DNA from: Psococerastis gibbosa
Lineage: Eukaryota > Arthropoda > Insecta > Psocodea > Psocidae
Assembly (NCBI GenBank): GCA_963971405.1
Contig: OZ020487.1
Coordinates: 10,451,344 to 10,515,343, forward strand
Length of the DNA: 64,000 bases
Direction: 5' to 3'
Shown here: positions 1-64,000 of the stretch, in pieces
Position numbering within the stretch: position 1 is the stretch's first letter
Layout: every line of letters starts with the position of its first letter
Notes under the pieces: model-generated
Told to the model about the DNA's origin: nothing
Seen by the model: only the letters and a program-made list of their open reading frames with translations
Database searches by the model: none
Made by a program: the position numbers and the translations under genes

Positions 1-103
1 AAAAACTTGTTATAACAACTAACACAAGTGGGTTTCTTAGACAAAGTTAATTTCTTAACGATTATTTGGGTTTTACTAATTCGGGTTGTTATAACAAGTT
101 TTT
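1..103. mobile_element. Small palindromic MITE
   Basis: Perfect 19-bp terminal inverted repeat: AAAAACTTGTTATAACAAC at 1-19 and its reverse complement at 85-103, around a 65-bp AT-rich centre. There is no coding capacity. Because it begins at the window edge, the left target duplication cannot be seen. Confidence 0.6.
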
Positions 104-164
104 CTAAAACTCTAAGTTTTTGTTATTTTTTGTTTATTATAATGCTAATATCCTACAATTAGAG

Positions 165-385
165 ACAACCTTGAGTGCCAGGTAGGGGGCAAAAGTTTTA
201 AGGGGATGGCCAGATGAAATAGCAAATTATTTAAGCGGGCCGAAAAAAAAATAGAACAAAAGTCAAATTTTTTTTATATACAACCTTGAGTGCCAGGCAG
301 AGGCAAACGTTTCAAGTGGATGAAATAGCAAATTAACTAGGCGGGCCGAAAAAAGTGGAACAAAAGGCAAAACAAATTTTTATAA
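165..385. repeat. Two-unit tandem repeat, about 115 bp per unit
   Basis: Two diverged direct copies, each opening with CAACCTTGAGTGCCAGG and containing GATGAAATAGCAAATTA and GGCGGGCCGAAAAAA. No protein is encoded. The following 386-775 is unassigned AT-rich sequence. Confidence 0.6.
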
Positions 386-774
386 ATGATAAACTTTAAT
401 TTTGATTTTGATCTCTCTCAAAACCTATACGCTACAAAAGAAGGAAACTGTTATTCAGTTCTACAAGTAGCTACGCAGAAAGAATATTTTGTGCAGGTAT
501 TACAGTTTTTTTTGTGCAGGTGTAATTTTGAGGGGATTTTCAAAACAGTGTCGCAGGCCAAAAGGGTACATTTGGCTCGCGGACCGTACTTTGCCCTACA
601 CCGGCATATGCAGTGGAAAGCTAATGTTAAGTTTTACAAATTTAACGATAGTGACTTGTGACAGTCGCCACGGATTACCGAAAAAATTGGCCGAAAATTG
701 ATCTTAAGGCGAGAGTAAGAAAATATTAATAATTATTATTAATTTATAAATTATTATTAATTTATTAAAAAAGT

Positions 775-930
775 TAATCGCATACAAACAATTTAATGAA
801 TGTATCCGATTTACCTCTTCAGTCACCTCTGCAGGTTAGAACCCGTGTTGAGCTACGACACGTCTCCGATCTCATAGCGTATAGAGACTCGCACAAGTAC
901 AAGCATGCTACCAACTTGCCTTAGCCTATA
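775..930 (-). repeat. SINE-like repeat family B copy
   Basis: Contains the family B core read on minus: a tRNA-like head, GAGTCTCTA, CGATC/GGAGACGTGTCG, ACACGGGT, then GAGGTTAATCGGATACATTCAT. Relatives are near 3990-4130, 7934-8105, 50385-50550 and 56895-57055. The head resembles a pol III A box, but no clear B box is seen, so it is called SINE-like only. Confidence 0.5.
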
Positions 931-1367
931 AAGTAAACGAGACTTTACCGAGCCGAACTATTGGCTGAAATAGAAAAAAAAATTGTTCACCGCCCAAATA
1001 CATGTAGGGTAATAGACAAAAAGTGACAGTAGCGAAGACGGCCTGAACTCAAAAGAGATCGAAGAGGTCGGGCGGGGGCGCTACAAATGTTGATCATACA
1101 ATATGACGTCAGATTTTTCAGAAGAACTCTTAAGATGAAACGGATGAAAGAGAAACCGGCTGGGAGATATTATTACAAAAGTTTTGACAACTTTAAAATT
1201 TAAAAAGTCATCACTTGATCGGAACACACATTTTCATTTCCTACAACTAACTGTTTCAAGGGTCTCAAACAATTTTTTTAAAAAGTGTCTGCGTGTTGAA
1301 TGGGTAAGTTGAAAGAATCGTCTAAAATGAAATCACAGTATGGGATGCATTTTACAGCAGAGGCGTA

Positions 1368-1640
1368 AAGTTTTAGAATGATAGAGGCGGCAAAACTAAG
1401 TAGACCCTATGACGTCATCAGGCAGGATTTAAGGAAAAATTGAAAATATAAGAGCAAAATAGTAGAGTTTTACGCATTTTAATAGTTGTAAAGTATAGCT
1501 GTAGATTTTACAAAGCTAAAGGAATGCTTACATTCATATTGCTGCAAAGGGGACCATGAAGTATGAACCACGTCTTACAGTACTCGAGGCTGTGGGGGGG
1601 GGGGGGAGGGCAAAGAAAACTAGGCCTGCACACAGTAAAG
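1368..1640 (-). mobile_element. Truncated CAGGGGCGTAAA-type hAT MITE
   Basis: Begins CAGAGGCGTAAAGTTTTAG and carries the same body in reverse order as the copies at 37921-38201 and 55456-55778 (TAGACCCTATGACGTCAT, AATTTTACAAAGCTAAAGG, a poly-G tract). The distal inverted repeat is not recognisable, so the copy is truncated or rearranged. Confidence 0.55.
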
Positions 1641-1848
1641 GTGAGGGGGAAAATTCGCCCTGAATAAGAAAAAAAATGGGATCATGCTGTGCTCTTACTA
1701 AAAAATTACCTATTAAGCAGTACGGTAAGATTTTGATTTTGTCATGCACCCTGTAACTATTGCCCTTTTGGGGGTTGGATGATCAAAATGTTGAGTTATT
1801 GCGTCCATCTCACTCTGTTTCAAATTATTTGTTTCCTGCCTGCTTTGT

Positions 1849-2305
1849 CAGGTCCTGTAGAATAGTGGTACAGACTCCGATTTCACCCGAAAGGTTGTTA
1901 GTAGTAGAGTGGTTGGACACAGTCCCAGGCCACGGTGTGGGCCCATAGGACAGTGGACCTCCTGATTATAGTGGATTCCGAACCACTTGGGAAACACAGT
2001 GAAGTCACACGATTAGTTCGGAGGTGACCAGGACAAGTCCTACCATGTTTCCCTACCGGCACTGTGCGCACGAGCAAGTTATCTGCATCTATGAACCTGC
2101 TCTGGTCCGCTGGATTCAACTTGATATGGCGGCCGGCTCGAAAGGTTGTTGGTTCGAGTCCCACACTGGCTACATTTTCTGGCCACGCTTCGGAGAGAGG
2201 ACGTAAAGCAGGCGGTCCCGGGTCATCCTAGTTGAGTGTAAGAAAGGGCTTTACAGCCCTAACTCTGCTAGGTTGGCTTAGTAAACAACAAAAAGTCAAG
2301 AGTTT
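1849..2305 (+). mobile_element. tRNA-derived SINE family A, split by another repeat
   Basis: Forward copy of SINE family A: head TGTAGAATAGTGGTACAGAC (A-box-like), B box GGTTCGAGTCC near 2150, body ending in the reverse complement of CTAAGCCAACCTAG. It is split between 1900 and about 2138 by a second repeat (GGACCTCCTGATTATAGTGG...). Both sides of the insert carry CGAAAGGTTGTT (1889-1900 and about 2138-2149), a 12-bp target duplication. The insert is a copy of the dispersed family C element also seen at 20955-21280. Confidence 0.7.
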
Positions 2306-3052
2306 TTATTATATTTTATTTTTATTTTTTATTTTTTAGTTCTCTAGCTATTCTATTTCTTAGCTTTATTTAGTAGTCCCGTTCTATATATAATATATAT
2401 ATACATATACATATATATAGAATTATAAGGATGTTTCACGCTATACATAAGTATATTATTATTATTAAGCATATTAGGGAGATTCATCTACCTATTGAGA
2501 TGGCGACCAATGTTCGACTTTCGGAAAATTCCTTCACAACTTTTCATTTCATGACACCCCGAGCCTAAAACTACCCTCCGTTCAAAATGTTATATATATA
2601 TATATACATGTATATCGATTTTAGGAAACACTCTAACTTCCGTAAATATTATCCGATTTTGATGAAACTTGGCACAAAAATTAATCATACAAATGTCTTG
2701 ATCGAGTTCGTTAACCAGCCAGATCCACTATTTAGTTACAAGATGGCGGCCAATTGAAACCTTGTATAATTCATATCTCAGCTAATATTGGTCGCAGAGG
2801 AATGAATTAAAATTCGATTGAAAGCCCGTATTATTATCTACGATAATGGTAATGAACACTTTTTGCGACAAATCAACCATTTTAAGATGGCATCCAGTCA
2901 AAGTGGAAATAATTTGATAAATAAAAGTTCATTGTCGACATTGTGGTTCGAAATTTGGAACACAAGAGTGTTTTGTGTGTTGATGTTGTAGTCGGGAAAA
3001 TAATGAAGTATTTTTATTTGTTATTACATAAATAGTAGGGCTCTATTTTAGA

Positions 3053-3314
3053 CAGGTATTGTCATCCGCCATTTTTTATCCATTATAAGTCTGGTGTGTA
3101 AGCCAAGCATTGGGCGTTTACCTATTTATTATTAGAAATGTATCGTTGTTTATTTATTTTTTATATAAAAAACGTTCTACCAATTAGGGAAGTGTTTCAA
3201 AAAAAAATACTAAAACTTGTTTTCGTTTTTTTCTATCTTTTACTTTTCTTAAAAATAATTACAATACTTAGCATATAGGAAATATAGGATAAAAAATGGC
3301 GGATGACAATACCC
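3053..3314. mobile_element. Foldback element
   Basis: Inverted repeat of about 28 bp: CAGGTATTGTCATCCGCC and the following bases on the left match the reverse complement of GGCGGATGACAATACC on the right. The centre is AT-rich with no ORF. The flanks 2310-3050 and 3320-3960 hold only AT-rich sequence, (TA)n tracts and nothing recognisable. Confidence 0.55.
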
Positions 3315-3989
3315 GGGTATATAGTGCCTTAATAAATAGAATAGGTAGCGTAGAGGAATAGCAGGGTCTGAGGAATCTCCCTACTCCTTATTGGCCAGAG
3401 CCGAAAGGGATTTTTTTTCTACTGCAGGAGGAGCTATCTATTCTGTGGTATGCAGCATTTTGTTCAGTTACCTGTATAAAGCATGTTACGAGGTATCATT
3501 TAGCAACAATAAAATTAGAAAATGAAATGCATAGAGTACCTATTGAACTTTGTAGACATATCTGAATACTCAGAATTACGTGAATATACTGTACATACAG
3601 TGTATACATACTGTACATACTGTATGCGCCCACATTATACTAGTACATAGAGTTTTTTTATTTTTTATTTTATTTTTTATTCGCATCCAAACAATTCAAT
3701 CAATGTATCACATCCGAATGAGAGGTTTTTTGGTGCCTGGTGGCTTTTTCCTCTCCTACTCAAATACATAACAGTAGTCTAGGCTATCCTGTCTGATAAA
3801 GGTCTATTGCTTCTTGAGGTAGACCCTTTGTCCTTCCGTTTATACATTTCGGGAGGTGGCAACTTGAGCCCTGCTCGCGTAGGAAGGCTTGAGGCAACTT
3901 GAGTCTCTCTGCAAGGTTGGCCATCACCATTTCGTGGGCGAGGTGGAGCCCTACATGGTTAAAAAACTTTCTTCTTCTTCTTCTTTGTA

Positions 3990-4130
3990 TCCGTAACCTC
4001 TTTAGGCACCTCTGTACTGTAGGTAATACCTGTGTTGAGTTACGACAGGTCACCGATCGCATGATTGTGTAGAGACTCGCACAAGTAACTTACGAACAAG
4101 CTACCACTATGCCATCGAAGGTCGTAAATT
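3990..4130 (-). repeat. SINE-like repeat family B copy
   Basis: Diverged family B copy (TGTTGAGTTACGACAGGTCACCGATCGCATG, with TAGAGACTCGCACAAGTA), next to a (TTC)n microsatellite at about 3970. Confidence 0.45.
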
Positions 4131-4663
4131 AAATTAATCTTAACGATATTTAAGAAACATATTTGGCTACAACTACAATCATTAGAATCTGTCGTCAGAC
4201 AATAAGGGCAAAGAAATCTTGACAGGCGGTAAAATGAAAACTGTCAGTACTGGAAGCAAAGAAAAAAAACCTGATAGAGCGTTCCAACTTTTCCAAACAG
4301 CTAAAATATAATATATATAAATATAAATACTAAAATATATAAAAGGTCGCTGGAAACATATCAAGTTAATCCGAGGAATTTAACAAAAAACTGTCTCATT
4401 TCTCATTGCTGTATACGGCAATTTGCCTATGTTCGTAGACATTTTTTCTTAGAAGATGACCTTTTCCTTTTGTAAAATTTGTAAAATTAAGAAAGTAAGT
4501 AGTAAGTGAGCACATAGGTATAATATACCTCTGTATAATGTGCTATGGGAACTGGTAATTTTGTGTAAATTTTATTTATTTATATTATGTAAATTCATCA
4601 AAGAAAACCCAATTCCACCTAAAGTTAAATAGTCACATTAACAAAAAAATAATAATAATAATA

Positions 4664-4875
4664 AATCTTGACTTTTTGTTGTTCTATTACTAAGCCAACC
4701 TAGCGCGGGGTTTGGGCTGTAAAGTCCTCTCTTACATTCAACTAGGACGACCCGGGACCACCTGCCTTACATGCCCTCCTATGCATGACCAGAAAATGTA
4801 GACAGTGTGGGGCTCGAACCAATAACCTTTCAGGTGAAAGTCGGAGTCTGTACCACTACTCTACAGGACCTGACA
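4664..4875 (-). mobile_element. tRNA-derived SINE family A
   Basis: Read on minus, the copy has the tRNA-like head TAGAGTAGTGGTACAGACTC and the B box GGTTCGAGCCC. The body contains CCCGGGTCGTCCTAGTTG and the end CTAGGTTGGCTTAGTAATAG, followed by an AT-rich tail (TTATTATTATT). Other copies are at 1849-2305, 15259-15456, 42626-42815 and 54205-54412. Confidence 0.75.
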
Positions 4876-4929
4876 GACTAACTGACCTTTTTTTGATGGA
4901 TAGTATCTCTCTAGCTACGCTAGGGCTGA

Positions 4930-5230
4930 ACTGCAGGCTACTAGTGGGGTCACAGGTGGCGGATAGTGAACGGCCATCAGATATGATGGTTAGCTGCGAA
5001 TAAGATGAATAAGCAGTCCCCGACCAAGCAGTACCGAGTGGGGTCCGGTTAAAGATCCCCCACCTAGCTCCTTGGAGCTAGGGCATGGGCAGCCTTTTGT
5101 CCATGGGAGAGAAAAAGCTCCCTAAAGGCGGAAGAATTCAACAGAGGAGTCAACGGCATAAGGATGCAGAAGGCAACGGGAAACCACTGCATTAAAGGTC
5201 CTTCGGGGCATCCCTTGTACAATCATCATG
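4930..5230. repeat. Dispersed repeat shared with 28630-28770
   Basis: CTACTAGTGGGGTCACAGGTGG and the following bases recur near 28635. The distal part (GGCAACGGGAAACCACTGCA) resembles untranslated parts of retroelements, but no ORF is seen. 5240-5810 holds nothing I recognise. Confidence 0.4.
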
Positions 5231-5812
5231 AGCGAAAAGTTTAAAACTTATCACTCAAATGATCACCAATTTTCAACGTTGAAGGGGCACGAGAAAAAAA
5301 AAGCTACGCCCTTGGCTGCAATAGTTTTTAAGAAAAACGTCGTCCAAGGAAATTTTGTGCAGAAACGTTAATTCTAACCTGCTTCACACAAGTTTTTAAT
5401 TTCAAATGTTAAACATAACTTTTCTTTGCAAATATCAATTCGTAATAAAGCTCATATGAAACGATGTTCTCTTATGAATTTAATTAACATTTAATTAATT
5501 TGATAATAACTATCTCGTATAGGAACATTGCTCAAGCATGAAGACGTGTCGTGTAATTAATTATGTGTCGCAGTCTTTGTAAAGTTTCCCGAACATTGTG
5601 AACCTTAGTTTAGGGCGGGCGTTTGGAAATCTACTGGTAATGTACCTACTGATGGAATACAGGGATAAAAGAGTACATTTGCAGCATTTTTAAAAATATA
5701 CTTATGCAAGATAGGCCAAAACATCAACATAACACTAGGTACAGATTTTTTAGTATTTGAGTACCCGGCACTATCCATATTCCATGTCAACAATCACGAC
5801 AAGCCATAGATT

Positions 5813-6189
5813 TTAATAATAATATTAGATAGCGAACTCCCATGCTCTCTGTAGAGAGTGTTGTGAAGCCATCCGCCATTGCTATAAGTGGATAGAAAGA
5901 ACGAAAAGAACGCAAAGTACTTGTTCTTAAATGGGTACTTCTCGACGAAATAAATTTTATCTTGATTTAATTTCAGTTAATATTGTTTTTTATGTAACTA
6001 TTGATCAAAATCCACTGAAAATAAACTGAAATATTGACCTTTGAACGTAATTTTCACAGAAAATGTAAGAAAATCTCATGAGAACTCAAGGTGTAAATGA
6101 ATGTAAACAACGTTTTCTATCCACTTATAGCAATGGCGGCTGGCTTCAAAATATGCAGGGGAGTTCGCTATCTAGTATTATTATTAAAA
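5813..6189. mobile_element. Foldback element
   Basis: Arms of about 80 bp: left TAGATAGCGAACTCCC and CATTGCTATAAGTGGATAG; right the reverse complements CTATCCACTTATAGCAATGG and GGGAGTTCGCTATCTA. The AT-rich centre has no ORF. The right end abuts a LINE tail. Confidence 0.65.
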
Positions 6190-6600
6190 TTTATGCGACA
6201 AGCTATTCTCAAAACAATAATAAATTCAATATGTTGGAAAAATTATTTTAATGAACTTCCTCTGGATATAAAAGACTCGCCAAACTATCATTTATTCAGA
6301 AGAAGATTTGACAAATGGCTTATAGAAAGCCTCGAACTCCATTTAAAATTAGAAAAATATTTGTTTAACCCATCACGTACACACACCATACTCAATGCAA
6401 CACCATACCGCACCTACTTAGCCTACTATACATACATGCAAAAAGGTTTATGTTACATTAAATCCGTTTATCTTAGTTTAATTAAAATTTCCCCCTAAAA
6501 CTGGTCTAGCCAATAGGAAAAAACGGTATTTGTATTAAATTGTATTGCATAGTATAAGATTTTGGAAATAAGTGTTTTATTCATTCATTCATTCAGGGAT
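6190..6600 (+). pseudogene. LINE (non-LTR retrotransposon) 3' end remnant
   Basis: The conceptual peptide around 6225-6350 contains FNELPLDIKDSPNYHLFRRR followed by FDKWLIE, the motif found at the C-terminus of many reverse transcriptase ORFs (a pattern like WNxLPxxIRxSxxxxxFKRxLKxxL). A stop and a 3' UTR ending in ATTCATTCATTCATT follow, a simple-repeat LINE tail. It is strongly 5'-truncated; the reverse transcriptase catalytic core is absent. The clade is not assigned. Confidence 0.6.
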
Positions 6601-6741
6601 ATAATTTGCACAGGACAAAACATGACAGTGGGCATCTTTTTTGATCAGATTTACTTTTTATCGGTTGGTTCGAGTCACTCTAGCATCGTTTTCAAAATTA
6701 TAATGTGACATGGTAAAAAATGGCAAAGAGCATTTCACTTA

Positions 6742-7010
6742 GTGTTACGGTCACTTACGATACATGCTAGAATAGAAAGAAAATTGTAATATGGAAAATT
6801 GTGAAGTGAACCTAGGAACGAACCTGGGTAGCAGGGTGAGCTCTGTGTCACCAGCCACCCAGGGTCTATACGTTAAGCTTATAAGATAATAACATAGGCC
6901 TATAAACATATACCCTGGGTGGCTGGTGGCTCACCCTGCTACCCAGGTTCACCCCACTATTTTCTATATTACAATTTTATTTCTATTCTAGTAGTAAGTG
7001 ACCGTAACAC
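6742..7010. mobile_element. Palindromic MITE with TTA target duplication
   Basis: Near-full-length inverted repeat: GTGTTACGGTCACTTAC at the left, its complement GTAAGTGACCGTAACAC at the right, arms above 100 bp including GGGTAGCAGGGTGAGC and ACCAGCCACCCAGGG. TTA lies on both sides (6739-6741, 7011-7013). A 3-bp TTA duplication suggests a PIF/Harbinger-type mover; no transposase is encoded. Confidence 0.7.
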
Positions 7011-7720
7011 TTAGGCTAAATTCTACTTATTCTAATGCCTCTTCTATCGAAGATTGGTGATCATGTCAATTAACGAGTAAACCCGTAGCTACCGTACTTC
7101 AGACTCCCCAAAAGGAAGTCAAGTAAGTATGTAGAGTAACGAACTGTACTGTACTTAACCTATACATGATGACTGTAGTAGGAAATTGTAATATATTCTA
7201 GTATTTTCTAGCTGCCTTCTGCATACTTAGCCTATTTTACTAACATAGGGTAGATAACTAAATGTGAATTTAGATAAAGTGGAACAACTATAAAATCCAA
7301 CTTTATACTTTCTGTTTGAAATTTAAATAACAGTAGATTACGTTCATAAATTTTGACGCAAAGTAAAGATAAAAGGAAGCTTGAAAATTAGTTCTATTAA
7401 TTTATCTCAACCCTATTTGTACTAATGGGAACGATAAGACCAGAGGAAAAGCAAATGGAAGATTTGAAATAAAAATTTGTACAGCAAAGTCAAAGTGTTT
7501 GAGTAGAAATTTGAAACAGGCGTAGATACTCATATATTGTACATTAGAATCCGCCACTAATGACTAAACCAGTGTAAAATTGAATGTAAAATGAACGACT
7601 TAATTTTATTTCTCTTTATTTTCTGCCGAAGGTTTGAAAATAGAATTTGCAGTCTTGTATAAGGAATAAGTAAATAATGTAATAATGCATAATTAGGAAA
7701 AAAAACGTAAGTACGGTATA

Positions 7721-7917
7721 GTCCACGCAAAATGGGAAAAGTATGGACATGGAATGTTTTCATCCTGAGCAACACTGTAAAAATATTCATTGCACAATTT
7801 TTGCTATGCCTTGCATCCAATCCAACAATGTAACACAAAATGGTGCAAGAAATATTTTTACAGTGTTGTACAGGATCAAAACATTCCATGTCCATACTTT
7901 TCTCATTTTGCGTGGAC
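7721..7917. mobile_element. Palindromic MITE
   Basis: Long inverted repeat beginning GTCCACGCAAAATGGGAAAA and continuing TATGGACATGGAATGTTTT; the right arm ends CATTTTGCGTGGAC. ORFs crossing it on both strands read the same arms and are not genes. 7020-7715 is otherwise featureless AT-rich DNA. Confidence 0.7.
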
Positions 7918-7933
7918 TGTACAACATACTTTG

Positions 7934-8105
7934 GCTTCGATAGCCAGGTGGTAGCGTGTTTGTGCTTGTGCAAGTCTCTACACGCCATGCGATCGGAGAC
8001 AGACGTGCCTTAACTTGACACGGGTGCTAACCTGCAGAGGCGACAGAAGAGGTTAATGAGATAGATTCATTATATTGCTTGAATAGGATTAACCTTTTAA
8101 AAAAA
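7934..8105 (+). repeat. SINE-like repeat family B copy
   Basis: Forward copy: GATAGCCAGGTGGTAGCGTG (A-box-like head), GCAAGTCTCTACACGCC, GCGATCGGAGAC, then AGGCGACAGAAGAGGTTAAT. It abuts the foldback on its left and the minisatellite on its right. Confidence 0.55.
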
Positions 8106-8144
8106 AAACTTTTACAGCAGTAGGGTAATGTTGTATTATCCCAT

Positions 8145-8700
8145 TTCTTTTCTACTTATATTATGCTTGCCAGTGACGCATGGACGGATAAAGGGGGGGG
8201 GGGCAGGAGGGGTAGCTGCCCCCCCTTTTCTACTTTCTTTTCTTTCTTTTCTACTTATATTATGCTTGCCAGTGACGCATGGACGGATAAAGGGGGGGCA
8301 GGAGGGGTAGCTGCCCCCCCTTTTCTACTTTCTTTTCTTTCTTTTCTACTTATATTATGCTTGCCAGTGACGCATGGACGGATAAAGGGGGGGGGGGCAG
8401 GAGGGGTAGCTGCCCCCCCTTTTCTACTTTCTTTTCTTTCTTTTCTACTTATATTATGCTTGCCAGTGACGCATGGACGGATAAAGGGGGGGCAGGAGGG
8501 GTAGCTGCCCCCCTTTTCTACTTTCTTTTCTACTTATATTATGCTTGCCAGTGACGCATGGACGGATAAAGGGGGGGGGGCAGGAGGGGTAGCTGCCCCC
8601 CCTTTTCTACTTTCTTTTCTTTCTTTTCTACTTATATTATGCTTGCCAGTGACGCATGGACGGATAAAGGGGGGGGGGCAGGAGGGGTAGCTGCCCCCCA
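8145..8700. repeat. G-rich minisatellite, six units of about 80-105 bp
   Basis: Six direct units, each with TTATGCTTGCCAGTGACGCA, TGGACGGATAAA, a run of 7-11 G, GGCAGGAGGGGTAGCTGCC, a C run and a variable CTTTTC-rich linker. The last unit runs into a MITE-like body (8700-8835) ending GGCTGGATCCGTCCCTG. TGGACGGATAAA at the unit start mirrors TGGATCCGTCC at the end of that body, so the array appears to be amplified from one end of an inverted-repeat element. Confidence 0.75.
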
Positions 8701-9570
8701 AATTTGTTAAATATATTGTGAATTAATTTATTACGCTTTGATTTAATCGATAGGTTTTTCCTATTTTGACCCCCCACAACTACCCCCCCCCCCCCCCCCA
8801 AATCCCCCACAATGGGCTGGATCCGTCCCTGCAGTGGCTTTACATAAATTGGCTGAAAAGGCTGGAGCCTACAGCCGCAAATGTTTGGGGGCAACTAATT
8901 TCCCGAACTATTGGCTACATTTTCATTTAAGAGTTAGAGAAACATCCTTTTTTTTAATACAAACAAAAACTTACTCAAAATGTCATGCTTCGAACATGTC
9001 TGCCTGGGGCTTACAATATTTTACAGGTAAAAATTAAACAACATGCTCGTTTGGTGGATTACATAATTTTATATCTCATCCGTTGCACACTCTTTAAATT
9101 TAGGGGTAAGGTCTAGCATAAGTCATCAGTACAAGGGGCGACAAATTTCTTCTGCCTACTGCCTAAAATTCTCTAAAATTGCTTGCTCTATGAGCTTGCT
9201 AAAGAAGTTTGTTATTCCCAATTTAAGCACAGATCCCGAACTTGGGATTTCACCACCCTGGGCAACAAGTCTTCCAGCGCCCCTTACCCCATTAAAACAA
9301 AATGATGCGAAGGGAAATTATAAGAAATACGACCAAAGCATAAGGTATATAAACTCTGAATCTACTTATATACTTTGGTACACACACCGATGATAACAAA
9401 TATAGATAGATCAGGATTAATACAAATTTGTTTTCCTTCATTAGTCATTGCAGCATCTACGCTAGTCAATCAACTATTTTCTGACAATGATTTCACAACA
9501 GGGTTTTTTTTATGTATGAGGTATTTTTTTCATTTCAACTGGTGCTTTTATGGGACAGGGCCTGATTTTA

Positions 9571-10330
9571 CAGCAGCAAGCTGATCATGGCGGTTTTAAT
9601 ACCGAGGTAATATAATACCATGTCACGTGATGGTATTACTTCAATTGCTTTAAATCGAGCCCCTACACATCCATATGATTTGCCTGCGGAAGCAGGAGAC
9701 CAATAGAAAAATGCCATATTTAGACCTTAAACTTTCGCGCTAAATGAAACTATCTAACCCAAGATTTTTAAAACTAAAAAAAATGTGTCTCTATTAAATA
9801 TTTAGGTTGTCTAACTTCACTATTATGATAAATATGCTTTCTCAAAATAGCTGAAAATTATGTGGATTAAAAAGAAACAATAGCATGAGTATAATATATA
9901 AGTTCTTTGCTTAAAATAAATGAACTGCATATTTCAGAATTTTTTAATTTTTGATGTTGGTAATCGTCACAAGAGTACTAAGCGCGGAAAATTCAAATTG
10001 TGTCCATTTAAACAATTGAATGATCTTCGGCTATATTTTCTTCATTTTTTATGAATAGACTTAGACAAATTATCCTTAATATATTAATTCAAAGTTAAAA
10101 CTTGTTTATTTCTAGGGCGGTATGTGTTTATATTTGCTATTTATATTTGTTCCGGCAGCGTCGCGTCATTTCAGTTCTTCAGTATTGTCATTTGTCAACA
10201 TCACAATTTAAAAAATTCGGAAATTTGCTGTTCATTTATTTTAAACAATTGAATTAACCTCATCGCGTGACATGGTATTATATTACCCCCGGTATTATAA
10301 TAATACCACATCGCCATGATCAGGCTGCTG
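9571..10330. mobile_element. CAGCAGCCTGATC foldback MITE, long version
   Basis: Terminal inverted repeats of about 80 bp: left CAGCAGCAAGCTGATCATGG, then GGTAATATAATACCATGTCACG; right CGTGACATGGTATTATATTACC, then CCATGATCAGGCTGCTG. The interior is AT-rich with no ORF. A shorter relative lies at 47422-47592. 8900-9570 has no recognisable content. Confidence 0.7.
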
Positions 10331-10354
10331 CAGCAGCAGCAGCAGCAGCAGCAG
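10328..10354. repeat. (CAG)n microsatellite, about nine units
   Basis: An uninterrupted CAG run directly continues the CTGCTG end of the foldback at 9571-10330, so the triplet run probably grew from the terminal repeat itself. It is not in any coding frame of the receptor. Confidence 0.85.
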
Positions 10355-10868
10355 AGATTAATGTGATAGTAAGTTACGGAAGTTATCCATATTTTGTTTC
10401 TCAATAAAACTAAAATGAAAGGGTACGTTATGATTGTATACCGTAATCTAAAATCTTCATAAAGCGGTGAGAATTGGATTTCTACTTCTCATTCAAGTTG
10501 GAAGTTATAATAATGCATCCCACAACATTTTATACATAAAGGTTTTATATTATTTTTGTATTGTATTTTGTAGTAAATTGTACTTCGCTTAGCTTGGGTC
10601 CTTACCTTTTACGGTAAACGTGCATTCAGTTAAAAAAACAGTTGTACGGTATACTTAGGAAATGGTTTCGGATTTACAATTAGGGCAAAAATAATAAGAA
10701 CACGGAGCTTTTCATTATCTTCATAACTATTTGAGATAATGGCACCAAACTTGAACATGAACACCACTACCGAGAGGTACTTCATTAATGTTACCATCAG
10801 TTATAAGCGATGTATACTATATATAGTACATAATAGTCTCCTTAGTAACTTTGTAAAACTTACTGTCA

Positions 10869-10939
10869 CTCATTGTGAAAAAATTATTTGATATTTTATA
10901 ACGCAAAACTGTACAAAGAAATAATTTTTTCACAGTGAG
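10869..10939. repeat. Hairpin, about 71 bp
   Basis: CTCATTGTGAAAAAATTATTT at the left pairs with AAATAATTTTTTCACAGTGAG at the right; the loop is about 30 bp. It lies just upstream of Penelope-type copy A. 10355-10868 holds nothing else recognisable. Confidence 0.6.
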
Positions 10940-11039
10940 CGATGTAGGACTTTATAACTGCAAAGGCTTTCACGGCCGGAGTCGAATGAGGAACCAGTAG
11001 AATCCGGGCTGATGGGCCGTGGTCGAAGTGAAAGTGAAC

Positions 11040-11084
11040 TTCCAAACGTTTCGTCAACATCTGCGGTCGACATCTTCAGTGGAA
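11040..11084 (-). ncRNA. Hammerhead-ribozyme-like motif (copy A, left arm)
   Basis: Mirror-image of the 11814-11858 motif with the same stem I (TTCCA/TGGAA), CTGAAGA core, GTCGAC/GTTGAC stem II and GAAACGTT junction, read on minus. Confidence 0.5.
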
Positions 11085-11502
11085 CTGCGTAGACTTCTAA
11101 GATTGTATCTCGGAGGCTCAGCAGCGACTGTGAGGGCAGGAGGTTGTGCTCTGAAATTTATACTAAGATGCGGGGTGGTGGGGGTGGAGGCGGAGTCATC
11201 CTCGCTCCTGATTGGCTCCCTACTACCTCAACCTGATTTCCGGATGATGACACCAGTTTCTTTGCTGTAGTCTTCTTTAAGGCTGGATACCAAATTCTAT
11301 TGACCTTTAATCCTTCTTCTTTCCTTTCTTTCCAAATTCTATTGACTTTTAATCCTTCTTCTTTCCTTTCTTTCCAAATTCTATTGACCTTTAATCCTTC
11401 TTCTTTCCTATTGAAGTTATGCGGGTGCTTGTGGATCTCTATAGCCTCTCTGTGTAACCGAGGGTGGTATGAAGAACTTGTACATGCTACAGTACTTTCT
11501 AC

Positions 11503-11641
11503 AACTTCTTCATACCACCCTCGGTTACACAGAGAGGCTATAGAGATCCACAAGCACCCGCATAACTTCAATAGGAAAGAAGAAGGATTAAAGGTCAATA
11601 GAATTTGGTATCCAGTCTTAAAGAAGACTACAGCAAAGAAA
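11503..11641 (+). pseudogene. Penelope-type ORF C-terminal remnant
   Basis: Translation of the right arm gives SYHPRLHREAIEIHKHPHNF and NRKEEGLKVNRIWYP. The REAIEIxKHPxNFNRxxG...W pattern matches what I know of the region after the GIY-YIG domain in Penelope-like polyproteins. The mirror-image left arm encodes the same peptide on minus (about 11250-11480). Neither the reverse transcriptase nor the GIY-YIG core is present, so this is a dead fragment, not a host gene. Confidence 0.6.
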
Positions 11642-11813
11642 CTGGTGTCATCATCCGGAAATCAGGTTGAGGTAGTAGGGAGCCAATCAGGAGCGAGGAT
11701 GACTCCGCCTCCACCCCCACCACCCCGCATCTTAGTATAAATTTCAGAGCACAACCTCCTGCCCTCACAGTCGCTGCTGAGCCTCCGAGATACAATCTTA
11801 GAAGTCTACGCAG

Positions 11814-11858
11814 TTCCACTGAAGATGTCGACCGCAGATGTTGACGAAACGTTTGGAA
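11814..11858 (+). ncRNA. Hammerhead-ribozyme-like motif (copy A, right arm)
   Basis: In order: TTCCA (stem I 5' strand), CTGAAGA (core CUGANGA), one extra T, GTCGAC-CGCAGAT-GTTGAC (stem II, six pairs including one G-U), GAAA, C-G-T-T (two-base stem III, U16.1 and H17=U), TGGAA (stem I 3' strand, five pairs with TTCCA). All invariant core positions of a type I hammerhead are present. Oddities are the extra U after the core and the loopless ACGU stem III, which could pair only between two copies. Hammerheads are established in Penelope-like terminal repeats. Activity is an inference. Confidence 0.5.
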
Positions 11859-12120
11859 GTTCACTTTCACTTCGACCACGGCCCATCAGCCCGGATTCTA
11901 CTGGCTCCTCATTGATGTAGGACTTAACTAAAAACCATGACCAAATAATTTTCTCTTGATTCATTGATGGGAATCATTCCAAATGATTGGAAAACGTGAG
12001 ACTGAGAGCCAACTAATTTAATTCTCGTTCCACAGCAGCTACTAGGTATATACTAGATATATTGGCAATATCACTCTTTGAACACCTCCAAAGTATACAA
12101 ACTTTGATGATACACAATGC

Positions 12121-12156
12121 CATTGAATATATAACACTAGTGTTATATATTCAATG
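12121..12156. mobile_element. Perfect 36-bp palindromic element
   Basis: The arm CATTGAATATATAACACT is followed by its exact reverse complement, centred on CTAG. Flanks ACAATGC (12114-12120) and ACAATAC (12157-12163) look like a 7-bp target duplication with one change. A 48-bp relative with a perfect 7-bp duplication is at 52716-52763. Confidence 0.6.
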
Positions 12157-12360
12157 ACAATACATTTCGAGGGAACGAGATATTCAAGAAATAGAACGTA
12201 TGCGTAGGCTATAGATGTATCGATTTATACAGATTTAAGATAGTTCATAGACAAAATCTATTGCTTGTTATGACAGTTTATATATTTTAGGCGGTTTTTG
12301 AAGGGCATTTTAAACCTCTGGGCAGTGAAATTAAATAATTATTGCTATCACCCCACATGT

Positions 12361-12531
12361 CAGGGACGGATCCAGCACATTTGTGGGGGGGGGGGAGTTG
12401 CGGTCAAAATAGAAGAAACATAATATGTCGTATCGATTAAATAAGAGTGTAATAAAACTAACTTACAATAGACTTAATAAATTTGGGGGGGGGGGAGGAC
12501 AGCCACCCCCTCCCCTGTATCCGTCTATGCC
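12361..12531. mobile_element. G-tract MITE, probable hAT type
   Basis: Begins CAGGGACGGATCCAGCAC and ends with the complement-like CTGTATCCGTCTATGCC; internal G11 and G12 tracts. Flanks CCACATGT and CCATATGT (7 of 8) suggest an 8-bp duplication. 12540-13020 has no recognised feature. Confidence 0.55.
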
Positions 12532-13020
12532 CCATATGTTGTTTTTAAAACATTTGGAATGATTCTTCTTAAGAAAAAAAGATTGCTTGTTGCTACCCAC
12601 TCTGCTGGTCCCAATCTGATGTGCCCAGTGGCGGAGAGTGCGTGTAAGGTGAGCAATGCCGCATTACACTCAACAAATATTAAGAGCTTCGTTGAAATCT
12701 TTAGGAAGTCACGTGCAAATAAGATTGTATGAGCACGAATCATGATGTTATCAACGCAGTCTAAGAAAATTAAGGATCTCGTCTCGTTAGAATTTAAATG
12801 TTTATTTAAAAAAAAGATGGAACATGCTATATACAATGATGCGTGTTTTCTTTTTTTTAACTTAAATAAATATTTGCAAGCATTACACTCGCAATTATCC
12901 CACGCTCCGCCACTGGATGTACCCAGATTTTCACTCAGCCTAACAAATGGTATATTTTGAATTAACAATGAAAAGATGTTGTAATAAAGGATACGTAATA
13001 ATTCGACTGTACCTACTTAC

Positions 13021-13196
13021 TTGTAGATTGACGATTTAGATATTGGCTTCTAAACCAACAGCAGTCTTTGGGCAAATTCATTGCAAATGAGCCGTACACG
13101 ATAGGATTCATGCACGAATTGGAAACAGCCATAATAAAGAGAATGTCTTGGACGCGGGAGTCCACTTTTGAGGCACTGTTCCGGTCTATTATGTAC
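13021..13196 (-). CDS. GPCR exon: ECL3 and TM7 (NPIVY)
   Basis: 176 bp between acceptor gcgtttcag and donor ACAA|GTAAGT. It completes the Trp codon, then encodes [20 protein letters not shown] and TM7 with [11 protein letters not shown] (NPIVY at residues 325-329), followed by the start of the cytoplasmic tail. The W-Y-x-x-D-x-x-SA-x-x-(V/I)D pattern ahead of TM7 is characteristic of AKH/ACP-type receptors rather than corazonin receptors. It ends at phase 1, so at least one more exon encodes the remaining tail and the stop. I did not recognise it in 1-13020; it may be short, divergent or outside the window. Confidence 0.9.
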
Positions 13197-13618
13197 CTGA
13201 AACGCAAAAAACGAATGTCTATACGGACTATAATGTACCTACAAGGTAATATTTTTGAGCGGCATATGCACTGAACTAGGGTTTACTTTAAGTACAAATT
13301 GGAAATAGTCATTAAGCTTTAAACCCTAAAAATCCTAATAAACAGTGGGGTGACCGGCGTCTCTATTGTGTGGCACGCAACCATATGCCACTCCGCAGTG
13401 CGCAGTGGCGTAGATATAAAATATTTTGGGGGGGGGGGGCAAGACCAAATCGCCTCTAGTTGTCAATGTCAACTTCTTGTTTGCGGGCAGAGGCCTGAGA
13501 TGACATTCTACCAGCCACTGCAGTTATTAAAGTGATGCAGAACCCTCAATTTCTACCTACTACTCATCACACGGCCATTTTATATTGAATGTAACCCCCG
13601 CGCAACTGTTTGCATATG

Positions 13619-13999
13619 GCGGCCATTCCATTGACCGGCTAGGGCTATTTCCAAAACGGTGACGTGGTAGCAGACACTCAAGACTTAGGTAGCGTCTCCA
13701 CCGATCTCGCATTGCAGATTGCAAGTGACATTGATGGAAATGTTTGTTTTTCTTTTTATAGACATCTATTAAAATGTTTGTAATTAACCTATCCCATGAA
13801 GGCATTTTTCAATGTTAGTTTGTTTGTTTGTGATTTTATTGTATGATCATTGATCAATTTTAACTATGGCATAGAGGAAAATAAACATTTCCGTCAATTC
13901 TGCAATGCGAGGTCGGTGGAAACGCCACCTAAGTCTTGAGTGTCTGCTACCACGTCACCGTTTTGGAAATAGCCCTAGCCGGTCAATGGAATGGGCACC
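13619..13999. mobile_element. Nested foldback MITE, copy F1
   Basis: 381 bp. Outer arms: CCATTCCATTGACCGGCTAG, then GTGACGTGGTAGCAGACA, then TCAAGACT. Inner arms: TCTCCACCGATCTCGCATTG, continuing as GCAGATTGC. The loop contains TATGATCATTGATCAATTTT. The TATG flanks (13615-13618 and 14000-14003) match the tandem-unit sequence (TTGCATATGCTAC) expected for an unoccupied site. No ORF. Confidence 0.8.
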
Positions 14000-14174
14000 T
14001 ATGCTACTATTGTACTTCTTCAATGTGACGCAGAACCCTCAATTTCCACCTACTACTCACCACACGGCCATTTTATATTGAATGTCACCCCGCGCAACTA
14101 TTGTTTGCATATGCTACTATTGTACTGCTTCAATGTGATGCAGAACCCTCAATTTCCACCTACTACTCTCCACA

Positions 14175-14618
14175 TGTGTGTGGGGTGTTTTATTGTACGG
14201 CTGTGAAACCTGGACTATAGCAGATAAGGAACTAAAGAAACTCTAAGCTTTCGAAATGTGGTGTTACAGAAGGATGCTACGGATCAGCTGGAGGGACCAT
14301 GTGACAAATGAAAGAGTGCTAGACGCTATCGGGGAAGAAAGACAGTTAGTAGCCCAGATACGAATCAGGAGAGCGAAATGGATGGGGCATTTGCTAAGGC
14401 ACGAAAATCTGGTACACACTATTATCGAGGGGACAGTAGAGGGAAATAACCGAAGAGGACGGCCGAACAAGGGATTCATGGATCAAGTAAAAGAAGACGC
14501 AGGAGCAATATCATATCAAGAACTGAAGAGGAAGATCGAGGACCGAGTAAACTGGAGGACGATATGCAGGGAGTTGCTACCAACCAATCGCTAAGATTGT
14601 AACCTTAAGAAGAAGAAG
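14175..14618 (+). pseudogene. 5'-truncated LINE insertion (C-terminal domain)
   Basis: Flanked by ACTCTCCACA (14165-14174 and 14619-14628), a 10-bp target duplication, and ending in (AAG)n. Translation reads LLYGCETWTIADKELKKL, one stop, then AFEMWCYRRMLRISWRDHVT and onward to GRPNKGFMDQVKEDAG before a stop. YGCETWT...MWCYRRMLRISW is the familiar region downstream of the reverse transcriptase in several LINE families. The internal stop near 14245 and the truncation make it inactive. It lies opposite to the receptor gene, inside a unit of the 111-bp array. Confidence 0.8.
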
Positions 14619-14849
14619 ACTCTCCACACGGCCATTTTATAATATTGAATGGAACCCCCGCGCAACTATTGTTTGTATATGCTACTATTGTGCTGCTTCA
14701 GTGTGATGCAGAATCCTCAATTTCCACCTACTACTCACCACACGACCATTTTGTATTGAATGTAACCCCGGCGCAACTATTGTTTGTATATGCTACTATT
14801 GTACTGCTTCAATGTGATGCAGAACCCTCAATTTCCACCTACTACTCAC

Positions 14850-15030
14850 CACATGGCCATGACGACATAGGGTGTCCAGCACCATACGAAGGCGGCCACT
14901 ATAGTTATTGTCATGCGCAGAGTTCGCGTGCGCGCCCTCTCTATATTGGACATGTCACTTCTGCGCAGCTGCATACGACCTCTGTGCGTGTGTCGCTCGT
15001 AGTTACGGTTCTGTAGATTCCTGTTGTCCT
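14850..15030 (-). CDS. GPCR exon: ICL3 and TM6 (CWTPY)
   Basis: 181 bp, entered at phase 1 from acceptor gtttttccag and left at phase 2 (ATG TG|GTGAGT). The split codon joined to the preceding exon reads Glu. The frame is open throughout: a basic loop ([20 protein letters not shown]), then [15 protein letters not shown] and TM6 with the toggle motif CWTPY at residues 285-289. The trailing TG joins the G of the next exon to make Trp, giving the family pattern W-Y-x-x-D-R. This exon has no long isolated ORF and was found by searching for the reverse complement of the CWTPY codons. Its donor and last codons are the seed of the adjacent 111-bp intronic tandem array. Confidence 0.9.
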
Positions 15031-15089
15031 CTGGAAAAACAGAAAAATAAAAGATATGAAAATTAGAAATGTATACGCCAGTGAATCAA

Positions 15090-15650
15090 CAGTGAAGGTT
15101 TTGATGAAACAGTAGAATCCGGGCTGATGGGCCATGGTCAACCCGAAAGCGTAATTCCAAATGTTTCGCCAACAGAAGCTGTCGACATATTCGATAGCAC
15201 TACGCAGACGGAGGCTTAGTATTGACTGTATGGCCACAGGAATAAATAAATAAATAAGGACTTTTTAATGTTTCTATTACTAAGCCAACCTAGTGGAGTT
15301 AGGGCTATAAAGCCCTCTCTTACACTCAACTAGTAAGGCCCGGGACCGCCTGCTTTACATGTCCTCTGAAGCATGGCCAGAAAATGTAGCCAGTGTGGTA
15401 CTCGAACCAACAACCTTTCGGGTGAAAGTCAGAGTCCGTACCACTACGCTACATGTGCAATATTATTTATACTAGGATGAGGCACCCTTCAGGGGAGTGA
15501 AAGACACACCGGTCCGTGATTGGCTCGCTGCCAACAACTTTATTTCAGGTTGATGACGTTTTTGTTATTGTTTTGTTTGGGGGCTGGATACTGTAGTCTG
15601 TTAACCTTCTTCCTTTCTGTTGAAGTTGTGAGGGTGCTTGTGTAAATACT
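15090..15650. mobile_element. Diverged Penelope-type copy E, interrupted by a SINE
   Basis: 15105-15240 matches the arm (ACAGTAGAATCCGGGCTGAT) but is heavily mutated, and the ribozyme-like core is lost. 15470-15640 continues with the inner part (TGATTGGCTCGCTGCC, GGTTGATGACG, GGGCTGGATAC, TGAAGTTGTGAGGGTGCTTG). The SINE at 15259-15456 lies between the two. Confidence 0.55.
15259..15456 (-). mobile_element. tRNA-derived SINE family A
   Basis: Minus-strand copy with B box GGTTCGAGTACC, CCCGGGCCTTACTAGTTG and end TAGGTTGGCTTAGTAATAG followed by (ATTT)n tail sequence. It is inserted in Penelope-type copy E. Confidence 0.75.
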
Positions 15651-15659
15651 GTATATTAT

Positions 15660-16490
15660 AATGAAGGGGTTTTCGTCGAGTTCATACCAGTAATGTGAGC
15701 AACCGCATTAGCTTACATGACTGTAACTAATGTTAGAAGTTGCCATGGAGAACAGTCAAAAGGATCCCTTCCGTCCACATTTATGCTAACTGGTAAGCAC
15801 CAAACAGACTCACTTACAGACTTAATAACAAGCAGAAAGGCGAGAAGAGGGGAAATAAAAGGTAAACGACGGGGAAATGAGCTTAGAATGTTATGGATCT
15901 AGAGTTTCATTTGTTATGCAATCAAAGGCCTTTTTAAACAGAACACATAGGTTATCCCAATGGATATAAACCAAACTACCACAACATAAAAGTATAGGGT
16001 ACCACCCCGTACACACTCCACTCCCCCCCCCCCCCCCCTCCAGAGCCAGATTGTATAAGTCGCACACGGATCCTGCCTTGCGATATGGACTAAAGAAAAC
16101 GTTGTAACATGGCATTATTGTATTATATTATTATATTGTTATTTAATTTTAAATTAGGTGAGGTTCATTATCAATTTTTCATTTTAATTAGGCAGGTATT
16201 CCACTGGTTAATTTTCCCGTCAAATGTGATTAAAAAAAGTCTGCTAATAAATAAGTGAAATAAGTTAAGTATCTACATATTAGTCTCCTTAAATTAAGTT
16301 ATAATATGATAGCAGACTCTTTTTAATCACAATTGATGAAAAAATTGACCAGAATAACCGCATAAATAATATAAATAACTACGTTTATCGTCGCCTCAAT
16401 GAGTAAATTAATATTTGTACTGAGTTACGACACGATTGGTGGTCTATTATTACATACTGTACATAAATAAATAAATAAATAAAGATACAG
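15660..16490. other. Unassigned intron sequence
   Basis: AT-rich. It contains a poly-C tract at about 16022-16039 and a short family B fragment near 16410-16435 (TGAGTTACGACACGATTGG). No exon or ORF is recognised. Confidence 0.6.
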
Positions 16491-16500
16491 TATATTTCTG

Positions 16501-16902
16501 TTAAGAGGATATGCTACGTAGAAAATTGTCACCCCAAAATTAAATACTTTTCATATTTTATTATATTAACTCAGCTAAGATACTAAAAATTTGGCTCATC
16601 TAAGTTGTAGAAGACTACTTCGTGCATTATCTTTTTACTTTTCGGTTTTGTAGTTCTTTCAAAAATCCCAGAAGACGCGAAATTTTAGTCCTGTCTGGTA
16701 TTTATGAAGGTATTTATGAAGGAACTAAGGTACCAAAAATTTAATGCTTCATATTATATTGTATGGTGCATGAAGTAGTCTTCTACAACTACCATGAGCC
16801 AAATCTTTAATGACTTGCTTTGTTAATTAAATAACAAAATTAAAAGTCAATAAAAACAACAAATTTTGGGGTGCTCATCTTCTAAGTACCATGTCCTCTT
16901 AA
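16501..16902. mobile_element. Foldback element, TTAAGAGGAT ends
   Basis: Ends TTAAGAGGATATG and CATGTCCTCTTAA; inner arms CACCCCAAAAT/ATTTTGGGGTG and TTGTAGAAGACTACTTC/GAAGTAGTCTTCTACAA. It is AT-rich without an ORF. A related single arm lies near 50610-50660. Confidence 0.65.
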
Positions 16903-16909
16903 ATTATAC

Positions 16910-18530
16910 AATCATGTAATCAATAAGTAGGTAATCGACAAGAAAGTATAAAGTAAAATCGTCCAAATACCGTCAAAATCAGGTAGTTCTGTCATTGTCA
17001 TTGTGCTAGTGCCTCAGTGACAGTGTAGAGAGCTTTCTCTAAGCAATTTAGGGCATTTCTCGCCGTTCTCAGTTCAATTGGGAGTTTTCTAAGGCAGACG
17101 AAACCTTGTAGTATATAGGATCCAGTCGCTCATACTTGGCTGTGCGTGACACTGGTCTTACAAAGTCTCCCCTCTGCCTCGTGTCTCAATTTTCTTTAAA
17201 TTTCCCCCACACCTCAGGCTTTAAGATATGTAAAATTGTACTGTAGATATTATATATTCACAAGCAGCGCGTGGATGTATAGGTAGTTTGTAGGAGTATT
17301 TAAGCTGTTTCTATTAATATTCATTACTAGGATCATCTCAGTAATAGTATTGTACAGACGAGGCAGTCTAAGCAGTGCACCTGTAATTTGTAGCGGATAT
17401 AATTATAATGAAACATGGACGAGGCTGTTTGGCTACTACTACTGGGCAGTCTGGCAATTTTGAAGTGTAAAAGCAATGCTTAGTAACACAACAAAAGTAA
17501 TTTAATTATTTATGAATTTATTTACATATTGATCTTCGACAAGACTCATATTTCGGATAAAATGTCTTGATGAGGTTGCCTCCTCGAAAAAAAATTTAAT
17601 GACTGTATTAAAGTACTATCATATTGTTTCCGCTCGTACTCGGTGTACGGGGAAGGGTTGTGCTCTTGATGGAGAGAAGGAACCACACAGGTTGGATTCA
17701 AAAACTCGTCTCATATATTTTACAATTACATGGGCAGACGCCCCAATTACAGTACTGTGAGCCGATTGGTCCCCCACTCCAGTGCAACCCCAACCACCAC
17801 GTCAATGGAGAAGGCAGTGGCGGATTAAGCCCACCACATTTACTAATCTGGTTCATATTGTATGACTTTGTATGTTAGGCCAATTCCTGCTGGAAGTTGG
17901 CCTTAACAATATAATATATACTAAAATAAAATTAGAAAATCAGCTTATTTAACATAACAGTGTATTCCAGTTGGCCTAATATCAATCATATTAGGCTGTT
18001 TGCCAGGGCTAAATTATGAATTAAAGTGATTTTGACGGTAAAGTGACCAATTTTATTGGAGTTGGGTTTATTCTCCCCTGAAAATCCTGATTGCATTAAA
18101 ATATTTAATTAGTTTAGTATTTGCATAGTCATCAATGCGGTTTTGCCGGTAGCTTACCGTGTTATTATTCAAAATTTATTAATGAAATCAAAGATTTTAT
18201 TTCATCAAAGAGCACTACGGTTAATTTTAAATTTAATTACCTCTTGACTTGAGTTTTTCCCGGATGAGTGAAAGGGGAATATTTGAATTTTAAATTAATT
18301 AGAGGTCATTAACCACAAGTTAAATATTGACCATAGGATAGCGATTTTTCTGTCTATTTGGCTATATTATACAAGAGATAGACCCAATAGGAGGGGAAGT
18401 ACATTAATTAAACTTCAGAAGCGCTGGGCATAGTTGGGTACTCGCTGACAATGGCCAAATGCTGCCCCATAGTGCAGACTAGGCTTACTCGACCTGTTTT
18501 CACAAAATTAGTTTCTATGTACAGTATATA
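16910..18530. other. Unassigned intron sequence
   Basis: No exon or known element seen. A loose inverted repeat at about 18220-18325 (GGTTAATTTTAAATTTAATT and a right arm ending in TTAACC) is the only structure. Confidence 0.5.
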
Positions 18531-18545
18531 CTGTATAATTACATT

Positions 18546-18729
18546 CAAGACCGTAGCCAGGATTTTTTTCGGGGGAGGGGGGTTTCAGAAATTTCATTGG
18601 ATATTATAGTAAATAGTAGTTTTTATTTTTCCTCTGAAAATCCGATTCTGTCTTGTATCAAGCCATTTCATTTCAGGGGGGGGGGGGGGTTGAACCTCCA
18701 TGAACCCCGCCCCCTTGGCTATGGCCTAA
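18546..18729. mobile_element. G-tract hAT-type MITE
   Basis: Starts CAAGACCGTAGCCAGG, ends CCTTGGCTATGGCCTAA, with G tracts inside. The 8-bp duplication ATTACATT (18538-18545, 18730-18737) is exact. Confidence 0.7.
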
Positions 18730-19696
18730 ATTACATTCGTCTTTATGAAATCCATTCACTTCACCATGAATCACCATTAATAACTTTTCCTCGTTATTTT
18801 TCATCAACAAAGTAGGAAAAGTATATCCTTAATGTAAAGTGAATACAACTCCAAAATAGGACAACTCAAGTTACCCTATAGGACCTATAGGACTAATTAT
18901 TGCAAATCTAATTAAGGGTAACTCGAATTTAATTAAAGTGATTATTTTAACCTTTTCTTCAAAAATCAATTGAAAATTGGATGTTACATAGTACTTACGA
19001 TTTTACTTGTATTTTCTGAGGTCATTTTAAACTTCAAAATGTTCGAGGGTAGATGATAAATTCCTCTCCATTTTAAGTACTTTTCTTTCCATTTCTTCTT
19101 TCCAATAAATAGCATACTAAATTATAAAAAAGCTGTCTCAACTGTCTACATGTCATGGCATTACCCCCCTCAAGTTATTCGCTATTTAAAAAAAATTCCA
19201 AACTGAAATATTCCAGCTATGTGACCCCAAAAATGTTCCGTGATATTCAATCCAAAAAGTGTCAAAATCCTTGAAGGGAGATTCCAATCCCTATAATCTA
19301 CTCTAGGTAGCTTATACTCGGTTATACATGCTAAAACGCCAAAATATGGAATTCAACCATTCAACCAGTCTCAGGTTTTTCAACTAGGATGTTCTACTTT
19401 TCAAGCGATTAGCCAATAAACACCACCCTTTGGTCAAAGTAACAATTAAAAAAATAAATAGTTAATAATTATGATTTTTATTCTTTATTAATTGAAGACA
19501 TTTTTTTATGGACTTATGGTGTAAGTGACCCATTGAACCTTTACCTGTCAATGATCCCATAGGTTTATCGAACATGTTATTACTGTTATTATGGTATAAA
19601 GTTATTTCGAGTATTTCCGGTTTTTTGTTAAAGACCAATCGGGCTAGGTGTCTCTTGGAGATTTCTTCGCCATCATGGGTATATTGGGTAAATTAA

Positions 19697-19940
19697 CTGG
19701 GTACCTACCTATCAAGATGAACTGAAATAGGGGAACATTGTGGGACTAAAACCAATCAGTCTACGTGAGTGCCGAGTCCTGGTCACCTCCGATTTAATCG
19801 TGTGACTTTACCATGTTCCCCAAATGGTTTGGAATCCACTATAATCAGGAGGTCCACCCCGTCAGTCAACTCCCCTTTCCCCTGAGGTGAAGGAGTCGGC
19901 CCTTAGGGTACCTCAAGTTAACAAACAGACTCACTCAATC
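19697..19940 (-). repeat. Dispersed repeat family C copy
   Basis: Reverse copy: GTCACCTCCGATTTAATCGT, then TGGTTTGGAATCCACTATAA, then TCAGGAGGTCCACC, then the GAGTGAGTCTGTTTGTTAAC end. Other copies: 1901-2137, 20955-21280, 36545-36870, 37128-37445 and 51751-51905. 18740-19696 is unassigned AT-rich DNA. Confidence 0.6.
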
Positions 19941-20110
19941 AACATCAACGACAACAACAATCTAGATGAACTGAAATAAGTAGATAGGTTGCCTAATCCC
20001 TAATGTCAGATTTTGAAGCGACGGAAGTTCTATAACAAAATTGTCACTATTCACACTACTCACTAGTAGGTAGTGAGATTTCATTTCATCAGACAACAGA
20101 ACGCTCAATG

Positions 20111-20440
20111 CAAGGCCGTGGCCAGGTTTGGATTTCGGAGGGGGGGGGTTCCAAATTTTTTTTTACCTAGTTTATTAATGAATTATTGGATGATTTCTTC
20201 AAACAATGCAGGTTTACATATAAAAAATGTATTTGGGGGGGGGGGTCCGGACTCCTTGGACCACCCCCTGGGCACGGCCATGGCTCAACTGAAGGGGGGG
20301 GTCCATTTTTTTACGTAGTTTATTCATGAGTTATTGGATGATTTCTTCAAACAATACAGGTTTACATATAAAAAATGTATTTGGGGGGGGGGGTTCCGGA
20401 CTCCTTGGACCACCCCCTGGGCCCCTGGGCACAGCCATGT
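20111..20440. mobile_element. G-tract MITE with internal duplication
   Basis: Starts CAAGGCCGTGGCCAGG; two ends resembling CTGGGCACGGCCATG occur at about 20283 and 20440. A segment (TTATTGGATGATTTCTTCAAACAAT...GGTCCGGACTCCTTGGACC region) is tandemly duplicated, once at 20165-20270 and once at 20315-20430. Flanks GCTCAATG and CTCAACTG are an imperfect duplication. Confidence 0.55.
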
Positions 20441-20954
20441 CTCAACTGATTGTGTAATTGTACGTTTTTTTTGTTTCCTTAAGAAAAGGAAATAAACAGT
20501 GAAACTATTTGACAAGACTACTTAACGGTTTAAAAATTGCTGAGCACCTTTTCACCGACGATGCGAAAATTAAATTCCTTAGAGTAATTTTCTGGATGAA
20601 AACAGCGAATGAGCAAAATAAAATTGACCCGCTGTCTACTGCTTTATAATTGAATACTTGCCTCTCTCGTTTTCAGTGAAAATTTGGAATTCAATGTTCC
20701 CGCAGCAGTCGTATCTAACCCTTATCGTACAACCCTTGTTATTTGAAATAACGGGACTAAAGAATTTATTTATTCCCTGTGCCACCAAGTTTTAAAACCG
20801 ATTAAAAACTAACCCTTTGCTTACAACTTAAAATAATAATTTTTACTGCGTAGACCTATGTATTTATAAATTTAAAAACAAAAAACAAAAACAAAATATT
20901 AAGATTTTCAATTGTGTTGTTCCCAACGCCTGCTTTCAGCATTTCTGCTTTAAG

Positions 20955-21280
20955 CAACCCTGTCAGCCTGGCGGGGGGAGTGAGTCTGTTTGTTAACTTG
21001 GGGCACCCTAAGGGCAGACTCTTTCACCTCGGGGGAAGGGGAGTTGACTGAAAGGGTGGACCTCCTGATTATAGTCGATTCCGAACCACTTTGGGGAACA
21101 TGGTAAAGTCACACGATTAAATCGGAGGTGGCCAGGACTCGACACACACGTAGACTGACTGGTATATTCAGCGCATTATCATGTCCCACCATGTTCCCCT
21201 GCCAACGCTGTGCTCACTACCAAGTTTGCCGCAGTTTGAAACATGCTCTGCTATCATGGATTCAACATGTAGGCCGTTGG
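20955..21280 (+). repeat. Dispersed repeat family C copy
   Basis: Forward copy: GGGGAGTGAGTCTGTTTGTT, GGCAGACTCTTTCACCTCGG, GGTGGACCTCCTGATTATAG, CACACGATTAAATCGGAGGT, then a tail with CATGTCCCACCATGTTCCCC. No ORF or clear pol III boxes. 20450-20950 holds nothing recognised. Confidence 0.6.
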
Positions 21281-21309
21281 CAGATTTTCAATTGTGATAT
21301 AATTTGAAA

Positions 21310-22195
21310 AGCAAAAAAAAAGAACCGGTCCGAGTTTACTCGAACATGCTTTCCAATTTATCAAAATTAGTAGATAGAGAAAATGAGTAATTTCATGGTA
21401 AATAATTTTCCTATGGTTAAATTTCTGATATCTCGGGGAGGGGGGGGGGGGGTGTCCACCTGACGTCACTGAAGGTGAGGTAAATTCTAGATAGGTCTGA
21501 CCAACACATTACCACACAGCAATACTGGCAGGCACGCAATGCATTTCAGCGTGAATTTTCTATCATTTAAAAAAAAAAACATTTTTTTTTACAAAACCAA
21601 ATACTTTTCTTGGAAAGCAACCTGTCCGGTTTCGATACTCAATTTAACACCTAAAATATACCTGAAGGTAGAAATCATCATCGATATAAAGGTTTCGCAG
21701 AAAAATTATTTTTTAGTCATTTTTCATTAAAATTTAGTTATTTTTATTTTTTTACCCCCAGAAGCAACCTATCAAGGGGCTAGCGACCCCCCGCATTTCG
21801 TTAACATTAATAACGACTACAATATATGTAAATTTAAAAGAAATAGTTTTAGCCGTTTTTGAGAAATAATTTTTTTAGACGTTTTTTTGGAGTTTTTTTG
21901 AAAATAACCCCCCCCCCCGCCCCCAAATGAAGTTAGTCCAAAATAAAAAAAAATGATCTCGAGGTATGATTTTTGTGAACCTACATGCCGAATTTCATCA
22001 AAATCGACCGAGTAGTTTGCCCGGAAATCGACGCACAGACAGACAGACAGACAGAACGACAGACGGACAGAACGACAGACAGACAGACATTTCGTAAAAA
22101 CCACTTTTTTGGGTTCCTGGGACCTTAAAACGTGTAAATCCGTTGAAATCTCGGAATCGAAAATTTGGACCGTTCTGTTACTAGGCTACGTATAC
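21310..22195 (+). repeat. Long non-coding repeat D, copy 1
   Basis: About 880 bp shared with 27335-28175: AAGAACCGGTCCGAGTTTAC, a long G tract, GACCAACACATTACCACACA, ATTAATAACGACTACAATAT, then TGCCGAATTTCATCAAAATC, an (ACAG)n microsatellite, TTTCGTAAAAACCACTTTTT and GTTGAAATCTCGGAATCGAA. No ORF on either strand. The microsatellite plus a conserved 3' block suggests a transposable element, but I cannot name the class. Confidence 0.7.
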
Positions 22196-22199
22196 ATTG

Positions 22200-22825
22200 G
22201 AAAGCAATAAATCCAAGGTCTACTTCGTATAAATTGGAAAGCAAAAAATCTGCCTTCATCCAGCATATGCAGCAATGAAGGGCAATTGACAATGTTGACA
22301 AATAATTTTTTTATTCAATTATTGTCGTAATAAATATTATATATTTTATAATGTGAATATATTCATTTTATCAAATAATGAAGAAATGAAGATATAAATT
22401 CATTAATGTAATCTAATAATCATTTATTTCAATTCGTGGCCGCGTTATATTAGTCCTTATTGCTACATTCTTATCATTATCGGAGTTAATAGCTCTACAA
22501 AATATTTATCAGTAAAATCTTACGTATGCACTTACAAGTATGTACAGTAGAAATGTACAGTAGGTATGTGCAGTAGGTAGCCTATAGCCTATGTACAATT
22601 AACCCATTAGCCTAATTATCCTAATGAGCACTAGTAATAGATAGGCTACCAATAAAGTACAATTGGGTACGCTACAAAATATATTTAAAAGGTTTTAGGT
22701 GCGTTTCGTACACAAACAGTTTTAGAGTACATACATAATGCATGTATTGCATTGATCGATTGACGCAGGAATGTATCTCAGATTTTCTACTGGAAGAATA
22801 GACTTCAAGAGTCAATAGACGAATC
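22200..22825. other. Unassigned AT-rich intron sequence
   Basis: No coding or repeat signal beyond short GTACAGTAGG-like direct repeats at about 22540-22575. Confidence 0.5.
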
Positions 22826-22946
22826 TACTACCCGACCCCGATAGGATGGCACTTTGTTTATTCAAAAACTTGCAAAAGTGGAACACCGAGCTTATTCGAT
22901 TTTGTGAAGTGTTCCAAGTGCCATCCTATCGCGTTCGGGTAGTAGT
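22826..22946. mobile_element. Palindromic MITE
   Basis: Arms ACTACCCGACCCCGATAGGA and TGGCACTTTGTTTATTC pair with GTGCCATCCTATCGCGTTCG, GGTAGTAGT. A relative with the same arms is at 61556-61653. Confidence 0.7.
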
Positions 22947-23701
22947 TTTTAAAAGTTAATCTCCCTGACTCGCCTCTGCCTACGGCTTATTCGACGCACT
23001 GTATCTTGGTACCTACAGGAAAAGTAAACTATCTTTGAGAAGTGGGTATTGGAAAAGTTAATATGAAAGCTCCAAGTTCTCTTTGAAGTGCTAGCAAAGA
23101 AGTATTGGGGCATCAATCGTGTTAGATTTCTCAAGCAAATAAAATCCTTAGGCTCCCTCCGACAAAACTTTGCAAATCCGGTTTTATCTTTAACCCAAAC
23201 ACTGAGCCCTCTGTTGGTTTATACTGTGGTAGCTGATGTAAAACAAACTCAAAAATCTTTGCGCTGCTCAATATTTTGGGTTTGAAAGATTTCAAAAGAA
23301 ATTTTATATATTTTCTTTTAAGTCCTCCTTGTGTTCCAATAAAAGGGTTCTTTTTATAAAGCTCCGGCCTACTTTCGTTGCCCTTTGGAATATTTTTTTT
23401 ATTTATAAACGTGATTTAAAAGAATTTTTTATATTGGTGATAGACTCATTTTTTCCTCTGAATGACCACGCCTACATTGTAATGCAGTAAATAATTATGA
23501 TGTTATTGTCAATTCTCTCTCAAAAAAGTCCAAAATTTAAGAGCTTTGATTTTTTTATAATTTATTATAACCTACGATGGAAAATATTGTTCAATTAGTA
23601 CAGTTCAAAAACCAAGAGGTTTGTCTGAACACATGTTCATCGTTCATGAAGTGCTCATTAACATAAATTACAAAAATTAAAATTAATTATTATTATTAAT
23701 A

Positions 23702-24165
23702 AGAGATAACTATTTTAAAAAAGAATACCAAATAGATGATAAAGGGAAGTACAATACAAGAAACCCAAAAAAGCTTAAGTTTGAGATAACATATAACAAA
23801 TACGGAGAGAGATTAAACAAAGTACTTATACCAAAGATATTTAATGAACTTGCTCCACGAATGAAAAAATTTAAACAGATGGGTGAGTTAAAAGCGGGTA
23901 TAAAAAGATGGCTGGTGAATGGGAGTTAATAATAATAAAAACTGACATTAAAAAACTAGTAAAAACAAAATAAAAATAAAAATAAAATAAAATAAACATT
24001 ATAAATAAATAACGAAAATAAATGATTAAGCCTTGTTTAACAGCACTGTCTTTTGTCCCAAATAAGCGCTAGCTTGGGGATGCGGGATGGTATTATTATG
24101 TATTGTATTTTTGTAATATATGCTCCTTGTCCAGGGAGTACTGGACAAGGAAAAGAAAGAAAGAA
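23702..24165 (+). pseudogene. LINE 3' end remnant
   Basis: An open frame from 23702 to the stop at 23929 contains KYNTRNPKKLKFEITYNKYG, then VLIPKIFNELAPRMKKFKQM and GIKRWLVNGS. The pattern N-T-R-N ... P-x-I-W/F-N-x-L ... K-x-x-L is typical of LINE reverse transcriptase C-termini. A 3' UTR with GCTCCTTGTCCAGGGAGTAC and an (AAG)n-like tail follows. The catalytic core is missing. 22950-23700 is unassigned. Confidence 0.6.
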
Positions 24166-24169
24166 GAAT

Positions 24170-25100
24170 TTAAGCATAGCTACAATATAACTAATAATTT
24201 ACTATTCTAAATCAAGGAAACGACACGGTTTACAATAGTTATAGTATAGACTTAATTTTTTATCATTACCCCTTTAACACTTTAACAGAATGTATAATTT
24301 GATTCCTCCTCAACCGTGAAATTGAAATAGGCACCAATGAAAGCAACCCCTAGTTTATTATGTTATATCTGGCCGTACGTGATAAAATAAAGCAATGTTT
24401 CAAAATACATCTCTCCAAAATCAAAACATAAAATTCAAAAATTATATTTTTTTTTTCGGAGCAAAATTGAATGTTTTCGCTGACTCGGAATATTTGACTC
24501 TTCATTGTTTGATCAACCATTAATCATCGGTTTATTGAAAAAAAACTGAACCGGTTAGATTACAGGTCTATAGCCGGCCATTTGGCTCCCATCGCGAAAA
24601 TACCCCGTGAAGTTGAATGAAACGAAGCACAGGGGGGAATGATATATGACGGCTATTTCTCTCCAGTGTGTAATAGGAAGGATGTAATATTGACGAAAAT
24701 ACACTTTATACCACTTTATAGTGGGAGGTTATAAAAAACCATCTGAATGTCAAATGATAATGAGGTTCATTTGTGACGTCATTTTGTAGATGCTATCTTT
24801 GTAGTTGCTAAGATATCAAAGCGTTGATTTTTCCGTAAGCCTCAATAATATTTTAAAATTATTTTATTTATGTATTATTGTAAAGTGAAAGTTTTCTATA
24901 AATCATGAAGAATATGTATATTAAATTATATGTAGCGAAATAAGGTCCAGGCATAGTAAACATATTATAAAAAATATTAAAACAGTTAATTAGATGCTAA
25001 GAGCTTAGTTTTCACATGCAAACGGCGGCCATTTCGAATAATATGGATATCGGTTTGTCGTCAGCGAACCTAGTGACCAAAACTGTCCCTACAGATCCTC
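24170..25100. other. Unassigned intron sequence
   Basis: No exon, tRNA or known repeat recognised; AT-rich with short poly-T tracts. Confidence 0.5.
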
Positions 25101-25123
25101 ATTCCAACAATGTAACTGCAACT

Positions 25124-25157
25124 GTGTTGAGAGCGAGCAAATCCTCGCTCTCAACAC
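25124..25157. repeat. Perfect 14-bp hairpin
   Basis: GTGTTGAGAGCGAG and CTCGCTCTCAACAC are separated by six bases. It replaces the missing left arm of Penelope-type copy D. Confidence 0.85.
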
Positions 25158-25215
25158 AACAACAACAACGTCCAGGTATAAAGGTCAGAGCACAGCCCCT
25201 TACCCAGTCACTCGC

Positions 25216-25603
25216 TAGAGGTGTGCCGTTCCTGTCTTTTTCAAGAGCTTGCGTTACCAGTTCCAGTGATTCAAGAATAGCGGTTCCTAATACGCATTCT
25301 TTTAGGAACCAGTTCCTGGGTTAGGCTCAATCCCAATACTGGTGACTAGTAATCGTGCCCTGTCCATACTCTGTAGGAACCAGTTTGCCAATGGTTCGCT
25401 TATGTAAAATTTAGTAAAAAAAAAATAATCATTAACACTAATTTGTTACTAATTTTCCGTGGAGTAAGAACTTGTTAAGTAACTGACCGGAAATCCCCAT
25501 TTAGAATTGCGTTCCTCAAGAACCTAATATTTTCAAGTTTCAACTAGTTCCTAGCTCAAGAACCGCTCTTAGGAACGGCTCCAGTAAGAACGACCCAGCT
25601 CTA
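25216..25603. mobile_element. hAT MITE nested in Penelope-type copy D
   Basis: Starts TAGAGGTGTGCCGTTCCTG and ends with the imperfect complement AGAACGACCCAGCTCTA. Exact 8-bp duplication TCACTCGC (25208-25215, 25604-25611). The TAGAGxTG terminus and 8-bp duplication are classic hAT traits. No transposase ORF. Confidence 0.85.
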
Positions 25604-25650
25604 TCACTCGCTATGGAGCCACCGAGGTACAACCTTCGAAGTCTCGTCAG

Positions 25651-25695
25651 CGCCACTGAAGATGTCGACCACAGATGTTGACGAAACGTTTGGAA
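25651..25695 (+). ncRNA. Hammerhead-ribozyme-like motif (copy D)
   Basis: Same core as copy A (CTGAAGA, GTCGAC/GTTGAC stem II with loop CACAGAT, GAAACGTT, TGGAA). The stem I 5' strand is CGCCA, leaving three pairs with TGGAA. Confidence 0.4.
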
Positions 25696-26317
25696 GTTCA
25701 CTTTCATTTCGACCACGGCCCATCAGCCCGGATTCTACTGGTTCTTCATGATAATTCCAACGATAATAAAATAGAATAGATGGCTAACCATAACACATAA
25801 TTGATTTCTGTTTCATTTGACTGTTATTTTAATTTATTTTTGAAAATCTAGGGGGCCATGCCCCCTGCTCTCTTGCAGACGCCCTTGATTGCAGTGAACC
25901 TGCCAATGTAATGTGTATAATTTAGAGTCATTTGCAGTAAAAGTGCGATAGAATTTCACGGGAACAACTAACAAGCCACTCAAAAATATAGCATTTTATC
26001 TTATACTTTACATGTATTGTGTAATTTAAAGGAAATATATTTTGTATTGTATTGTACACATAAATCGGGAGGAGAGGCTCACGTCATTTCTAGACTAAGG
26101 CTCGGTACACACGGTCCCAGACGCGATTTGCGATTTTCATTATAAGGATACGGCTTGGTGAATGGTCAGTGCAAATCCACGGAGTCAGATTCAGAAGATT
26201 TCTATGATCTGGCGTATCGAGGGAAAACCCGTGGACTTCTTAGTCAATGTATTGAATAAAGTATTGGCTTTATGCAATTAGGTAAGCTCACAAACCTGTT
26301 CGGTTAGACAGTTGTGT

Positions 26318-26623
26318 CAGTGGCGTAGCCAGATTTTTTTTTGGGGGGTCCAGTTTTCATAAAGTTTGCCCGCTTACGATAGGTTTTTGAATGGGGTGGT
26401 GTTTCATTTGGCTCATATGGCGCCCCCCAGGGGATTGTTTTTTAAAGATAGGCCTGAAATAGTTTGTTGGCAAAAAATTTTGATATTGCAGACGATAACT
26501 TTATTAACAAAACTGGAAAAAGGGGGACCGGGGTCTCCCCGGCGATTGTTTGATTACAAATATAAATACCTATAAAAATGGCGATTTTGAAGAAGAAAAA
26601 TTTCCCCCTTGGCTACGCCACTG
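26318..26623. mobile_element. CAGTGGCGTAGCCAG hAT MITE
   Basis: Inverted ends CAGTGGCGTAGCCAG and TTGGCTACGCCACTG with an exact 8-bp duplication AGTTGTGT (26310-26317, 26624-26631). The interior is diverged with short G and C runs; ORFs in it are chance. 25760-26310 is unassigned. Confidence 0.85.
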
Positions 26624-26639
26624 AGTTGTGTATAGTTGT

Positions 26640-26815
26640 GCCAACCTGTCTAGCAACACGAATCATGTCAATTAGAGCATAAGTAGAGGATTTGGCGAGT
26701 ACTGGACTTGTCGGGGCTTGTGGTCCAGCGGTTAAGACAACGCCCCGATTAGGCGTAGATCGTGGGTTCGAATCCCACCAAGCCCAGTTTTTTTCCATAT
26801 CCTCTAATTTCGGTC
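26640..26815 (+). mobile_element. SINE with internal tRNA-like domain (family T)
   Basis: A leader (TCTAGCAACACGAATCATGT, AGTAGAGGAT) precedes a cloverleaf-compatible domain, 26714-26785, with seven paired acceptor bases (GGGCTTG/CAAGCCC), a five-pair anticodon stem (ACGCC/GGCGT) and T arm GTGGG-TTCGAAT-CCCAC. A tail TCCATATCCTCTAATTTCGG follows. The anticodon position would read GAT, but position 33 is C, so this is tRNA-derived rather than a functional tRNA. Relatives: 43060-43228, 43365-43520 and 60345-60540. Confidence 0.65.
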
Positions 26816-27334
26816 ACTTCTTAGTAGGCAACACGCCAGCTTCCGAAATCGTCGAAAAAAATTGACAAATATCTTCTGCTAGGAAAAGACATAATTTTCT
26901 ATTGCTAAGCCAACCATATTTATATATAGTACCTTCTTTATGGTATACTAGACTGGTATTGTCGGAGTCTTAGCTCCAACTTTCTCATATTTTCACCATT
27001 TGTTATTCTGATGTCACCGAAACAGCTGTCATTAAAAATTTATGTTGTGGAATTAAGTGCAATTTTTGTCTTTTTATATATAAAGTTATTAATTAGGCTA
27101 GGTAACCTTAACTATATACGAATAAGTATAAAGAGCCGACTATGAGCTCAGCAACTACTGGGAAGGCAATCCCAACGGTATACATTAGGAGACATATTAA
27201 CTTCTCATTCTGAGAAAAACTCATAAAAGCTCGCAGTGTTGTATACAGTGCACAAAGCACGGTGATAAACATAAGTTTTCTTTAGAAGTAGGTCAGCATT
27301 ACAAATTAATAAGTCTATGTATAAAAAATAAATA

Positions 27335-28175
27335 AAAGAACCGGTCCGAGTTTACTCGAACATGCTTTCCAATTTATCAAAATTAGTAGATAGAGAAAAT
27401 GAGTAATTTCATGGTAAATAATTTTCCTATGGTTAAATTTCCGATATCTCGGGGGGGGGGGGGGGGGGTCCTGACGTCACTGGAGGTGAGGTAAATTCGA
27501 GATAGGTCAGACCAACACATTACCACACAGCAATACTGGCAGGGCACGCAATGCATTTGAGCGTGAATTTTCATTTTTTTCAAAAAAACATTTTTTTTTT
27601 TACAAAACCAAATACTTTTCTGGGAAAGCAACCTGTCCGGTTTCGTTACTCAATTTAACACCTAAAACATATCTGAAGGTAGAAATCATCGATAGAAAGG
27701 TTTCGCAGAAAAATTATTTTTTAGTCATTTTTCATTAAAATTTAGTTATTTTTATTTTTTTACCCCCAGAAGCAACTTATCAAGGGGCAGGCGACCCTCC
27801 GCATTTCGTTAACATTAATAACGACTACAATATATGTGAATTTAAAAGAAATAGTTGGAGCCGTTTTTGAGAAATAATTTTTTTAGACATTTTTTTGGAG
27901 TTTTTTGAGAATAAAACCCCCCAAATTAAGTTAGCTCCAAATAAAAAAAAAAAAACAATTTCGAGGTATGATGTTTGTGAACCTACATGCCGAATTTCAT
28001 CAAAATCAACTGAGTAGTTTGCCCGGAAATCGACGCACAGACAGACAAAACGAGAGAACGACAGAAAGACATTTCGTAAAAACCACTTTTTTGGGTTCCT
28101 GGTACCTTAAAACGTGTGAATCCGTTGAAATCTCGGAATCGAAAATTTCGACCGTCACAAGGCTTTCCTTATACC
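27335..28175 (+). repeat. Long non-coding repeat D, copy 2
   Basis: Close match to 21310-22195 over nearly its whole length, with a longer G tract (27451-27468) and a shortened microsatellite. No ORF. 26880-27334 holds nothing recognised. Confidence 0.7.
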
Positions 28176-28179
28176 ACGC

Positions 28180-29358
28180 ATAAATCGGAAAACAAAAATT
28201 AGTTCTCGTTAACCTTTCCAAGTAAAATTTTCCATTTCCGAGTAACATTTTCATTGAAAAAATATATTCTCGTTCATATGGATGCAATTCATCTTCTGCC
28301 CTTGCGGTGTCCTCTGTACGCCCCACACCATACAGCTGAATGAAACGCACAGGAGTGGTTTAGAGGGGTGGGGGGTGGCAGATGAAATATGACCGTCATT
28401 TCTCTAACGTAACATTCGTCTCAGCAACGTTCCCGACCGTCACGGAACTAACTATTGAAAGATTCATCAATCACACTCAGCTTAACAACCAACTTTGAGA
28501 TTTTCGGGAATTTGTCAAAATATTAAGAAGGCAGACTATTATACAGCATAGGCTATACCCGAGAAAGGTAATACAGAAATCATAGAGCAGGGAGCGTGGA
28601 CAGGGCAGTAGAGAGCGCATGGGACTATTAAGCATGTTAGAGCTACTAGCGGGGTCACAGGTGGTGGGTAGCAAAATGGCCACCAAATATCGTGGCAAGC
28701 TGCCAATGTAACGAATAAGCCGTCCCCAACCTAGCAGCGGCATAATTGGTGGGTATGGTGGCAAGTCTGGTGGTGCGGGCTTGACTAAAAAAAGCCCGAG
28801 ACTCAGAGTTACTCAAAATTGAAAGCACCGAGAAGAAGCAATATGTCTCCATAAATTATGCCTATATTATCCAATAGGTAGCTTGCATTCTTCCATTAAT
28901 GCTAACCAGTCATCCGCCATTTCTCGTCAATACTTGACAGCTATTATGTAACGGTTTGCAAAGTTTGTTGAGGAGTCCCCCGACCCCAACTGGTACAAAG
29001 GCATTTCAGGCATAATCCACCCCCCCCCCCGCAGACTGGCTGCTGTACACAGCAGTAGTTAATAAGACTTAGATTAAGTTAGTAGCTTGAATGAACCCAC
29101 TGCTCATCAAAGCAGTGTGGGCAACTATCCATGACATAATGCTCTTCTCTCCTGAAACTAATTTCTCATATCAGAAACTGTGTATTTGGGGGTGGTTTTA
29201 ACCCCATTTCAGTTACGCTGACCAAATATAAGTTTATTTTCAATGGCTAAGTAAAATAGGTACCCCTTTGTGACGACTGCTGCAACTGAACTATTAGTAC
29301 TTTATTAATACTCTAAATACAAGGTAAATTATTTGGATGTTTGGTTTACTATTTAATA
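28180..29358. other. Intron sequence with one shared repeat
   Basis: 28630-28770 repeats the block at 4930-5080 (CTACTAGCGGGGTCACAGGT). A poly-C tract lies at 29023-29032. Nothing else is recognised. Confidence 0.5.
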
Positions 29359-29360
29359 TA

Positions 29361-30006
29361 CAGTACCGGCAAAAAAAATCTTGACAAGGTGAAAAAAATA
29401 CAATAAATCAGTTTTCATTCAGTTTATTTGTTATTTTATTTGTTTATTTTATTGGTGTTTATGTTTTAATTCAACAGCTGTTATGGACGGAGCCTTCAAT
29501 ACTTCTCGCTTTAGAATTTCATCTGTTCGTTGGGAGGTCTTTCTAGGGGCTCCAGACCCCTTTTTCCTGATCGGGACTTCCCCTGGTAGCAACTTTGAGG
29601 CTGTGCGTTTGAGCTGGTAAATGGTCTCCCTTGAGACTCCTAAATCAAGCGCAACAGAGCTAACCGTGTCGCCCTTTTCCAGAAGTGTTAGAGCACGCGA
29701 CTTTTCTTCCATTTTAAGCTTCTTACGCCCCATTGTAAATTAAATAAAACTCAGCAAACTTCCCAAATCAGAAAAAAACTAACAACAAAAATCACCGTAA
29801 TTTGTAATCTGTTTCAACAAGAACTGGTGACGCAATGAGACTGGAGTAGATGGCATGCGCGGCCTAGTGGCGCACGGACGAACTAAGCAACAGGCCAGGC
29901 GTCTCAATTCAATAGGGTGGTTATGGCAAGTAAAATCATGACATGATGTTTGCTTGTCAGGTTTTTAATTGCCACCCAAGTGTAATGATTTTTTTTGCCG
30001 GCACTG
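29361..30006 (-). mobile_element. Tc1/mariner element, internally deleted
   Basis: Ends CAGTACCGGCAAAAAAAATC and GATTTTTTTTGCCGGCACTG form an inverted repeat of about 20 bp, with TA on both sides (29359-29360, 30007-30008), the Tc1/mariner duplication. At 646 bp it is less than half a full element. It keeps the DNA-binding half of the transposase and has lost the DDE domain. Confidence 0.85.
29449..29733 (-). CDS. Tc1-like transposase N-terminal DNA-binding domain
   Basis: 94 codons from ATG: MGRKKLKMEEKSRALTLLEK, then a helix-turn-helix (SSVALDLGVSRETIYQLKR, about residues 25-45). Next comes a basic linker with the GSGAPRKTSQRTDEILKREV pattern common to Tc1 transposases. It stops at KHKHQ, far short of the usual roughly 340 residues; no catalytic triad. 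The ORF is intact, so a short inverted-repeat-binding protein is conceivable, but nothing shows that it is expressed. Confidence 0.7.
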   Translation of the reverse strand: MGRKKLKMEEKSRALTLLEKGDTVSSVALDLGVSRETIYQLKRTASKLLPGEVPIRKKGSGAPRKTSQRTDEILKREVLKAPSITAVELKHKHQ

Positions 30007-30029
30007 TATATTTATATATTGTATAAGGA

Positions 30030-30190
30030 GAGCTTTGTGATGTTCGAAATGATCGATTTCGAGATTCGAACGAATTTACGGGTTGTGAGGTCCTAGTAAC
30101 CAGAAAAAGTAGTTTGTACGAAATGTCTGTCGTTCGGCCTGTCTGTCTGTCTGTCTGCACCTAATTTGGGGCCAAGCTACTTGACATAAT
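30030..30190 (-). repeat. Long repeat D fragment
   Basis: Reverse fragment: ATTTCGAGATTCGAACG, GGTCCTAGTAACCAGAAAAA, TACGAAATGTCTGTC and a (GTCT)n microsatellite match the 3' block of repeat D. 30190-30960 is unassigned. Confidence 0.5.
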
Positions 30191-30972
30191 TTGATGACAT
30201 TTAACTTGTAAGTTAACAAAAGAATTGTTCACTTAAGGGCTTTTTTTCTTTTCCTTCATTTTATTGGGTTTTATACTACAAAAACCCCCCAAAAATGACT
30301 TACAGACTGCTATTTGAAAAAGATTATTATTATTATTTTTATAAGACCATATTAATATACTATAGTATCTCTGTGGATGTGGAATGAGGATTTAATTAAT
30401 GGATTTAGTCAAAATATTTCAAATCTCTGTCTTAAATAGTTAATTTTGAATGAATGACTACATACAATGTTAAACCTAAAATGAAATCTAGCTAGATATG
30501 TATGCAATATACAATAGTATACCCTATCTAATCTTTCGGCTATAAACCCTGCGGTTTCACTTTGGACCGTTATAATTTAATATTTGGTTTGTATTTACAG
30601 AAGGTATCTCTCCGAGTATTTGAGGAAGAATCATCTCTGGGGCTCCGCTTTGAACATTTTATGGGAAACGAAGCATTGTAAATATATCCCTGCCGACTAC
30701 GCAGGGGTTGTAGGTTCCGGCCAATGACATTCGTCCCTCCAGGGACATATTTTCTCCCTTACCGTATGAACACATATTTATTTCCACATTTATTATTTAT
30801 CATCTTAAATCAACAAAAGTGTGTACGAAGACGGCAGCAAGCATTTCTGCCACTGAGCCGTGGTAGTACTGGTAGTAGCCATATTTTAGCACTGCAAGAC
30901 AGACCGGGCCTTTTGGGCTATTGGCCAGGTTGGGGCTGCCAAGCGTTGCAGTAACTAGTATAGACACCCCAC

Positions 30973-31128
30973 CAAGGGCGGATTTTGCCTACAATTTAGG
31001 GGTAGGTTCAGTGGATTATAACATAAAAAAACATAGTTATTTTTAATTCCCACTGTAAACCCATTGTTATCTAGTGTAAGTTAATTTATTTAGGGGGGGG
31101 GGGGTCCGAACCCTCTGACCCCCCCTTG
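30973..31128. mobile_element. G-tract hAT MITE
   Basis: Starts CAAGGGCGGATTTTGCC, ends GACCCCCCCTTG, with a G11-12 tract inside. Exact 8-bp duplication CACCCCAC (30965-30972, 31129-31136). Confidence 0.75.
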
Positions 31129-31540
31129 CACCCCACACACCGATGGTTAAGGGGCACTACATTAACAAAACGAAATACAGTACAATTTATAAAAAAAATA
31201 CACGAATGAATTACTTTTATTACATATGAATCAGTTTTGACAGAGATATTTAACAAATTGGTATTTAAAATAAAAATAGGGAAAAAAGAAATAAAAAAAT
31301 ACTTGATTTCAAATACAGACTAATTAGTCATTATATTTATTTTACGTAAGGATCTCATTCATTCGCTCGGGGGTTAGAGTGAGTACTCTATATGGGTTTA
31401 TTAGATTTAATTATTTATTAAAATTTATAATTTGCAGTGCCACTGCTCAAAGATCACTCGATAAGCGGAAACTTGAGCGTGATAATTTCAATATTATGTA
31501 TTAAATTTTTCAATATATTACACCTTGTCTGGGGTTACTG

Positions 31541-31730
31541 CAATGGCGGATCCACGGGGGGGGGGGGGGGTCAGGGGGTCAAGACCCCCCTAAATGAGTA
31601 AATTTATCGTATATTTACCTAGTAAAAAAAAAGAATAAAACTCACCTTTTCAACTAAAAAATTGCCTTTTAAGCTTACAAAAAACTTGTGACCCCCCTGC
31701 CCACTAAATTTTTGGCTGGATCCGCCCTTG
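31541..31730. mobile_element. CAATGGCGGATCCA hAT MITE
   Basis: Inverted ends CAATGGCGGATCCACG and GGCTGGATCCGCCCTTG; a run of at least 13 G near the left end. Exact 8-bp duplication GGTTACTG (31533-31540, 31731-31738). Confidence 0.85.
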
Positions 31731-32390
31731 GGTTACTGGACAAGGAAAACAGTGAAGTGGTGGTGATAGACTGCTTGACAGTTCTAACAACAAAATGTAA
31801 AATGATGAGTCCATACCAATTTTGAAAAGAACCGGTATACGAGTGAACCCGTGCTTTTCTATTTATCCTTGTATGTAGGTACCAAAATACTGTACCTTGA
31901 TAATAGATTAGATTAGATCAGATTAGATTAATAGGTTTTTTATTTTATTTTTATTTTTTATATTAATTAATAATTAAATAATAATTAATAGGTAAGCAAC
32001 CTGTTTGAATTTGTAATTTTAATGAAAATTGAAAAATTGAACCTTTTTAATCTTTATGTCCTCTGAAACAAACCATAAAAAGGAATGGGGGGTTTGTTTA
32101 CAATAATAAGGACTTTTGGACTAGGCAATACGCCTTTATGTGGTTTAAAAAAGAAAACCGTTGGAGTCATTTTGGAGAAAACATTTTTGCCGTTGTTTTT
32201 TAGTTATTGGAAGTTAAACTAAAATCCCCCACATTGAGTTAGCCCAAAATAGATATAATAATTGTCCCGAGACATGATCTTTTCAACCTACAAGCCAAAA
32301 TAATGTAACTGCAAAGGCTTTCACGGCCAGAGTCAAATGAAGAACCAGTAGAATCCGGGCTGATGGGCTGTGGTCGAATTGAAAGTGAAC

Positions 32391-32435
32391 TTCCAAACGT
32401 TTCGTCAACATCTGCGGTCGACATCTTCAGTGGGA
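32391..32435 (-). ncRNA. Hammerhead-ribozyme-like motif (copy B, left arm)
   Basis: Core CTGAAGA, stem II GTCGAC/GTTGAC, GAAACGTT and TGGAA, read on minus; the stem I 5' strand is TCCCA, so pairing is weaker. Confidence 0.4.
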
Positions 32436-32569
32436 AAAACAAGGCAATGGAAATTCCCCAGAGGAACACAACAACAACAACAACGTCCAGGTATAAAGGT
32501 CAGTGCGCAGCCCCCTACCCAGTCACTCGCTACGGAGCCACCGTGGTACAACCTTCGAAGTCTACGCAG

Positions 32570-32614
32570 CGCCACTGAAGATGTCGACCGCAGATGTTGA
32601 CGAAACGTTTGGAA
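32570..32614 (+). ncRNA. Hammerhead-ribozyme-like motif (copy B, right arm)
   Basis: Same core as the other copies; the stem I 5' strand CGCCA gives three pairs with TGGAA. Confidence 0.4.
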
Positions 32615-32859
32615 GTTCACTTTCAATTCGACCACGGCCCATCAGCTCGGATTCTACTGGTTCTTCATCTACAAGCCAAATTTCATCAAAACCATGGAGT
32701 AGTATTTTCACAAATCAACAGACAGACAGACATAGTGACCGGCCCCGACTGACTGACAATTCGTAAAAAAGCATTTTTTTTTTTCCCTGGACTCTCAAAA
32801 CGTGTAAATCCGTTGAAATCTCGAAATCGAAAATTTCGACCATCAAAAAGTTTTCCTTA

Positions 32860-32999
32860 GGCGCTTATTTCATCAACGTCAACAGTGATAGTAAATGTAG
32901 TATTGACGTGGTAGCAGACAATAAAGACAATCTAAAAATGTCTGCTACCACGTCACTACTACATTTTCTATCACTATTGACGTTGGTGGAATAAGCGCC
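32860..32999. mobile_element. Short foldback MITE F5, TTA duplication
   Basis: Ends GGCGCTTATTTCATCAACGT and ACGTTGGTGGAATAAGCGCC; inner arms GACGTGGTAGCAGAC and GTCTGCTACCACGTC. TTA on both sides (32857-32859, 33000-33002). It is an un-nested form of the F1/F2 outer element with different tips. Confidence 0.8.
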
Positions 33000-33002
33000 T
33001 TA

Positions 33003-33532
33003 TACTAACGTATAAATAGGAAAGCAATAATCAAGTTAAATATTTCATTTACAGTCAGTACTTAAGAAGCCTGTGTTCTTAACAATAGGCAATGAAACGC
33101 ATTGTACAATACCCGGTATCACTACAATTTTCTTTATTTTTGTTATTGATACGTAACCTAAGATACAAGAAATTGAGAGTGTAAATTGAGAGTGTAATAT
33201 CGACACCAACGCAATACACAATATGCGAGTAAGATGAGAAATGTTATGAAAACGCTTTTACTTTTTTCATTAAATAGGTACCATTCCTTTTCATACGCCG
33301 CCCTTTGACTTAAGGAATGTGTATGTGAACATGCGTTGTTCGACTTCTCCGGTACATACGGTAATAAGTTGGATGACAAGCATGGACAAGCATGTTATTG
33401 CATATGTATCGGATTCCAAAAGAGTATTCAATCTTTCAGAAGGTGCGTTTAATATTAACGAGAGCGTTATATACTTTATACAGCATATATGATACTATCT
33501 TTGGGGTACAGGAAAGGAGCCTCCCCGAAGAT
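33003..33532. other. Unassigned intron sequence, possible LINE lead-in
   Basis: No exon recognised. The last part (about 33440-33532) may belong to the LINE fragment resumed at 33877, because the hAT MITE at 33533 has an exact duplication and would rejoin these flanks. Confidence 0.4.
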
Positions 33533-33868
33533 CATGGGCGCCGGTTCCATAAGGCTTGGGCCATACCAATAATTTTATGAATAACCATGTATTTTGATAC
33601 ATAAATTCCCTATTTTACATTGCACTTATTTAGAACAAACCTTATGATTTATTATGAAAATTAAAAATTAAAGGAAATGAAATCGTCAAATCGATTATTT
33701 AAATCGAAAGTGGCGGGAGCCAACAGATTTATTGAAATGATAGCTACAGAGTGAAGCCATATTATATTTATTGGGGGGGGGGACAAATTGACTCCTTCCC
33801 CCCCGAAAAAAAGATTTCCTCGGGGAATGTTGGGCCATACCAATAATTTTCACAATTCGGCGCCCATG
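33533..33868. mobile_element. CATGGGCGCC hAT MITE
   Basis: Inverted ends CATGGGCGCCG and CGGCGCCCATG; GGGCCATACCAATAATTTT occurs near both ends. Exact 8-bp duplication CCGAAGAT (33525-33532, 33869-33876). A poly-G tract is inside. No transposase. Confidence 0.85.
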
Positions 33869-33876
33869 CCGAAGAT

Positions 33877-34300
33877 CGCTTTTTATACACGTGGTATAAA
33901 AACTGTGGATAAAAAACCGATCGGGCGGACTCTGGGCAACGCAAAGTGGAAACATCTAGCGGCTAATTCTTTCACCACTGAGACCAAAGACGGCCTTTGG
34001 GTGTGCATCGACGATGGCGTCAGGTTAGAAAGAATACTGCGAACCAGCAGGAATTCTCAATAATCACACAATAATGTGGTTTACTGATGGCTGTAGGCTA
34101 GGACGTACAAAAACAAGAAGAACAGGTTTTGGTGTCTTTGGTCCTGGGGTTAAATATCTGGAGTCTGTTGGGGAGACAACTACAGTATACCTCTGTGGGC
34201 TTTGCAACTAGAATGGACATCTAAGATAGGTGTCAGAGAGTCTAGAGCATGCAGATTCTGCAATGAAGGAACGGAGGACTGCGAGCATATAAATAGGACA
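33877..34300 (+). pseudogene. LINE fragment with RNase H start and CCHC-like end
   Basis: From 34074 the frame reads MWFTDGCRLGRTKTRRTGFG then VFGPGVKYLESVGETTTVY, the opening strand of a retrotransposon RNase H (xxTDGSxxxxxxGxGVF). After an internal deletion, WTSKIGVRESRACRFCNEGT EDCEHI (34215-34290, space added) matches the C-x-x-C...H motif that follows RNase H in such LINEs. It lies opposite to the receptor and stops within about 10-25 bp of the donor of the exon at 34319. Confidence 0.65.
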
Positions 34301-34318
34301 GTAATTAGGGGGACTTAC

Positions 34319-34523
34319 CTTTGGTTTCCCGAGACTTTGACGAAATTTCCCACAGGATACACGAATAGGCGAACACAATGACGAATAGTGGTATGAAGTA
34401 CATGGCGGCGACACAGAAGAAGTTGTACGCCTGCTCGTGCACTGTCGACGAGAAGGAGCCAAAAGTTACGCACTGGTGGAACGTCGGGTCCCCCGGGTGG
34501 GGCAGCTCGTGGAAAACTAGGCA
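34319..34523 (-). CDS. GPCR exon: ECL2 and TM5
   Basis: 205 bp, 68 codons plus one base, entered at phase 0 from acceptor tctcttctag and left at phase 1 through donor AAAG|GTAAGT. It encodes residues 167-234. The extracellular loop 2 motif HQCVTFGSF contains the partner Cys (C184) for C106; the F-x-QCVTF pattern is a family signature. HEQAYNFFCVAAMYFIPL is TM5, and ILWEISSKSRETK begins intracellular loop 3. Mobile elements crowd both sides: a hAT MITE lies 19 bp from the acceptor, and a LINE fragment runs up to roughly 10-25 bp from the donor. Confidence 0.9.
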
Positions 34524-34550
34524 CTAGAAGAGAGAAAAAGTTATGGTCAA

Positions 34551-34815
34551 CAGGGACGCCGAGTTTTGAAAATTCTGGAGGGGGGGGGGGGGGGCAAGAA
34601 TTCGGTACTCTGGAAAGTATTAAGAAAATGCATTGGTAAATGGTTACTTAAAATAACTAGAATGCAGAAAACGTTGACCGACGTACACTCGCTCTTTCTA
34701 TAAGATTATTGACTAAAGTTTATATCGAGGTTTTGTGCCTCTTCATTGTGAATGCTCTTTGCTTCTGGGGGGACAAGATGGACCGTGCCCCCCCCCCCCC
34801 AAGTCGGCGCCCCTG
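34551..34815. mobile_element. CAGGGACGCCGAG hAT MITE next to a receptor exon
   Basis: Inverted ends CAGGGACGCCGAG and GTCGGCGCCCCTG; long G and C tracts at the two ends. Exact 8-bp duplication ATGGTCAA (34543-34550, 34816-34823). Only 19 bp separate the near duplication from the acceptor of the exon at 34523-34319. Confidence 0.85.
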
Positions 34816-34823
34816 ATGGTCAA

Positions 34824-35785
34824 AATAACAGAAATTGTCCTCTTCTACTTCCTAATTCTCGGCGCTACGACTTTAGCCCGCCGCACCACTTCTTTCCACT
34901 CTCCACCTCATCTCTTAATCAGTTTCGTGGCTTGTCTTGCCGCCTTCTGCGCTTCTTTCTCCCTCATTATAGTTACAGAAAATTGTGTAAATCATGATAG
35001 TATACAACAATGTTACTCTGTAGCCAGAAATGATACCGAGCGATGTTAATATAAAGTAAGGGAAAGATTGTTGATGTCCAATATTATTAAGATAGTCAGT
35101 GGAGTTACTATGCCATTTGTATTAACCTATTCTTGGGGTTAAAAGTCCAAACAAAATAATTTTGGTTAATAATTCTAAAATTATTTCAGTAAAAATTTCC
35201 ACATTCATTTTGTAATACTTCGTCATAGTAAATAAAGTAAAAAAAACTTTGTCAAGTATTGCTTAAATTTATTAAAAGCGTGTAATGTTGTATGTTCATG
35301 TACCGTAGTCTGACAATGCCTAGTTTATTAAAAACTTTTCTGGGCCCCCTCCCCCCACCCCCAAACAAAAACCTGAGGACGGCCTTGGCTAAACCTAAAA
35401 CTGTATAACTGTATCCATAAGATTAAGAAAAAAATCCGCACATGATCTTAGAGTAATTTTTAAGCTTTTTCTCCCAGTGAAACAGAGAAATCCTATTCTT
35501 ACGCCATCGGAATAGTAATGAAGGACTGCGCCATTCTATCTTGTTACAAGAAGAATTCGTACACCCGGCAGAGGGAGATTTCTATCGCATTTTTCACTGT
35601 CAGCATGTAGAGGGAAAGCAAGGTATACCGTGAGAAAATTAGATTCCAACATTTGGATTGATTTACACGGGTTGTGACCTTTTCATAGGTTCAAAAAGGG
35701 ATTGTCACTGAGGGCTTGCGTACTTGATGTGACTCTGAAAGGGAGACTCTCTGTAACATATATCTGTGAGCTGATCAGCAATGAA
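34824..35785. other. Unassigned intron sequence
   Basis: A half-MITE-like C-rich stretch at 35345-35395 (GGGCCCCCTCCCCCCACCCC, ACGGCCTTGGC). No exon seen. Confidence 0.5.
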
Positions 35786-35789
35786 CCTA

Positions 35790-36145
35790 TTAGGGATTTC
35801 CGTTGTTTCACTGATGCTGTTGTCAGTTGGGTTAATAACTGAAAGGACATTATGTTCGCTATTACATGAATGAAAATATATTCATTTGTTACCACATCAG
35901 AAATTTAGGAATATTTAGGTTTACTATAGGCTTTGTGCATTCATTCATTTGTAACATCAAAGCCTTGTTTTGCTGACGCTCCTGTCGTTTTGGTTAATAA
36001 CTTAAATGACGTTAAATGATGGTTTTGACTATGCACGAGTGAAAAAATATTCGTAGGTATATTAATAACAGCAGAAATTTAGGAATATTTAGGTTGACTG
36101 TATGCTTTGAGCATTAATTCATTTCTAACTTCAAAGCCTTGTTTC
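35790..36145. repeat. Two-unit tandem repeat, about 178 bp
   Basis: GAAATTTAGGAATATTTAGG, CATTCATTTGTAAC/CATTTCTAACTTCAAAGCC and GGTTAATAACT recur at a spacing near 178 bp. 36150-36540 has inverted TTCCAACGAAA/TTTCGTTGGAA but is otherwise unassigned. Confidence 0.5.
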
Positions 36146-36544
36146 TTCTTCTGTTATTGTGCCCGGCAGCTGAGCGCGGTTATCCCCAGTACTAAGTCCG
36201 GAATTTTCAGTTAAGCCGTTGCGGCTTGGATTCCAACGAAATTAATCTCGGTCCCCCTTAGGGCCGCGAAATGTTAGTTACTTTATAACTTTAAGCCAAT
36301 TTTCAACCATGTACAGTGAATGCAATGTGATCGGGATCCCACTGAATTTGAATCGGGGAATTCGGGAATTTTGAACTCTGAAAATGCTCAATTGGACGCA
36401 TTATTTTGGAAAATTCTCCGCCAAACCTGAGGTTGTCATGCCATACTGCCACGGCGTTTTATTTTCGTTGGAATACTAAACAGAAGAACGAGGCTTCGGA
36501 ATTAACATAAAATAAATAATTTTCTTACCTTACCTTCACCTTTG

Positions 36545-36870
36545 CCAACAGCATTACCAAGTTGAATCCACGAGAGCAGATCTTGTTCCAAACTGCGGCA
36601 AACGTGGCAATGTTCACAGCGTTGGCAGGGGGACTTGATGGGACATGATAACGCGCTGAGACTATATACCAGTCAGTCTACGGGTGTGTCGAGTCCTGGT
36701 CACCTCCGAATTAATCGTGTGACTTTACTAAGTTCCCTAAGTGGTTCGGAATCCACAATAATCAGGAGGTCCACCCTGTCAGTCAACTCCCTTTCTCCCC
36801 GAAGTGAAGGAGTCTGCCCTTAGGGTACCTCAAGTTAATAAACAGACTCACTCCCCCCCCCCTTCCCCAC
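36545..36870 (-). repeat. Dispersed repeat family C copy
   Basis: Reverse copy: AAGTTGAATCCACGAGAGCA, GTCACCTCCGAATTAATCGT, GGAATCCACAATAATCAGGA, and the end AATAAACAGACTCACTCCCC. Confidence 0.6.
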
Positions 36871-37127
36871 TCTGACGGGGTCGCTTAAAGGAGAAACGCT
36901 GAAAGCAGGAAAAACAAAAACCCTAACCTTCACCGGTAGAGGAAGAACGGGGCTACCGGGTTTTTTGCTTACCACAACATCCAGAATGAAGCAGTGGGAA
37001 AAGAGAATTCTCTACCAGGGCTCAAGCCTAGTTGCAATGGGCTGCCATGCCATAGGGTTTTTTTATATTTAATTTAAGTGCAAAAGATTTTTGTACATTT
37101 TTGTTATTTTATTAATTTTCTGCTCTC

Positions 37128-37445
37128 AGCATTTCTGCTTTAAGCAACCCTGTCAGCCTGGCGGGGGGAGTGAGTCTGTTTATTAACTTGAGGCACCCTA
37201 AGCGCAGACTCTTTCACCTCGGTGTGAAAAGTAGTTGACTGACAGGATGGACCTCCTGATTATAATGGGCTTGGGGAACATAGTAAAGTCACACGATTAA
37301 TTTGGAGGAGACCAGGACTCGCCAAGCACGCAGACTGACTGGTATAACCTCAGCCCGTTATCATGTCCCCCCATGTTCCCCTGCCAACGCAAGTTTTCTT
37401 CAGTTTGATAGACGATCTGCTCTTGTGGATTCAACTTGGTAAGGC
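37128..37445 (+). repeat. Dispersed repeat family C copy
   Basis: Forward copy nearly matching 20930-21280, beginning in CTCAGCATTTCTGCTTTAAG and ending near GGATTCAACTTGGTAAGGCC. It forms a wide inverted pair with 36545-36870. Confidence 0.6.
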
Positions 37446-37920
37446 CGTTCGCAAACTTGATGTACATTATTAGGAAGGGGGTTTGGAGATAACATGAGAC
37501 AAGATGTGGCGATGGATTCCTGACAGGTTTCTGATTAATGGACCCATACAGGCATGATAAATTAATATACGACAACCATTTTTCCTTCTCGCTCATATGG
37601 AAGTTATGGTACTTGACATAACATTAGCAAGAAGTGATAATTCGGCTAGATTTGCTTTCCAGTCATCGGTAGTTCAATCAAGTATTGTGCCTTCCTTAAT
37701 TTAAAAACCAGGTGCAGGCGGTCCCCTATCCGCATCCAAGAAACGCTTGCAAGACGTTCTCATATATATATTGTACTATGTTATAAAATAAGAATTTTAA
37801 AAATAAGGGCGTAAAATAGTTTATATGAATTATAGCATTGTCTATCTGAAAAGGAAGTTGATATTCTTATTCGTATCCTATCTAATCGATTCTATCTACA
37901 TCACCGCGATGTACAGTAGG

Positions 37921-38201
37921 CAGGGGCGTAAAGTTGGGGGGGGGCACGGTCCAACTTGCCCCCAGCTTCTTTTGGGGGGGGGGGGGCAAAGTCTCGAGCA
38001 TTGTAAGGTGTGGTTCATACTTCATGGTCCCCTTTGCAGCAATATGAACATAAGCATTCCTTTTTTAGCTTTGTAAAATCTACAGCTATACTTTACTACT
38101 ATTAAAATACTATTTTCAATTTTTCCTTAAATCCTGCCTGATGACGTCATAAGGTCTACTTAGTTTTGCCCCCGCCATCATTCTAAAACTTTACGCCTCT
38201 G
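37921..38201 (+). mobile_element. CAGGGGCGTAAA hAT MITE
   Basis: Inverted ends CAGGGGCGTAAAGTT and AACTTTACGCCTCTG. Flanks ACAGTAGG and ACAATAGG match at 7 of 8. G tracts are near the left end. Same family as 1368-1640 and 55456-55778. Confidence 0.8.
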
Positions 38202-38579
38202 ACAATAGGTGACCGTTTTTAAGATATAAACTATTTTCGGTTTTGATGCCTCAAGCTATCAACTGATTGCCGCAGGCAGAGACAAGACGACGTCAACTTC
38301 TAACCAACCAAACCGCTTACCGCCCATTTTTGACCCAAACATCTATTAGAACTGACAAATTATGCATTACAACAATTCATATTTGTAAATTTCGTCTTAC
38401 ATTTTCCCATTTCTGGTGAAGCCCCCCCCCCCCCATATATTGTATATACGCCACTGCTGGGCTAGCTATTCTATGGGCTTTGATGCACACCAAAAGGGGC
38501 TTTCTAGCCCTTAAGGCTAGTATATAACCCCTTTTAGTTTACTGGTACCCACCCGCGCCCGTCAGCACCACCGGGATCC

Positions 38580-38850
38580 ACTTTAAATGGAGAACGTGGG
38601 CGGTGCTGAACCAACTCCACTCCGGCGCAGCCCCTGTGAAAACCAATAGGGCGAGATGGGGCCAAACAGACGAAAGCAACACCATGTGCTCGTGTGGTCA
38701 GAGGCAGGATATGGACCACCTGTTCCAGTGCAGCCTATGCCCGGTCCAATGCACGAGGGATGACCTATGGCAGGCCAACAGTGCTGCCTACGACTTCACC
38801 CGATTTTGGGATGTTCGCCTGGACACGAAAAAGTAAGTAAGTTTAGTTTA
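38580..38850 (+). pseudogene. LINE C-terminal fragment
   Basis: From 38589 the frame reads WRTWAVLNQLHSGAAPVKTN, RARWGQTDES, then NTMCSCGQRQDMDHLFQCSL CPVQC (space added) and ends FTRFWDVRLDTKK with a stop at 38836. The LNxLxSG...W...C-x-C-G...H...C pattern is the zinc-knuckle-like tail of Jockey/CR1-type LINEs. A GTAAGTAAGTTTAG tail follows. A related tail is at 54496-54675 on minus. Confidence 0.7.
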
Positions 38851-39345
38851 CTAATCAGTTTAGTGCTAATGACTTCATTGTGTTTTGATTGTCTACCTAC
38901 CATTATGGATTAATTTCTACAGCTTGCATACAGTACCGTATATAGACTTGTGGGGACCACTTAGTCCCACATGTGTAACAACCAGTCTACTTCCAGCCTC
39001 CCCTTTTTCCCTGTAGATGACGCTGTTCACATTCACACAATTCAATATTCCTAAATCTTCTTTTTACATATTTATTTCCTTTATTCTATAATATCTTTAA
39101 CCTACCCTCTGTGCCTCATCAGCTCCTTTAGCTGGGGACACAGAGTTGGTTTTTCTATATGGAAGCAGGCTGGGTCAAATCCATTATTAATTGTAAGCAT
39201 GCATCGTTCTTTTCACACACTTGATATTGTAATCATGTTTGTTTAGGACTGTTACCAAGTAAAGTCGACAAATCAATCTGCAATTCTGCATTCAAACCGT
39301 CCATTCCACTGTATCGTCCAGGCCCAGCGACTTAGTAGTTCCTAC

Positions 39346-39489
39346 CAGGGTTCTCAGATGAGTCAGATCTCATGTTATTACATATTTCTCATTCTCATGT
39401 ATTTTCTTCCACCTCATGATCTCATGTTTTTCTCCCTAATCTCATGTTCCGATCTCATGTCTTTACACTTTGGCCATCTGAGAACACTG
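39346..39489. mobile_element. CAGGGTTCTCAGATG hAT MITE
   Basis: Inverted ends CAGGGTTCTCAGATG and CATCTGAGAACACTG. Exact 8-bp duplication GTTCCTAC (39338-39345, 39490-39497). The interior repeats ATCTCATGTT several times. Confidence 0.85.
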
Positions 39490-39774
39490 GTTCCTACAGA
39501 CTATAGAAGTATAGAACACAAAATAATACTGAACAGTTAACATAAAAGGGTTGGATTAAAACAATACTGATGATATATAGCAATCCCTTTCAAATTAATT
39601 CCAATCCAACATTATGAGAATCAACTGGAACAGAAATAATTGAAAGCCTATTTTCATTTATTTGAATTCGTATTGGGATTTTTTTTTATACTGAATAAGG
39701 GCTGATAATAATTTTGGGAGCTTTCAGGTAGAAATGTTGTGCACTGAATTAGCCACGGTTTATGTTGGTTTCAG

Positions 39775-39918
39775 GGGGGCGGCATTTCCACCGACCTCGT
39801 TTTGCACCGTGAGCGTGACATTGGCGTGGTAGCAGACATTAAAGACTGTCTAAAAATGTCTGCTACCACGTCAATGTCACGCTCCCGGTGAAAAACGAGG
39901 TCAGTGGAACTGCCGCCT
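39775..39918. mobile_element. Short foldback MITE F6
   Basis: Arms GGCGGCATTTCCACCGACCT and GGTCAGTGGAACTGCCGCC; inner GTGGTAGCAGACATT and TGTCTGCTACCAC. It is un-nested like F5, but its tips are those of the inner part of F1-F4. Confidence 0.75.
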
Positions 39919-39919
39919 G

Positions 39920-42100
39920 AACAGAGAAACTGATTTCTCGCTTATTATCCTTAATCTTATCCTTATCCTAATATCTTTTATTATTATTTATTATTATATA
40001 TTATGTGGCCGTAGCGGTTTTTGGTATTATTCTCAGATGATTTAATATAATTTTACGTTTTGGTAAACAAGTCGAAGTAGAAACATAAGAGCGGTAAACT
40101 CAAAATACTATGTAATGAGAAATGTTCTGTCGGACCCACATCCTTTTAACCCTAAAGGGTACCTACCCTACACAGATCGGGGGAAGAAAAACATCACTGC
40201 CGGGCAAGATGCTGACCACACCATTGCAAACAGAGGAGCGATCGAGAAAGGGGATTTTCTGCCGGCCTAAATCCTCATAGGTTTTTAATCATGATTAACT
40301 CTTGGAAAATAAAATAAATAAATAAAATAATAAATAACTTACATCAAGGGTTGGCAACTTTTTTTAACAGAAGAGCCAAATTTGGAGATAACCAGACCGT
40401 AACCGGAGCCACACATCCCGAACAAAAAAATAAAACAACAAAATTGATTTAAAAATATTTTTTTTCGTAGTATTTTTTGTTAAATTTTATGTTGCTTTAA
40501 TTTTTGAGTGTACAGAACCGGTACCATAGGGAACATGAGCCAAATAGTCACATGCGAGCCTTACGTTACCGATTTTTACCTATACTGTATGCACTAATAT
40601 GATTTTGAAACACATAATTTTAGAAAAGGAAAGACAATGAAGTCATGGTTAGAACTAAATATATAAAAATATAAGATAATTTTATATGTGCGTGTACTTT
40701 TTACGAAAATTGAGTCTTGAATTGAGTTGAATCTCAATGCTTAATGCAACCAAAAATCAAAATCAGCATGATTACGAGAAATTGGGAAAATTGAGACGGT
40801 TTATTTATTGCGAGGGGATATACATACTCTGTGCATGCCAATATGAAACTTAAAGTTCAAAAAATCAAAATTGACAGGGGAAAATAAATTATGTTTCAAA
40901 GTTTTCGCGTCTTGAAAAATTTATGCAAAATGCATATTCGGTAAAGATGGTAATAAGTTTGCCTGGAGTCGCGTTTAGGTATTAAGTGGATTGAATAAAA
41001 TTGAAGTTATTACTGCTAAAGTGTGTGAGGCAGCAAAGGAGAAGTTTGAAACAAGTAAAAGAGCTTTAAGTAATAATACAACATAGACAGGACAAAGTTG
41101 CAAAACGCTGCCGGCTAAATGCTTATAAGATCTTTCTGGATTAAGTTTCGAATAATGCGGAGGTTTCAAATAGAAGCAGATGTTTTCGAGGCGATTTAGG
41201 AGAGAGATGTCATCGTCCTTTGCCATATTGTGGTTCCAAACCGCCGTTCCAATATCCGGGCGTTAGAAGTAAAGTAGATAGATCTTTTTCTGTTTTGATG
41301 GGTTATTACCATGAGCGTAGTCCGATTAAATCGATTGGCTTTCGCGGGCTTTTTTTATTTTTCTTAAAAAATATAAACATTAAAATCTGATTTATTATTA
41401 TCTAGTTTTAATTCCCGCACTTTTTTTTATTGTGTGATTCCATTAAACAAAACCCAATTCTGTCTATAGTACTAACTCGTCAAATCTTTAGGAGGTGGGG
41501 ACATGTCCCCCCCTGCACCTCTCTGGCTACGCCGATGGCTATTAATGAACGTAGCCCTACCTACTTGTATATAGCGGCTAAACGACAATCCTGAAAAACT
41601 GAATCCTATCAGAATTCTATGCATATGTCTATGCAGAGTCACCCTAACCCTAAAATACTGAAAAATTTTATATCTTTCCTCAAGACAAATGATTTGCTAC
41701 TGATTGTCTCAGGGACTTATCCAACAAGTTGGAAACAAGTACCTATCGCACAAGGGGTTTTAACTTAGTAACATGAAGTTCCAAAAGGCCATTGGCAGAA
41801 TATTCAAATGATATCTTTTGTGGGCACTTTGGGAAGTATAATGGTCTCAAATTATACAGTTGCAAATCCATTCTAAATTTTGCAAAGTCCGAGCGTCCAA
41901 CTTGCAGAAAGTCATCCTCAAGGCCACTAATGTATTCAATTGCGAGATAGCTCTTAAGTATCAAAGAGGAAATATAGCCTAATTCGGAGAATTCGTTTAC
42001 TATACGATATCTTATTATTCAGTCATAGGCCAGCATCTAAGGGTTTTTACTCTTATACTCATATATCCCTCTGTATCAATCAATCAATAGTTAAAATACA
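39920..42100. other. Mostly unassigned intron sequence, hAT-like fragment
   Basis: 40346-40570 begins CAAGGGTTGGCAACTTTTTT and carries AAGAGCCAAATTTGG, with GAGCCAAATAGTCACATGCG on the far side, typical of old hAT ends. A G/C-rich half-MITE is near 41490-41535. No exon is recognised. Confidence 0.45.
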
Positions 42101-42102
42101 TT

Positions 42103-42500
42103 AAGGCGGGGATTCCGCAGACCTACAAGTACAAAATGCAAATATGGTAACGTGGTAGCAGACATTCAAGACTTAGGCGGGGTTTCCACCGACCTCTCAT
42201 TGCAGAATGCAAATGACATTGACAGAAATTTTTGTTTTACTCTATGCCATAGTTAAAATTGATCAATGATCATAGAGTAAAATCACAAACAAACAAACTA
42301 AAATTAAAAAATGGCGTCGTGGGGTATGTTAAGTACAAACATTCTAATAGATTTCTATAAAAAGAAAAATTCAAATTTCCGTCAATGTCATTTGCATTCT
42401 GCAATGCGAGGTCGTGGAAACCCCGCCTGAGTCTTGAATGTCTGCTACCACGTCACCGTATTTGTATTTTGCACTTGCAGGTCTGTGGAATTCCCGGCTA
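42103..42500. mobile_element. Nested foldback MITE, copy F3, TAA duplication
   Basis: Outer arms GGCGGGGATTCCGCAGACCT and GGTCTGTGGAATTCCCGGC; then ACGTGGTAGCAGACATTCAA; inner arms GGCGGGGTTTCCACCGACCT. TAA flanks both sides. The outer tips differ from F1/F2, so a nested core is combined with other tips. Confidence 0.75.
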
Positions 42501-42625
42501 AGAGTGTACGTCCCTTAAGAAAGAAAGTGGCAGTCCGAGTTACCATGATACCGGACCGCTGGGATAATTTAGACTTTAGTGGATAGCCTGTTCATAAATA
42601 AATACTATAAATAAATATTGATTAT

Positions 42626-42815
42626 TTTAGTTCTATTACTAAGCCAACCTAGTGCAGTTTGGGCTGTAAAGCCCTCTCTTACACTCAACTAGGAAGACCC
42701 GGGACCACCTGCTTTACATGCCCTCCGAAGAATGGCCAGAAAATTTAGCAAGTGTGGGACTTGAGCCTACAACCTTTGGGGTGAAAGTCGGAGTCTGTAC
42801 CACTACTCTACATGT
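42626..42815 (-). mobile_element. tRNA-derived SINE family A
   Basis: Minus copy with TAGAGTAGTGGTACAGACTC head, CCCGGGTCTTCCTAGTTG and end TAGGTTGGCTTAGTAATAG; the B box is mutated (GGCTCAAGTCC). Confidence 0.7.
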
Positions 42816-43059
42816 TCATACAAGGGTAGGAGGTTTGAGAATGGAAGAGTCTTTCTGTTATAGAGAAAATTTCCCCGCTCCCTAAATCTGGCAATGCTCT
42901 AATGTAAACAAAGCAGAAAAATTCCAATAGTCTTATAAAGCCTCCCCCTCCCAAAAAGAAATGTCCGCCTATTCCTAGCGGATGTGACAATGACTATCAG
43001 TAGGCTTAAATTTATTAAATTTACCGAATTCAGTGGTAAGTTTGATTTATTTAACACTA

Positions 43060-43520
43060 TCTCCAGCCGAAAATTAGAGGATATAGAAGAATTGGGCTTG
43101 GTGGGATTCGAGCCCACGATCTACGCCCAACCAGAGCGTCGTCTTAACCGCTGAACCACAAGCCCTGACAAGAACAGTTGATATACTGTATATCCTCTAC
43201 TTATAGGCTCGTATTGACATGATTCGTATTGCTGCTAGACATGTTAGCACAGCTACACAACTATCTAATGGAACAAGTCTGTGAGCTTACTTTCTGCCAT
43301 AAAGGCAATGCTCTACACATGATATTGCAGTATTATATGGTACCGTATGCACAATATAAAACTGACATTAAATTAACTATAAGTAGAAGATATACAGTAT
43401 ATCAACTGTTCTTGTCGGGGCTTGTAGTTCAGCGGTTAAGATGACGCCCCGGTTAGGCGTAGATGGTGGGTTCAAGCCCCGCCAAGTCCAGTTTTCCTCT
43501 AATTTTCGCTTATAACGAGG
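43060..43520. mobile_element. Head-to-head pair of tRNA-domain SINEs (family T)
   Basis: Left copy on minus (tRNA-like domain 43094-43165), right copy on plus (43418-43489), sharing CAACTGTTCTTGTC leaders and a GAGGATATACAGTATAT block. Both domains are 72 nt with seven-base acceptor pairing; the right one has GGGCTTG/CAAGTCC. The anticodon site reads GGT in both, with U33 only in the left copy. The inverted pair could form a long hairpin. I regard them as retroposons; a live tRNA cannot be excluded from the left copy. Confidence 0.65.
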
Positions 43521-43789
43521 AGGTTACCTCTTCAACCTAAGTTAATTTCATGTCAGTGTCATGTACATACTATAACCATAAAGTAATACTGCAATGTAAT
43601 ACCATAACATTTGTATTACTTGTAAAAAAAAAAATACTTGTAATAACTTACTATCCCCATGATATACACGGATCACTTACCATTTTGCAGTTGTGCTACT
43701 CTTCCTGATTTCCAAATTTCATATTGATTACCGTTTCAAATAATAGGACTCTGGCGAAATTACTATACTTGTGTACATACAATACTTAC

Positions 43790-44179
43790 TTGGGGAAAAG
43801 CACAGGCCATGGAAAACAACCACGCCACTAGCAGCATAAGTTTCCCGCGGCGTTGAGCATCGCTGACGCGAAGTGGATGAAGAATCGCGAAGTACCGGTC
43901 CATTGAGACGCACACGAGCACATTTGACGACAGATAGAGACCAAACGCGCGCAAAACCGCGAAGAGCTTGCAGAAGAAATTGCCTGCTGTCCACTGAACC
44001 GTGATCCGCCATCCGATCTCAAGGGGGATCATAATGAGCGTTACGATCAGGTCGGCTATAGTTAGGTGCAGAATCATTAAGCTTATCCGGGACTTGCGAT
44101 GCCTCCCCCGGAGGAGAGTTGTTAGAACTGTTAGGTTGCCGGCTGAAGCGATTACTAGAAGAATACTGTATACTATCAC
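43790..44179 (-). CDS. GPCR exon: TM1-TM4 of AKH/ACP/RPCH-family receptor
   Basis: 130 codons (residues 37-166 of the joined protein) between an acceptor (ctgtttcag) and a donor (CAA|GTAAGT), both phase 0. Visible class A hallmarks: GN in TM1 (N51), HLTIAD in TM2 (D79), the disulphide Cys at the top of TM3 (C106), and the DRY motif at 130-132 within [12 protein letters not shown]. The stretches [20 protein letters not shown] and IPLEIGW are typical of insect AKH, ACP and crustacean RPCH receptors, relatives of the GnRH receptor, which couple at the plasma membrane. Within the family it resembles AKH/ACP receptors more than corazonin receptors, mainly from the TM6-TM7 exons. I cannot choose between AKHR and ACPR by eye. 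Confidence 0.93.
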
Positions 44180-46720
44180 CTGAAACAGAAGAAGGCTTTT
44201 TGCAGTACGATTTTTCTTTGCCGAACAAGTGGAACTCTGAGAGTTTTAACATCAGGGGTTTTAGATCATCGTTAGGGGCAACCTTTTGTATTTTTATTTG
44301 TCACTGTCTTTATTTTATGTTATTTTTGTGTCTTTATTTGTCACTGATGTATTGTATTAGTTCATCACCATTGCGTTGTTTATCATTCTCGATTAAATGC
44401 GGCCAGTTGCGGGCTTCCATTATTATTTTACTAAACTTTAAAATTTGAATTTGCATAATTGTATTGTGTATTTAAAAAAATCTCATAACGCTTTAGAATG
44501 AGGCATTTTTTAATTTTTAGCCTAAAAAAAAATATGTTGAACAATTAATTACCAAGGATAGATAAATTGGTGAATTTTACGATACCGTAGGGACTTCCAT
44601 GTATTTATATTGTCAGGGGCGTAGTTTCAATATAATTCCAGGGGGGGAGGGGGGGGGCAAGATGGCAATTTGGAAAAATTTTAAACAAGGGTGTAACAAT
44701 TTCATCTTTAGTCTGGGCCATTGCCGTATTTTTTCAATCGCAGGACATATGACTCCTCCCCCCCCCCCCTGGGGCCCCAAATGACGCCCCTGTGTATTGT
44801 AATGTACTTCAACGTTGACAATAGCTTAATGTTTTAATGAAAATACCTGAAGCAGGTAGGCAGCACTGAGAAGTTCACAAATTACAACCATAAGTTTTAC
44901 ATGAATTTGCTGAATTTGCATGTTTTTCCCTTTGTGGATTTAACAGTGTGCATTTTTTTTGTCCCATTTTTATCCAATTTGGAAGCTATATGAGGACTCG
45001 TAATGCCATCATTGCATGTACGAGTATTGGAGTATGTAGTAGTCAAATCTAACTGTAAAATATTCTTTAAACAGTGTCTAGTAAGACTGCTGTGAGTACC
45101 TAGTGCTGCTAGTAAGACCTTAGTGATATATTTTTCAGCGATCTTTCCCGATTAGACAATGATTTACCGGGCAATGTTTTGCCTCCCCACCTGTTTTCAT
45201 ATTCATACACCGTCCCCATGTTTACTTCAATTGATTTGGTAATTACCGTACATTGAATTTCAAATTTCAATTCATTTCCCTTGATTGCACGTCGCGTTAT
45301 CCAAACTTTAGTGAACGCAAACGGTACTATACAACAGCAAACAATCTGCCCTGAAGCCAAATTCACCTCTATTTCGATTTTAGAAACTAATTGTCAAAAG
45401 CTTTTGAATCCGGTACCTAGCACATTTTTTTAAATCAACAAAACAAATTCGACACCCCTACTACGCGTTTTTTGTACGAAGTCGGATTTCTCATGATATA
45501 TTGACAAAAAAGCAATAAATGAGAGTAAAAGTGAAAGTTAACATACTTTATGATAGGTTTAATGCAAACTAGCTTAACGGATGTTTTAAATGTCTTTAAA
45601 AAGTCCCTCTAATGACTTTAAGACAGACTTGGTTCTTATTCCTCGAGCAAACTATAATACAAAAAGGATAATAAAAGGTAAACAGTATATACGGTACATA
45701 TTGATTGTTGAATTGTTGTCACTAAAAGCCCGAAGATTGGCTGTATTTTTCTCCTCTGAACCATTCTGGCTAGTTTTCATTTTGGGGAGTCACGCAAAAT
45801 GGGACCTTCTTTAACTAAATGTAAACCAAGCGAACCCTCTCCGAAGAGTAATGCCTTTTTTTAACATGATTAATCTCCATCCTTTCTTTTTGAGTAAACG
45901 TCACTTTAAAGCAGTGTTTTTTGACGAATTAGTAAGACGTTCTATAGAAAGTTACTATAGATTGTAAAGATTATACTGTAAATCGCTTGATATATTTTAT
46001 TCTACGGTACATTTTTTGAATTAAGGGATGGCATCTTTCTCTGCAATTGTCTAACATTTAAAGACATGCCTAGTAATCGGATGGACTTGCAGCTTTGAAC
46101 TTTCAATAAAGGCTTATTTATCTTTATTTATTATTATATTTAATTACATTTTCTATTGTATTATGTAATTCTTTGCCTCGGTCAATGCCCGCCCGATGGA
46201 ATGCGTGGATACCAAAAATTTACGCCAGAGAATGATTGAAAAAAAATCAAGCAGAAAATTCCAATTATTGCTTTTCGTGGAAACAATTTCCGGTGTACTC
46301 GAAGTAATTTACTGGTTTCCTGTTTCCATATCCGGTTATGTTTCACTGAGTTAAATTGTCGAAAAAAATGGATGTTAAATTCGCTGTTGGCTTCAAAAAG
46401 TTTATTAAATCTCTCTTTATTAGCTTTTAATTTACAATGCAGTACTATAAATCATACAAGTAATAAATTGCTCATGTATTCGGGCGTGTTCAAGTCATGT
46501 GACATGTGACATGTGACTTATATTTGCTTCAAATCGGGACACTTGGTTTTAGGATCACTACGAACATTCCATCCTTGAACACACAAAATAAATATATCTA
46601 ATGTGTTGGGAAAGACGTAGAAGTCATTATCGAATTTATACCCTTTTGATGACAAAAATTATTCTAATTTATTCTACTGCACCCTAAAATAATTTATGAT
46701 TTGTACAATAATCAGCGTAC
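44180..46720 (-). other. Receptor intron between the N-terminal and TM1 exons
   Basis: 2541 bp, GT at 46720 and AG at 44181-44180. It holds the hAT MITE at 44614-44792 and otherwise AT-rich sequence with no recognised element. Confidence 0.7.
44614..44792. mobile_element. CAGGGGCGTAGTTT hAT MITE
   Basis: Inverted ends CAGGGGCGTAGTTT and AAATGACGCCCCTG; G9 and C11 tracts. Flanks TATATTGT and TGTATTGT match at 7 of 8. Confidence 0.75.
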
Positions 46721-46851
46721 CTGCATAAGCACATTTGTGGTGAAGGTAGGGGGCGAGTGTTTGATTGTAAAATTTGCGGCAGTGGCGTTAGTTGTATTGC
46801 CCAGGTAGGAAAACAGGTCCTCTTCCATCACTGACTCACATCGCTGCACAT
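46721..46851 (-). CDS. GPCR exon 1 of those found: extracellular N-terminus
   Basis: First recognisable coding exon of the AKH/ACP/RPCH-type receptor. On the minus strand it follows an acceptor (tttttgcag) and ends at a donor (CAG|GTACGC). The frame is open across the exon. The first in-frame ATG (46828) has G at -3 and +4, which favours it as the start; it gives 36 residues beginning MEEDLFSYLGN. The short N-terminus carries three N-glycosylation sequons (N11-T-T, N14-A-T, N19-F-T), as expected for the outside of a peptide GPCR. The last residues (TNVLMQ) run directly into TM1 of the next exon at phase 0. Codons before the ATG are also open (VQRCESV), so a start in an earlier exon outside what I can see is possible. 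It is too short to stand out as an isolated ORF; it was found by looking upstream of TM1. Confidence 0.82.
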
Positions 46852-46997
46852 CTGCAAAAATAAAAAAAGGGAAAATCAGAAAAATACCTTTAGTCTAATA
46901 TAGTAACAAAGTAAAATGGGATACAGTTTATATTGCTTGCATGAACCTGTTACGCCCTAGTCCAAAGAGCAAGGCCGTACCCAGGGCCCAATTGATG

Positions 46998-47340
46998 AGA
47001 TTTTTGTTTTACCCTATATTGTCATTGTCCATTTTATTTTAACTTCCGGATGGTAAAATTTATTAATGATCATAGAATAAAATCACGATTTGCAAACAAT
47101 AACAAACTAAAATTAAACAATATAGCGTCGTCTGGAGATGATAAATAATTTTAATTAATTTCTTGAAATCGAACGAATTATTTCATAACTTAAATCATAA
47201 AATTTCTTGCAGACTTACAAAATTGGAAAAAATTGAAACAAAAAATGGTCAATTATTGAAGACAAGTGGAATGATGTTAAAAATATAAATGATGTTTCCG
47301 TCAATGACATTATAAAAATTAAAAAAAAATTGACAAGTAG
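46998..47340. mobile_element. Degenerate member of the F1-F4 foldback family
   Basis: Keeps the loop region (TGATCATAGAATAAAATCAC, AACAAACTAAAATTAAACAA) and TTCCGTCAATGACATT, but the arms have decayed. Confidence 0.4.
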
Positions 47341-47421
47341 AATAGCGGCTTAAGCAATATCTATAAGTAAATCCATTCATCATTCATAAATATTTACATA
47401 ATTAAATATCTATTGTACTTG

Positions 47422-47592
47422 CAGCCTGATCGAGGCGATTATAATACCGGGGTTAAATAAATACCCTAGGATTATAACTGTAAACAAACAAATTTTGAAT
47501 AGCACTTTCCATTATAAAATTATCTTGTTTACATTTTTAATACCAGGGGATTAAATAAATACCGGTATTATAATCGCCTCGATCAGGCTGCT
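47422..47592. mobile_element. CAGCAGCCTGATC foldback MITE, short version
   Basis: Arms CAGCCTGATCGAGGCGATTA, TAATACCGG and CCGGTATTATAATCGCCTCG, ATCAGGCTGCTG. Same terminal motif as 9571-10330. A decayed relative may lie at 60580-60720. Confidence 0.7.
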
Positions 47593-47599
47593 GCTCTAA

Positions 47600-48540
47600 A
47601 TCGAAATCTACTATTAGTAGATATAGTATGGAATTAGCATTGAATGCCTATTGAGGCTGCCAGATAGTTTACATCCACAGCAATAAACAGCCTTAACTAT
47701 CCAACTCATTAAAGCAGCAGCCACAATATTGGATTTCCTCAACAACACGTTATTGTTTGTTTGTTATGTTGGATAGCCTGCCCCCATCAAAATATTCCGG
47801 CCGCGGAGCATTAATCAAAATGCATTTGATTTAGTCGTGGCAGGATGAGGACAGCTGTCTGCTTCCACTTTACCGGAAATTGCAAACAATACAGTCCTCA
47901 AAACCTGCGAGGTTTCGGTTTCGGTGAATTACCCCATTCAGCGACATTTTGTGAAGCGTTAGCTGAACTTGACAGGCTAATCTTTGGAGACTTTACTTAT
48001 TGTGCCTCTATTTAGCGGTGGAGCAGAATTCAGTTGAGAGTTTCGCGAGGGTAACAATTAACAACTAATCAGTGATGCTGCCAACTCCTGCGAAGAATTA
48101 AATCTTTGAAAGTCGCGGTTAAAAGATGGCCGCAGTTCAACCGTATAGTCGGGCTGCTAGCACAAATAACAATTTCTATGCAGTCTTGTTAGTTCTGTCG
48201 TATGATTCATCAGACGCGGCACTAAGGGGGAAGAGGAAGAAGTAAGATTCATCAGATTCAGAACCCGGGGTGAATCTGAGGCACCATAGTATAATAAATA
48301 AATCTGCTACATGTAAGGACGATTTGAATCTGAATTTGGGTATTACACTTCCCAATGTTACACCTATATTTATTGATGTGTAATAATGTGTAATAACCCC
48401 AATGTCAGAACAGCCCACCAGAGAACAAGAAGGGATAAGATAAGGAATTCAGGGGTGAGAAGAGAGTACGGAGTGGAAAAACAGAGGGTGAAGCAGATAG
48501 TGAGTGGTTTAGGAGTGTGAAGGAAATGGCAGGAGGAAGA
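47600..48540. other. Unassigned upstream flank
   Basis: No exon or promoter motif that I can defend. A non-coding first exon of the receptor could lie here or further upstream. Confidence 0.4.
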
Positions 48541-48683
48541 GGCAGTGGGAACACGAAGGAGAGGCAGATCAAGGAAGCGATAAAGAAACCAGATTGAGGA
48601 GGATCTCAGAAGATTTGGACTGGTACCAGAGGAAGCGTTGAGTAATCAGAATTGGAGATTCATGAAGGAGTGGAGAACGCTCT
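48541..48683 (+). pseudogene. LINE or pol-tail remnant
   Basis: Reads RRRGRSRKR, stop, RNQIEEDLRRFGLVPEEALS then NQNWRFMKEWRTL and stop. The RGRPRKRW-xQ-x-EEDL-R pattern is common at the C-terminal end of LINE polyproteins. It has a nonsense codon in place of the usual Trp. Confidence 0.5.
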
Positions 48684-48699
48684 AGTATCCCAGGCAGGA

Positions 48700-50380
48700 T
48701 ATGATGAACTAAAAATGTACCATATACAAAACAATTATATTATGTATACGGTGCAGCATATTTGCTCCTTGCTGAAAATAAAGCACTGACCTAGTAACCC
48801 AAATTAATAGTCGTCAGCTTGCTAATCGTCAATTTAAAACTTCATCAACTCCAACAACAACAACAACAAAAAAGGTATAATACAAATGAACTCATGGAAA
48901 ACCATTAAAAATGTCAAATCCAGCCCATCTGAATAGGTAGGCTTATACGTAAAATTTTATTCAAACCAAATCAAAACATGGAGACCATACAAATACAACA
49001 TGGTAGATATGTAGAGCTTGAAAGTTTTAGTTTACCTGAGTAAAGTATTAACGAGGAAACTATTGTGGCTTTAAATTGCATTTATACGGAAAACATACGT
49101 TTTGATGTTTCCGTCTGACAACTTCAACTGGGTTAAAGCTGACAAGCTGTCGTGTTCGCTATGATTTTGAGTGGGAAATGTTAATTTGTTTATTGAATAG
49201 CTGCAGGTTATCTGAATCAGTTTCAGGTAAAAAAAATATTGGAAGTCTGACTTGGCTTGGCTTAGTTTAAACATCAAATATCAGATGAAATATCAACCAT
49301 AGAAAGACGAACAGAAAAAATGAAAAAAAAATTATGTGCATTTTCATATAATTATGATAGGATACCTGTTTCTTACACAGAAAATCGACTTTATAGGGTG
49401 GTACTCTAGTTCGCTCTTAATTGACGATTGACGATACTGATTACAGTAAACACTGGTTTGAAACACACGTAAAAAATGCACTACGAGCTTAGTTGGAATT
49501 GGAGCATGTAAAAGGCACGGAGGAAGGGGGGCACATAAGGGTGGTTCCACCCAAGGACGGACACAGCTAGGTGACAGGGGGAATCAGGGGTGTCGCTGCC
49601 CCTTAATATTTTAACAAGTATTTTGTATTACGTTATAATTTAATCAATACTAAATACGTTTATTCTATTTTCACTCTTTGACCCCCCCACCCCCCCCCCC
49701 CCCAATTCCAAATGGACTGGATCCGCTTTGGCCCCAGCAAATACATAGAAGGTATTTAGTATTCAATAGGGTTATACCGCGACGGGCTCGCGCTGCCCGT
49801 GTGTATTAACCCATTTGAACTGAAGAATGCTGAATGCATCTGGACGGGACCGTTGCGGCAAAGTCGTCCCATATGCACAGAACATATTTGCCTCGCGCGG
49901 CAATTAAATTGAAATTTAACGTTTTGGCGGGTAAACCCATTTGTTCATGCCACCTCTCTCTTTTGGGAAACTTTGTAGGTTGAAGTTGACAAGTTGTAGC
50001 ATGTTTTTGTTTGAAAATTTTAATGTGTGTCTGTTTTTGTTGTAAGAGCCTGAGAGTTGCAGAGATTTAGCGTTTGCTGCCAAACTTATTTGACGCGTGA
50101 AATTGCGCGCCACTTTTCAAACTGTGTCGTTTTTCGCTTCATAAGTGGTTTATGACTTTGCTCATTTGAGTTTAACGTGGAGATAATTAATAGTCTGGTG
50201 TTTCTACCAGTTTTATGTCATGCAGTAGTTGGAGAAAGACGATGGGGATTTGAGAAGAGCTGCTGTATGCAAATGAACCCATTGCTTATCTTTAATATTA
50301 TTCAAGGCGTATTCAACACAGAAATAGGGGATCCTGAAAAATCTGGACAATACGTGAACCCACGATCTATGATCTTACGA
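48700..50380. other. Unassigned flank with one weak G/C-tract MITE
   Basis: 49552-49730 begins CAAGGACGGACACAGC and ends GGACTGGATCCGCTTTG with a long C tract; the putative duplication is poor (GTTCCACC/GCCCCAGC). The rest holds nothing recognised. Confidence 0.4.
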
Positions 50381-50384
50381 CTTC

Positions 50385-50550
50385 GGTGGCAAGTTGGTAA
50401 TGTGCTTGTACTTGTTTGAGTATCTACACACCTTGCGGTCGGAGACGTGTCGTACCTCGACACAAGCACCTATTAGGTGACTTAGTGAGGCGATTGGAGA
50501 GGTTAATCGGATGCATTCATTAAAGTGTCTTGTATGCGATTTAATCTTTC
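50385..50550 (+). repeat. SINE-like repeat family B copy
   Basis: Forward copy: GGTGGCAAGTTGGTAATGTG, ACCTTGCGGTCGGAGACGTG, AGAGGTTAATCGGATGCATT. 50610-50660 is a single arm related to the 16501 foldback. Confidence 0.55.
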
Positions 50551-51750
50551 ATTAAATGACAAAAAAAAAAGAATCTATGCTTTTCAGAAGAAAAAAAATC
50601 GTATCGGATTTGGGGGGTGTATCTACCTACATTTTGTGTAGCTACCATATCCTCTTAAGCAATGAATGTCATTGCTCTTTATAAGCGTCGTCTTGATCCC
50701 GTGAAGTGACTTTGACAGTGGAGAAAAAAAATTAAAATAGGAAACCATGGTGATGTTACATTTTGGAATCACAGAACTATTTCAATACACACGACTGATT
50801 AAAAATATTTTATGCCATGATTCTTTGAATGACTACTGCCTTATCATGATGTTAAAAATACTTCTGAACATTAAACATATCGGCATCGCTATCACAACAT
50901 TAATTGTAGACTAAACTATGAATGATAATAATATCCGAATTAATGCAACAAAAGTGTGTTCTGAACATGATAAAATGATAAATAATAGACGCAGGATGGG
51001 TAGGTGTGTGGGTAAAATTAATGCATTTAATGTTTGATAAAAAAGAAAAATAATAATTTTATTGTTATGATAATATCTTATCATAATAACTCGTAAGAAT
51101 CAATTACCCCAAGGTCAAGAGTGCATTGCAAAGTTTGATTCAAATCTCTTGACATTTTCTATTCGTGGGAAGCCACTTCTTTAAAAGTGTTGTGATGCTG
51201 TGGATTTCCCAGTAAACACCCAAGGTTTCAGAATGTGTGGGAAAAAAGGGTAAAAATCGGGAACAAAGGTTCAAAATTATTTGAATGATTATTCCATTCA
51301 AAGAAAGTTGCAAAAGGTTGAAGGGAAAAGGGCTTCCTTTTCAAATATTATTGTAGCTTATACCCAGGAGATGTGGTTTAATAATACTGGTAGGTAAAAG
51401 AGCAAAATCGAAGGAAAGCATTTCTTCCATTTCCGAAAGAGAATTAAATTTTCCTTATAAAAATATTGTACTTACTACAGTATGATTGAAAGAACAATTG
51501 TACATTTTAGTTTGTTAGGTATACAGAATATATTAGATATTTATGTGATATTGTAGCAATGGGTTATAACTTGGGGAAATTTGTGAAATGCAAGCTGTCT
51601 AATCACTCGAGGCGAAGCGAGGCGAGGGCTGAGATCGGGTGGTTACAGAGGTTGCATCCAGTCCAACTAACCGTTCGTTTAATAAAAATGGCATTATTTA
51701 TTTATTTACTGATTATTATTATATTTACATATACAGTATATATCCGGTAG

Positions 51751-51905
51751 GGAAACATGGTAGGCCTTGTCCTGGTCACCTCCGAACTAATCGTGTGACT
51801 TCATTGTGTTTCCCAAGTGGTTCGGAATCCACTATAATCAGGAGGTCCACTGTCCTATGGGCTGGCATAGGACAGTCAAGTCGGGGTCGCTCTATGGGCC
51901 CAAAT
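51751..51905 (-). repeat. Dispersed repeat family C copy, partial
   Basis: GGTCACCTCCGAACTAATCG, TTCGGAATCCACTATAATCA, GGAGGTCCACTG. 50660-51750 and 51910-52630 are unassigned. Confidence 0.5.
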
Positions 51906-52634
51906 TTGAGGCTTAAGTCGTTATTAACCCGACGAACACTACTACTACTACTACTATACAGTATATAATGCATTTCTAACAGGGGATGATACCAACAACA
52001 CGTACACACAGCGCATCATAACTAGAGTGTATAAGGGTGATGAGTTTATAATTTGTAGTAATGTAATGTAATTGTACCAATTGATACTCCACCCCCCCCC
52101 CCCTCCCTCCGTCTGCCTAATACAGTATGTGCTGATTGCTTTGATGAATGTTTACTATTGATTCCTTAAAGTGCTTTCAGGGTATCTCATAATTATTAAA
52201 TCATTTCCGATTTATAGCCGCAAGGCATCAGCATGCTCTTCAAATATTACCTGCTCGATATCATTTCGCAAAGCAAAAAGTAATTAATCACGAATGGAAT
52301 TGAAGCCACGGCTTGTGTATATTTTATATGAATTAAAACCGAGCGCTTTGCTGTTGATTCCAAATTCACTGAAGTGCTACGACTATATTTTGTAACTAAA
52401 GGGTCAAAAACTATTGTTGTGTGGTGTTCTACTGTACAGTAGGTAGTTGACCAAGGAATCTCGACCACTACACTTTCCCATTCCCTTTCTACTTCAGCTG
52501 ATTCTGCTGTTATTAGCAGAGGTTCGCAAGGTTATGCGTTGTATTGGGCTACAAGAAAACTTATGGCGGAAGCCTAATGCTATGAAGTAATTTAGAAAAA
52601 GGATACACTTGAAATAGATAAAATATGCAGTCTT

Positions 52635-53606
52635 GCATGTCTTTAATTTTCATTGGACGAATTTCCATTGGAAGAATTTTAGGTCTTTGGGCCCACTCTT
52701 ACAATTAACCCATATCATTGAATATATAACACAAGTGTTATAACTAGTGTTATATATTCAATGCCCATATGTATGCGTCCGTAAGACCTAGGCCTATATT
52801 TTTCTTTTATATTTTAGTTTTAGAGTAGGGTAAATTGTTATAGGTCTTCTTGTGAGGCTTTACAATTATTGTGTTTAAATTGTTCTATATTTAATGCACA
52901 TTCATTCATTCATTCACTCACTATTATACGACTTTTTTTTTCAATCTCCGATAGGCTACACAAATTGACGTTGGGCTTGGTATTTCACAAGCCCAAGTCG
53001 GGGTATTGGTATTCGTTTTCAACTAGCAATAATCGCACCTCGGTAAAACTTCATTGGTTACCTTCGATATTGCTGCTGCGCATATAGCCAACGTCAAGGG
53101 CTACTTGAATTCATTGGCGGCAATATTCTTTGATGAGGGTATTGTCCACAGATATGACAAATGTCTCAATCTCTAGGGTGATTATGTCGAAAGTAAGTGC
53201 ATCAATCTTTTGATAATAAAATTATTGTTTTATATGAATTTGTCTGTTATTGATAGCCTATCGGAGTTGAAAAATAACAGGCCTCGCTAGAAATGTTTTT
53301 CGTGGCGGTTGGAAGTAACCTCAATATATTTAAAACTGCATTGCATCTAGTGTACGCTGAAAACATTTCGGGGGGTTGAAGGTTGACCCCCCCCCCCCTC
53401 TGGTTACGGCCATAACATACAGTAGACTAGGTACATTGCATATTAATTTTGATTTCAAATTTCTGATACTTAATACTTCATTTAATATACGAAGTTATTA
53501 ATGATTTAGTGGATTTAGCCTATTTGATTTACAGATACCGAATTGTCTTTAATTTCCATTGGACGAATTTTAGGCCTTTGGGCCCACTCTTACAATAACC
53601 CATAAT
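52635..53606. repeat. Direct repeats flanking a foldback
   Basis: 52645-52715 and 53546-53606 share TTCATTGGACGAATTT/TCCATTGGACGAATTT and CTTTGGGCCCACTCTTACAA. Between them a foldback at about 52938-53275 has arms CAATCTCCGATAGGCTA and TAGCCTATCGGAGTTG. It is too short for an LTR pair; more likely a segmental duplication. Confidence 0.45.
52716..52763. mobile_element. 48-bp palindromic element
   Basis: Ends CATTGAATATATAACAC and GTGTTATATATTCAATG as in the 36-bp element at 12121. Exact 7-bp duplication CCCATAT (52709-52715, 52764-52770). The paralogous stretch near 53595 reads AACCCATAATC without the insert, an apparent unoccupied site. Confidence 0.65.
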
Positions 53607-53609
53607 CAA

Positions 53610-54200
53610 TCATCATTTAAAATAGTGTACATTTTTAGTTTTTAGGGTTAGCAGGAAAACACGGCTTTATAGTCTTATTGTTCGCCTTTTGTTTATTTGC
53701 AATAAAGTAGTTTTTTATTTCATTCCTTCATTCATTTTTATTCATTCGAATACATTATTACAAATTAATCCCACCAGCGCAACGCTCATCTGAGCTCCCG
53801 TGGAGACATCTTCATCTGGCAATTGAATTTTTTTTAACTTATTGCTATGAGTTGCGTCTTGGATTAATTTGCAGGCTACAGGAGACCGATCAATTATATT
53901 AAAATATATTGTAGTTTTCTACAGCTCCGTTTGCTGCGTTTGCCATTATTTCATACATCATAATTTATATTATTTTTTAATATATATTTTATTTATAATT
54001 TTTGGTGTTACAGTTATAAATTTTACTTTGGGTTAAATTTATGACCCCTGTAATTCTTTTGAAAGAACTGCTCAGCGCACACGCGACAAGGTTACATTTC
54101 TAAATCAATTTCATACTCATCATCTATTGATCATAATGGAAATACCAGAATGACCCATAACTTAGCACGTAACCCATAGCGGAGTTATAAATAAATAAAT
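53610..54200. other. Unassigned AT-rich flank
   Basis: Nothing recognised beyond (ATTC)n near 53730-53750, possibly a decayed LINE tail. Confidence 0.45.
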
Positions 54201-54204
54201 ATTG

Positions 54205-54412
54205 ACTTTTTTGTTCTATTACTAAGCCAACCTAGCGGAGTTAGGGCTATTATAAGCCCTCTATTACACTCAACTAGGAAAGCCTGAGACCGCCTCGCCT
54301 GCTTTACTTGCCCTCCGAAGCATTACCAGAAAATGTAGCAAGTGTGGGACTCGAACCAACAACCATTCGGGTGAAAGTTGGAGCCTCTACCACTACTCTA
54401 CATGTCCTGACA
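54205..54412 (-). mobile_element. tRNA-derived SINE family A
   Basis: Minus copy with head ACATGTAGAGTAGTGGTAGA, B box GGTTCGAGTCC and the end TAGGTTGGCTTAGTAATAG; tail complement of AATAAATAAATATTG. Confidence 0.75.
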
Positions 54413-54495
54413 TCCTCATTGTTTCCAGGGGAAATCTCAATTTCATACCCTTCCTACCCTTGCTGGATAGTGGCCTGGTTTCGGTTAGTTAGTTA

Positions 54496-54815
54496 GTTAG
54501 TTTACGTGTCCGGGCCATCAGGACACGTTCCGCCAGAAAATTGCGGCCTGGATGGCCTTGTCAGTTCCCTGGTCCAAGTCCCCTTGCGTGATAGGGCAGC
54601 TCATCCTTGGACAGATCAGAAGATGCCGATCGTCCTGCAGGGCTCCGCAGTCGCACATGGGGTTATGGGTTAGCTTTGTTATCTGACATGTGCAATGCAC
54701 TACAATGTGATGTTGTACTAGTCCAAGAGACCCACCGCGGCCCCACTCGAAATAGACCAAAGATAGAAGGAATGTCCCTCATCATTGAGAGGCCTCACGA
54801 TCAATATGGTTTCGG
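54496..54815. pseudogene. Rearranged LINE: C-terminus on minus, endonuclease on plus
   Basis: Minus 54675-54516 reads ITKLTHNPMCDCGALQDDRH, LLICPRM... and ends AAIFWRNVS stop, followed by a TAAC-repeat tail: a LINE C-terminus akin to 38580-38850. Plus 54676-54810 reads LLSDMCNALQCDVVLVQETH, RGPTRNRPKIEGMSLIIERP, the AP-endonuclease start (VxLxQETH). The two halves face opposite ways, as in 5' inversion by twin priming, with most of the ORF missing between them. Confidence 0.6.
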
Positions 54816-55455
54816 TAGTGATCTATATTAAGCTCCCAGAAATAATATGGTGAATGTTCGGTAGGGAGGGGGGGGGGGGGGTCCTGGAGGGAGGCTTGAG
54901 AATGGGAAGGCTTTGTCATTTAATTCTGCAAACGTGATCACAGCAAATAGGATAGACTTGTGCGTAATCGTAATAATAATTACAAATATGGCCGGCATTA
55001 TTAGGCATTATGGGAGAACCAGGGTATAGGAGGTCGGTGACGTCATATTACTGTATTTCTCGGGGAATTGTGTTGAAATAGGGTTAAAGGTACGTTCAAA
55101 TTTGGTTAGAGACATTCCATCCGATAACAATTTAAATATAAACTTTATTTCAATTTGAATGAAATTATCATTTTCAGATTAGTGCATTTAGAATTCAAAT
55201 ATAAATTAAAAATATAAATATAAAATTAACTTGCTACGAGGCATTCCATGCGATAACCAATCGGCATCGAGAAAACTGTGATAATTTCAAATTCACAATT
55301 TCCCGCATGAAAAAATTTAATTAAAAATGTAGACAGCACATCAATATAGGCCCGAAAATATAGCCCAGTGTCCAAAGACAGATTTTATGGCAACAGATCT
55401 GCTGAAAGGTGGTGCTTAGTGGAGAAATTCTGAAATTCTGCCTTTGTGCACCAAT

Positions 55456-55778
55456 CAGGGGCGTAAAATGGGAGGGGGACACGGTCTATTTTGCCCCCAC
55501 AGCCCCTTTTGGGGGGCTTTGCCCCCCCCCCCCCCAGCCTCGAGCATTATAAGACGTGTTTCGTGGAGACCCCCTGGCCCCTTTGCAGCAATATGAATAC
55601 AACCATTCCTTTATTAACCCTGTAAAATCCACAGCTATACTTAACTGCTATTAAAATGCGTAAAACCCTATACTTTTTTGCTGTTATATTTTCAATTTTT
55701 CCTTATCCTGCCTGATGATGACATATAAGGTCTACTTAGTTTTCCCCCCCGCCGCCATTCTAAAACTTTACGCCTCTG
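55456..55778 (+). mobile_element. CAGGGGCGTAAAA hAT MITE
   Basis: Inverted ends CAGGGGCGTAAAA and ACTTTACGCCTCTG; exact 8-bp duplication GCACCAAT (55448-55455, 55779-55786). G and C tracts and the family body (CTCGAGCATTATAAGACGTG) present. 54840-55440 is unassigned. Confidence 0.85.
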
Positions 55779-55904
55779 GCACCAATGACTCCCATCTCAA
55801 CAGAACTGCAGCGTATCTATAACTGCAAAGGCTTTCACGGCCGGAGTCGAATGAGGAACCAGTAGAATCCGGGCTGATGGGCCGTGGTCGAAGTGAAAGT
55901 GAAC

Positions 55905-55949
55905 TTCCAAACGTTTCGTCAACATCTGCGGTCGACATCTTCAGTGGAA
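55905..55949 (-). ncRNA. Hammerhead-ribozyme-like motif (copy C, left arm)
   Basis: Identical in layout to copy A on minus: TTCCA, CTGAAGA, GTCGAC/GTTGAC, GAAACGTT, TGGAA. Confidence 0.5.
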
Positions 55950-56364
55950 CTGCGTAGACTTCTAAGATTGTATCTCGGAGGCTCAGCAGTGACTGTGAGG
56001 GCAGGAGGTTGTGCTCTGAAATTTATACTAAGATGCGGGGTGGTGGGGGGTGGAGGCGGAGTCATACTCGCTCCTGATTGGCTCCCTACTACCTCAACCT
56101 GATTTCCGGATGATGACACCAGTTTCTTTGCTGTAGTCTTCTTTAAGGCTGGATACCAAATTCTATTGACAAGAAGACTACAGCAAAGAAACTGGTGTCA
56201 TCATCCGGAAATCAGGTTGAGGTAGTAGGGAGCCAATCAGGAGCGAGTATGACTCCGCCTCCACCCCCCACCACCCCGCATCTTAGTATAAATTTCAGAG
56301 CACAACTTCCTGCCCTCACAGTCACTGCTGAGCCTCCGAGATACAATCTTAGAAGTCTACGCAG

Positions 56365-56409
56365 TTCCACTGAAGATGTCGACCGCAGATGTTGACGAAA
56401 CGTTTGGAA
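56365..56409 (+). ncRNA. Hammerhead-ribozyme-like motif (copy C, right arm)
   Basis: Identical in layout to copy A on plus, with five-pair stem I. Confidence 0.5.
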
Positions 56410-56894
56410 GTTCACTTTCACTTCGACCACGGGCCATCAGCCCGGATTCTACTGGTTCCTCATGCAGCGTATCTGTCGAATATAATCGACCTTGCCTTAT
56501 ATGGTACTAGTTAGTTGGCACATTCCATCCCATTCGAGGCCGTATTGTGTAGGTCATATTTTATCAAAAAGCTCTGGACAAGATCAATGACTGTAAGACA
56601 GCCGCTCAATGGCCATTGATCAAACTATATGGCTACTTCCACACGTTTCCGAGAGTCCGTTCTATATATCCACTGCATTGCGGCTGGCGGCTTTTAATTT
56701 GAAATCTAGCAAACCGAACACCCCCAATAAAAAATTGTTTTTAAAAAACATCGAATTCGCCATGATATTATAGAATCTAAAATCAGATCTGATGTGTTAA
56801 AGTAGAAGAAATGGTCCTCTGCATTTTTATCCGTACACTGCTGTCTGCTTGGCCACCGTTTTGGAAGGCGTGAAAATCTTTCAAGTTTTAATTT

Positions 56895-57055
56895 TTTAAT
56901 TTTTTAAGGTTAATGGCATAGAAACAATTTTATGAATGTATCCGATTGACCTCTTCAGTCGCCTGTGTTGGAGGTTAGTGTGTTGCGTTACGACACGTCT
57001 CCGATCGCATAGCTTGTACTATAGATACTTACCGTACCATCGAAGTCACTTAGGT
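56895..57055 (-). repeat. SINE-like repeat family B copy
   Basis: Reverse copy: TGTATCCGATTGACCTCTTC, GTTACGACACGTCTCCGATC. 56480-56890 and 57060-57500 are unassigned. Confidence 0.5.
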
Positions 57056-57506
57056 TAGGCCAACACTTTCAAAACTGTGGCCTTATATATTGTATATGGC
57101 TACTTATCACAAACTACTTTACTAGGTATCTTACCCCCCTACTTTACTACCTACTACCCTACTACGTGTCCAAATACAGAGAAGCGCATTCCGATTTTTA
57201 TGACTCCTGTCAGAAATGTGCAAAAATTTACAAAAACCGTCTATTGGCTTGATGCTAAATTAGTGAGGCTATACCCGTTTATTCAAGAGTTATTCATTTT
57301 TCAAAAAATAAACACGTTTGAGTTGGAAAATGACCTAACTTACTTGAATTAGGGTGGACCTCATGTTGGAAATGCTTTGGGATAGGAGAAAACATGGAAG
57401 CAGGCAAATTTTTCGATTGCAATTAACAGTCAAGCTGTGAGTCGGAGCTCGGAGCCACCACTAATGTTCAAGCTCCTAGAAACATTTAACCACCCGCATA
57501 GTCTTA

Positions 57507-57890
57507 GGCGCCCATTCCATTGACCGGCTAGGGCTATTTCCAAAAACAGTGACGTGGTAGCAGACATTCAAGACTTAGGTTGCGTTTCCACCGATCTCGC
57601 ATTGCAGAATGCAAATGACATTGACGCAAATTAGAATTTTTCTTTTTATAGAAATCTATTAAAATGTGTGTACTTAACATATCCCATGACGCCATTTTTT
57701 AATTTTAGTTTGTTTGTTTGTGATTTTACTGTATGATCATTGATCAATTTTAACTATGGCATATAGGAAAATAAACATTTCCGTCAATTCTGCAATGCGA
57801 GGTCGGTGGAAACGCCACCTAAGTCTTGAATGTCTGCTACCACGTCACCGTTTTTGGAAATAGCCCTAGCCGGTCAATGGAATGGGCACC
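57507..57890. mobile_element. Nested foldback MITE, copy F2
   Basis: Near-identical to F1 over its length, including outer arms CCATTCCATTGACCGGCTAG, the middle block GTGACGTGGTAGCAGACATT and inner arms TTTCCACCGATCTCGCATTG, with the same loop. Both halves of the nest moved together. Confidence 0.8.
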
Positions 57891-57894
57891 ATAG

Positions 57895-59165
57895 ATGAAG
57901 AAACCTACGAACAGCGCTACCCCACGCGCCCTAAGCAGTGTCCCACTCAACTTCATTGAGAACAACATGGCGTAAAGGTTCAAATACCTTCGCCTCGCGT
58001 AGCTGACAGGGCATTTACCCTGGGGTGTGGACTCTTACAGTGTCCACTATAGTCATCGAGAATAATTAGGATCTTAACCCTTGTTTATCATTGTTATTTT
58101 TTATTTTCACGAGTCTCTCTGATAAGCGAAAGCGGAAAAGTGTCAGTTGATTATTTACTATTTACGTTTCCTTAAATATTAGCATAATATACAGGACAAC
58201 CTTATGCATAATTATGGCCATTTTTATGCCCTTCGAAATTGACGACGTAGGCTGCGAATTGAATTTCCCATGTTAAGGAGTGATTAAAATGTAAATCATC
58301 TTTGCGTAAATGGTGTTTTTAACAACACGGCTCAACGGCCTTGTTAAAATTTTATCATCGTTAAAGATTGGAATTTGCCCCACGGAGGGGATGATTATTT
58401 TCGCCTTAGCCTTAGGGTAGCTGCGAGTTAACTGGATAAATTTATTATTGTTCCGTTTGTGTTTTATATGACTGTATATATACAGTATATATTAAACCAT
58501 TATTTTATAGTCAGATGTAAAAAGCGCGCACTGGCGTCACCTTGCGGTTGATTATGATTTGTAACAATATTATGGATTATTTGAATTTGAGAAATATACT
58601 GAAATACAAGTATACATTTTACTTGTATCACTTCCAGTATTAGATGTAGCTATTACCTACTATACTGTTAAAACCCGAAATTTTTAAATTCATTGTTCTT
58701 TGACCCTGGAGGACGTGGTGGAAACCCTATTCATCACTAGCATCTAGGTATATATACTGAAATCATGGAATGCATGGAATGGAAGTAGCTATTCACATTT
58801 AAATAAGGTACTAAAATAGACAATGGCCGTCTTACAGAGGCGGCGGAAGTACTATTTGGCGGCTGGGGGTGGGGGGGGGGGTGCCTATCGGGGCTCAGTA
58901 GTAATAAGAGTTGGACTTAGCCAACCACATACTTAGGTATTTTTACTAGACAAATAGGCCTATGTGCATTGAAAGGTTTTTCAATAAAAAAGACATCCTG
59001 AGGTAAGATTTAGTTCTAAAATTCTTGTTTTTTCACAAGTTTTTAAAAACAATAACCATTTTAAAGAAATTTTTTTTGAAAAAAAAAATGTAGTCAATAG
59101 GCTTGTTTTATGGCTGGGGGGGGGGGGAGGGGCTGCCCCACACTTTCCACCACCATTCTTGTCTC
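57895..59165. other. Flank with G-tract debris
   Basis: 58840-59165 contains two G-rich blocks (GGCGGCTGGGGG; GGCTGGGGGGG...GGGGCTGCCCC), probably a decayed G-tract MITE without a clear duplication. The rest is unassigned. Confidence 0.45.
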
Positions 59166-59428
59166 GCATAAATCACTGCCTCATCACTTTTAAAATGTAA
59201 TTGACGTTAACTGCAAACATCAGGATGAAGGTCAGGGTGGAAAGTGTACGACGGTAAAGAAGGACATCTAGAAGTAAAAGCCAAAGGTGAAGGAAATGCG
59301 ATGAAATCGATGGGGGAATTCAGAGAAAATAGTTTATCAGCTACATTTGATACTTGAATTTGATAATCTATTTCCCGGGAGTGAAATAATTAAAATCCAC
59401 AAGGAATAACAGAGGAAGGAGCAGATCT

Positions 59429-59760
59429 AAGGCGGGGTTTCCACCGACCTCTCAGTGCAGAATACACATACGGTGACGTGGTAGCAGACATTCAAGACTT
59501 AGGCGGGGTTTTCAACGACCTCTCATTGCAGAATGCAAATGACATTGACGGAAATATGAATTCTTTTTCTATTATTTATATTCTATTAAAATGTTTGTAC
59601 TTAACATATCCCATGAAGCCATTTTTTAATTTTAGTTTGTTTGTGTGTGATTTTACTCTATGATCATTGATCAATTTTAACTATGGCATGTAGTAGAACA
59701 AAAATTTCCGTCAATGTCATTTGCATTCTGCAATGAGAGGTCGGTGGAATACCCGCCTAA
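59429..59760. mobile_element. Nested foldback MITE, copy F4, asymmetric
   Basis: The left side has both outer (GGCGGGGTTTCCACCGACCT, CGGTGACGTGGTAGCAGACA) and inner (GGCGGGGTTTTCAACGACCT) arms; the right side has only the inner arm (AGGTCGGTGGAATACCCGCC). TAA on both sides. Confidence 0.7.
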
Positions 59761-60344
59761 AGGAAATATGTAGCTGCTCAATCCCCCAATTGACGAGGGC
59801 ATCGAGACAAAGTAGTTTATGAACTAGACTTTATACTTGAACTTCATAATCTATTTCCCGGAACGTCATGAGCGAATTCGGGCAAAATAGACCCCTTCTC
59901 TCACAAAGTCCTAAAGACAAAGGTCACGGGTACAAGTGGGTGTATTTATTCAGTCTGAAAATACCAAATATAAAGGGACTCAGACGGGGCGCGGGCGGGG
60001 TTGCCCAAGGATTGTTTCCCGATGCTTTGCAGCAAACCAAAAGCTATGGTACACAATTGATTATGCTGATGCACGTACATAGTTTTTCATTTGCTGCTGG
60101 GTAAGCAAGCTTAATTAGCGTTTATTGGGAACTTTTTATGGTTAATTTATCTTATTATTTCAATGTTATTGTAGGATTACAGTTTTTAGGTTGCTGTAGG
60201 TGTACATTGCAGTATTATACGGGATATAGGTACCCATCACGGGCCACGGCCTATCGGGTCCACAGTATTTTTTGTCTCTCAAATGTACAAATAGTATGAT
60301 TATATTATATTGATTGATTGATACCTGTTTAACACTGATGTTAA

Positions 60345-60540
60345 ATTAACTTTGGTTGAAGAGAAAACCTCCTCGTTATAACCGAAGTTAGAGGATATGG
60401 AAAAAACTGGTCTTGGCGTGATCGTCTAGTGTAGGCTTGTGTTTAAGATGATGCCCCAGTTAGGCGTAGATCGTTGGCTCGAATCCCGCCAAAACTAGTT
60501 TTTCTATATCCTCTAATTTTCGGTTATAACAAGGAGACGC
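60345..60540 (+). mobile_element. Diverged tRNA-domain SINE (family T)
   Basis: GTTTAAGATGATGCCCCAGT, TAGGCGTAGATCGTTGG and TATATCCTCTAATTTTCGGT match family T. The tail motif also occurs inverted at the left (CCTCCTCGTTATAACCGAAG). Acceptor pairing is lost. 59765-60340 is unassigned. Confidence 0.55.
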
Positions 60541-61136
60541 ATTATATTGCGTTATTAGGGCCTACTACGCCATTTAGTATTAACTTATTCTTGGGCTTCA
60601 ATATGTAAGAAAACAGTTTTAAATAGTACTTTCCATTTTAAAATTATCTTGTTTACATTTTTCACCCCTGGTTAAGATTAATCATAATCAGGGGATTTCC
60701 ATTAGAAATAATCGCCACAGTTCAATCAATCGAAGTTTATGAAAAATAATTTCCTGCCAGGGAAAAATTATGTCCGTTTCGCAAAGAAAAATAGAAGACA
60801 ATATCCGCGTCACCTTTTATTATGTCCTTCAAAGGTTTCTACAGCTGGATTCCTTTGAAGGTTCGACAATGCCTGTCAAAAGAAACTACAACGTAAGTGT
60901 TAGTAGATGTCGAAAAGGCATGATTTGGGTCTAACGAAAAAAAAGTGAAATTCGGAGACATAACAATATAGGGGTATTTTTAAGGTTCTAGCATCCCCGT
61001 CATTGAGACCTTAAATTGAACTCGCTACGGTGTTTAGTGATTGTACATGACATAGTCTTCTTATAAACATTCTTAAATGCCAAGTGAAATTTTTCCCGGA
61101 AATACCAAAAATCAAATTTGGAGCCTTTATCGAAAT

Positions 61137-61309
61137 CAAGAGCGGACCCAGCTGACAATTTAGGGGGGGGGGGTCACATATTGTATGTAAGTTTAAAAGG
61201 TAATTTTTTGTTGAAAATGTGAGTTTTATTCAATTTAAAAAAAAAAATACTATCATATAAATTTACTCATTGACCCCTGACACCCCCCCCCCCCGTGGAT
61301 CCGCCATTG
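61137..61309. mobile_element. CAAGAGCGGACCCAG hAT MITE
   Basis: Inverted ends CAAGAGCGGACCCAG and GTGGATCCGCCATTG; G10 and C12 tracts. Exact 8-bp duplication ATCGAAAT (61129-61136, 61310-61317). Same type as 31541-31730. Confidence 0.85.
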
Positions 61310-61555
61310 ATCGAAATCGATAGGGAAAAGAAGGACAAATGATGATAATCAGGATGAAACTGTTGCTTGCTGACATTATTTGAAATTTGCCTTCAACATA
61401 TATCTAATAAGGCTTACCAAAATATACAGTTTATTTCTTCAAAAAAGCAAAATCACATTTACTGCTTGATAAGCTTAATATGCTGCAGGGCTCATGCACG
61501 TGCGCAGCGTGCAATTGGAATTACAGGTATATGCAAGTAAAAGTAAGTACTATAG

Positions 61556-61653
61556 CCGACCACGATGGGATGGCACTTGGAACACTTATAAAAACCGCTT
61601 ATTCAAATTTTCGAATAAACAAAGTGTTCCAAATGCCATCCTATCGTGGTCGG
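61556..61653. mobile_element. Palindromic MITE
   Basis: Arms CCGACCACGATGGGATGGCA, CTTGGAACACTT and AAGTGTTCCAAATGCCATCC, TATCGTGGTCGG. Same family as 22826-22946. Confidence 0.75.
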
Positions 61654-61659
61654 ATAAGT

Positions 61660-63635
61660 AAAAGTAATTACAGTAATGTGTGTAAGTTAAAAAAAGAGAG
61701 ATTACTTCACAAAATCTGTACTTTAAATGTAATTTAAATTGTGTTTTCATCATTTGTCGGCGCTTTTTCATTAAAATGTGCTTTTAAATGTCTTCACAAT
61801 ACATTTAGTTAATTTACTGCCGTTTTTACGTCTCTTGGAAGTCTGTTATATAGTGCGCTACTGCTTGTATTTCGTACTCGGCCTGTCTTTGTAGTTTGTA
61901 TGCATGTCAGTCTCGCGAGGGATACATTAATTAATAGTCTCTCAGTTCCTTGAAGGCCCACATTTAGCACTTTCCCATGTTATTCCCCCGAAATACAGTA
62001 ATTATTTAAAAAAATGTATTCTGGTTGAGTCAGCCGAATAACAATGTCTTGAAGGACTTTATGAATACAGGCCTACTTACAGTGGCCCATTGGTCCCTTG
62101 TTCAATGCCAATGACCCCATGAATTTCGGACATTATATATATTGTTTCCGTATGAATTTTTGGCCATTGGCAAACTAATATACGTCGTCAATGTCGATCT
62201 ACGAAGCGATCATGGACAAACTGAGACAAGCTTACCATTGACACAATAAAAAAGGTGAAAGCATGACTTAACCAAGTACAGATACGAGTCAGCCTAAGTA
62301 ATTAATTTTATTTACGAAGAACTGGCCTGTGGATTGCACCAAAACATCTCGAAATGTAATATTTATTTTTATTTTAATACGCAAGTTATTAAAATTTAGT
62401 CTATGCAAGTTGTAGAGAGTTGAATGCCAATGGCATGAAGAAATGTAGAGGGCTATTTCATAATCCTATATATTATAGGGTATTTTTGTTTTTTTGTTTT
62501 TTCACGAATTTGATAATGTGGTACAATTATCTTTCTTGTTAATTATAAACACTGCACAAAAAAAACTAGGCCTATGTACGAAATAGTCCTCTTCACTTTG
62601 CGTATTAAATGAAAAAATTTAAACTGACAGGTCTTCTGAGATGCAGGGGTTGCCAATGTCTGCGATCAGCTTCGTCTTAGCTGTATTTATACAATATTTC
62701 TGCCAATATTTTTGATGTTGGTACTTACTTGTTGTGCATGTTAATATTTGTTAATATTTAACTTATATTAGGTTTCATGTGCCACCCTCTCACGCTTCGG
62801 CTTGAGGGGGCACACCCTGTAATTTTATGTTCACATGTTCATTTTTGTTGAGAAATACACGGTTTTTCTATTCTATTCTACTTACTTGGGGCCCTTCCAT
62901 AAAGTAGGCCTGGCGTAAAATAAACATAGGATAAGCTTGTCATTCCGTGTTTACATTGGGAAAAATGTTTCCTTCTTATAAACCTTGTGAATCTTATCTT
63001 ACAAAATAGACTTCTCGTACGTTCTGTGTAAACAAACTGCAAGCATTTCTTCTATTTATTTTACGCCAGCCCCGCTCTTACAGAATTACCTATAGAATAA
63101 AATAGACTGAAATATATGATAAAAAGGTAAATGTAATGTGTCTGATTTGTCATGTTTTTTTTAAACCATAAAACAGCTCCAACAAAATTGCCCCACAGCA
63201 TTTAGAAACTGTAACAACTCAAAAGTTTTTGAGCATCCTACGCGTTTTACCTTCTATGCAAACCAGGCTACAGTTGTCAAAGTTAGGGTTTGTGTAAATT
63301 CCCTTAGGATATGTCTACATTATTCTCTTTAGCTTATTATTATGTCCCGAGTCAGCGAACTGTAAAATATCTCAAAAATAGTTTGGTAAACTGTCTGAGT
63401 AACAAATTGCTTTTACCCTCGTAAATGGCCCGCGGTTTATTCACCCCCATTAAAAATTCTATTAGTTACGTGTTCATAGGATTTTATAGTATTTTCTGGT
63501 CAAACACTGAGAATACGGATTGTGTTCATTGAGGAGCATATCCTTTGTAGGGGTTTTGGGCTTGTCGGGTCAAATTATCGTGATCTAATTGAGCAGCCAA
63601 TACAAACGTGGAGCTGAAGAGGGCGTGCCAGGATA
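61660..63635. other. Unassigned flank with a probable LINE tail
   Basis: 62785-62885 (GCCACCCTCTCACGCTTCGG, then TTCTATTCTATTC) resembles the 3' UTR and simple tail of a LINE, without coding sequence. Nothing else is recognised. Confidence 0.4.
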
Positions 63636-63639
63636 TTCT

Positions 63640-64000
63640 GGAAGGAACAGACCAACACATTGTAACAGTAGTAACAATGACAGGGCACGCAATGTGTTGG
63701 AGCGTGAATTCCCCATAATTTCTTCAAAAAATAGTTTTTTTGCACAGAATTAAAAATTTCTTTGGGAAAGCCACCTGTTTGGTTTGTTATTTTAATTTAA
63801 CAACTAAAACATACTGCAAGGTAGAAATCATCTATAGAAAGGTTCCGCAGAAAAATAATTTTTTTGTCATTTTTCAAGAAAATTGAGTTATTTTTATTTT
63901 TCTACCCCCAGAAGCAAACTATCAAGGGGCAAGCGACCCACCGCATTTTGTTTACATTAATAACGACTAGAATATATGTGAATATAAAATAAATCGTTGG
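63640..64000 (+). repeat. Long non-coding repeat D, copy running off the window
   Basis: GACCAACACATTGTAACAG, GGCACGCAATGTGTTGGAGC, TACCCCCAGAAGCAAACTAT and ACATTAATAACGACTAGAAT align with the middle of the copies at 21310 and 27335. Confidence 0.6.

Follow-up and report, generated by a model that had tools for sequence, protein, structure and literature searches.

A minimal hammerhead-type motif overlapping start and stop codons in the terminal arms of a Penelope-like element of Psococerastis gibbosa

Seven sites in a 64,000-nucleotide stretch of Psococerastis gibbosa DNA (the window, meaning the whole stretch analysed) are, as judged from their sequence, copies of a hammerhead-type motif of known kind, borne by one Penelope-like element (PLE) family. 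The best explanation, which we consider likely, is that the sites lie in 3′-terminal arms of the element, that a minimal type-I hammerhead overlaps there both an AUG and a TGA of the element's reading frames, that the proposed cut takes place in a dimer, and that it is uncut RNA which inserts.

The core is in register at all seven sites, each of them on one strand, and reads CTGAAGA-T-GTCGAC-(7 nt)-GTTGAC-GAAAC-GTT-TGGAA; every coordinate given for it in the preliminary description was confirmed. In the usual numbering of hammerhead core positions, C3U4G5A6N7G8A9, G12A13A14, the pair A15.1-U16.1 and H17 are present at each site. Stem II has six pairs throughout. Stem I has five pairs at 11040, 11814, 55905 and 56365 and three at 25651, 32391 and 32570, in agreement with the earlier figure of up to five bases. 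The predicted cut after U11853 also agrees in position with the hammerhead alignment and corresponds to +29, where plus numbers are counted from the A of the AUG (11825 in the motif 11814..11858).

Stem III is an ACGU without a loop at all seven sites, and the monomer form of this stem is absent. It is only the monomer form that is lacking, because the published minimal PLE hammerhead is likewise without loop III; the earlier view that two copies would have to pair through ACGU matches what the accessible text of these publications says of PLE hammerheads (PMC7761336, PMC6155905).

A relaxed scan of both window strands, which required CTGANGA, GAAAC and GTH, allowed zero or one additional base and asked for four or more pairs in stem II and three or more in stem I, matched exactly the seven sites; 60 dinucleotide shuffles gave 0.0 matches on average. 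In the 409-Mb genome the exact motif pattern had 1,064 + 1,179 matches, compared with 0 + 0 in the reversed control. The Rfam hammerhead models gave no match at the gathering threshold across the window, and none at E up to 10 in window 11000-12000 or in the loci L105, L108 and L109, so that the recognition by covariance models envisaged in the preliminary description did not appear in the stretches tried. This lack of an Rfam match would suit a repeat that resembles a hammerhead by chance, and the seven sites are indeed not independent, because they are arms of just four insertions, nor are they seven tests, because the copies are related. Chance resemblance is nevertheless extremely improbable in view of the shuffles without a single match, of a second family (below) with the same core and a different but paired stem II, and of PLE hammerheads being a published class (PMC11167929, PMC7761336, PMC6155905, PMC7229834, as far as their accessible parts show).

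Folded in silico, the motif of the first family (F1) forms stems I and II with pair probabilities of 0.82-0.93, and its F1b form with about 0.4-0.5. In a two-strand fold, the best predicted duplex of two isolated motifs differs from the hammerhead dimer.

Comparison with a tandem copy of the element, locus L009, was used to delimit the insertion units of the window. The seven motifs belong to three inverted pairs and one single arm (Table 1). The eighth, decayed copy in the table is absent from the preliminary description. All window arms are 5′-truncated and there is no complete ORF at the window loci; after the AUG at 11825 only the first ~30 codons are left. For the single arm at 25651, no target-site duplication was found, the flanks tried having no common word of 8-13 nt. 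As the two motifs of a unit lie on opposite strands, a single transcript would have one motif in sense and the other in antisense orientation, which leaves no cis dimer. The expectation of an active or recently active ribozyme finds no support at the window loci, given the truncated arms, the opposed motifs and the absence of 3′ ends at the cut reported below.

Table 1. Coordinates of the motif, the insertion units and related features in the window
Feature	Position	Strand	Remark
Hammerhead motif under study; stem I 5 bp, extra U, stem II 6 bp, loopless ACGU	11814..11858	+	
AUG overlapping the core (A9, extra U, G10.1)	11825..11827	+	matches start codon of the 882-aa ORF in L009
TGA closing the upstream (C-terminal) frame, within 3′ strand of stem II	11842..11844	+	
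Predicted cleavage between U (+29) and U (+30)	11853..11854	+	from alignment to the hammerhead scheme
Head-to-head unit 1; 3′ ends long (+121) in the minus arm and short (+89) in the plus arm	10953..11913		
12-bp target-site duplication of unit 1, GATGTAGGACTT	10941..10952 (left), 11914-11925 (right)		
Hammerhead motif, unit 1 minus arm	11040..11084	-	
Hammerhead motif in single arm (about 25595-25749); stem I 3 bp	25651..25695	+	
Head-to-head unit 2	32300..32668		12-bp duplication CTACAAGCCAAA at 32288-32299 and 32669-32680
Hammerhead motif, unit 2 minus arm; stem I 3 bp	32391..32435	-	
Hammerhead motif, unit 2 plus arm; stem I 3 bp	32570..32614	+	
Head-to-head unit 3	55819..56462		12-bp duplication TGCAGCGTATCT at 55807-55818 and 56463-56474
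Hammerhead motif, unit 3 minus arm	55905..55949	-	
Hammerhead motif, unit 3 plus arm	56365..56409	+	
Eighth, decayed copy of the motif segment; CTGAAG core lost	15102..15209	-	

Some further features were observed in the window. At about 11288-11410, the minus arm of unit 1 contains about three tandem copies of a ~42-nt stretch, of which the plus arm has one. Another interspersed repeat is represented by a translated stretch (..CPGHLRTNRVTSLCFPSGSESTIIRRSTVLWA) common to 1898-2227 (-) and 51633-51968 (+). Three tRNA-like sequences, at 26714-26786 (+), 43093-43165 (-) and 43418-43490 (+), were called Ile(GAT) once and Thr(GGT) twice by ARAGORN, and their likeness to one another suggests a tRNA-derived repeat. 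A transposase-type helix-turn-helix frame lies at 29452-29739 (-) (HTH_7, E 1.9e-08; CENP-B_N, E 1.4e-04), an exon-like frame of a rhodopsin-type seven-transmembrane receptor at 43763-44245 (-) (Pfam 7tm_1, E 2.8e-24), and a match to U4 spliceosomal RNA (76.7 bits) at 52921-53087 (-).

The coding arrangement of the element can be read in L009, where the two motifs are 2,629 nt apart. Here, a frame of 882 aa opens at the AUG (A9, extra U, G10.1) of the first motif and closes at the TGA in the stem II 3′ strand of the second; within the same 45 nt, one ORF starts at its AUG and the ORF upstream of it stops at its TGA, in different frames. The core sets A at -3 and G at -1 relative to the AUG, which is a favourable start context. 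The extra U had been proposed to mark a distinct subclass, for which there is no need since it completes the start codon; it is better explained as the middle base of AUG, as comparison with PAc of Anolis suggests (PMC11167929, accessible part).

The 882-aa protein has an RVT_1 domain (Pfam, E 1.5e-11), and no Pfam match to a GIY-YIG domain was obtained at E up to 10. A GVY...VYIG stretch, spotted by eye, presumably corresponds to something like the GIY-YIG motif. NCBIfam and PDB sequence searches with the element protein returned general reverse transcriptases alone. Several features of a PLE are present, namely an RT ORF linked to terminal repeats, inverted or tandem pLTR-like arms, tails and short duplications; the RVT_1 match, the head-to-head arms, the tails and the duplications bear out the original assignment to a Penelope-type element.

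Searching the genome with the 882-aa protein gave 54 places, with 51 candidates scored. They include copies that are 98-99% identical and free of internal stops, as well as three relatives at 73-74% identity. The overlap of start and stop recurs in two of these three relatives, as read in their 3′ part. Some variation touches the motif itself: L107, one of these two relatives, whose frame is open over 764 aa, has G8>A, and L110, a long copy with an intact frame, has a stem II mismatch in its second motif, so the core is not strictly kept.

How much of this conservation is due to the protein and how much to the RNA? The copies used for 3′-end mapping and for the stem I and synonymous tests were picked by patterns fixing the core and much of stem II; invariance of the core and stem II among them holds by construction, and the loop, -9..-7 and everything from +27 onward were free to vary. 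Upstream of the motif, variants present in at least 4 copies were synonymous in the ORF frame in 9 cases out of 15 (expected 4.3, P 0.009), with 4 and 1 synonymous in the other two frames. Downstream, at +30..+123, 7 of 20 were synonymous in the frame of the ORF start (expected 5.5, P 0.30), which is no excess.

Comparison with two relatives gives a longer view. In the region that precedes the tail, synonymous sites approach saturation (pS 0.78 and 0.78). The tail itself, ~60 codons long, is poorly conserved (pN 0.42 and 0.41) and is followed by the last 13 codons before the motif, with pS of 0.62 and 0.52 and pN of 0.03. The segment -9..+36 has 0 and 1 differences, and as it is nearly unchanged despite the high synonymous divergence, it is held at the nucleotide level. 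There are just 4 differences at +37..+121 to the relative whose copy extends far enough, so the conserved block reaches beyond the ribozyme and the conservation is not specific to it. By analogy, the wider constraint probably includes the region of template recognition and RT start; in PAc, the first 172 nt of the ORF are required (PMC11167929). Two PLE families also differ far less over the interval -9..+121 than over the remainder of the ORF (L009, L107, L108 and other loci), which may be due to selection on the RNA or to recombination between the families.

The synonymous excess upstream and the extension of the block to +121 would also be consistent with a motif that no longer cuts, its 45 nt being kept as the two ends of the protein together with an RNA recognised by the RT at the ORF start. 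The G8>A change in a relative with an open frame, and the lack of copies ending at the cut among the 50 mapped, point in the same direction. What makes us regard this as unlikely is the second family, F2. F2 was found at 402 + 368 places, compared with 2 + 1 in the control, by a search pattern in which the core, a single pair of stem II and a second base other than T were fixed. In its stem II, GGGAGU/ACUCCC, six pairs enclose a loop of 7 nt (predicted probabilities 0.96-1.0, against ~0.38 for its two-pair stem I), and the core with the extra U is kept although the N-terminus is a different peptide, MGVAPTPET in F2 versus MSTADVDET in F1. Four of the six stem II pairs differ from F1 on both sides, one differs on one side and one is the same, in a comparison made among the matches listed (100), where 15 of other length were left out and 3 of 85 fell in neither family; just one of these pairs was fixed by the search pattern.

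Between the two families, stem II shows changes on both sides of the kind expected of a paired stem. Within families, covariation gave no useful signal in F1 or F2: in 66 F2 copies, single breaks were many and there was one double change (G-C to A-U), which is what dead copies would be expected to show. Nor was any compensation seen in stem I, whose outer two bases change TT>CG uncompensated. F2 is provisionally placed among the PLEs by its insertion plan alone, and a full-length F2 ORF was not found. A possible family without U after A9 was considered as well; its pattern (CTGANGAV..) occurred at 98 + 99 places versus 33 + 36 in the control, and the 100 matches listed all look like decayed F1/F2 copies or chance.

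None of the 50 mapped copies ends at the predicted cut (+29): 49 have their 3′ end at +36 or further, and the remaining one is the ORF itself. The 126 distinct 3′ ends form two clusters, 65 at +74-97 (most at +87-89) and 59 at +108-127 (most at +119 and +123), the remaining 2 being at +59 and +107. The clusters near +88 and +121 are about 60 and 93 nt past the predicted cut. The query for these 126 ends began at +31 and was blind to copies ending at the cut, so the statement that no copy ends there rests on the 50 mapped ones. At the 5′ side, an excess of arm ends at the cut was not seen, as +26 to +33 held five distinct arms, counted by eye, with no sharp peak. Most sampled loci lie within the initial 15 Mb of a single contig, and the counts of ends and pairs cover a subset of the genome matches.

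Neighbouring arms within 3.5 kb were head-to-head in 52 of 61 cases, in the same direction in 7 and tail-to-tail in 2; within 1 kb, all seven neighbours were head-to-head among the matches listed (100 exact-pattern places). Among 47 head-to-head pairs, 40 had one long and one short end, 5 had two short ends, none had two long ones and 2 were of other kinds; in 24 of the 47, a flanking word of at least 9 bases was common to both sides. At equal odds per end, the chance of at least 40 long/short pairs in 45 is about 4e-8, a figure which overstates the significance because some pairs are near-duplicates (L010/L059, probably L057/L058). The arms of one pair differ by 0.051 on average (39 pairs) versus 0.114 between pairs, and none of 5000 draws was as low. 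F2 repeats this plan with its own positions. Across 26 loci, 10 of 11 neighbouring arms were head-to-head, with ends near +148 and at +174-185; 8 of the 10 pairs had one end at or before +156 and one at +174 or beyond (two of them with ragged short ends), one had two short ends, and one could not be classed, its arm being the query.

These end positions, the pairing and the likeness of the arms fit two primings from one source on both strands of one staggered break. The prevalence of head-to-head neighbours and the origin of both arms from the same subfamily might also be produced by self-priming (fold-back) of one cDNA, which has been proposed for Penelope elements of Adineta from palindromic junctions (PMC3846280, in its accessible part). 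Fold-back of a single cDNA, however, is at odds with outer ends that lie at two different start sites in 40 of the 47 pairs and with arms truncated at different points within a pair, and we think it rather improbable compared with priming on both strands.

Under the explanation that we favour, a hammerhead with no loop III and a short stem I would be located where tandem units meet. In transcripts that read through such units, two of these motifs would pair via the ACGU palindrome and be cut after +29. The PLE protein would probably assist the cleavage, as loop III is missing and PAc RNA stays uncut without protein (PMC11167929). After such a cut the upstream ORF would retain its stop and the downstream ORF would be parted from its AUG, so that one RNA molecule could be either the mRNA or the cleaved product. 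The template for insertion would be RNA uncut at +29. On a break staggered by about 12 nt, reverse transcription would start from ~+121 on one strand and from ~+88 on the other, and this priming on both strands would yield head-to-head arms.

There is also a slim chance that two motif RNAs joined via the loopless ACGU form a dimeric particle priming both strands (at ~+121 and ~+88), with the hammerhead serving mainly to join. If true, such a role would explain why a dimer-only ribozyme is kept though the sampled copies never end at the cut, and why the arms come from the same source with one long and one short end.

Minimal PLE hammerheads were reportedly described by Cervera & De la Pena (2014) and by Lunse, Weinberg & Breaker (2017). 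In the accessible text of two publications they are of type I, miss helix III, are proposed to act as dimers and number thousands per genome (PMC7761336, PMC6155905). The Psococerastis motif is like them in its type-I core within a PLE pseudo-LTR, its lack of helix III and its many genome copies.

Closer parallels exist with PAc, a Poseidon element of Anolis, as described in the accessible part of PMC11167929. In PAc, too, the ORF begins at hammerhead stem II, the cut site lies inside the ORF (about 26 nt into it) and so does the RT start (111-118, two adjacent sites). The PAc protein cuts and extends both DNA strands, core mutants which abolish RNA cleavage still insert, and no RNA-seq read ends at the cut (PMC11167929). 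The Psococerastis element differs from PAc in its sequence, in its two end classes near +88 and +121, and in that the upstream ORF has its stop codon within the motif; neither 'stop codon' nor 'overlap' is mentioned in the accessible part of PMC11167929. A stop codon inside the ribozyme was likewise not encountered in the accessible portions of the PLE hammerhead literature examined, and the wider literature may hold it.

With Penelope of Adineta vaga, the element shares inverted pLTRs, an optional tail (~31 bp in Adineta) on one of them, a pLTR that includes the first ORF codons, and short duplications, of 8-10 bp in Adineta and 12 bp in the window units (PMC3846280). The accessible part of that report mentions no hammerhead, and a count of long/short pairing was not encountered in it. 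Animal retrozymes also carry type-I hammerheads in retroelements, and those of amphibians have a weak helix III and need dimers; they are short and non-autonomous (PMC7229834, accessible part), unlike the Psococerastis element with its 882-aa RT ORF. Minimal PLE hammerheads and, from PAc, the ORF start at stem II are thus known already; what is added here is an informative coding overlap and a rule of insertion.

The role of the PLE hammerhead has been described as unknown (PMC7761336, accessible part). With the predicted ribozyme of this element placed over the start codon of one ORF and the stop codon of the preceding one, cleavage would shut off the former and leave the latter intact. The sampled insertions would have been copied from RNA left uncut at that position. 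The rule of one long and one short end, found in two families, constrains the insertion mechanism of PLEs, and with over two thousand exact copies in the genome these become testable statements on the role of the PLE hammerhead.
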